Part shown: positions 1 through 24,026 of the stretch, one piece after another | Position numbering within the stretch: the first letter of the stretch is position 1 | Layout of the letters: every line of letters begins with the position of its first letter | DNA from: a virus | Virus record (IMG/VR): IMGVR_UViG_3300030060_006600 | Span: 1-24,026 of that record | DNA length: 24,026 nucleotides | Direction: 5' to 3' (one strand) | Made by a program: the position numbers and the translations under genes | The notes under the pieces: generated by a model | What the model was told of the DNA's origin: nothing | The model's database searches: none | What the model saw: only the letters and a program-made list of their open reading frames with translations

Positions 1-1992
1 CTATCTTTTGCAACAGATTTAGTTTTTACAAAATTCAATAGGTCTACGGGCGCACTAGATATGTTTGGCGATCAAATGATTGCTTTACAAAGAAATCTTT
101 CGCCTTTGGCAATAGGAATAGGCGATATTTCAGAAGCCTACACGGGTCTCATTCAAAACTTCGGCGCGTTTAACCGCATCGGCGAAACACAACAAAGATC
201 AATAGTGAAAAACACAGCACTCCTTAACGAGCTAGGCGTATCGGCAACCACTACCGCAGCAACATATAATACTTTAATGTCTGCTTTTGCAATGACCGAA
301 GCGGAGGCTAGTAGTCTTCAGCGTGAAATGTTTGTCTTGGCTCAAGAGATAGGCATGCCGCCCCAAGCCATGGCAGAGGGCTTCCAGCAAGCACTACCGC
401 AACTGGCAGCATTTGGGAACAAATCATCAGATGTGTATAAAAAACTAGCCGTCAACGCAAAGGCAGCAGGGATAGAGGTTCAATCATTGCTTAATATAAC
501 AAAGCAATTTGATACCTTCGAGGGGGCAGCACAGTCAGTAGGAAAACTAAATGCCCTATTGGGTGGACCATACCTAAGCACAACTAGGATGATTAAGAAT
601 ACTGACCCGACAGAGAGAATGAGAATGTTATCCAGTGCAATTAATGATGCTGGAAAATCATTTGACCAAATGGGGTACTATGAGCGACAGGCAACAGCAG
701 CCGCCCTTGGTCTGGCAGACGTTTCGGAACTTGCCCTACTTATGAACAACAGGTTTGACTTATTAGAGCCACAAACAAAACAAAGCGCAGCCGATCTTGA
801 AACGCTCGCAGAACAAACAGCAAAATTTAATTCAGTCATGGAAATATTGACAGGTATGTTAACCTCGCTTGTGGCAAACTTAGAGCCAGCCATCCGCGCC
901 TTTAAGGGATTTCTAGGCGGAATAGCCTCGTTTATGGCCAAATATCCATCGTTCAAGGTGGCTCTGGCATTAATTCCACCCGCGCTTCTTGCCATTGGTG
1001 TAGCCATGGGCTCAATAGCAGGTGGACCAGTAGGTATAATTATAGCAGCCATAGCCGCACTCATCACAAGTCTTGGTCTAGTCTATTCCTACATTGGTAG
1101 CTTTAGCGAGATTTTAAATGAAACAAGCGGCACTGTTATGGCGCTTAAGACAGTCTTAACGCTCTGGATGGTTCAAGTCCTCTCGCCAATAATCATCGTG
1201 GCAGGAATTCTTTACGGCGCATTTTTGGCAGTCAAGAGTGGCTTTGATCAGGTTGCGGAGGCTGTCCGACCCATTATGAAAGAGTTAGATCCTGTATTAA
1301 AAACCATGTCGCAAAAATTGATTCCTGTCTTACAAGATATTGGCAGCACAGTCATGACAGTAATTGGTTACATCGGCTGGTTGCTGTTTGAAGTCACCGG
1401 AATGGGTGTCGGGTTCCGAATGCTCGCTGGCACGATCTCTTTCTTATCTGGACCTATTGTGGGCTTTGTTAAAGAGATCGCAAGTATGATAAATTATCTT
1501 TCAGATCTGTACACAATGATTTTTATCGGAAATAGTCCGTCGTTTATTGCCGTCTTGGGTCTCTTCGGCGATGCTTTCCGAGCGATGGGTGCCGCAATTA
1601 CGGCACCGATCCGAGCCGTTGAAAATCTGTTTGGGGTTATGAAGGACTTTGTTAGTTTTCTTCTTTCTCCAGAAGTCTTGGGAGTTCTCACACAGGTCTT
1701 CGAAACTGGAATAAATGTTGTTGCTAGTGCCTTCGGCTTTGATGCCGGAAACGAAGCGAATCAGATTGCTCAAGCTAGAATGGAAATCGAAGAAGCTTTG
1801 GTGGAATCAAATAATGCTTTGAAAAATTCAATTGACCAACTAACTAATGCAATGGTAAATAATAATAAGGGCGACAACACCCCGGTAATCAATATTAATG
1901 GCAACCTTGATAAGATTTTTGATATTCAAGAAGATAGGCTAGAAAGAAAAATGAGTGGCCGCCCAGTGTTTTCAACAACAGGAGGTAGATAA
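1..1992 (+). CDS. Tail tape-measure protein, C-terminal part (5' end outside window)
   Basis: The reading frame is open from base 1, so the first ATG at 61 is probably internal and 663 residues of a longer protein are visible. The first ~290 residues are helical and rich in A, Q, L and S. Two strongly hydrophobic stretches follow (about residues 319-365 and 382-411, counted from base 1), then amphipathic helices and a polar tail containing NNNKGDNTPVININGN. A long helical protein with central membrane-like segments just before baseplate genes is the usual signature of a tape measure, which sets tail length and helps DNA pass the host membrane. The stop is followed at once by the next gene, whose Shine-Dalgarno (GGAGG) lies in the last codons here. 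The assignment rests on composition and position, not on a catalytic motif. Confidence 0.75.
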   Translation, partial: LSFATDLVFTKFNRSTGALDMFGDQMIALQRNLSPLAIGIGDISEAYTGLIQNFGAFNRIGETQQRSIVKNTALLNELGVSATTTAATYNTLMSAFAMTEAEASSLQREMFVLAQEIGMPPQAMAEGFQQALPQLAAFGNKSSDVYKKLAVNAKAAGIEVQSLLNITKQFDTFEGAAQSVGKLNALLGGPYLSTTRMIKNTDPTERMRMLSSAINDAGKSFDQMGYYERQATAAALGLADVSELALLMNNRFDLLEPQTKQSAADLETLAEQTAKFNSVMEILTGMLTSLVANLEPAIRAFKGFLGGIASFMAKYPSFKVALALIPPALLAIGVAMGSIAGGPVGIIIAAIAALITSLGLVYSYIGSFSEILNETSGTVMALKTVLTLWMVQVLSPIIIVAGILYGAFLAVKSGFDQVAEAVRPIMKELDPVLKTMSQKLIPVLQDIGSTVMTVIGYIGWLLFEVTGMGVGFRMLAGTISFLSGPIVGFVKEIASMINYLSDLYTMIFIGNSPSFIAVLGLFGDAFRAMGAAITAPIRAVENLFGVMKDFVSFLLSPEVLGVLTQVFETGINVVASAFGFDAGNEANQIAQARMEIEEALVESNNALKNSIDQLTNAMVNNNKGDNTPVININGNLDKIFDIQEDRLERKMSGRPVFSTTGGR

Positions 1993-1994
1993 GA

Positions 1995-2663
1995 ATGGCA
2001 CAAGTTTCAATAGAAAGATATCCAGACAAGATAAAAGGAAAATTAAATTTTAATATCCTTGAGAGTGTCACTTTGGATTACGATATAAGCTGGGATTCCA
2101 TTTCCGTATACGGAAGACAAGACCCCATACAGAGCTATAAGACCACGGGTCAAACAATAAGCATAACAGTGGCTAAGACGTTTACTTCAGTCAAAAAATT
2201 CAAAACACTACTCAGAGCATTAAACCAATTCGCCCGCCCGATATATGAAGGCAATAATATTGCACGAGCACCTTTGTGGAAAATAACCCTTCTTAAAAAC
2301 AATGGTTATGTCGAGAGTCCTTTGATAATCGCGCCAAATTCTCTAAATGTTGACTATGGAGACAGGCTAAGAAAAATTGCAGCAATTCGTGGTTCGTCAG
2401 TCGGTGGATTAACCGACAATGTCTTCGGAAAGCTTGGTACTTTTCCAAAAAGAGTATCTGTATCTTTCGGCGGCGCAGTCATCAACACAACGAGACAATA
2501 CACACTTCTTGATTCAGCTGCCCTCACACCCGGACCTGTCGCACCCGCAACAGATCCACAAACAATAGCCATTGTGGGTACCGTCACAACCAATCGTCGT
2601 GGTGAACAGGTATTAGAACCCGTTCGCACCGTAGCCGGAGGTCCGGTCCAATCCGATGACTAG
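1995..2663 (+). CDS. Putative baseplate/tail-tube-end protein (XkdP N-terminal-like)
   Basis: A 222-residue, beta-rich protein with no signal peptide. ATG at 1995 is preceded by GGAGG at 1981-1985. Residues ~30-160 hold the pattern W-x-x-I-x-V-Y-G-R-x-D-P-I, then an alternating polar/hydrophobic strand (TISITVAKTF) and a later P-L-I-I-A-P block. From memory, this resembles the N-terminal domain of LysM-bearing baseplate proteins of the XkdP/Afp7 type, which sit between tail tube and hub. Here the LysM part is a separate gene immediately downstream. The C-terminal ~60 residues are rich in P, T and V and look flexible. A T4 gp48/gp54-like role is possible but not shown by a specific motif. Position between the tape measure and the hub supports a structural role. 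Confidence 0.5.
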   Translation: MAQVSIERYPDKIKGKLNFNILESVTLDYDISWDSISVYGRQDPIQSYKTTGQTISITVAKTFTSVKKFKTLLRALNQFARPIYEGNNIARAPLWKITLLKNNGYVESPLIIAPNSLNVDYGDRLRKIAAIRGSSVGGLTDNVFGKLGTFPKRVSVSFGGAVINTTRQYTLLDSAALTPGPVAPATDPQTIAIVGTVTTNRRGEQVLEPVRTVAGGPVQSDD

Positions 2664-2672
2664 GAGAAATTA

Positions 2673-3014
2673 ATGCCAGTATCAAGATATTCAACAAGAA
2701 AAATTATTATCAACAAAGATGAATCGTATGATGAGCTTTTCAGAGACAGGGGCATCAATCAAATAAGTCAATATAGCTCAAGAACTCTATACTACCCAAA
2801 TAGCGATGAGATGTCAGCTATAAAGTTCGAAACGAGAAGATGGCAAGTTGGTGATAGGCTATATAAGTTGGCATCTGATTATTATGGGGATCCCAGATAT
2901 TGGTGGGTCATTGCACAATTTAATCAAAAACCTACAGAGTCTCATTTCCAAGTTGGCGATATATATTACGTGCCAATTTCTATAGAGCAGGCATTAGAGT
3001 TTTACAGAGTCTAG
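2673..3014 (+). CDS. LysM-domain baseplate wedge protein (gp53-like)
   Basis: A 113-residue protein with ATG at 2673 behind TAGGAGAA. Residues 57-102 form a clear LysM-like unit: WQVGDRLYKLASDYYGDPRYW, then VIAQFNQ, then FQVGDIYYVPIS. This is the layout of the LysM segment in T4 gp53 and in small LysM tail proteins of contractile and long-tailed phages. There it acts as a structural joint in the baseplate rather than as a peptidoglycan enzyme. The first ~50 residues are polar and basic and probably extend along neighbouring subunits. The spacing of 9 bases after the upstream gene and 12 bases before the hub candidate indicates one tail operon. The LysM call is firm; the exact T4 equivalence is inferred. 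Confidence 0.72.
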   Translation: MPVSRYSTRKIIINKDESYDELFRDRGINQISQYSSRTLYYPNSDEMSAIKFETRRWQVGDRLYKLASDYYGDPRYWWVIAQFNQKPTESHFQVGDIYYVPISIEQALEFYRV

Positions 3015-3026
3015 GAGAGTGCCAGA

Positions 3027-5606
3027 ATGAGCATACTGGAAACTAATGAAGATTATAAATTATTAAATACCATTGATGGTTTTGAGGAATCGTTCAACAA
3101 TTCCAATCAGGGTTCGACTCTTCAACCGTCCGGAAAGTCAAAAGAGGTCGCCCAGGTCTTGGGTGCGAATATAACCAGAGAACAGCGCCATCAGATATAT
3201 AAAGAACAGTATCCGTATTTAAATGCTACGGATATTGATGCAGTTGCGAAGTTGTCAAATTCATCAGAAGATAAGTTTGCACTACTTTTAACAAAATTTG
3301 ATTTGATCAAGAAGAGCGACCAATCAAATAAAATTAGAGCAGCCCGCAATAAGTCAATTGACGAAAATGATTCTTTAAGCCCAGAAGCAAAAGAACAGTT
3401 AAAAAAAGACCCTAGCCTAATATTTGAGGCAGAAAAAGCTGTAGAATCAGGGGAGAAAACCCCCGAAGAGGCAGTGGAAGATATTGAAAACTATATTGCC
3501 CAAGAATATTCAAAAGCCGCATCTTTCGTACATCAGAATTACTTATTGTTAAACAGCAATGAAATAAACAAAGTCCTAAGAAGCAGCAAGGTTTATCCAA
3601 AATATCACAGAACCTTGGTCTCTAGGGTGCCGGATAGCTCATCAAACCCTCTTGGTCCATATGTGGGAAAAAAAGAGGGTGCAAAACTATTGGGATTCAC
3701 AACCGAGCAGCTGTCGTCCCTCGTTCCGCGCATAAAGCTTTTTAAAATTATTATTGAAGGCTCCAAGAGGAAAAAAATAGAAATTCCATTTCCTACGGTA
3801 AGTCTAGGATATGCACAAACAGGAAAGATCTTTAGGCAATCCCCAAATGATAAGGGGCAATATTTTAAAAATAGAGATGGCTTTGGAATAAGGTCTTTCG
3901 AGTGGCAATACAATGGTCAAAATGAGGCGACCAAGTTTACAGACTTATCTGCAAATTTGAGCTTGTATTTTCAAGATTTTGGACAACTCACCGCCGAGAG
4001 ACAGAGCAACGATGGGTCTACCTTTACATATTTAGATTTAATATTGCCAAGAGAGGCGGTAAATATAGATGATGCCAAGGTTGGAAAAGATACAAATGCT
4101 TTTGTATTAGCCGAAGTAGGCTGGGCCACACCCAGCGGAAGCAGTCTTTTTACCAGTGAGGAAATGAAGGCAATAGAAGAAAATAAAATAACAATGTTCC
4201 TGCAACAAATAAACTATGAACTAGATTTTGATAGTGACACCACAGCAGCCTTCACTTTAAACATTGAATATCATTCTGCCTATGAGACAATGGCAAAAAA
4301 CTCCTTCTTGAATGCCATCTTGCCAAGCGTGTTTATCTGCGGTCAAATAAAAGATAAAAAAGACCAAATAGATGCCGCAAAAGAGAAAACTACATCGGGA
4401 GATAACGATAAATCATCTGAACAACTCAAGAAATTAGATGATGAATTTAGTAAAATCAAAGAAGAGGCTGTCAGGGATTCATATAAATTTATTTTTACAA
4501 AGTTGCTAGAGAAAAATAGAATACATTATTTGAAAGCATCTCTTTCTCAAATTTTGAATTTCCAAGGTGTAGACCCTCAAGCGGTATCCGCAATAGCTTC
4601 ATCGAATAAGTTATCAGATGAGCAAAAAATAAATGTACAACAAGATATAGATACTTGGCAAAACGCAGCAGCTGATGAAAACGATCAAAGCGAAGACATA
4701 TATTTTGTTTATTTGGGAGATCTTTTAGATTTAATGGCAGTTAATGCCACAGATTCAGCAAAATTAGTTGCCCTGGGTAGAGACCCTAATGTCAGTAACA
4801 GTATCAGAATATTGACCACAAATACTGGTTTTGGCTCAGGTGAAATCAATATTGCAGACATTCCTATAGATGTTAAATTGTTAGCTAACTTTTTTTATGA
4901 AGAAGTGATTGCCAAACGACGAATAACAATAAGTATTAATGAATTTATTAAAGAGTTATTGGCCAAGTTGGTAGAAAATAAAATCGAAAAATTTTCTGAA
5001 AACTACAAGCCAACTAAGAGCGTATACCAGACTACCTTTATTGACTCTAAAAATAAAACCGTTGGCTTGGTGGAGTCTATTAGTTCTTTGAGGTCATCTT
5101 TCTTGCCGGGTACAAACTATAGTTACATGTCCATTTACACCGTTCCAAAAGATGGTTCGGAATATTTTTTGAAATATCCGAATGATTATGCGAGGTCAAA
5201 AAGGGAAGACTTGGATCAAAGGGGTGTATATCATTTTGTTTTTGGGTCAAAAGACTCTGTTGTAAAAAGTGCTACATTTAAAAAAACGGACATTGAAAAT
5301 CTTAAAGAGCAAAGAATTTTTGAAACACAAAATCCTTATGCTTTGTTGGCAAATCAGTTCTCTGTTGATATTGATATGTTTGGAAACACACTATTTTACC
5401 CCGGTAGATTGATTTATGTCAACCCAGCTCACTCTCTTGGTGGCTCTGGAAGACCATGGATCGAAGGAAGCGCATATCAGATTATGGGCTTGGGAGGATA
5501 TCATCAGATAAGGACAGTCAGGAGCCAAATATCAGATGGTGCTTTTTCTACCCAACTTGAGGCAGACTTTGTAGCGTCTGGATTCAAACCAAAAAAGAAC
5601 GGATAA
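3027..5606 (+). CDS. Large putative baseplate hub/structural protein
   Basis: An 859-residue protein with ATG at 3027 behind AGGAGAG. Residues 1-160 are highly charged and helical. A beta-rich segment follows (~210-420), then a charged helical insertion (~435-560), then a second beta-rich region to the end. The last ~80 residues contain FGNTLFYPGRLIYVNP, then GLGGYHQIRTVRSQI and STQLEADF. This order (a 'height/position of the barrel' glycine-proline strand, then G-x-Y-x-I-x-x-V, then a final T-x-L-x-x-x-F strand) is typical of gp27/late-gene-D type hub barrels. No lysozyme or peptidase motif was seen, so it is probably purely structural. It follows the LysM baseplate gene. The hub call rests on C-terminal pattern and gene order. 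Confidence 0.5.
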   Translation: MSILETNEDYKLLNTIDGFEESFNNSNQGSTLQPSGKSKEVAQVLGANITREQRHQIYKEQYPYLNATDIDAVAKLSNSSEDKFALLLTKFDLIKKSDQSNKIRAARNKSIDENDSLSPEAKEQLKKDPSLIFEAEKAVESGEKTPEEAVEDIENYIAQEYSKAASFVHQNYLLLNSNEINKVLRSSKVYPKYHRTLVSRVPDSSSNPLGPYVGKKEGAKLLGFTTEQLSSLVPRIKLFKIIIEGSKRKKIEIPFPTVSLGYAQTGKIFRQSPNDKGQYFKNRDGFGIRSFEWQYNGQNEATKFTDLSANLSLYFQDFGQLTAERQSNDGSTFTYLDLILPREAVNIDDAKVGKDTNAFVLAEVGWATPSGSSLFTSEEMKAIEENKITMFLQQINYELDFDSDTTAAFTLNIEYHSAYETMAKNSFLNAILPSVFICGQIKDKKDQIDAAKEKTTSGDNDKSSEQLKKLDDEFSKIKEEAVRDSYKFIFTKLLEKNRIHYLKASLSQILNFQGVDPQAVSAIASSNKLSDEQKINVQQDIDTWQNAAADENDQSEDIYFVYLGDLLDLMAVNATDSAKLVALGRDPNVSNSIRILTTNTGFGSGEINIADIPIDVKLLANFFYEEVIAKRRITISINEFIKELLAKLVENKIEKFSENYKPTKSVYQTTFIDSKNKTVGLVESISSLRSSFLPGTNYSYMSIYTVPKDGSEYFLKYPNDYARSKREDLDQRGVYHFVFGSKDSVVKSATFKKTDIENLKEQRIFETQNPYALLANQFSVDIDMFGNTLFYPGRLIYVNPAHSLGGSGRPWIEGSAYQIMGLGGYHQIRTVRSQISDGAFSTQLEADFVASGFKPKKNG

Positions 5607-5621
5607 AGGAAGTAAGTAAAC

Positions 5622-6869
5622 ATGGCAGAGTTTATCGCCAACAATACAACAAATTTAAAAAAACTTTTTTTAGATAGAATATTGTATGAAGCAATTTTTA
5701 ACCTACCGGAAGACTTCGGCGAATTTTTCACTAACGCCAGTGGTATAAAGGACTACTGGTCTTTCGAAAACCTACTTTATGGCAAGGTTGATAGGGGTTT
5801 TATACCAATACGTGTCAATAAATTATCCCTGATTCCTCTCTCGAAAGAAGATAATGCTTATCTTTTACCAGAGCCAGCCGCCGCATTTCAAAAAATGCAA
5901 AACCTGTTTACTCAAAGAACTAGAGCTGGCGCACTCGCCGAAGATGCATACTTGAACAACATTAAAATTTTTAGAGCCTATCATGATGCTGACGTAGACT
6001 ACAATTTGTATGTCACCCAACTCATAACAAATTTCAACAATTCTTTGATTTCCGCACAAAGAGAAAATGAAATAATAGATGTCAAGTCTTATTTTGAAAG
6101 GATGTTCACCTATATATTAGAAAGTGCCGAAATAGAGTTTATAACCAGAACGGCATTTTATATGTCTAACAAAGTTTCAGCTTTATCCTCTGGGATGTCT
6201 TTAGAAATATCCGATTTAGATCCATCAAACAATGCTGACAAGCAGATCTTTTTGGATTCCCCGAACTTTGAATTCTATAGGGAGGCGGCAGTGAATTTTG
6301 GATTCCTTATAGACAAAAATATACCATGGAGATTAAATTTTGATTTATCATCGCCAGTGAATAAAAAAGAATTACCAAACTTATTTGACGGAACATCTTT
6401 GGCAGACGTATATTTATCTTCGAGGTTTATTAAACTTGCCAATTCTGACATCACACAGCTTACATCACTAATGCTTGTTGGGTATAATACTTTTGTAGAA
6501 AAGAGGCCCGTTCGACGAGAGGGTATATGTTCTTTCAGTCGCAAAAAACACACCATAGAAGAGATAGAAAGAGATATATTCAATTCGGCATATTTTTTGA
6601 AAAAATACATCCATATAAAAAATAAAGAAAACAATCTTGTGTATTCCAATAACGAATTGGAAAAAATAATTTTTAACGCAACTGATCTTGACACAAATGC
6701 ATCGTTATTATATTTGGAGTCTAAATTTAATTTGCCTTATTACTTCGAAGGATCAACGACATATACCTTGATTAAGAAAAAACTTTCAACAAATAAAGAT
6801 TTTTCACTTGACAAATTTGATCAACATGTTAAAATGTTAATTAAGAAGAAGATTGAAAGTATATATTGA
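5622..6869 (+). CDS. Unrecognised tail-region protein, 415 aa
   Basis: I do not recognise this family. The ATG at 5622 has a good ribosome site (AAGGAAG). The protein is soluble-looking, mostly helical, rich in N, F, Y and K, and has no signal peptide, membrane helix or catalytic motif that I can see. The N-terminal part has short conserved-looking aromatic stretches (DYWSFENLLYGK, residues ~44-55). The C-terminal ~120 residues become increasingly lysine-rich. It follows the hub candidate by 15 bases and ends 17 bases inside the polymerase reading frame, so it is the last gene of the tail cluster and may be translationally coupled to the polymerase. Position suggests a baseplate or tail-fibre-attachment component, but that is inference only. 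Confidence 0.45.
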   Translation: MAEFIANNTTNLKKLFLDRILYEAIFNLPEDFGEFFTNASGIKDYWSFENLLYGKVDRGFIPIRVNKLSLIPLSKEDNAYLLPEPAAAFQKMQNLFTQRTRAGALAEDAYLNNIKIFRAYHDADVDYNLYVTQLITNFNNSLISAQRENEIIDVKSYFERMFTYILESAEIEFITRTAFYMSNKVSALSSGMSLEISDLDPSNNADKQIFLDSPNFEFYREAAVNFGFLIDKNIPWRLNFDLSSPVNKKELPNLFDGTSLADVYLSSRFIKLANSDITQLTSLMLVGYNTFVEKRPVRREGICSFSRKKHTIEEIERDIFNSAYFLKKYIHIKNKENNLVYSNNELEKIIFNATDLDTNASLLYLESKFNLPYYFEGSTTYTLIKKKLSTNKDFSLDKFDQHVKMLIKKKIESIY

Positions 6870-8061
6870 GGCTCTTTTGTTATTTCAAACCTTAGATGAT
6901 AAAAAGGAATGTGTTGGAATATACCAAGATGGTATACTGCTCTTTAATGAGCCGCTGCCAGTCGATATTTCAGAAACATGGTCTTATTCATCATTCTTAG
7001 AAAATCGAGATATTCAGTACGCTAAAATATACTGTGAAGGAAAGCAACTTAAAGAAGTGTGCCCAGAGGCTCTAATCCCGCGTCTGGAGCGCGTAGAAAA
7101 AAGATTCAAGGCTTACGTTAAATCTTTTATTACATCGCAAATATCGCTAAATGAGAACTGTTTTTACGATTTAGTTCCAAAGAGTTTTCTTCTTGAATGG
7201 TGTTATATAAAAGATTTAATCTGCAAGCACGTTTTTGAAACCTACAAAAAGCCAGATAACTATGACTACATGGTCGATCTCATACAAGCCCTAGAAGACA
7301 TTAAGCACACAAGGCTAAACATCGACAAAAAAGAATTGTCATTATATAGGGCAAAACATAGAAAATTTTCCCAAACACTAAGAAAGATCGAGCCTTACTG
7401 TAAGTTCAATGTGTGGGGAACCAAGACAGGAAGATTAACAACAATAAAAAATAGTTTTCCTATTTTGACATTGGACAAAGAATTCCGACCAATCTTAAAA
7501 CCAAACAATGATTACTTTGTAGAACTAGACTTTAACGCCGCAGAACTAAGAACCTTGTTGTCTTTGCAGGGAAGGTCACAGCCAGACGGAGACATACACG
7601 AGTGGAACATTAAAAATGTTTTTAAAGGAAAGTTGACACGAGATGAGGCCAAGAAAAGAATCTTCGCTTGGTTATATAATCCGGAAAGTCATGATCCCCT
7701 TTGTGAGCATGCCTATGGCAGAGAATCAGTGGTACAAAAGTACTTCGCACAGGGACAAGTGACAACCTTTTGGAACAAGGTTATTCCTTCCGAGGAAAGA
7801 ACTGCCCTAAACTATATTATTCAATCAACTTGTGCAGAAAATGTATTGAGACAAATGATTAAGTTATCTAATTATTTAAAAGGTTGTAAATCGTATGTTG
7901 CTTTCCCGGTCCATGATTCTGTTGTACTTGACCTATCGGTCGAAGACAAAGAAAGACTCCCAGAATTGTTAAATATCTTCTCCAACACAGAGCTTGGAAA
8001 ATTCAAAGTTAATGTTAGTGTCGGAAAGAATTTTGGAAATCTTAAAAAGTTAGAGGTTTAA
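6853..8061 (+). CDS. Family-A DNA polymerase, polymerase domain only (no 3'-5' exonuclease)
   Basis: A 402-residue protein carrying the ordered PolA motifs: GTKTGRLT (189-196), motif A ELDFNAAELR (224-233), motif B RDEAKKRIFAWLYN (263-276), the ALNYIIQSTCAEN helix (318-330) and motif C VHDSVVL (353-359). The two metal-binding aspartates are present (D226 and D355), but the acid after the second one, glutamate in the usual HDE, is serine here. E. coli PolI and T7 gp5 have an exonuclease domain before the palm. Here only ~150 residues precede the thumb and no exonuclease motif is visible, so proofreading must come from another gene or be absent. The TTG start at 6853 is the longest reading and overlaps the upstream gene by 17 bases; a weak AAGAAG lies before it. 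The precise start is uncertain, the polymerase call is not. Confidence 0.85.
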   Translation: MKVYIEALLLFQTLDDKKECVGIYQDGILLFNEPLPVDISETWSYSSFLENRDIQYAKIYCEGKQLKEVCPEALIPRLERVEKRFKAYVKSFITSQISLNENCFYDLVPKSFLLEWCYIKDLICKHVFETYKKPDNYDYMVDLIQALEDIKHTRLNIDKKELSLYRAKHRKFSQTLRKIEPYCKFNVWGTKTGRLTTIKNSFPILTLDKEFRPILKPNNDYFVELDFNAAELRTLLSLQGRSQPDGDIHEWNIKNVFKGKLTRDEAKKRIFAWLYNPESHDPLCEHAYGRESVVQKYFAQGQVTTFWNKVIPSEERTALNYIIQSTCAENVLRQMIKLSNYLKGCKSYVAFPVHDSVVLDLSVEDKERLPELLNIFSNTELGKFKVNVSVGKNFGNLKKLEV

Positions 8062-8062
8062 A

Positions 8063-8890
8063 TTGAACATTATAGGATTGGGAAGTGCAGGTTGCAAAAT
8101 AGCTGAAGCCTTTGCAGAGTACCCACAATATAAAATTTTTAAAATAAATGTTGACATCGAGGGGGAGAACTGCTATAGTATACCTATGCTTGAGTCGGCT
8201 GAGGGATACGAGTCGCACTCATACCCAAAGATTAAAACATTTTTTAAAGGAGTAAAGGGGGAAACCGTTTTTATTATTGGTGGCGGTAGCAAAGTATCTT
8301 GCGGTTCTTTGAGAATCCTAGAAGCGATCAAGAACAGAAAAATTTCAATTTTATATATTAAGCCTGATACCTCAATGTTGGATGAAGAATCTTTAATGAT
8401 TGATAAGTTAGTATACAACGTAATGCAAGAATACACACGATCTGGTGTGTTTGAGAGCATGATAATCATTTCAAATCCGGAAGTAGAAAGAGTTATTGGC
8501 GGCGCACCTGTCATCGGCTATCACGATAAACTAAACGAGGCGATAGTACCAACCATCCATATGTTAAATTACTTTCAAAAGAACAAGGCAGTTTCTGGAA
8601 TAATTCCAAAAGCAAAAGAAACTCACAGGATATTCACTGTCGGCCTCTTCGATACGCAAAAAAATGAAGAAAAAATGTTTTTTTCCCTTGACAACCCCAG
8701 AAATAAGTGTTATATTTATGGAGTAAGTGAAGATAAACTAAAAACCGACAAGGATTTTATGAAGAAAGTAAAAAATCAAATTGAATCAAAAAAAGAACAA
8801 AACGTAAGCATAGCATATGCAATTTATTCTACGGAATATGAGTATGACATTGGATATGTTATTTCTAGAACACCTCACATTCAAAAATAA
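8063..8890 (+). CDS. Divergent FtsZ/tubulin-like GTPase
   Basis: A 275-residue protein starting at TTG 8063 with GAGG six bases upstream, right after the polymerase stop. The order of elements follows the tubulin/FtsZ GTPase domain: an N-terminal strand and loop IIGLGSAGCK (3-12, T1), INVD (28-31, T2), a glycine signature IIGGGSKVSCGS (71-82, in place of GGGTGTG), a strand with IKPD (95-102, like FtsZ VTKPF), IIISNPE (134-140, like FtsZ IVIPNDR), and a helix YHDKLNEAIVPTIHMLNYF (153-171) matching helix H7. The signature loop is longer than normal. The catalytic T7-loop acid (FtsZ N-L-D-F-A-D) is not recognisable after residue 175, so GTP hydrolysis on polymerisation may be altered. Known phage relatives (PhuZ, TubZ) build filaments for DNA positioning; a similar role here is inferred. 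A plain Rossmann nucleotide-binding protein is the main alternative. Confidence 0.65.
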   Translation: MNIIGLGSAGCKIAEAFAEYPQYKIFKINVDIEGENCYSIPMLESAEGYESHSYPKIKTFFKGVKGETVFIIGGGSKVSCGSLRILEAIKNRKISILYIKPDTSMLDEESLMIDKLVYNVMQEYTRSGVFESMIIISNPEVERVIGGAPVIGYHDKLNEAIVPTIHMLNYFQKNKAVSGIIPKAKETHRIFTVGLFDTQKNEEKMFFSLDNPRNKCYIYGVSEDKLKTDKDFMKKVKNQIESKKEQNVSIAYAIYSTEYEYDIGYVISRTPHIQK

Positions 8891-8906
8891 TTTTTAAAAC
8901 GAGCTG

Positions 8907-8924
8907 GGCGAAATATTTGTCGCC
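8907..8924 (+). other. Small hairpin before the SSB gene
   Basis: GGCGA (8907-8911) and TCGCC (8920-8924) can pair around an 8-base AT-rich loop. It sits in the 75-base gap between the tubulin-like gene and the SSB gene. No T-run follows, so it is not an ordinary terminator. It could be a 5' leader structure or RNA processing site for the SSB mRNA. No convincing promoter was found in this gap. Confidence 0.3.
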
Positions 8925-8965
8925 TTGACTATAGCCAATATCGGCACAAACAACAGGAGAAAAAG

Positions 8966-9742
8966 ATGGGATTAGACATCGCAAAAATTCGAGCACGACT
9001 CGATTCAGTAAAAAACAACGGTAAAGCTGGAGGATCATTCTGGCGACCGAAAGACGGAACACAATCAATCCGAATTGTTCCTACACAGGACGGCGACCCG
9101 TTCAAAGATTATTGGTTTCACTACAATTTGGGACCAGACCAAAAGGGCGGTCTTTTGTGCCCTAAGAAAAATCACGGAGATGAATGTCCGATCTGTGATT
9201 TTAAAGATAAGCTCTGGAAAGAGTTTAATGATAGTCAAGATCAGGACACAATGAAGATGGCAAAAGATCTGTCACCTCGCCAACGTTTCTTTTCACCAGT
9301 GCTTGTGCGCGGCGAAGAAGCAGAAGGACTTAGAATTTGGGGCTATGGCAAAGAGGCTTATACTTCTTTACTAAATCTAGTTCTCAATCCAGAGTATGGT
9401 GATATCACAGATATCGAAGAAGGTACAGACTTGAGCCTCACTTATGGAAAGCCACCAGGCGCATCCTTCCCCAAGACAACCTTGACACCGCGTAGGCGAA
9501 CTAGCCCCTTGTGTGACGAAGCTGTCGGCGGGGATAGCGAATGCAATCGTCTTTTGGAAAATATGCCAAAGTTCGACACGGTATTCCAAGTAAAAAGTAC
9601 AGCAGATGTACAAGCGGCACTCGACGGCTATATGAGCCACCTTGAGGGTAAGCACGAAAGTGATCAGGCTCCTCAAGAATTAGTAACTGACGACGATACT
9701 CCAAGTGTCCTAGCTGCATTCAACGAGCTAAGTGGGAACTAA
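8966..9742 (+). CDS. Single-stranded DNA-binding protein, T4 gp32-type with zinc site
   Basis: A 258-residue protein with ATG at 8966 behind ACAGGAGAAA. Residues 26-60 (FWRPKDGTQSIRIVPTQDGD, then FKDYWFHYNLGP) and the following CPKKNHGDECPICD correspond to the gp32 core. Candidate zinc ligands are H52, C65, C74 and C77. The spacing H-x12-C-x8-C-x2-C is almost the same as in T4 gp32 (H64, C77, C87, C90). The C-terminal ~50 residues are acidic and flexible (VTDDDTPSVLAAFNELSGN), as expected for the tail that recruits replication partners. It coats single-stranded DNA during replication and recombination and should work with the UvsX, helicase and polymerase encoded nearby. It is followed by a repeated hairpin at 9757, which fits a separately abundant transcript. 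Confidence 0.88.
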   Translation: MGLDIAKIRARLDSVKNNGKAGGSFWRPKDGTQSIRIVPTQDGDPFKDYWFHYNLGPDQKGGLLCPKKNHGDECPICDFKDKLWKEFNDSQDQDTMKMAKDLSPRQRFFSPVLVRGEEAEGLRIWGYGKEAYTSLLNLVLNPEYGDITDIEEGTDLSLTYGKPPGASFPKTTLTPRRRTSPLCDEAVGGDSECNRLLENMPKFDTVFQVKSTADVQAALDGYMSHLEGKHESDQAPQELVTDDDTPSVLAAFNELSGN

Positions 9743-9756
9743 CTTCAACCTCCGAA

Positions 9757-9795
9757 CCGCAGGGAGGCATGGGTTTAAAGATGTCTCACTTTTTA
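9757..9795 (+). terminator. Repeated hairpin copy 1 (after SSB gene)
   Basis: GAGGCAT pairs with ATGTCTC (one G-T pair) around a short loop, followed by five T. It begins CCGCAGGGAGGCATGGG, identical to the starts of copies 2 and 3. It has the form of an intrinsic terminator. The FKBP gene starts only 20 bases later with no visible promoter between them, so read-through must occur, or the hairpin acts as an attenuator or as a 3'-end stabiliser or processing site. Confidence 0.65.
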
Positions 9796-9814
9796 ATTCC
9801 AAAAGAGGAAACTA

Positions 9815-10297
9815 ATGACAACAGAAAATACAAACACAACAACTGCCACCGCTGGCACCACCGCTACTGTTCATTATCGAGGAACTTTAGCAGATGGGTC
9901 TGAATTTGATAGTTCTTATTCTCGCGAAGAGCCAATTATTTTTACATTGGGTTCTGGACAGATGATTCCGGGATTCGATAATGCAGTGGATGGAATGACT
10001 GTGGGCGAAACTAAAACAGTTACCCTTTCTCCAGATCAGGCATACGGAGAAATTAACCCAGAAGCGCAGACTACTTTTCCCAAGTCTGGATTTCCAGAAG
10101 GATTAGAATTGGTTAACGGAATGCCTGTCCCTCTCCGTACTCCAGACGGACAAACTATTGTTGGTCGCCTCACAGAGCAACACGAAGAAACAGTAACCAT
10201 TGACCTAAACCATCCATTAGCAGGAGAAACGCTTCAATTTGAAATTGAACTTGTAGAAGTAACAACAAACACAACCGGACAGGAAATCGCTACCTAA
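9815..10297 (+). CDS. FKBP-type peptidyl-prolyl cis-trans isomerase, SlyD-like
   Basis: A 160-residue protein with ATG at 9815 behind AGAGGAAA. After a low-complexity T/N-rich N-terminus (residues 1-16) comes a typical FKBP fold: TVHYRGTLADGSEFDSSY (18-35), then FTLGSGQMIPGFDNAVDGM (43-61) and TVTLSPDQAYGE (68-79). The segment to ~125 matches the insert-in-flap domain of SlyD/FkpB proteins, and IDLNHPLAGETLQFEIELVEV closes the barrel. The SlyD histidine-rich metal tail is absent. Such enzymes speed proline isomerisation and act as chaperones in the cytoplasm; there is no signal peptide. It lies between two copies of the repeated hairpin. Phage-encoded FKBPs are uncommon; a role in folding virion or replication proteins is inferred. 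Confidence 0.88.
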   Translation: MTTENTNTTTATAGTTATVHYRGTLADGSEFDSSYSREEPIIFTLGSGQMIPGFDNAVDGMTVGETKTVTLSPDQAYGEINPEAQTTFPKSGFPEGLELVNGMPVPLRTPDGQTIVGRLTEQHEETVTIDLNHPLAGETLQFEIELVEVTTNTTGQEIAT

Positions 10298-10314
10298 TCC
10301 CAACTCGTGTCTGG

Positions 10315-10355
10315 CCGCAGGGAGGCATGGGCTCACAGATGCCTCGCCCTTTTTA
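10315..10355 (+). terminator. Repeated hairpin copy 2 (after FKBP gene)
   Basis: GAGGCAT (10323-10329 region) pairs with ATGCCTC, extended by GG with CC, and is followed by five T. It opens with CCGCAGGGAGGCATGGG as in copies 1 and 3. It ends 20 bases before the next ATG with no promoter visible in between, so full termination would silence the small gene downstream. Confidence 0.7.
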
Positions 10356-10374
10356 AACTATAATTGAGGAAAAA

Positions 10375-10569
10375 ATGAACATTCTAAAAGAAAACCGAGT
10401 TGTTTCTAACTCTTTCATCGTCGCAACACTACTTTCTATCACCTTGTCAATCGCTATTTGGGCAGGTGCCACTGGAGAAAGCTTAGAGCAAACACAACGA
10501 CTTGCTCTTTTCGTTGGTCTTTGGGCACCAACATTCATGGGCTTTGCCAATTATTATAAAGAAGAGTAG
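10375..10569 (+). CDS. Small two-helix membrane protein, 64 aa
   Basis: ATG at 10375 is preceded by TTGAGGAAA. Two hydrophobic segments are visible, about residues 12-32 and 43-58. The second contains LALFVGLWAPTFMGFANYY, a pattern I associate with small uncharacterised bacterial and phage membrane proteins. The short polar loop between them (GESLEQTQR) and the charged ends suggest a hairpin in the inner membrane. A holin-like or membrane-modifying role is possible given size and topology, but lysis genes are not otherwise recognisable nearby and the gene lies among early replication genes. It is flanked by repeated hairpin copies 2 and 3. Confidence 0.65.
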   Translation: MNILKENRVVSNSFIVATLLSITLSIAIWAGATGESLEQTQRLALFVGLWAPTFMGFANYYKEE

Positions 10570-10581
10570 CGCGTGTTGCAG

Positions 10582-10622
10582 CCGCAGGGAGGCATGGGTT
10601 TACAGATGCCTCACCCTTTTTA
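10582..10622 (+). terminator. Repeated hairpin copy 3 (after small membrane protein gene)
   Basis: GAGGCAT pairs with ATGCCTC, extended by GG with CC, then five T. The first 17 bases match copies 1 and 2 and the loop (GGTTTACAG) is close to copy 1. This copy is followed by an AT-rich stretch and then a strong promoter, so here it could act as a true terminator. Confidence 0.75.
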
Positions 10623-10659
10623 TTTGCAAAATATTTTTTAATTTTTTTTAAAATAATGC

Positions 10660-10688
10660 TTGACAAGGTTTTTGTTTCGTGTTATATT
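10660..10688 (+). promoter_or_regulatory. Sigma-70-type promoter for the bL12-like gene
   Basis: A consensus -35 box TTGACA (10660-10665), a 17-base spacer and a -10 box TATATT (10683-10688) lie behind an AT-rich run that could act as an UP element. Transcription would start near 10695, exactly where the conserved leader begins. Confidence 0.8.
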
Positions 10689-10694
10689 AATAAA

Positions 10695-10756
10695 CATCCA
10701 ATGACAACTACGATGTAAAAAGATTGTTATCCAAAATGCCTCCTGGCAAACTGGAT
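10695..10756 (+). promoter_or_regulatory. Structured mRNA leader 1 (bL12-like gene)
   Basis: The block ATCCAATG...CA, then AAAAAGATTGT, then a hairpin, is shared with leader 2 at 11498. The hairpin has an upper stem TGCC (10737-10740) / GGCA (10745-10748) with loop TCCT, and a lower stem ATCC (10729-10732) / GGAT (10753-10756), separated by an internal loop (AAAA / AACT). The lower stem differs in sequence from that of leader 2 but still pairs, as does the closing loop region, so structure seems preserved. A 23-codon ORF starting at 10736 overlaps the bL12-like start but has no ribosome site. Confidence 0.55.
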
Positions 10757-10799
10757 TTATTATTCACTCCAACTGGCAATACTGCCTATAGGAAATATC

Positions 10800-11357
10800 A
10801 TGTATAAAGATAATATTCCCAATTGGGATATCGAAATAAGAGCAGAAGTAGAATTCGGACTGACGATTAAAGCAGAAAACTTTCACGAAGCCGTCGCGAA
10901 AGCACTAGAGATCTCAGAGTGCCCTTGGGCACTTGACCATTACGACACGGACTATGTAACGATGCGTACTGCTGAAGTCGCAGGAGTTACTAAGGTAGAA
11001 GAGGTCGATGCGACAGACCGCATCCTCGACCAAGAATTTCGACAAGTCGCCCAACAGTTCGAAGAACTTATCAAAGATGACTATAAAGTTGTCATGGACT
11101 CTTACGGCACACAGAAAATCAAGGTCATTAAAGCAGTTCGCGCCGCCACCGGCTTGGGCTTGAAAGAAGCCAAGAGTATGGTCGATTCTGCACCTATAAC
11201 CATTGCAGCGGTTTCATCTTTTGCAGATGCATCGTCAATCAAGACCGCTCTCGAATCCGCCGGAGCGTCGGTGTTTATCAATAATTCCCCCCAAGATAAC
11301 GTGGTGGATTTTCGACCATCGCCTCAATCCCACTCAAACAACGACGAGAGCTATTAA
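10800..11357 (+). CDS. Phage protein with ribosomal bL12 (L7/L12) C-terminal domain
   Basis: A 185-residue protein with ATG at 10800 behind TAGGAA. Residues ~88-160 match the bL12 C-terminal domain, including the highly conserved IKVIKAVRAATGLGLKEAK (107-125) and a closing LESAGASVFI. In the ribosome this domain of the stalk binds translation factors such as EF-G and EF-Tu. The bL12 N-terminal dimerisation and uL10-binding domain is missing. In its place residues 10-60 form a small domain of the type IEIRAEVEFGLTIKAENFHEA, a pattern common in phage hypothetical proteins. The tail after 160 is polar. bL12 homologues in phage genomes have been reported; this fused form could alter host translation or recruit factors without joining the stalk. 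It has its own strong promoter and a structured leader and is followed by a degenerate repeated hairpin. Confidence 0.82.
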   Translation: MYKDNIPNWDIEIRAEVEFGLTIKAENFHEAVAKALEISECPWALDHYDTDYVTMRTAEVAGVTKVEEVDATDRILDQEFRQVAQQFEELIKDDYKVVMDSYGTQKIKVIKAVRAATGLGLKEAKSMVDSAPITIAAVSSFADASSIKTALESAGASVFINNSPQDNVVDFRPSPQSHSNNDESY

Positions 11358-11375
11358 TATGCTACTCGTCTTACA

Positions 11376-11420
11376 CCGCCGGGGCACGCGGTTATACAAG
11401 TGCCTCGCATTCATTTGCGT
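11376..11420 (+). terminator. Degenerate repeated hairpin copy 4 (after bL12-like gene)
   Basis: GGGGCAC (11381-11387) pairs with GTGCCTC (11400-11406) with one G-T pair, around a loop related to the other copies (GGTTATACA). It starts CCGCCGGGG rather than CCGCAGGG. A second small stem, CGCA (11406-11409) / TGCG (11416-11419), replaces the T-run, so terminator activity is doubtful. It keeps the same place relative to a gene end as copies 1-3. Confidence 0.5.
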
Positions 11421-11447
11421 TTGTTGCAATAATTCTTAATATAATCC

Positions 11448-11476
11448 TTGACAGGGACTGTATTAAGTGTTATTAT
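11448..11476 (+). promoter_or_regulatory. Sigma-70-type promoter for the ParB-like gene
   Basis: TTGACA (11448-11453), a 17-base spacer and TATTAT (11471-11476). An overlapping TATAAT at 11474-11479 would give a 20-base spacer and is less likely. The conserved leader begins about 20 bases downstream. Confidence 0.75.
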
Positions 11477-11497
11477 AATACATGTATTATGATAAAT

Positions 11498-11582
11498 ATC
11501 CAATGGCATTATGATACAAAAAGATTGTCACTTACGCTCAAATGCCTTCGGGCAATCGAGCAATTTATAACAGGCATTGGAT
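11498..11582 (+). promoter_or_regulatory. Structured mRNA leader 2 (ParB-like gene)
   Basis: It shares ATCCAATG, AAAAAGATTGT and the two-part hairpin with leader 1. Here the upper stem is TGCC (11543-11546) / GGCA (11551-11554) with a TTCG loop, and the lower stem is GCTC (11536-11539) / GAGC (11558-11561). An extra long-range pairing is possible between ATCCAATG (11498-11505) and CATTGGAT (11575-11582), ending just before the AAGGAG ribosome site. GGCATT (11505-11510) could instead pair with AATGCC (11541-11546), giving mutually exclusive folds. This arrangement could expose or hide the start region of the ParB-like gene. Confidence 0.55.
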
Positions 11583-11597
11583 GCCAAGGAGACTTAA

Positions 11598-12782
11598 ATG
11601 TCATATGACAATTACACAGAAGAAAAAGAGGATCTTGAAATCCTCACACCATCATCAGATAACTCTGACTTGTCAGCTTTTTGTACAGCAGTGGAAAAAG
11701 TTTTTAATAACAGTTATTTGTTCAACCACGTAAATCGTCGTCAGTTGAAGATGCATAAAGATAAAGTGCATTTATCTGAATTCCGAACACACGTAGCAGA
11801 CGGCACTATAAGTACAGATCTGACCCCGGCCTATCATTTTGTTGGATTCGCATGGCTAAATCTAAAAGAAATCTCTTTGGAAGATGTGAAAGCACTCAAC
11901 CAAACAGATGGCGCACGAGTCAAAGATGATAAGCCTCGTTCTGAATTACTGGCAGACTATATCGAAGAAGCTGGATTTATTACACGACTAGGCTGTCCTC
12001 AAGTAAGACTTGACAACGGTATGCCAATCACTGGTCGAGGTCGCATTCGCGCATTCATTGACCGAGGCGAGGATTATTGTCCAGTTGCCGTTTTTGCTGA
12101 ACTGCCGACTAAAGAAATGAATGCAGAACAGTTGAGGCAGCACAATTACCATAAAATGATTGCAGCCAACAAAGGCAACAATGATGGTGATCCGAAAGAA
12201 AAAACTTCATACGAAAGCTTTGTTCGCCAGATTGTTCTCTTAATTGAAGAAGGTACGGTCAAAGATGATCAAGGCTGTAAAAAATATCTTAAGTCTGTGG
12301 GAGCATATCGCACTTTGACTAAATCTTCAATCGGAAAAGTATTCAACTCTGCTTTGAGAAGTATCGCAAAGGCAGACTCGGCAATGCTCAATAGAGAAGA
12401 AGAATCCGCAGTTCAGTGGCTTGACGACAATACCGACATGGTAAGAAACAAAGATTATGTTCTTTTTAATTTCAAAGACATAACCTACGTGAAGAGACTT
12501 TGGACTGATCATATTCTAACTTCAAATAAGCTAACGCTTCCACTTGTAGGATATACATCTGACTTTAGTTATGCTGATGCAAAACAAAATGCAGAAATTG
12601 CAGAAAAGTTTCTAAAAAAAGCTTGGGAGGACACAGTTGAGAAGATGAATAGTCGATTAACTGGTCTCACCCTCGACGTAGAGAATCTTGTTGCCCCTTA
12701 TACATTGGAAGGATTTGTTCCCCAATCAGTTGATGACCATGACATAGACGGTGATCTAATTCTTAAGGCAAAGGATTACTAA
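11598..12782 (+). CDS. ParB/Srx-fold protein
   Basis: A 394-residue protein with ATG at 11598 behind AAGGAG. Residues ~110-170 show a ParB N-terminal-type core: SELLADYIEEAGFITRLGCP, then PITGRGRIRAFIDRGEDYCPV, where GRGRIRAF (146-153) corresponds to the G-x-x-R-x-x-A box that binds CTP or carries nuclease-like activity in this family. The next ~150 residues are helical and may bind DNA, but no clear helix-turn-helix was identified. It is not accompanied by a ParA gene, so plasmid-style partition is unlikely. It overlaps the Dam-type methylase start by one base (TAATG). ParB-like proteins next to phage DNA methylases are often seen, suggesting a shared DNA-modification or DNA-processing task. 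It has its own promoter and leader. Confidence 0.7.
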   Translation: MSYDNYTEEKEDLEILTPSSDNSDLSAFCTAVEKVFNNSYLFNHVNRRQLKMHKDKVHLSEFRTHVADGTISTDLTPAYHFVGFAWLNLKEISLEDVKALNQTDGARVKDDKPRSELLADYIEEAGFITRLGCPQVRLDNGMPITGRGRIRAFIDRGEDYCPVAVFAELPTKEMNAEQLRQHNYHKMIAANKGNNDGDPKEKTSYESFVRQIVLLIEEGTVKDDQGCKKYLKSVGAYRTLTKSSIGKVFNSALRSIAKADSAMLNREEESAVQWLDDNTDMVRNKDYVLFNFKDITYVKRLWTDHILTSNKLTLPLVGYTSDFSYADAKQNAEIAEKFLKKAWEDTVEKMNSRLTGLTLDVENLVAPYTLEGFVPQSVDDHDIDGDLILKAKDY

Positions 12783-13744
12783 TGAAAACGCCACTACGCT
12801 ATCCGGGCGGCAAATCACGCGCCGTCAAACACATTCTCCCTTTTATCCCCGAAGATTGTAAAGAGCTTTGCTCTCCTTTCCTCGGTGGAGGATCAATAGA
12901 GTTAGCAGTGGCCGCACGGGGTGCAAAGGTGTATGCATACGACATCTTTGCACCCCTTGTATGGTTCTGGGAAGCACTATTAGAAGATCCAGAAAGTCTA
13001 CTGCAACAAGTAGAAAAATACAGAGAGCCTGTAATTAATTATACAGATGATCAACGCCTTCGTTCTGAATTTGAAAAATGTCAGAATAAAAAGAACGATA
13101 TGGATAAGCTTGTAGAAGTAATGAAAGGCTCCATAAAAGGTGTCTCCAAGCTGCACTTTGAAGACATCAGAGAATTAGTCAATACTCGATCTCAAAAGCC
13201 AAAAGGAGAAAGGCTATTTAAAGCCGCAGCGCAATATTACATTGTCAACAGAACAAGTTTTTCTGGCGCAACGACTTCTGGTGGATGGTCTTGGAAAGCA
13301 AGTTGGGCAAGGCTGACAGAAACTACACTAGATAATTTAAGGTCTTTTAGGGAAGATAATCTTACTGTAAAGAGGGCTTCTTTTGAAGAGTCAATTGCCG
13401 CACACCCTGATGCATTTTTATATTTAGACCCTCCCTATATGTTAAAGAAAGAATATATACCAGAGCATACTGATGAAAGAACTGGCAAGCTTGTTGATGG
13501 ATATTGGATGGATAGAGACAGGCTCTATGGAAAAGATGGAGATCTGCACTCATCATTCGACCACAAGGGTCTGCATGATATTCTAACGCAAAGAGGGAAC
13601 TGGGTTCTTTCCTACAATAACTCTCCAGAGATTAGAGATTTATATAAAAATTATAAAATCGTTGAGGCTGATTGGGCTTACGGTATGAAGAACGTATCAA
13701 CAAAAAAGATGGGCTCTTCGTCTGAAATCATTATCATAGGATAA
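12782..13744 (+). CDS. dam: DNA N6-adenine methyltransferase, Dam family
   Basis: A 320-residue protein with ATG overlapping the previous stop. It carries the alpha-group motifs in order: motif X LRYPGGKSRA (5-14), motif I PFLGGGSIELAVA (32-44, SAM binding), TSFSGATTSGG (158-168) and the catalytic motif IV LDPPY (215-219). Dam enzymes methylate adenine in a short target, classically GATC. The target here cannot be read from sequence because the recognition region (~100-150) has diverged and holds a lysine-rich insert. The protein is longer than E. coli Dam (278 residues) through insertions at ~100-140 and ~222-255. It probably protects phage DNA from host or self nucleases. It is translationally linked to ParB-like and nuclease-like neighbours. 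Confidence 0.9.
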   Translation: MKTPLRYPGGKSRAVKHILPFIPEDCKELCSPFLGGGSIELAVAARGAKVYAYDIFAPLVWFWEALLEDPESLLQQVEKYREPVINYTDDQRLRSEFEKCQNKKNDMDKLVEVMKGSIKGVSKLHFEDIRELVNTRSQKPKGERLFKAAAQYYIVNRTSFSGATTSGGWSWKASWARLTETTLDNLRSFREDNLTVKRASFEESIAAHPDAFLYLDPPYMLKKEYIPEHTDERTGKLVDGYWMDRDRLYGKDGDLHSSFDHKGLHDILTQRGNWVLSYNNSPEIRDLYKNYKIVEADWAYGMKNVSTKKMGSSSEIIIIG

Positions 13745-13747
13745 ACA

Positions 13748-14665
13748 ATGTCAAGAAATACTTTACTTGCAGATATTAATGAAATTATGATGGCTTATTA
13801 TTTATCTGGCGGCTGGTCTAAGATCCAGAACTCTGAAGATGCCAAAGCAGCCTTGAAAGAAAAAGCATCACAGCTGACCCCTCAAGAGGTAAATGATCAA
13901 AAAGGTCGCGCCAAGATTATGGCAGAGGACGCACTAAACTGGGCAGCGTCGAATGGGTGGACAGGTGATCCAAGCGAAATATGGTGGACAGCTCGCCCAA
14001 ATGTGTTAGCTTCCGCGATTACTGCACCGCCCTCGCCGGGAAACCCTACAGATGTTTTGGCAAAATTTGGTGATGACTTCTTGGGTTTCTCGGCCAAGTC
14101 TACTAAGTCAGCATCCAACATAGGATTTAAAAATCCCGGCGCAAAGCCAATCGCAAGCGCACTAGGGATAGACATTACAGGTACAGTAAAAGATGCCACA
14201 CTGGAAGTAATAGAAAATTATATTCTTCCACCAAAGCAAACAACTCGAAAGCAATATATTAGAAGCCTAAAGACGAAGAAGCCAGAGGTGTTTAAAGACA
14301 TCGAACAAGCCGGTTACGACCTTCTAAAAAAATTAAGAGATATGCTGCTGGAAAGACTTAAATATATGGGTGACGAGGATTTGAGAGAGCATATTATTGA
14401 TTACTGGTTGGACGCTAACGCACCTTATCCATATTATATTAAAGTTACCGGTCGAGGTAAGAACGGAAACTATTCTGCAAACATTTCAGACCCCACAAAG
14501 AATGAAAAATACAAAGCATTAATGGCAGACCCAATTAGGGTTGTCCCTGTAGGAGATACGTCCGTTGGAATTATGGCAGGTAATACCAAGATTATGAAAA
14601 TGCGATATAAATATGAATCTCAAAAAATGGCATCATCATTAAAAATGTCTGGTGATCCATGGTAA
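13748..14665 (+). CDS. Putative PD-(D/E)XK-type nuclease
   Basis: A 305-residue protein with ATG at 13748 and ATAGGAT upstream. It has a helical N-terminus with DALNWAASNGW (60s). The most telling part is NPTDVLAKF (residues ~97-105) followed by FLGFSAKSTKSA and GFKNPG. The D...(S)xK spacing resembles the active site of PD-(D/E)XK restriction-like nucleases, with the acidic second residue replaced by S-A-K. The C-terminal half (from ~150) is mixed helical and strand, with YPYYIKVTGRGK. It follows the Dam-family methylase by three bases, as a cognate endonuclease would. I do not recognise the family with certainty; a DNA-binding structural protein is the alternative. Confidence 0.45.
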   Translation: MSRNTLLADINEIMMAYYLSGGWSKIQNSEDAKAALKEKASQLTPQEVNDQKGRAKIMAEDALNWAASNGWTGDPSEIWWTARPNVLASAITAPPSPGNPTDVLAKFGDDFLGFSAKSTKSASNIGFKNPGAKPIASALGIDITGTVKDATLEVIENYILPPKQTTRKQYIRSLKTKKPEVFKDIEQAGYDLLKKLRDMLLERLKYMGDEDLREHIIDYWLDANAPYPYYIKVTGRGKNGNYSANISDPTKNEKYKALMADPIRVVPVGDTSVGIMAGNTKIMKMRYKYESQKMASSLKMSGDPW

Positions 14666-14671
14666 AAGTGC

Positions 14672-14700
14672 TTGACAAAAAAAAGTTTATAAGTTATAAT
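14672..14700 (+). promoter_or_regulatory. Perfect consensus sigma-70 promoter for uvsX
   Basis: TTGACA (14672-14677), a 17-base A/T-rich spacer and TATAAT (14695-14700), both hexamers matching consensus. The uvsX ribosome site AAGGAG begins eight bases after the -10 box, so the transcript leader must be very short. Confidence 0.88.
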
Positions 14701-14719
14701 AAATAAAAAGGAGTTATAT

Positions 14720-15838
14720 ATGCCTAAGAAAACAAAAACATCTGCTGGAAAAATTTCTTTAGCGGATATGAGAAATGCAATTAATAAAAGAGCGGGCATG
14801 AATGTCGCTCATGATCTAAATGATGAAAACCCCACAGAAGTAACACAGTGGATTCCTACTGGGTCACGATGGCTAGATTCTATTGTTTGCAAAGGCAAAT
14901 ATGCTGGGATCCCCGTTGGTAAGGTTTCAGAAATTGCAGGTCTTGAAGCCACTGGCAAGTCATACATGGCTGCACAAATCGCAGCAAATGCACAAAAGAT
15001 GGGAATTGATGTTGTCTATTTCGATTCGGAATCTGCAATTGATCCTTCTTTCCTCACGAATGCTGGCTGCAATTTAAACAACCTTCTTTATGTCCAAGCA
15101 CAGTCTGTTGAGTTTGTGCTGGAGACAATCGAAGAACTTCTGGCCTCTGAAAACCAATTTTTATTTATTTGGGACTCCTTGGCACTGACCCCTGCAATCA
15201 CAGAGGTTGAAGGCAGCTTTGATCCGATGTCACAAATGGCTATGAAAGCCAGAATCCTAGCTCGTGCAATGTCCAAACTCACAGTTCCAATCGCCAATGC
15301 AAACGCCACGTTGCTAGTTTTGAATCAGCTAAAGACAAATATCACCAGAAGCCCATCTGAAGCTATGACAACGCCATATGTGACTCCCGGCGGAAAAGCA
15401 ATGAATTATACCTACTCTCTCCGGGTTTGGCTAACTGGTCGAAAAGCAAAGGCGAGCTTCGTCTTGGATGACAATGGTTTCCGAATCGGCTCTGAAGTCA
15501 AAGTAAAACTTGAAAAGTCACGCTTCGGCACTGCCGGTCGTCAATGTAATTTCCGAATCCTGTGGGGTGGTGATGACATAGCAATTCAAGATGACGAATC
15601 TCTTTTCGATGCTGTAAGCGGCTCAGATAGAATTCTTCGCTCTGGAGCATGGTATACTATGGTGTTTGATGACGGAACAACAGAGAAATTTCAAGCTGCA
15701 AAGTGGGTCGAAAAAATGCAAAATGACAAATTCCGCCAACAGGTTTATAAGATCATGGATGAAGAAGTTATTAGAAAGTTCGACACGCGCCAAGGAAACG
15801 CTGCCGATTTCTATGATTCTGAAGAAGAGACAGACTAA
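14720..15838 (+). CDS. uvsX: UvsX/RecA-family recombinase
   Basis: A 372-residue protein with ATG at 14720 behind AAAAAGGAG. It shows the RecA core: P-x-G-S-R-W-L-D (47-53), Walker A GLEATGKS (74-81), VVYFDSESA (95-105), Walker B-like FLFIWDSLALTP (~147-158), and LLVLNQLKTNI followed by PYVTPGGKAMNYTYSLRVWL (motif and sensor region, ~197-235). It forms filaments on single-stranded DNA, pairs homologous strands and drives recombination-dependent replication. The gp32-type SSB upstream is its expected partner. The C-terminus is acidic (DSEEETD). Its length is close to T4 UvsX (391). A UvsY-type mediator was not recognised in the window. Confidence 0.9.
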   Translation: MPKKTKTSAGKISLADMRNAINKRAGMNVAHDLNDENPTEVTQWIPTGSRWLDSIVCKGKYAGIPVGKVSEIAGLEATGKSYMAAQIAANAQKMGIDVVYFDSESAIDPSFLTNAGCNLNNLLYVQAQSVEFVLETIEELLASENQFLFIWDSLALTPAITEVEGSFDPMSQMAMKARILARAMSKLTVPIANANATLLVLNQLKTNITRSPSEAMTTPYVTPGGKAMNYTYSLRVWLTGRKAKASFVLDDNGFRIGSEVKVKLEKSRFGTAGRQCNFRILWGGDDIAIQDDESLFDAVSGSDRILRSGAWYTMVFDDGTTEKFQAAKWVEKMQNDKFRQQVYKIMDEEVIRKFDTRQGNAADFYDSEEETD

Positions 15839-15846
15839 TTGTTAGT

Positions 15847-16440
15847 GTGAATGACAAGATAAAGAAAATTAAACTTGATAAGCTTGTTTCAGAAATGAAT
15901 TTCTTGGAAACAGAGCTTAAATACCAAAAGACAATTGCCGAAACTGCTGTTCCAGATTTTAATTTAGAAGTCACAAAAGAACTAGAAAGGAGAGGCGCAC
16001 AACGCCCTCCTGCACAAAAAGCAGCGCCCAATAGAGAACAGAGAAGGGCAGCAAAAAAAGCATCCAAAGGTACAAGTAAAATATTCAAACAAATAGCAAA
16101 GAAAATTCATCCAGATAAATTATCCAATCAGGGTGAATCAGATGAGCAAGATAAGAAAGAAAAATTCTTAGAGGCCACGGAAGCAAAGGATGAAGATAAT
16201 TCTTTAAAACTTTATTCAATCGCTCTGGAGTTAGGCTTGTCAAGTATCGAGCTAGAAAAAGAAGATATAGAGCACTTCGAAGAGCAAATATCTAAAGTAA
16301 AAAAAGACATAGCATCGCTAACAACTTCTTGGGTTTACGTTTGGGGAATACAAGACTCGGAAGAAACGAAACAATCCATCATAAAAAACTTTGTTGATTC
16401 AGTAACAAAGACAGACGACAAACAAGATAATTCGGAGTAA
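15847..16440 (+). CDS. J-domain (DnaJ-like) protein
   Basis: A 197-residue protein read from GTG at 15847; an internal ATG at residue 17 is the alternative and neither has a strong ribosome site. Residues ~76-130 contain KGTSKIFKQIAKKIHPDK, with the invariant HPD tripeptide at 88-90, preceded by a basic helix and followed by a helix with KKEKFLEATEAKDED. This is the helix II-HPD-helix III pattern that stimulates DnaK ATPase. No glycine/phenylalanine or zinc region follows; the rest is charged coiled-coil-like sequence with SWVYVWGI near 170. It lies between uvsX and the 5' nuclease gene, so it may bring host DnaK to replication or recombination complexes. Confidence 0.65.
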   Translation: MNDKIKKIKLDKLVSEMNFLETELKYQKTIAETAVPDFNLEVTKELERRGAQRPPAQKAAPNREQRRAAKKASKGTSKIFKQIAKKIHPDKLSNQGESDEQDKKEKFLEATEAKDEDNSLKLYSIALELGLSSIELEKEDIEHFEEQISKVKKDIASLTTSWVYVWGIQDSEETKQSIIKNFVDSVTKTDDKQDNSE

Positions 16441-16442
16441 AA

Positions 16443-17417
16443 ATGTCTAAAAGATTAATGGTGATAGATGCCCTAAATGCATATTTTAGAGCGTATATCG
16501 TCAACCCCAGCCTTTCAGAAAGTGGCGAACCGATTGGTGGCTACAAGGGCTTTATAAAAATCATACAAAAGCTATGCAGAGAAATGAAGCCAGATGAGGT
16601 TATAATTGCCTGGGATGGCGCAGGCGGCTCACAAAAACGCAAAGCCACTAATAAAAATTATAAAGAGGGTCGAAAACCAATTAGGCTCAATCGAGCAGTC
16701 CGAACTCTCACTGAAGATCAGGAGATGCAAAACAAGGTATGGCAGCAACACAGGCTTATGGAGATGTTAAATGAAATGCCATTTATACAACTTATTAGTG
16801 ATGGCATTGAGGCAGACGATATTATTTCCTATGTGGTTCAAAATAGAAAATACAAAGGCTGGCAAAAGGTAATTATTTCAAGTGATAAGGACTTCTTTCA
16901 GCTTTGTGATAATGAAACTATTCTCTACAGACCAATACAAAAAACATTTGTAAACAAGCCCAGAATAATAGAAGAGTTTGGAATCCATCCTACTAATTTT
17001 GCCATGGCTCGCGCCATCGCTGGCGACAAGTCAGACAATCTTGATGGCGTTCGTGGTGTTGGGCTCAAGACCATTTCGAAAAAGATGCAGTTTTTTGCAA
17101 AAGAAGAGTCTGTAACATTCGAAGATCTTTTTGAATTCTGTGAGAACGACAATACTGGTCTAAAAGCCTTTACATCTATTCTGGAAAGCAGAAAAACAAT
17201 CGAGGATAATTACAAGATTATGCAGTTATACTCCCCTGCTATTTCAATCCAGACAAAAAATAAAATACAATATGCATTAGATAACTTTGAGCCACTGTTT
17301 AACAAAACAGAAGTGCTAACAAGAATGAAAAAAGACGGATTTGGTACTTTGAATATGGATTCTCTTTTTGCTCACTGTAAGAGAATCTCAAGTAAAATAA
17401 ACAAATCAAAAGTTTAG
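16443..17417 (+). CDS. rnh: 5'-3' exonuclease / RNase H (FEN-type, T4 rnh-like)
   Basis: A 324-residue protein with ATG at 16443 behind GGAGTAAAA. The acidic metal-binding residues fall in the expected blocks: MVIDALN (D9), IIAWDGAG (D58), DGIEADDIIS (E123, D125, D126), ISSDKDFFQL (D148, D150) and AIAGDKSDNLDGVRGVGLKT (~190-209), the last being the helix-hairpin-helix segment. Basic residues SQKRKATNKNYKEGRKP (63-79) match the helical arch. It removes RNA primers and flaps from lagging strands, working with gp32-type SSB. It begins two bases after the J-domain gene and ends just before a consensus promoter. Confidence 0.88.
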   Translation: MSKRLMVIDALNAYFRAYIVNPSLSESGEPIGGYKGFIKIIQKLCREMKPDEVIIAWDGAGGSQKRKATNKNYKEGRKPIRLNRAVRTLTEDQEMQNKVWQQHRLMEMLNEMPFIQLISDGIEADDIISYVVQNRKYKGWQKVIISSDKDFFQLCDNETILYRPIQKTFVNKPRIIEEFGIHPTNFAMARAIAGDKSDNLDGVRGVGLKTISKKMQFFAKEESVTFEDLFEFCENDNTGLKAFTSILESRKTIEDNYKIMQLYSPAISIQTKNKIQYALDNFEPLFNKTEVLTRMKKDGFGTLNMDSLFAHCKRISSKINKSKV

Positions 17418-17419
17418 GC

Positions 17420-17448
17420 TTGACAGATTCTTCTTGGCGTGATATATT
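17420..17448 (+). promoter_or_regulatory. Sigma-70-type promoter for the helicase gene
   Basis: TTGACA (17420-17425), a 17-base spacer and TATATT (17443-17448), starting three bases after the previous stop. The bases from the -10 box onward (TATATTAA...AAACATC) resemble those at the bL12-like promoter, but the structured leader is absent. Confidence 0.82.
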
Positions 17449-17466
17449 AAAAACATCGGAGGATTG

Positions 17467-18810
17467 ATGTCTAAAGAAGATTTTAGTCGTTATGGAAAAG
17501 ATTTTCAAGAAAGCCTATGCCATCTAGTTTTAATTGATAGACCATTTGCAGATCAAATATTTGAAGTTTTAGATATCGATTTTTTGGAATTAAAGTATCT
17601 ACAAGTTTTTGTAAAGCTAATCAAGGACTATAGAGAAAAATATCCAGAACACCCTTCAGAAGACCGAATGAAAACCATAGTTCGAACACAGATCTCGGAC
17701 GAACTTGAGTCCGTCCAGACAAGAGTTAGGGATTTTCTAGCTAGAATATACCGCACCGAAATCGAAGGGTCGGATTACATTAAGGCAACAGCGTTAGATT
17801 TTTGCAGAAAGCAAAACTTAAAAAAAGCAATGCTCAAGTCTGTAAAACTTTTAGAAAACCACTCTTTCGATGAGATATCTAGCGTCATCAATGAGGCCAT
17901 TGTTCTTGGTTCTGATTCTAATTTTGGTCATGATTATATTAAAGACTTTGAGCAGAGATTTCTTTTTAAATCTAGAAATCCAGTAGCCACGGGATGGCAA
18001 GAGGTCGATAAAATAACCAAGCAAGGTTTAGGCAAGGGCGAGCTTGGTGTTGTAATAGCCCCTACCGGAGCCGGCAAGAGTATGGCGCTCGTCCACTTAG
18101 GAGCCAAAGCACTGATCGCTGGAAAAAATGTAATATACTATACCTTGGAGTTATCTGACACTGTTGTGGGATCGAGATTTGATAGTTGTATTACTAATGT
18201 TCCGCTTGGAGATTTACCAGATTTTAAAGATGAAATTTATGAAAAGATTGAAGGTCTTGAAGGAAAATTAATCGTTAAAGAATATCCAACAAAGTCTTCA
18301 TCACCTGTGACTTTGAAGAATCATTTAGAAAAAGTTACCAAAAGAGGTTTCAAACCCGACGTTATTATTGTCGATTATGCAGATCTTTTGAGACCAACTT
18401 CTGGATTAAGAGAGAAAAGACACGAATTGGAGACTATTTATGAACAGCTTCGTGGCTTGGCGCAAGAGTTCGAATGTTGTCTTTGGACAGCCAGCCAAAC
18501 TAATCGTTCTGGATTAAACGCCGAAGTTATAACAATGGAATCTATCTCGGAGGCTTTCAATAAATGTTTCGTCGCAGACTTTATTTTTTCTATTTCCAGA
18601 ACAGCAGAGGACAAGCTGAATAACCAAGGGAGAATCTTTATTGCTAAAAATAGAAATGGTCCTGATGGATTAATATTTCCTATTTTTATGAGTACGAACA
18701 ACATTACCATTAAAGTATTGCCAAGTACCGGAGAGACAATCGGAGATGTCGAAAAAGACGCGAAGAAAAGGCAAGAAAAGAAGCTTCTAACATTATATAA
18801 GAAAAAGTAA
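17467..18810 (+). CDS. Replicative DNA helicase, DnaB/gp41-like
   Basis: The ATG at 17467 is chosen over the TTG one codon upstream because CGGAGG lies seven bases before it. The protein has 447 residues. The N-terminal ~155 residues are helical (primase-interaction type domain). The RecA-like domain starts at VATGWQEVDK (~174) with Walker A APTGAGKS (198-205), NVIYYTLELSD (~224-234) and Walker B VIIVDYADLL (~300-309), then TASQTNRSG, where Q is the sensor glutamine. It unwinds the fork as a hexamer and should partner the polymerase and SSB in this window. A separate primase gene is not seen here. The C-terminus is a basic tail (KKRQEKKLLTLYKKK). Confidence 0.88.
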   Translation: MSKEDFSRYGKDFQESLCHLVLIDRPFADQIFEVLDIDFLELKYLQVFVKLIKDYREKYPEHPSEDRMKTIVRTQISDELESVQTRVRDFLARIYRTEIEGSDYIKATALDFCRKQNLKKAMLKSVKLLENHSFDEISSVINEAIVLGSDSNFGHDYIKDFEQRFLFKSRNPVATGWQEVDKITKQGLGKGELGVVIAPTGAGKSMALVHLGAKALIAGKNVIYYTLELSDTVVGSRFDSCITNVPLGDLPDFKDEIYEKIEGLEGKLIVKEYPTKSSSPVTLKNHLEKVTKRGFKPDVIIVDYADLLRPTSGLREKRHELETIYEQLRGLAQEFECCLWTASQTNRSGLNAEVITMESISEAFNKCFVADFIFSISRTAEDKLNNQGRIFIAKNRNGPDGLIFPIFMSTNNITIKVLPSTGETIGDVEKDAKKRQEKKLLTLYKKK

Positions 18811-18832
18811 CAAACAAGGGAAGGGAAAATAT

Positions 18833-21064
18833 ATGTCATTAAACACACTACAAGAGTATACTAGAATTGCAAAATACGCAAAGTATTTGCCAGAAGAAAA
18901 CAGGAGAGAAACTTGGGCTGAACAAGTAGACAGAGTTTTCGATATGCATAGGGAGTATTTCCAAGATTACCCAGAGGTAATGGAACACATCGAGTTTGCA
19001 GAGGCAGCGGTTCTTAAGAAGGATATTCTTGGCTCACAAAGAATATTGCAGTTTGGCGGAACACCGATTTTTAAACACAATGCTAGGGTATACAATTGTG
19101 GCTTCGGTCACATCAATCGACCAAGAGCATTTCAAGAATTGATGTACTTGCTTCTTTGCGGCTGCGGAATCGGATTTTCTGTTCAGAAACATCACGTTTC
19201 TCAGCTTCCTCCAGCAACAAAACGAGGAGAAATCATCGAAAAGACCTATCTAGTACCAGATACTATTGAGGGTTGGGCCGATGCTATTGGTGTTCTTATT
19301 GCAAGCTATATGGGTGGAATCCCAGAATTTGATGAGTATATCGGCGAAAAGGTGGTTTTTGATTACTCAAATATCCGCCCAGCAGGTGCTCCCCTATCTT
19401 CTGGCTCTAAAGCTCCTGGTCCAGATGGTCTACGTCGTTCTATCGATAAAATTGAAGCAATCTTTGAGAAAAGTCTTTCAAAATCCAGAACAGTAAAAAT
19501 GCGACCTCTCGATGTGTATGATATTATAATGCATGCTGCCGACGCTGTTATTTCCGGCGGTGTCCGTCGCTCTGCAACAATTGCCCTCTTTTCACCAGAA
19601 GACGAAGAAATGGCAACAGCTAAGACAGGCAACTGGTTTATCGAAAACCCACAGAGGGGCAGGTCAAATAACAGCGCATTGCTGGTCAGAGATGAGACTT
19701 CCAAGGAAACATTTAATAAATTGATGTCTTGTGTTAAAGAATACGGCGAACCGGGTTTCGTTTGGGCAGAAAGCACAGAGATGGGGTTCAACCCATGTGT
19801 GGAAATTGGATTGTATCCAGTAGACGTTGAGACTGGCAAGTCTGGATGGCAGTTTTGCAACCTAGCAGAGATAAATGGAAAGCGAGCAAATACAGAAGAA
19901 AAGTTCTATCAGGCATGCAAAGCTGCCGCAATTGTTGGTACTCTTCAAGCTGCTTACACAAGTTTTCCTTACGTTGGCGAAACAACAGAGAGAATCACTA
20001 GAAGAGAGGCACTGTTGGGTGTTTCAATTACGGGAATGATGGACAATCCAGATGTTCTTTTTGATCCCCAGATTCAAAGAAACGGCGCAAAGATTGTTAA
20101 AGATATTAATAAAGAGGTTGCAGCCATTATTGGAATCAATCCAGCGGCTAGAACAACTTGCGTTAAGCCAGCTGGCTCAACGAGTTGTATTCTTGGGACT
20201 GCTAGTGGGATTCACCCGCATCATGCAAAAAGATATTTTCGCAGAGTTCAAGCAAATGTCCAAGAAAATCCGGTTCAACATTTCAAGAAAATCAATCCTC
20301 GTGCAGTAGAAACTTCAGTTTGGGATCCTAACGGAGTAACAGAAGTCATTACATTTCTGTGCGAAGTTCCAGTAGGGGCAAAGACAAAGAATCAAATCGA
20401 TGCATCAAAGCTACTAGAAAGCGTCAAGCTAACACAACAGAACTGGGTACGCTATGGGACCAACAAAGAACTTTGCACACAGCCATGGCTAAGTCACAAT
20501 GTTTCAAACACTATTCACGTCAGGCAAGATGAATGGGATCTGATTGAGGACTATATTTATAAAAATAAAAAATACTTTGCTGGTATCTCCTTAATTCCTA
20601 ATTCTGGAGACAAGGACTATCCACAGGCTCCTTTCTGCGCTGTTCCTTACGGCACAGATATTTATCGCGAGTATGGCGACGGTGCCTTTTTTGCGTCTGG
20701 CATCATCGAGCAGGGTTTGGAGGCATTCGATAAAAATCTCTGGGCAGCTTCTGATTGTCTCTTGGGTGTTGGTGAGCCAATCCATCAGGCAAACTGGGCC
20801 AAAAGAGAATGGATTAACGCAGCAATTAAATTTGCAGATAGTCACTTTGACGGTGAAGTTCGCAAGATGACTTACTGCCTCAAAGATATTTATAATCTTA
20901 AACTTTGGGAAAAGTTGAGCAAAGAATATAAAGATGTAGACTGGAAAGAGATGAGTGAACAGGAAGACAATATTGATTTCGGTCAGGAGTCAGCTTGCGC
21001 TGGCGGGGCATGTGAAATGCCAGAAGAATATTTAGAAGCCCTACGGGGCACCAACAACAAATAA
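18833..21064 (+). CDS. Adenosylcobalamin-dependent (class II) ribonucleotide reductase, monomeric type
   Basis: A 743-residue protein with ATG at 18833 behind AAGGGAAGGG. It resembles the monomeric Lactobacillus leichmannii enzyme in size (739) and motifs: active-site C89 in VYNCGFG, SGGVRRSA (241-248), NPCVE (320-324, radical cysteine C322 and E324), WQFCNL (C342, the redox partner), PAGSTS in TCVKPAGSTSCILGTASG and a C-terminal ACAGGACEMP redox pair. It reduces ribonucleotides to deoxyribonucleotides using cobalamin, without oxygen or a second subunit, supplying precursors for phage DNA. It implies a host that makes or imports B12. The spacing between the NPC cysteine and its partner is larger than in the L. 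leichmannii enzyme. Confidence 0.92.
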   Translation: MSLNTLQEYTRIAKYAKYLPEENRRETWAEQVDRVFDMHREYFQDYPEVMEHIEFAEAAVLKKDILGSQRILQFGGTPIFKHNARVYNCGFGHINRPRAFQELMYLLLCGCGIGFSVQKHHVSQLPPATKRGEIIEKTYLVPDTIEGWADAIGVLIASYMGGIPEFDEYIGEKVVFDYSNIRPAGAPLSSGSKAPGPDGLRRSIDKIEAIFEKSLSKSRTVKMRPLDVYDIIMHAADAVISGGVRRSATIALFSPEDEEMATAKTGNWFIENPQRGRSNNSALLVRDETSKETFNKLMSCVKEYGEPGFVWAESTEMGFNPCVEIGLYPVDVETGKSGWQFCNLAEINGKRANTEEKFYQACKAAAIVGTLQAAYTSFPYVGETTERITRREALLGVSITGMMDNPDVLFDPQIQRNGAKIVKDINKEVAAIIGINPAARTTCVKPAGSTSCILGTASGIHPHHAKRYFRRVQANVQENPVQHFKKINPRAVETSVWDPNGVTEVITFLCEVPVGAKTKNQIDASKLLESVKLTQQNWVRYGTNKELCTQPWLSHNVSNTIHVRQDEWDLIEDYIYKNKKYFAGISLIPNSGDKDYPQAPFCAVPYGTDIYREYGDGAFFASGIIEQGLEAFDKNLWAASDCLLGVGEPIHQANWAKREWINAAIKFADSHFDGEVRKMTYCLKDIYNLKLWEKLSKEYKDVDWKEMSEQEDNIDFGQESACAGGACEMPEEYLEALRGTNNK

Positions 21065-21076
21065 ATGGAGATAGAG

Positions 21077-21349
21077 ATGAGTTTTACACCATGTAATAGA
21101 TACTTGCTAGTAGCAAGACGACCAAGCAGAGAAAAAGAGCAGACATTAATAGAACTACCAGAGGGGTCTTTTCATGAAGAAAGTCGTTATGAGAAGGTCA
21201 CAATTGAGAGTATTTCTTCGGAAGTTCGACCACCTTTGGCAGTAGGCAAAGATATCGTTGTTTTGAGTCACATGATCGAAGAGGTGGATTTTGGCGCTGG
21301 TCCGGTCTATTTAGTATTAGAAAACCATGTTCTTGGAATCGTAGGGTAA
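21077..21349 (+). CDS. GroES-like co-chaperonin (gp31-type)
   Basis: The ATG at 21077 is preferred over the in-frame ATG at 21065 because GGAG lies six bases upstream and the product then begins MSFTPCNRYLLV, aligning with the usual GroES start. The 90-residue protein has the GroES layout: an N-terminal strand (NRYLLVARRP), a mobile-loop region (EQTLIELPEGSFHEES, 20-35), VTIESISSEVRPPLAVGKDIVVL (a strand, a loop, then the V-G-x-x-V turn), and a closing VYLVLENHVLGIVG like GroES E-x-D-I-L-A-V. T4 gp31 replaces host GroES to fold the capsid protein; a similar role is inferred. Sequence similarity to GroES is weak and rests on pattern. Confidence 0.62.
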   Translation: MSFTPCNRYLLVARRPSREKEQTLIELPEGSFHEESRYEKVTIESISSEVRPPLAVGKDIVVLSHMIEEVDFGAGPVYLVLENHVLGIVG

Positions 21350-21353
21350 AAAA

Positions 21354-21506
21354 ATGCAAAACAATAAAGAATTTATTAATATTTTAAAAAAGATGATAGG
21401 AGAGGAGCTTTCAAAAAGAAGTCCTCTTCTAGAATCTCCTGTTAAGACCCAGGGAGAAATCCTAGTCGAAAACAGAATTAAGAACATATTAAAAAACAAG
21501 CATTAA
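21354..21506 (+). CDS. Small hypothetical protein, 50 aa
   Basis: ATG at 21354, five bases after the GroES-like stop, with only a weak GTAGGG upstream. The product begins MQNNKEFINILKKMIGEEL and continues with a charged helical pattern ending RIKNILKNKH. It has no hydrophobic segment and no recognised family. It fits tightly between two genes with no overlap, which is the main support. The amphipathic helix suggests a small partner-binding protein, but this is a guess. Confidence 0.45.
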   Translation: MQNNKEFINILKKMIGEELSKRSPLLESPVKTQGEILVENRIKNILKNKH

Positions 21507-21523
21507 AAAAGATTAAGTGGAAC

Positions 21524-22393
21524 TTGACTTTAAATAAGCATATATATCAGTATGACACCATTGTTATTGGAGGTGGTTTAAATGCTAAAGTGTATGCTTA
21601 TTATAATAAGTGCCCTTGTGTTAATGGAAGCGTTGATGCTCCCTTTAGGTTTGATATGTTGGAACAAGGAATGCCCTTATTCTCGACAAAAAACAAACTT
21701 CAGACGTTCGAAGAAATAACGTTCTTGCTGGGTCTGTCTGGGCAGTTACCCATGGGAGACAAAAGGTGCTCGATAAACATCAGGGGAGATACTTTGAAGG
21801 TGATTACTTCTAGTTCTCGCATTGCGATGTTTGAATTTAATAAGTTAATCATCTTTGATGACGCTAATGTGTTTGGTTTGCCTCCAATAAAAGAAAAGAA
21901 AGTTAGAAAATCACGAGTTTTAGACTGGTTTGATGTGCGCTCTGGTATGGAGCACGACTTTGACTTACTTAATACCCAAGACGACTTCATCAAGAAAGTT
22001 TTCTTTTATCCCTCCGACAGATTCGGAAGCCAAAAGTCAGCAAGGGTCAGGAAAGATCTTGTGGCTGTATCATACCTTGAGCAAGATGACGTAAAAGATT
22101 TTGAATATTCTGACACAATGGCCAGGTTTAAAATCCTACAGATGATGAAAGACGCTGGCATTAAGGGTGCTCGTAATGGTCGAGACACAAACAACCCAAA
22201 ACTTTATAGATATTATTCTCCAAAGATCGAGGCTACCCAGAGGCAAATTATTCCAGATGTTACGAAATATTATGAAGAAGATCCTCGGTTTGAATTTCGC
22301 TATGATACTCCAGAGGAGATAATAAAAGAATTCGACAAAGAACCTGACAGCTACGCCTCAAAATTAATAAACTTATTAACCAAAACAAACTAA
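21524..22393 (+). CDS. Conserved-looking phage protein with Rossmann-type N-terminus
   Basis: A 289-residue protein read from TTG at 21524; the next Met is at residue 47, which would remove the N-terminal motif. Residues 10-22 (YDTIVIGGGLNAK) look like a FAD/NAD-binding beta-loop-helix (G-x-G-x-x-A form), recalling UDP-galactopyranose mutase or amine oxidase starts. The rest of an FAD-dependent enzyme is not recognisable. Distinct blocks further on include VLDWFDVRSGMEHDFDLL (~126-143), KVFFYPSDRFGS (~152-163), VAVSYLEQDDVKDFEYSD (~173-190) and AGIKGARNGRDTN (~204-216). I recall similar blocks in uncharacterised phage proteins but no function. It lies after RNR and the chaperonin genes. Confidence 0.5.
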   Translation: MTLNKHIYQYDTIVIGGGLNAKVYAYYNKCPCVNGSVDAPFRFDMLEQGMPLFSTKNKLQTFEEITFLLGLSGQLPMGDKRCSINIRGDTLKVITSSSRIAMFEFNKLIIFDDANVFGLPPIKEKKVRKSRVLDWFDVRSGMEHDFDLLNTQDDFIKKVFFYPSDRFGSQKSARVRKDLVAVSYLEQDDVKDFEYSDTMARFKILQMMKDAGIKGARNGRDTNNPKLYRYYSPKIEATQRQIIPDVTKYYEEDPRFEFRYDTPEEIIKEFDKEPDSYASKLINLLTKTN

Positions 22394-22404
22394 TTATATA
22401 AGTT

Positions 22405-22602
22405 ATGGGACACTTAAAAGACGTTAACGAATCTTACTTAACTCATTGCCGACATGCCTTGGCTTTGAGTTCTCGTCTTTTGGTTGCCTCTGTTGGGCAA
22501 GCACTACACGCTTTTGTTCCAGATGTACATCCACCACTCGGTTCTGATGTGAGATCTCTTATTTCATTTCTGGAATCAAAATTACCGGAGAATAGAAAAT
22601 GA
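22405..22602 (+). CDS. DUF6356-like small protein, 65 aa
   Basis: The ATG at 22405 has no clear ribosome site. The product has MGHLKDVNESYLTHCRHALALS, then a hydrophobic stretch (SRLLVASVGQALHAFVP, ~22-40), then a short C-terminal helix. The order H-L-x-x-V-x-x-S/T-Y-x-x-H-x-x-x-A and a later H-A-x-x-P match, from memory, small membrane-associated proteins grouped as DUF6356. Function is unknown to me. It overlaps the next gene by four bases (ATGA), so it is co-translated with the first MKLLLENWR protein. A membrane role such as holin or superinfection protein is possible but unproved. Confidence 0.6.
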   Translation: MGHLKDVNESYLTHCRHALALSSRLLVASVGQALHAFVPDVHPPLGSDVRSLISFLESKLPENRK

Positions 22603-22640
22603 AACTCCTACTTGAAAATTGGCGAGGATATATTAAGGAA
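22599..22640 (+). repeat. Leader-coding repeat copy 1
   Basis: The first 42 bases of the gene, encoding MKLLLENWRGYIKE. They are nearly identical in DNA to 23226-23267 and 23797-23838, with mismatches mainly at third positions and at the G/E10 codon. Similarity stops abruptly after the IKE codons. Confidence 0.9.
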
Positions 22641-23225
22641 GCTGAAGTTCCGTACAAAAAAATACAAGCAATTATAGATGGAAATCAGTACCTCAAGGGA
22701 AAGATTAATGCTACACCAGATACGATTTATGATATGGGAGACAGATACTTTCTTATGTCAGGTGTATCACATATTGCCGAGAGACATAGAGACAAGTGTT
22801 TTCCCGGTTCATTATTTTTGGTAGATGATGATGTGGTTAAAGAGGCAATATTAAAGATTGTAAAAGAAATGCCGCCCGAAGCTGGCAAAGTGTTGGCAGT
22901 GCCTTCTGGCATCTCTAGGCTGGGAATGGAGCGACTGGTAAAGTCATCTGCTGAAGAAATAGCCGAACTTGAAGATTACAAGATGAAAGACGGAACTATG
23001 ATTAAAATTAAAAAAGAAGGTCAAAATCCGGGACAAGTAACAGATCGCCTTACAGTCATAGCTCCAGTAATTGGCACCGCAGCCGGTAAGCCAGTCTTAT
23101 CTCTTGTGACTGCTTTTCCCGGCTTTATGGGTACTGGCGAAGGCGGCGACGGAGATGTTGAAATTAAAAACAGGGCTGATTTCACAAAGAATGGGTATTA
23201 TTTTTTAATACCAGAAGGTTGTTAG
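22599..23225 (+). CDS. Leader-bearing protein 1 with BECR-nuclease-like body
   Basis: A 208-residue protein with ATG at 22599 overlapping the upstream stop and CCGGAG upstream. The first 14 residues (MKLLLENWRGYIKE) are shared with the next two genes. The body has SGVSHIAERHRDKCFPGSLF (54-73), helical segments with a KEMPP turn (89-93), a two-strand region with KMKDGTMIKIKK (128-139), DRLTVIAPV (149-157) and a final strand LSLVTAFPGF (167-176). The pattern H-I-x-x-R-H, then strands ending in T-x-F/Y-P, recalls phage BECR-fold (barnase/EndoU/colicin D/RelE-like) nucleases, where H58, R62 and H63 would be catalytic candidates. This suggests an RNA-cleaving effector. The leader ends in YIKE, which resembles a prohead-protease site. 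Both points are inference; no signal peptide or membrane segment is present. Confidence 0.5.
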   Translation: MKLLLENWRGYIKEAEVPYKKIQAIIDGNQYLKGKINATPDTIYDMGDRYFLMSGVSHIAERHRDKCFPGSLFLVDDDVVKEAILKIVKEMPPEAGKVLAVPSGISRLGMERLVKSSAEEIAELEDYKMKDGTMIKIKKEGQNPGQVTDRLTVIAPVIGTAAGKPVLSLVTAFPGFMGTGEGGDGDVEIKNRADFTKNGYYFLIPEGC

Positions 23226-23267
23226 ATGAAACTCCTACTTGAAAATTGGCGAGAATATATCAAAGAG
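23226..23267 (+). repeat. Leader-coding repeat copy 2
   Basis: The first 42 bases of the second gene, encoding MKLLLENWREYIKE, close to identical to copies 1 and 3. It runs into a strong GC hairpin at 23266-23290. Confidence 0.9.
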
Positions 23268-23813
23268 GGGAGTGAGGGATCCTCTCCCCTTGACTTAGAG
23301 ATCAAGCCAGAGCAAAAAATTCTCGCACTTAGCGAACCGTGGAAGGGTTTTCCATCGGGCATTAAGCAAGTCAAGGGGCCTAAACCAAATGGTGTTTGGT
23401 ATGGCTGCGGCGATTCGTGGCTTAAGTGGATGTCGCAAGAGATGCCCAAATGGTTAGACCAAGTAAATTATGTTTATGAGCTTGAAATAAACGATGAATT
23501 TATGAAAGTTATCACCAATGCCGAACAGTTTGAGAACTTCGAGCGCGAGTTCGGTGCTAGGGCACCGTATCAGGAAAATACATCGCGCCGCATTGATTGG
23601 GTTGATTGGCCGCTTCTTGCAGACATCGACTGGGATGGGATAGAGATTTGCCCATACCTTTGGGAATTCCGCCTAAGCAACAGTGGATGGTATTACCCGT
23701 GGGATGTCGCTTCAGGATGTATTTGGAATTCGGAAGCCCTAGTTGGTGATCCAAAATTATTGTGGCAGAGGAACCCAGAAAAAGAGGAGGAAGAAAATGA
23801 AACTCCTGCTTGA
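23226..23813 (+). CDS. Leader-bearing protein 2, aromatic-rich body of unknown fold
   Basis: A 195-residue protein whose ATG at 23226 directly follows the previous stop codon (TAGATG). The first 14 residues are MKLLLENWREYIKE. The body is rich in W and Y: KPNGVWYGCGDSWLKWM (53-69), VYELEIND (83-90), a helix NAEQFENFEREFG (98-110), DWDGIEICPY (135-144) and WYYPWDVASGCIWN (155-168). These last two blocks are very like a recurrent family of bacterial and phage proteins I cannot name. The strand order (K-P-x-G-x-W-Y, later D-x-I-E-I, final W-D-x-A-S-G-C-I-W) could fit an ADP-ribosyltransferase-like fold, which is speculation. The C-terminus is an acidic tail (EKEEEENETPA) that overlaps the next gene by 17 bases. 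Confidence 0.6.
   Translation: MKLLLENWREYIKEGSEGSSPLDLEIKPEQKILALSEPWKGFPSGIKQVKGPKPNGVWYGCGDSWLKWMSQEMPKWLDQVNYVYELEINDEFMKVITNAEQFENFEREFGARAPYQENTSRRIDWVDWPLLADIDWDGIEICPYLWEFRLSNSGWYYPWDVASGCIWNSEALVGDPKLLWQRNPEKEEEENETPA
23266..23290 (+). other. Hairpin at the end of leader repeat copy 2
   Basis: AGGGGAG (23266-23272) pairs perfectly with CTCCCCT (23284-23290) around an 11-base loop, inside the coding region exactly where leader homology ends. It encodes a low-complexity link (EGSEGSSPL). It could be a recombination junction scar, or it could slow ribosomes or polymerase; it could also be chance. Confidence 0.4.
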
Positions 23814-23838
23814 AAATTGGCGAGAATATATCAAGGAA
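23797..23838 (+). repeat. Leader-coding repeat copy 3
   Basis: The first 42 bases of the third gene, encoding MKLLLENWREYIKE, differing from copy 2 at a few third positions. It sits inside the end of gene 2 in another frame, so the repeat was fitted onto an existing gene end. Confidence 0.9.
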
Positions 23839-24026
23839 CAAGAAGAGACTAATGAAATCTTAGGTATGGGCAAGAAATACATTGATTTTGACACCGATCA
23901 TCTGGATGCTATTCAACAAATCCCCATTGCCATTAATCATGCAGTGAGAGGTCTGGAAGAAGAAGGATACTCTCAAGAGCTTTATAAAGAATATCTTGAA
24001 AAATTAATAAAAGAATATGAGGAAGA
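23797..24026 (+). CDS. Leader-bearing protein 3, start only (3' end outside window)
   Basis: ATG at 23797 behind AGAGGAGGAAG, overlapping the previous gene by 17 bases. The first 14 residues are again MKLLLENWREYIKE. The visible 76 residues continue with QEETNEILGMGKKY, IDFDTDHLDAIQQIPIAINH and a highly charged helix (LEEEGYSQELYKEYLEKLIK). This body shows no similarity to the two previous ones. The open frame reaches the window edge. Function is unknown; gene order and leader tie it to the same group. Confidence 0.75.
   Translation, partial: MKLLLENWREYIKEQEETNEILGMGKKYIDFDTDHLDAIQQIPIAINHAVRGLEEEGYSQELYKEYLEKLIKEYEE

Follow-up and report, generated by a model that had tools for sequence, protein, structure and literature searches.

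A predicted minimal tubulin without a T7 loop encoded in the replication gene block of uncultured phages

We describe a family of minimal tubulin/FtsZ-like proteins whose gene is a constant part of the replication block in phages of a large uncultured group. Its representative is encoded at positions 8063-8890 (+ strand) of the window, the 24,026-nucleotide stretch of viral DNA analysed here (IMG/VR record IMGVR_UViG_3300030060_006600). We propose, with a probability of roughly one in two, that it is a core nucleotide-binding protein of the replication module, which would form a stable or otherwise-switched scaffold or filament for the viral replication machinery. The phage tubulins described so far come mainly from nucleus-forming jumbo phages and plasmid-like phages and serve there to move or position DNA. 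The family presented here is separate from these and is without the elements that are held to be necessary for hydrolysis and protofilament contact. Two questions follow: which functions are left to a tubulin fold that has no T7 loop, and whether any tubulin can work in the service of a replisome.

Results

A conserved gene outside the current family libraries

The gene (8063-8890, +) encodes 275 aa from a TTG start, and a single base separates it from the upstream ORF for a family-A DNA polymerase (6853-8061, +). Comparison with three close relatives gave dN/dS values of 0.05-0.11, which indicates purifying selection. A first scan of IMG/VR returned 21 full or partial relatives, and later profile scans returned 387, then at least 567 and then at least 577 candidate loci. 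On the grounds of these selection values and of the relatives found by both kinds of scan, we regard the ORF as a real gene.

Among 50,697 phage records, no convincing relative of the minimal tubulin was found; a tblastn match in a human-gut phage (29% over 28% of the query, E 0.05) was too weak and was excluded as a relative. The adjoining polymerase had 0 matches at E 0.001 in the same records. With a weak partial match for the one protein and none for the other, the lineage is essentially uncultured. A literature search limited to open-licence PMC papers found no earlier report of the family.

Searches with the minimal tubulin matched 0 Pfam and 0 PHROG families, and neither the protein nor a profile retrieved anything significant from the PDB sequences. 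When 88 members were searched singly against Pfam, PF00091 (Tubulin) appeared in 2 of them, with a best E of 0.044. Comparison of the family profile with FtsZ of 12 genomes by hhalign gave a score of 33.4 (E 0.0011 for this single comparison), spanning T1 to the start of H7. The controls stayed at or below 20.1 in 25 trials with shuffled-column profiles and at 14.0 with the reversed profile, and the polymerase gave E 0.14. This sequence signal to FtsZ is thus modest, lies above the controls and agrees with the structure predicted below. The hhalign comparisons with the single PhuZ of 201phi2-1 and with a second phage tubulin family, which is described at the end of this section, were not significant, and the PhuZ family models (phrog_4733 and PF22334, TubZ_C_2) gave no match.

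The predicted fold and the profile comparison support the assignment of the protein to the tubulin/FtsZ superfamily, as a new minimal subfamily. A preliminary description of this DNA had suggested a new branch of the family, to be checked by profile-profile comparison; both the comparison with FtsZ and the position outside all Pfam and PHROG families, those of PhuZ included, agree with this suggestion. Current family libraries overlook a common viral tubulin.

The predicted fold comprises both tubulin domains

An AlphaFold2 model based on 128 homologues, in an alignment that reaches down to ~35% identity, had a pLDDT of 96.2 and a pTM of 0.93. It supersedes an earlier model from 18 close homologues (pLDDT 59), the C-terminal half of which was unusable. 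From the larger alignment, the protein is predicted with high confidence to adopt the full two-domain tubulin/FtsZ fold, comprising the GTPase domain, helix H7 and the C-terminal activation domain. VIA-align of the model over residues 1-275 gave Z 24.6 with CetZ, 23.0 with TubZ and ~21 with FtsZ and tubulin. The best 50 PDB matches found by Foldseek were all FtsZ or TubZ (E ~1e-13); solved PhuZ structures are absent from these 50, which reflects the number of matches considered and is no sign of a differing fold. Among viral predicted structures, A0A6J5RW92, an FtsZ-like protein of a phage, was one of the best matches, together with a number of phage tubulins, one of them the PhuZ of phage Noxifer (BFVD, E 5e-7).

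Weak matches to TrkA_N, seen in 19 of the 88 members with a best E of 6e-5, raise the question whether a plain NAD(P)-binding Rossmann protein may have been taken for a tubulin through its GLGxAG motif. This is scarcely credible in the light of the model, which spans both tubulin domains (pLDDT 96) with Z 21-25 to CetZ, TubZ, FtsZ and tubulin chains over residues 1-275, and of the Foldseek matches, all of which belong to FtsZ or TubZ. We therefore rejected a Rossmann or TrkA identity, for which there are weak profile matches only and which the AlphaFold2 model contradicts. The preliminary description had proposed a tubulin/FtsZ-like protein beside the DNA polymerase and had named a simple Rossmann fold as the result that would speak against it; its proposal is borne out by the model and by the single base that separates the two genes.

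Conserved nucleotide-pocket positions and a compressed T4 loop

The ordered T1-T5-like loops and the H7-like helix that had been noticed in the sequence follow each other in that order in the model, with S1-T1-H1 at residues 2-17, S4-T4-H4 at 68-87, S5-T5-H5 at 94-126, S6-T6-H6 at 132-145 and H7 at 153-172. The T1 nucleotide loop and the start of H1 (8075-8104, +; residues 5-14, GLGSAGCKIA, consensus GLGxAGCxIA) were aligned by hhalign to FtsZ GVGGAGCN. In the 128 sequences, G7 is invariant and G5, L6, A9, G10 and C11 are conserved in at least 95%.

The T4 phosphate loop (8279-8311, +; residues 73-83, GGGSKVSCGSL, consensus GG[SA]GxISxASL) is degenerate. Across the 128 sequences G74, G76 and S79 are conserved and L83 is invariant; the tubulin signature GGGTG[ST]G is absent and a partial motif remains, GG[SA]GxIS in the family consensus. 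In the hhalign alignment GG--GSKVSCGS stands against FtsZ GEGGGTGSGAS with two residues missing, so that the loop is compressed rather than stretched, and the earlier account of GGGSKVSCGS as a stretched glycine signature has to be revised.

The segment formed by the end of S5, T5 and helix H5 (8354-8440, +; residues 98-126) contains the invariant residues Y98, Q122 and R126, and S127, just past H5, is invariant too, as is Y23. The T6 asparagine N138 (8474-8476, +) and, in the core helix H7 (8519-8578, +; residues 153-172), N158 and H166 do not vary among the 128 sequences. By hhalign, N138 aligns with an asparagine of FtsZ and N158 with a position in FtsZ H7, both of which contact guanine in FtsZ. 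The conservation of the pocket positions G7, N138 and N158 suggests that the minimal tubulin binds nucleotide.

Loss of T7 and H8 and a reduced C-terminal domain

A loop (8579-8629, +; residues 173-189) without helix or conserved acid takes the place of T7 and H8. The model contains no helix between the end of H7 at residue 172 and the start of S7 at residue 190, and no position between residues 173 and 200 is acidic in more than ~77% of the 128 sequences. The most acidic positions, 197 and 199, lie at the end of strand S7 and not at the position of T7. In the FtsZ set, both T7 aspartates, D225 and D228, are invariant. The lack of a T7-loop catalytic acid, first read from the window's own sequence, is thus a feature of the whole alignment and is accompanied by the loss of H8.

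The C-terminal activation domain (8630-8887, +) is reduced to S7 (190-197), S8 (214-222), H10 (223-242), S9 (249-257) and S10 (263-270). A short hairpin replaces H9, and in the GTPase domain the T2-H3 region (H2/T3) is trimmed. Residues R189, T192, G194, F206, Y217, Y219, Y259 and Y265 of the C-terminal domain are conserved family-wide. Acids are conserved elsewhere in the protein, namely E47, E50, D29, D102, D210 and D229, and these could in principle stand in for the T7 acid.

In other tubulins, T7 and the base of H8 take part in the longitudinal interface (PMC3678025), which makes a non-polymerising accessory factor a serious rival to a scaffold or filament. The minimal tubulin would then be a monomeric or dimeric subunit of the replisome, controlled by GTP or dNTP and serving the short family-A polymerase or the single-strand DNA-binding protein (SSB). 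The loss of T7 and H8 and the trimmed H2/T3 region are what one would expect of such a factor. It would also fit two observations described below, namely that the tubulin is closely linked to the polymerase and diverges along with it, and that in 19 loci a small gene, MazG-like by eye only, separates the two. Most characterised members of the tubulin superfamily assemble, however, and the C-terminal domain is conserved throughout the family, as expected of an interaction surface. On balance we hold a non-polymerising subunit to be rather unlikely and favour an assembling protein.

The minimal tubulin is fixed between polymerase and SSB

The polymerase upstream of the tubulin (core ~395 aa; PF00476 E 2e-13, phrog_17 E 8e-18) has family-A motif residues that are invariant in 17 relatives. 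While its motifs are recognisable, its N-terminal half contains no recognised exonuclease domain. At ~395 aa in nearly all relatives, it is unusually short for a family-A polymerase. The next gene downstream of the tubulin encodes a gp32-like SSB (8966-9742, +; PF08804 E 6e-13, phrog_1192 E 9e-27). The rest of the replication and recombination block (14720-18810, +), the order of which is conserved among the compared loci, encodes UvsX (14720-15838, +), a 197-aa protein, a 5'-3' exonuclease (16443-17417, +) and a DnaB-like helicase (17464-18810, +). Inside the block there is also an FKBP-type peptidyl-prolyl isomerase (9815-10297, +; PF00254 E 3e-26), which occurs in 26 compared loci. Just upstream of the polymerase lies the gene for a protein of ~415 aa (5622-6869, +) that belongs to no Pfam or PHROG family and is represented by 90 ORFs in the compared loci.

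In a neighbourhood sample of 129 loci, made up of the window and diverse relatives, the genes follow the order tape measure, LysM-like baseplate protein, hub-like protein, unknown protein, polymerase, tubulin, gp32-like SSB, in some cases FKBP, then UvsX, exonuclease, DnaB and ribonucleotide reductase. The polymerase is found directly upstream of the tubulin in 86 of the 129 loci, with ORFs that frequently abut or overlap, and the SSB directly downstream in 105; most of the remaining loci have one or two small intervening genes or a contig end. To avoid a choice of loci by the tubulin itself, a second sample was fetched by the polymerase alone. All loci of this sample with enough downstream sequence (138/138) carried the tubulin, followed by the SSB in 125, these loci being the best-scoring relatives of two queries, from which distant lineages may differ. 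The divergence of the tubulin follows that of the polymerase (r 0.81), DnaB (0.78) and SSB (0.70) more closely than that of the neighbouring hub-like gene (0.58). A single copy of the minimal tubulin is present in each of ten related records, which are 147-204 kb long. A role at the site of replication had initially been suggested by a single neighbouring gene; the link now extends to a polymerase-tubulin-SSB block that is fixed over more than 100 diverse loci.

This genomic setting also bears on the idea that the protein is a compact FtsZ mimic, which would cap or poison host FtsZ and so block division during infection. Its fold is similar to that of FtsZ, and phages often target FtsZ, as with Kil, Gp0.4 and Icd (PMC3961180, PMC13423816, PMC11897509). 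The known phage inhibitors of FtsZ are, however, small and unrelated proteins. A fixed place in the replication block and co-divergence with the polymerase would moreover be unexpected for a host-takeover gene, and we consider a mimic quite improbable.

In 19 loci, a small ORF of ~100-129 aa lies between the polymerase and the tubulin (for example L044:848-1225, +). By eye only, this ORF resembles a MazG-type nucleotide pyrophosphohydrolase (YNKLVRDKIPQII); it has no Pfam or PHROG match.

A second tubulin family and a bacterial-genome match

One of the long relatives (G046; record IMGVR_UViG_3300025131_009739) encodes a second tubulin/FtsZ-like protein of 364 aa (L393:2390-3481, -), with a GGGGGTGS motif, a T7-like FDSKDL motif and an hhalign match to FtsZ at E 2e-10. 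Among its neighbours in L393 are a protein with an amidase domain and one of 237 aa. This second family occurs in at least 107 viral loci (including L396-L475) and had no match in the phage records; an alignment of 71 copies shows conservation of GGGGGTGS and of the FDSKDL aspartates.

The only match of the minimal tubulin in a bacterial genome is a polymerase-tubulin-SSB-UvsX fragment (L154:7505-12864) within the 'chromosome' of a candidate division WOR-3 MAG (CP070664). The short fragment adjoins a stretch of N and is flanked on either side by bacterial genes. It is probably a mis-scaffolded phage contig, and for this reason no host can be assigned from CP070664.

Discussion

Relation to known tubulins

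The closest solved fold is that of CetZ (PDB 3zid, 4b45, 4b46; Z 24.6, rmsd 2.8 Å over 254 residues), an archaeal tubulin-like protein with 14% identity to the minimal tubulin. CetZ chains have 330-342 residues compared with 275 in the minimal tubulin, which unlike CetZ has no T7 or H8 and a degenerate T4 loop. TubZ (PDB 4ei7, 2xka; Z 23.0 over 271 residues) is also a tubulin of mobile elements and shares the fold, with chains ~100 residues longer. TubZ partitions DNA together with a DNA-binding partner in plasmid and phage segregation, whereas the fixed neighbours of the minimal tubulin are the polymerase and SSB genes. FtsZ shares the fold as well (Foldseek E 1e-13) and aligns at the profile level over T1, T4, T6 and H7, at ~10% identity. 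In comparison with FtsZ, the T4 loop of the minimal tubulin is two residues shorter and has fewer glycines, and the T7 aspartates, H8 and H9 are missing.

PhuZ is phage-encoded like the minimal tubulin, and the Noxifer protein matches it in structure. In PhuZ, the C-terminal tail and H11 bind the next subunit (PMC7950403). The minimal tubulin has neither a PhuZ-type H11 nor the tail, as its model ends with S10 and five further residues, and it differs from PhuZ in having no T7 acid. PhuZ is non-essential, and 24% of nucleus-forming phages lack it (PMC11724907); the minimal tubulin, by contrast, was found in every informative locus. In the ten long relatives, the PhuZ profile phrog_4733 detected nothing, though it produced matches in E. 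coli and B. subtilis. Chimallin (phrog_4795) was likewise absent from these ten records, which are separate from the 61-kb record that holds the window, and was found in the control 201phi2-1. The absence of both chimallin and PhuZ from the long relatives suggests that they do not use the known spindle and nucleus system, and we see no sign that they are nucleus-forming phages (Chimalliviridae).

These comparisons bear on the possibility of a cytomotive filament of the PhuZ or TubZ type, which would move or centre phage DNA or capsids and hydrolyse GTP by means of a displaced catalytic residue. Many phage tubulins studied to date work in this way (PMC7950403) and have the same fold, and one of the conserved acids E47, E50, D210 and D229 could replace that of T7. 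Yet T7 and H8 are absent, and T7-loop mutants of PhuZ form non-dynamic filaments (PMC7950403). The dispensability of PhuZ (PMC11724907) also contrasts with a protein that is present in every informative locus and tied to replication genes, and no match to the TubZ_C_2/PhuZ C-terminal domain was obtained. A cytomotive role is therefore unlikely in our view.

A possible scaffold for the replication machinery

Our preferred reading remains a nucleotide-binding scaffold or filament of the replication module. Here, the minimal tubulin would bind guanine nucleotide via T1, T4, T6 and H7, and binding would control its self-assembly or its docking at the replication machinery. Canonical GTP hydrolysis is unlikely, because within a protofilament it depends on a T7 acid supplied by the adjoining subunit, and no subunit has one to offer here; the assemblies may instead be stable, or be switched by another acid or by a partner. 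An analogy is provided by α-tubulin, on which GTP stays unhydrolysed. Made beside the polymerase and the SSB, the protein would hold or position the viral replication machinery, as a scaffold or a filament, and would not be a dynamic spindle of the PhuZ type. Since mutation of the T7 loop renders PhuZ filaments non-dynamic (PMC7950403), a natural tubulin without T7 is expected to be stable and not cytomotive, if it polymerises at all.

Several points weigh against this reading. Gene order may mirror the timing of operon expression instead of physical contact, and a protein that has lost T7 and the base of H8 may be unable to polymerise. Nucleotide could be bound less well because of the degenerate T4 loop, and a displaced acid (E47, E50, D210 or D229) may allow GTP hydrolysis after all. 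More tentatively, and at somewhat less than even odds, we suggest that the protein is a T7-less, nucleotide-switched tubulin integral to the DNA replisome, which partners the polymerase and the SSB throughout this large uncultured lineage. If so, it would be the first tubulin to work with a DNA polymerase and an SSB and not in division, segregation or transport.

A precedent for a phage cytoskeletal protein that acts in this way is the AlpC/AlpA system of prophage CGP3, which is required for efficient viral DNA replication (PMC4446434). The likeness is one of function, as AlpC has an actin fold, possesses its own co-transcribed DNA adaptor (AlpA) and is not homologous to the minimal tubulin.

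Both tubulin families described here may be present in one phage. Among 17 further large records with the second tubulin, 4 also contain the minimal family, so that the two occur together in G046 and G051-G054, at least five large phages in all; in many other records the second tubulin occurs without the minimal one, and among the long relatives of the phage that holds the window, the majority carry the minimal tubulin alone. Some phages thus have two tubulins, one with the canonical catalytic motifs and one without.

Follow-up and report, generated by a model that had tools for sequence, protein, structure and literature searches.

Two related structured leaders in a phage cargo insert: a candidate cis-acting regulatory RNA with a likely pseudoknot and two hairpins

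The window analysed here, 24,026 nucleotides long, covers the opening 24 kb of a virus record of 60.7 kb (IMG/VR IMGVR_UViG_3300030060_006600); the promoters, leaders, hairpin elements and genes of the insert mapped below lie on its + strand. Its T4-like gene set, which includes a gp32-like SSB (8966–9742), an FKBP and a UvsX/RecA-like protein (14720–15838) among others, is typical enough to suggest an uncultured T4-like phage as the source. Numerous close relatives are found in IMG/VR by RecA, with identities of up to 88%; none of the named isolates is close, the best UvsX match being that of a Microcystis phage at 33%. A 275-aa ORF at 8063–8890, the start of which resembles a tubulin/FtsZ-type GTPase (MNIIGLGSAGCKIA), has no match in Pfam, PHROG or NCBIfam.

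Judged by sequence comparison with related contigs, positions 10570–14665 form a hot spot for cargo, flanked by the gp32 block and recA. The 4.1-kb insert located here is absent from close relatives and consists, in this order, of a promoter, leader 1, a gene for a bL12-domain protein, a second promoter, leader 2, ORF394, Dam and ORF305; both leaders are confined to it. The first gene (10800–11357) encodes 185 aa and had been called bL12-like in the initial annotation, a name borne out by the C-terminal domain PF00542 at residues 96–160 (E 1.9e-22; TIGR00855 reaches E 3.1e-18, below that model's cut-off). The ~90 aa ahead of this domain (10800–11090) are unrelated to it and have no known relatives, and the protein resembles the variably placed bL12 domains reported from other phages (PMC6375957). 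Other phage records share the bL12 domain only, and peptide-pattern scans of IMG/VR returned no relative of the gene. The second operon begins with ORF394 (11598–12782), for which no match was obtained in Pfam, NCBIfam or PADLOC; nor did a relative turn up in IMG/VR, among phages and plasmids, or in 369 Halomonas-class genomes. It had been described as ParB-like; since the Pfam profiles, that of ParB included, gave no match at E up to 10, this label is unsupported. Single-sequence structure models were too poor for use, both for ORF394 (pLDDT 40) and for ORF456, a cargo ORF of the related contig L007 (pLDDT 36). ORF394 is followed by Dam, a D12-class adenine methylase (12782–13744; PF02086, E 4.5e-26), and by ORF305 (13748–14665), to which a protein of cyanophage S-B68 is weakly related at 26% identity. 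A stretch of ORF305, DVLAKFGDDFLGFSAKSTKS, reads by eye like a PD-(D/E)XK nuclease core.

Each of the two leaders is preceded by a predicted promoter with 11 of 12 consensus matches and a TG before the –10 element, TTGACA-17-TATATT at 10660–10688 and TTGACA-17-TATTAT at 11448–11476. Leader 1 (10693–10799) forms the 5′ UTR of the bL12-domain gene and leader 2 (11495–11597) that of ORF394–Dam–ORF305. Their local alignment scores 36, as opposed to a maximum of 28 among 2,000 dinucleotide shuffles, none of which was as good, and the blocks ATCCAATG, AAAAAGATTGT and AAATGCC..GGCAA recur at 10693–10756 and 11495–11561; the relatedness and the shared blocks noticed initially are thus confirmed. The similarity extends into the promoters, which align with each other, a likeness that had been overlooked. 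Both leaders are predicted to be structured, with whole-leader folding z-scores of about –2.4 against shuffles (–2.45 for leader 1). Consensus folds yield z of about –2.4 with sequence-only alignments, which misplace the lower stem of the hairpin P2 described below, and –8.8 with a structure-guided alignment, a value biased by that guidance; covariation evidence is limited to two leader sequences. The best reading of the pair, based on sequence, is that both derive from a single regulatory RNA module acting in cis. The related contig L034 has almost the same promoter but only a short UTR behind it, without the leader, and the leader is therefore a module separable from its promoter. A more modest explanation is that promoter and 5′ UTR were duplicated together and that the structure does no more than stabilize the mRNA or shield it from adjacent sequence, with no ligand involved. 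The joint alignment of promoters and leaders fits this explanation, as does the lack of a third copy anywhere in the phage record; hairpins adjoining both Shine-Dalgarno sequences and conserved loops (see below) speak against it, and we regard it as doubtful. The ATG of ATCCAATG could open a short upstream ORF (MTTTM, MAL), but this idea was dropped: the block contains a one-base indel and its changes preserve the stems, both of which argue against a coding role.

The structural core of the module is the two-part hairpin P2, with the sequence UCCA-AAA-UGCC-UCCU-GGCA-AAC-UGGA in leader 1 (10730–10755) and GCUC-AAA-UGCC-UUCG-GGCA-AUC-GAGC in leader 2 (11536–11561). In agreement with the initial description of such a hairpin in both leaders, each P2 folds better than all of its 200 shuffles (z –3.57 and –3.56). 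P2 is conserved through compensatory change: all eight pairs are kept between the leaders, three of them with changes on both sides (P ~0.0003 under random substitution). Four compensated pairs had been counted in the lower stem, in a register which was off by one. In the correct register, TCCA/TGGA (10730–10733/10752–10755) corresponds to GCTC/GAGC (11536–11539/11558–11561), so three pairs are doubly changed and one C–G pair is unchanged.

The same palindromes could also be read as DNA. Dam and ORF305 (12782–14665) are possibly a restriction-modification pair, and restriction-modification operons often carry a regulator; a dimeric protein such as ORF394 might bind the TGCC-N4-GGCA and GGCA-N4/5-TGCC motifs, of which the palindromic AAATGCCTYCKGGCAA is common to both leaders, and repress both promoters. 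Such operators are unlikely, given that the two copies have different lower half-sites whose pairing nevertheless stays intact, which fits RNA better, and that the sites lie ~40–80 bp downstream of the predicted starts. Nor do the pair changes in the helices S1 and S2 described below require an explanation at the level of DNA.

A second hairpin, P3, with a GGCA/UGCC stem adjoins the Shine-Dalgarno sequence at the end of both leaders and was absent from the initial annotation. In leader 1 it is predicted as GGCA(AUAC)UGCC (10775–10786) within a larger element (10768–10793), in which UCC (10768–10770) pairs with the GGA of the Shine-Dalgarno sequence (10791–10793); both pairings appear in the minimum-energy (MFE) and centroid folds. 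In leader 2, GGCAU(UGG)AUGCC (11573–11585) is directly followed by AAGGAG. The whole-leader MFE fold of leader 2 contains an alternative long-range helix instead (11497–11583), in which 11497–11505 pairs with 11575–11583 through 9 bp including one G–U and which ends 3 nt before AAGGAG. Alternative long-range pairs ending near the ribosome site of leader 2 had indeed been anticipated; the helix has no counterpart in leader 1. Hairpins near the 5′ end directly after strong promoters would also suit a transcription-level element, either an attenuator or an antitermination RNA acting on RNA polymerase in the manner of put, and put RNAs also form two stem-loops. We consider an element of this kind quite unlikely, as the + strand search detected no terminator-like site in either leader and terminator-like elements stand after the genes.

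Upstream of P2, the 5′ block of both leaders can be fitted to a putative H-type pseudoknot, a fit which the initial annotation did not include. In leader 1 (10694–10729), S1 (10694–10698/10712–10716, ACAUC with GAUGU) is part of the MFE fold and S2 (10702–10706/10725–10729) of the consensus fold; loop CAA occupies 10699–10701 and loop AAAAAGAU 10717–10724. In leader 2 (11497–11530), the corresponding elements are S1 (11497–11500/11513–11516), loop CAA (11501–11503), S2 (11504–11508/11526–11530) and loop CAAAAAGAU (11517–11525). S2, in which UGRCA pairs with UGUYA, was obtained with RNAalifold from the structure-guided alignment, and in both leaders the two helices cross and would together form the pseudoknot. 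Between the leaders, one S1 pair changes from C–G to U–A in a compensatory manner, and S2 shows the changes G·U to G–C and A–U to G·U. When every register was searched, 1.35% of shuffled blocks (P 0.0135) yielded a conserved pseudoknot with 9 bp or more, and 0.5% (P 0.005) did so if at least four stem substitutions were also required. Under mostly-transition substitutions, keeping the pairs is less surprising (P 0.04–0.19): seven random transitions applied to the real leader 1 leave a conserved pseudoknot in 19% of cases, and the H-type pseudoknot, with its A-rich crossing loop, is for this reason likely rather than proven. A loose descriptor of the pseudoknot alone is not specific, with 199 matches in 3.4 Mb.

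The location of this element bears on several explanations. With the predicted transcription start of leader 1 at the base of S1, the transcript could be protected by a 5′-terminal stem, in line with a duplicated, merely stabilizing UTR. However, conserved nucleotides are found not only in stems but also in loop 1 (CAA) and loop 3 (AAAAAGAU), which suggests recognition. The small H-type pseudoknot with S1, S2 and an A-rich third, crossing loop also recalls the preQ1-I and SAM-II riboswitches, and SAM is used by a methylase operon. A small-metabolite riboswitch is nevertheless very improbable. Covariance models of these classes find no match; across Rfam, riboswitches included, there are no matches at gathering score in the window, and relaxing the limit to E 5 brings up nothing above chance level, consistent with the earlier remark that the leaders match no familiar riboswitch class. 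Furthermore, loop 2 varies between the leaders in length and sequence (ACUAC vs UUAU), which argues against a shared pocket there, and a bL12-domain gene would be an atypical target. No finding points to a metabolite, and a protein would be the more likely ligand.

A phage precedent for a translational operator of this type is T4 gene 32, where a pseudoknot in the 5′ leader nucleates repression (PMC535899, PMC3014915). Like the gene 32 leaders of T4, T2 and RB69, those described here would place an H-type pseudoknot near the mRNA 5′ end, some 70–105 nt before the AUG, and the phage likewise encodes a gp32-like SSB (8966–9742). In contrast to the T4-type operator, two hairpins replace the unstructured A+U-rich UUAAA/UAAA stretch up to the ribosome site, and the leaders precede other genes; the region upstream of this phage's own gene 32 (8966) contains no such pseudoknot leader. 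Lacking both the open UUAAA-rich stretch and the gene 32 location, the leaders fall outside the gene 32 operator class. Ribosomal-protein leaders (L10, RF00557; rpsO/S15) offer another parallel, since they are structured leaders before ribosomal-protein genes, as leader 1 precedes a ribosomal-protein-like gene, and pseudoknot operators exist among them (rpsO). Unlike these, the present leaders have no Rfam match, the L10 leader model RF00557 included for the window, and one of them stands before a methylase operon that has no relation to such genes. In bacteria, binding to the L10 leader occurs via L10 and not via L12 by itself.

Our preferred reading, to which we assign a probability of roughly 40%, is that the leaders are cis-acting translational operators working in a manner similar to the T4 gene 32 pseudoknot. 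They are promoter-proximal and related to each other, P2 has undergone compensatory change, and a hairpin lies beside each Shine-Dalgarno sequence. The pseudoknot, P2 or both would serve as the docking site of a trans factor, and we infer that its binding would alter the openness of the Shine-Dalgarno sequence via P3 and, in leader 1, via the UCC/GGA cover. If so, one factor would co-regulate the bL12-domain gene and the ORF394–Dam–ORF305 operon at the level of translation; candidates are the phage bL12-domain protein or SSB, or a host ribosomal protein. Counting against the operator are the restriction to two sequences and the non-conserved long-range switch of leader 2. The more ambitious proposal of a new leader RNA class, composed of a pseudoknot and two hairpins, through which one trans factor jointly controls the bL12-domain protein and the DNA-methylation cargo operon, is unlikely. 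If true, it would add a further viral case of a pseudoknot in translational control, and a second, unrelated phage leader pseudoknot, tied to a ribosome-associated protein and a methylase cassette, would allow a direct test of cargo-gene switching.

Further copies of the leader were sought widely. Five exact-pattern scans of IMG/VR and one pattern in 84,980 bacterial and archaeal species genomes yielded no homologue; the matches inspected look like chance and lie, for the most part, within genes. When a profile was run over 3.4 Mb of collected loci, both leaders came back at E <1e-22, and no other match fell below E 0.06. The covariance model R1 found none at E ≤ 0.001 either in 80 related phage records, where one weak match reached E 0.38, or in 1,049 bacterial genomes taken from three classes, chosen around an alphaproteobacterium, a Halomonas and a Tenacibaculum. 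By blastn, leader DNA gave nothing or chance-level matches in phages (both leaders) and plasmids (leader 2). Homologues could be missed, as the pattern scans tolerate no mismatch and the collections may lack the records closest to the window. The view of the leaders as a cis-acting regulatory RNA put forward initially is thus upheld by their promoter-proximal position, the compensatory stem changes and the Shine-Dalgarno hairpin, whereas the outcome of the pattern, profile and covariance searches, among them the covariance search originally proposed as a check, tells against it.

A further observation concerns a conserved, strongly covarying 3′ hairpin element with the sequence CCGCAGG-GAGGCAY-GGGUUUACAG-RUGCCUC, or CCACAGG-GAGGCAC-AGGGUUAUCAG-GUGCCUC in a second type. 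Model R2 places copies after the gp32-like SSB gene (9754–9793; 59.9 bits), after the FKBP gene (10312–10351; 53.5 bits) and after ORF64, just before promoter 1 (10579–10618; 60.5 bits), as well as a diverged copy after the bL12-domain gene (11373–11412; 33.4 bits, E 4.9e-5), which belonged to the R2 training alignment. Many relatives carry the element shortly after the gp32 stop codon, mostly at 11–26 nt. The alignment holds 49 copies, taken from this window and from contigs related to it. Across 45 distinct sequences, standard pairs fill 99.4% of the pair cells, and 25 cells are double-changed, compared with 8.1 in shuffles, of which none in 500 reached that number; the 5′ flank and the loop are nearly invariant. 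No Rfam family matches the hairpin. As many copies lack a T run (23 of 63 have none of four or more), it may be more than a terminator. A promoter lies within 150 nt in 4 of 63 copies, all four at cargo or former-cargo junctions, and the diverged copy likewise precedes a promoter. The hairpin appears to mark cassette junctions in this phage group and would provide a handle on cargo exchange.

The arrangement resembles the promoter-stem-loop (PeSL) cassettes of T4-type phages (Arbiol 2010; Comeau 2014), as far as these are outlined in the citing literature. In both, a stem-loop and then a promoter stand at a gene junction (10579–10618 before 10660; 11373–11412 before 11448), with the promoter here ~40 nt beyond the element at the point where cargo genes enter. 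Gene shuffling at the same junction is a further likeness. L010 encodes an identical ORF64 protein with RecA directly after it and no cargo at the insert site, L025 has Dam only and L034 ORF397 with a Dam relative; L030 carries Dam plus ORF343, and L007 has another leader type with the 456-aa ORF456, a weak GmrSD_N match. Conversely, the present leaders follow the promoter, outside PeSL as the citing paper describes it, and the stem-loop is highly conserved in sequence and often without a T run. The second leader type is seen at L007:8440–8581 and L031:9888–10000, with the common block AAGGAARGATACTAAAACWTTTTCC; L031 retains part of it without a cargo gene.

Follow-up and report, generated by a model that had tools for sequence, protein, structure and literature searches.

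A shared N-terminal leader on unrelated proteins of uncultured marine Far-T4 phages resembles the capsid-targeting propeptide of T4 internal proteins

Why do three neighbouring phage genes, whose products otherwise lack mutual similarity, begin with almost the same 42 bases? This question is raised by the end of the window analysed here, a stretch comprising bases 1-24026 of the 60,679-bp IMG/VR record IMGVR_UViG_3300030060_006600. The window opens within a tail gene, also holds replication genes, and closes with a run of four plus-strand genes (22405-22602, 22599-23225, 23226-23813 and 23797 onward), in which consecutive genes abut or overlap. The first encodes a DUF6356 protein of 65 aa (Pfam PF19883, E=9.9e-11) without the leader; it heads the run and overlaps the start of the first leader gene. 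The other three, ORF1 to ORF3, open with MKLLLENWRGYIKE (22599-22640, with I-K-E ending at residue 14), MKLLLENWREYIKE (23226-23267) and again MKLLLENWREYIKE (23797-23838, overlapping the end of ORF2), which we call leader A. Pairwise mismatches among the three 42-base copies number 4, 3 and 3, and the bodies behind them show no mutual similarity (BLOSUM62 body scores of -10 to -17), confirming the original prediction of three adjacent genes with a near-identical leader and unrelated bodies. No further copy of leader A is present in the whole record. The record contains runs of ten Ns, which are assembly gaps, at 24027-24036, 54200-54209 and 55492-55501, and the first of these interrupts the third leader gene exactly at the window end.

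The ORF1 body (22641-23225) has leader-bearing homologues elsewhere (72% identity to L080/L346, 74% to L345 and 41% to L351) and no match in Pfam, PDB or cultured phages. The ORF2 body (23268-23813) belongs to the phrog_8582 family (PHROG, E=3.3e-9). Homologues of ORF2 bearing a leader are found in L339-L343, and its matches in Microbacterium and Mycobacterium phages span residues ~47-177, namely the body with the leader excluded. This actinophage pattern is consistent with a leader that was joined to an already existing protein. The ORF3 body (23839-24026) is truncated by the window end; the protein has 342 aa in the near relative L127, to which the DNA is 92.9% identical over a 546-bp alignment beginning just 5' of leader copy 3. 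AlphaFold models were poor (mean pLDDT of 41.1 for ORF1 and 38.8 for ORF2), and PDB profile searches with ORF1 and ORF2 gave nothing credible, the weak matches (E 0.04-0.4) being taken as chance.

Ahead of the four-gene run lies ACTAATTATA (22389-22398, plus strand), which is conserved in L339, is similar to ACTATTTAT/ACTAATTA, the forms that precede gp22 in relatives, and is tentatively annotated as a putative late promoter. A CTATTTAT/CTAATTAT motif was seen on the coding strand before gp22 (L144, L146, L147 and L153), before many leader genes and at 22389 of the window, often 11-40 nt from the ATG, and may serve this clade as its late promoter, in which case the mRNA leaders would be very short. 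The sequence CTA(T/A)TTA occurs upstream of 33/142 leader genes on the coding strand versus 1/142 on the reverse strand, but also upstream of 150/936 other genes. As evidence for a late promoter, the motif is too unspecific to be given weight.

The 14-residue consensus of leader A is MKLLxENWR-x-(Y/F)(L/I)-x-E. The pattern MK-L-x-x-E-N-W-R was found in at least 120 stretches of viral contigs, where as many as six copies can lie within ~5 kb, whereas the reversed pattern was found in none, and chance is therefore excluded. When applied to ten large relatives, a stricter pattern with the (Y/F)-hydrophobic-x-E ending matched 1-9 times in each, and its control gave zero matches in the same ten. 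Among bacteria and archaea, 84,980 genomes gave 35 matches, mostly short chance frames or an internal motif that we interpret as glucose-6-phosphate dehydrogenase. Only two of the 35 are leader-like, in the Opitutia MAG PBSV01000031.1 (L172) and the WOR-3 MAG CP070664.1 (L178), and both are leader genes in phage DNA, amid phage genes. The presence of this phage DNA in the two MAGs is likely due to binning or assembly mixing; L178 also has a GroEL-like gene and genes resembling those at 42-43 kb of our record. A cellular protein family is thus ruled out by the nature of these 35 matches, and leader A is essentially restricted to phage contigs. Two of the checks proposed with the original prediction, a search of relatives for the leader, which they carry in many copies, and the question of whether it occurs mainly in non-phage proteins, accordingly came out in its favour. 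A portal protein in the leader set (probably L052, MKFIVENWRQIPFW) is apparently a chance pattern match.

If the leader is a propeptide, its end should be recognisable. T4 gp21 cleaves after L/I-X-E (PMC9026906), and the Y-I-K-E of the window had been predicted to obey this rule. Among the matches listed are 144 distinct leader-A proteins with 89 unrelated body families, retrieved by a search that fixed residues 1-9 and nothing beyond. In these listed proteins residue 11 is Y/F in 125, residue 12 is L/I in 111 and residue 14 is E in 108. An (L/I)-x-E triplet ends at residue 14 in 99/144 and at residue 15 in 13/144 of those listed, together 112/144 versus ~2% at other positions, which bears the prediction out. 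One-residue insertion variants (YLLTE, YMLKE and FIIKE) preserve the triplet. Another 13/144 of the listed proteins lack any nearby hydrophobic-x-E site, and some may therefore be uncleaved, or their frame altered. These 13 would also suit a different explanation, in which the leader is a signal for somewhere else (membrane, replication compartment, RNA polymerase or tail) and (L/I)-x-E is the end of an amphipathic helix; cargo enzymes such as the nuclease, GNAT and NUDIX proteins could likewise work in late infection. The survival of the triplet through a one-residue shift in spacing argues against such a helix end and for a cleavage site. Position-specific scoring did not single out a W-containing capsid pro-domain motif as the site from which leader A was copied, and this candidate was rejected. 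The gene after gp21 in G001 (L144 4981-6051) carries, near its N-terminus, an internal ATWRTFLNE that is similar to leader A in its second half.

Leader A is not the only shared N-terminus in these phages. When shared N-termini were sought within single genomes by an unsupervised search, G001 again yielded leader A and G007 a second family, MKITKSQLRKIIKEE. Run on part of T4 as a positive control, this search recovered the MKTYQEFIAE of ipII/ipIII; part of Flavobacterium phage immuto gave a related family, MKKSQLRQIIKEA. The second leader of the uncultured Far-T4 phages, leader B, reads MKITKxQLKQIIKEE, and its strict pattern occurs in at least 120 stretches; among the matches listed, 246 proteins of at least 60 aa fall into 210 families. 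In the leader-B matches listed, another (L/I)-x-E has its E at residue 22 in 67/258 and at residue 21 in 40/258; these residues lie outside the part fixed by the search, and the (L/I)-x-E background further on is ~1%. Some bodies are common to both leaders (L021/L245, 50% identity over 146 aa; L075/L323, 43% over 65 aa), and therefore leaders A and B appear interchangeable. That a different leader with the same ending motif swaps with leader A on the same cargo also speaks against a destination other than the head. The leader-B profile has as its next-best match a conserved head gene that follows gp21 (MKKSDLKQLIKPLVKECI...); a derivation of leader B from this gene would be a guess. In Microcystis phage Mel-JY01 (L217 16568-18842), at least three proteins with nothing else in common share a different N-terminus, MNTEEIDFKFN, which has no L-x-E ending.

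Do the phages concerned encode the matching protease and capsid? Head genes are absent from the 60,679-bp record because it is a fragment, and therefore the evidence was drawn from relatives. A homologue of the window tail protein (3027-5603) is present in 14/24 leader-bearing records and lies ~15-18 kb from gp23 in G001, G004, G006 and G007; the window phage therefore belongs to the same group. The nearest cultured phages to the major capsid protein of a leader-bearing phage are immuto, Mel-JY01 and RM378, an affinity that we take as placing the group in the Far-T4 area. Strict leader A and canonical leader B patterns are both absent from immuto, RM378, Mel-JY01 and T4, and tblastn of a 20-aa leader against cultured phages, a search of low power, gave nothing. 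In other parts of the record, inspection of translations suggests GroEL-like (40417-41991), ClpP-like (37837-38388), adenylosuccinate synthase-like (30904-31908) and IMP dehydrogenase-like (34703-35755) proteins. A very acidic 282-aa protein (36163-37011), starting with MSKKQVLNEVRRFMKLANL and having ACTATTTATTATG ahead of it, looks like a core/scaffold-type protein with a different N-terminal motif.

A gp21-type S77 protease (PF03420) was found in 13/24 leader-A and 13/18 leader-B records and gp23 (PF07068) in 14/24 leader-A records, counts that cover leader-positive records; both genes are present in all ten leader-A records of at least 139 kb. A conserved LL(R/K)E, with A, S, N or Q as the next residue, is found in the pro-domains of gp23; in the N-terminal region, gp21 has DLLTE or a close form and gp22 has LLEQ. 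Hence the relatives contain both items that the original prediction had asked for, a gp21-like protease and an (I/L)-x-E site in the capsid protein, the latter in the form L-(R/K)-E. Some leader genes lie inside the head operon. In G001, a leader-A variant, MKLLLEHWNRYLQE, is located between a gp68-like block and gp21. In L345, the 74% homologue of ORF1 occupies the same head-block slot and is followed by three leader-B genes, and the slot is flanked by genes 42-55% identical to head genes of G001 and G004. A leader-B gene adjoins gp21 in G003 and in G047. Members in head operons next to gp21, and a matching protease encoded by the same phages, again argue for the head as the destination, and we consider a signal for another site unlikely.

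The invariable position of the leader at the extreme N-terminus, and its many copies with uniform DNA, could alternatively be explained if it were a translation-start enhancer that raises the expression of accessory proteins. However, positions 11-14 are conserved as amino acids while synonymous variation is tolerated, and the DUF6356 gene in the same run does without the leader, as do gp21, gp22 and gp23. A translation enhancer thus seems scarcely credible next to a capsid-targeting propeptide.

The leader also marks the points at which the locus differs between phages. The order in the window is DUF6356, ORF1, ORF2 and ORF3, the last three with leader A, and three relatives differ from it after the same upstream genes. 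The DUF6356 gene forms a constant left border of the cassette, at the same position in L127, L011 and L339, and a 12-nt junction just 5' of the leader ATG (22587-22598, plus strand, core GAATAGAAA) is identical or near-identical ahead of leader genes in these relatives, in L011 at both ends of the insert. In L127, DUF6356 is followed by a different 148-aa leader-A gene and then by ORF3 with leader A; homology with the window ends at 22626, in the leader, and returns shortly ahead of the third leader, at 23792. In L011, an 84-aa leader-B gene stands between DUF6356 and ORF1 with leader A, and the DNA matches the window at 77.7% identity as far as 22604 and at 98.4% identity beginning at 22587; GAATAGAAAATGAAA flanks the L011 insert on both sides. 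L339 has DUF6356, a leader-B gene, ORF2 with leader A and further leader-A genes. Codon use differs between leader and body (CTC 0.42 versus 0.09, CTA 0.59 versus 0.11 and CGA 0.47 versus 0.15). From the breakpoints at the leader and its uniform codons it follows that leader DNA behaves as an exchange point, and the alternative cargo of L127, L011 and L339, with breakpoints at the leader, directly demonstrates the predicted module exchange.

These data can be read in another way, with the conserved element being mainly DNA, a recombination site or the end of a mobile cassette, and the peptide having no targeting role. The far greater uniformity of leader than body codons, the exact 26-mer of the window in 32/144 leader-A genes listed, the breakpoints within the leader and the occurrence of leader-only frames of 11 codons all fit it. 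On the other hand, the same peptide is encoded by 84 distinct 26-mers among those genes, conservation of the amino-acid motif and cleavage triplet extends past the shared DNA, and leader B has unrelated DNA with the same ending. We therefore regard a purely DNA-level role as quite improbable, and the targeting peptide as the preferred reading. The orphan leaders (L080 3537-3572, L064 2167-2202 and L067 5885-5920) read MKLLLENWRGL or MKLLLENWRGI and then stop; they may be landing sites, or scars left where a cassette was lost.

The closest parallel is found in the internal proteins of T4. In IPIII, the first ten residues, a 10-residue CTS, are required for head entry, leader residues 8 and 10 govern processing, and fusion experiments on leader-driven head incorporation exist (PMC9026906). 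Ip1-3 have only the leader in common, and each disables a different host restriction enzyme (PMC12373910). The likeness lies in a short N-terminal leader on unrelated proteins, in phages with gp21 and gp23, and in polymorphic cargo loci; MKTYQEFIAE of IPII/IPIII and leader A also both start with MK and end with aromatic-(I/L)-x-E (F-I-A-E against Y-L-N-E). Leader A differs from the T4 CTS in having 14 residues and ENWR, with no detectable homology beyond MK...(F/Y)(I/L)-x-E. The leader proteins lack the homology to MKTYQEFIAE or to IP bodies that defines the T4 IPI-III family, and therefore we do not file them as T4 IP. Unlike T4, the Far-T4 phages have a second, interchangeable leader and some members inside the head operon; each large genome carries 1-9 genes with the strict leader-A pattern and leader-B genes in addition, and the cargo families number in the hundreds. 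Packaging and cleavage of the Far-T4 leader proteins are predictions from sequence. T4 Alt, a packaged and injected ADP-ribosyltransferase with a short propeptide (PMC9026906), is likewise an enzyme cargo, but its leader is different (N-terminus MELITELFDE), and we identified no Alt homologue among the leader-bearing cargo. The head and ejection proteins of phiKZ and SPN3US are cut by a gp21-like protease, with the motif S/A-X-E in phiKZ (PMC9026906). These phages resemble ours in having many head proteins with protease-removed propeptides; they differ in clade and motif, and the available part of that source describes no single short common leader for them. The main text of the Far-T4 paper (Roux et al. 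2015, PMC4360716) does not contain the words gp21, prohead, scaffold, internal or leader, and a full-text literature search with the leader strings gave no earlier description. The T4 internal proteins are the precedent; the Far-T4 leaders themselves, the clade that carries them and the scale of their use seem not to have been described before.

Three features of the T4-type CTS class are found here: a common leader on unrelated proteins, an (L/I)-x-E end, and S77 protease and gp23 in relatives. We consider it probable that the leader acts as a capsid-targeting propeptide, in the manner of the T4 internal proteins, and serves a modular injected arsenal in an uncultured marine Far-T4 clade. This reading is well supported by the sequence comparisons; the system would work like the T4 internal proteins, is non-homologous to them by sequence and is far larger. 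We infer packaging, cleavage, injection and cargo function as follows. Leader-bearing proteins would be produced alongside head proteins, and the 14-residue leader would bind the prohead core, trapping unrelated cargo inside the prohead. The cargo would then be set free by the gp21-type protease, cutting behind an (L/I)-x-E that ends at residue 14 or 15 in leader A and, in leader B, at residue 14 or around residues 21-22. The freed cargo would exit with the DNA and go to work in the next cell infected, probably against the defences or enzymes of that host. The leader DNA, because it is nearly identical at the start of each gene, may double as a homology anchor that lets cargo genes enter, leave or change places.

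The cargo bodies are mostly without an assigned function. Recognisable ones include GNAT, NUDIX, an RNase T-like exonuclease, a zeta-toxin kinase, PGDYG, DUF192, an M23 peptidase and a 5'-3' deoxyribonucleotidase. PADLOC gave only scattered matches to defence and anti-defence genes among the cargo, and identification of the cargo with known genes of these kinds is thus unsupported.

We lean towards the broader view that Far-T4 phages have an open-ended plug-in delivery system, in which at least two interchangeable propeptides, with their DNA as recombination anchor, would carry hundreds of small proteins into marine bacteria. If so, the cargo would include nucleases, a zeta-toxin-like kinase, acetyltransferases and unknowns, and the leaders would provide a clear example of cargo exchange via common leader DNA as well as new targeting tags for loading proteins into phage heads. 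The leaders would also be a sequence-only handle on the injected anti-defence and takeover proteins of uncultured phages. If they act like the T4 Ip leader, hundreds of candidate injected effectors of uncultured ocean phages, nearly all without known function, could be listed by N-terminal pattern.
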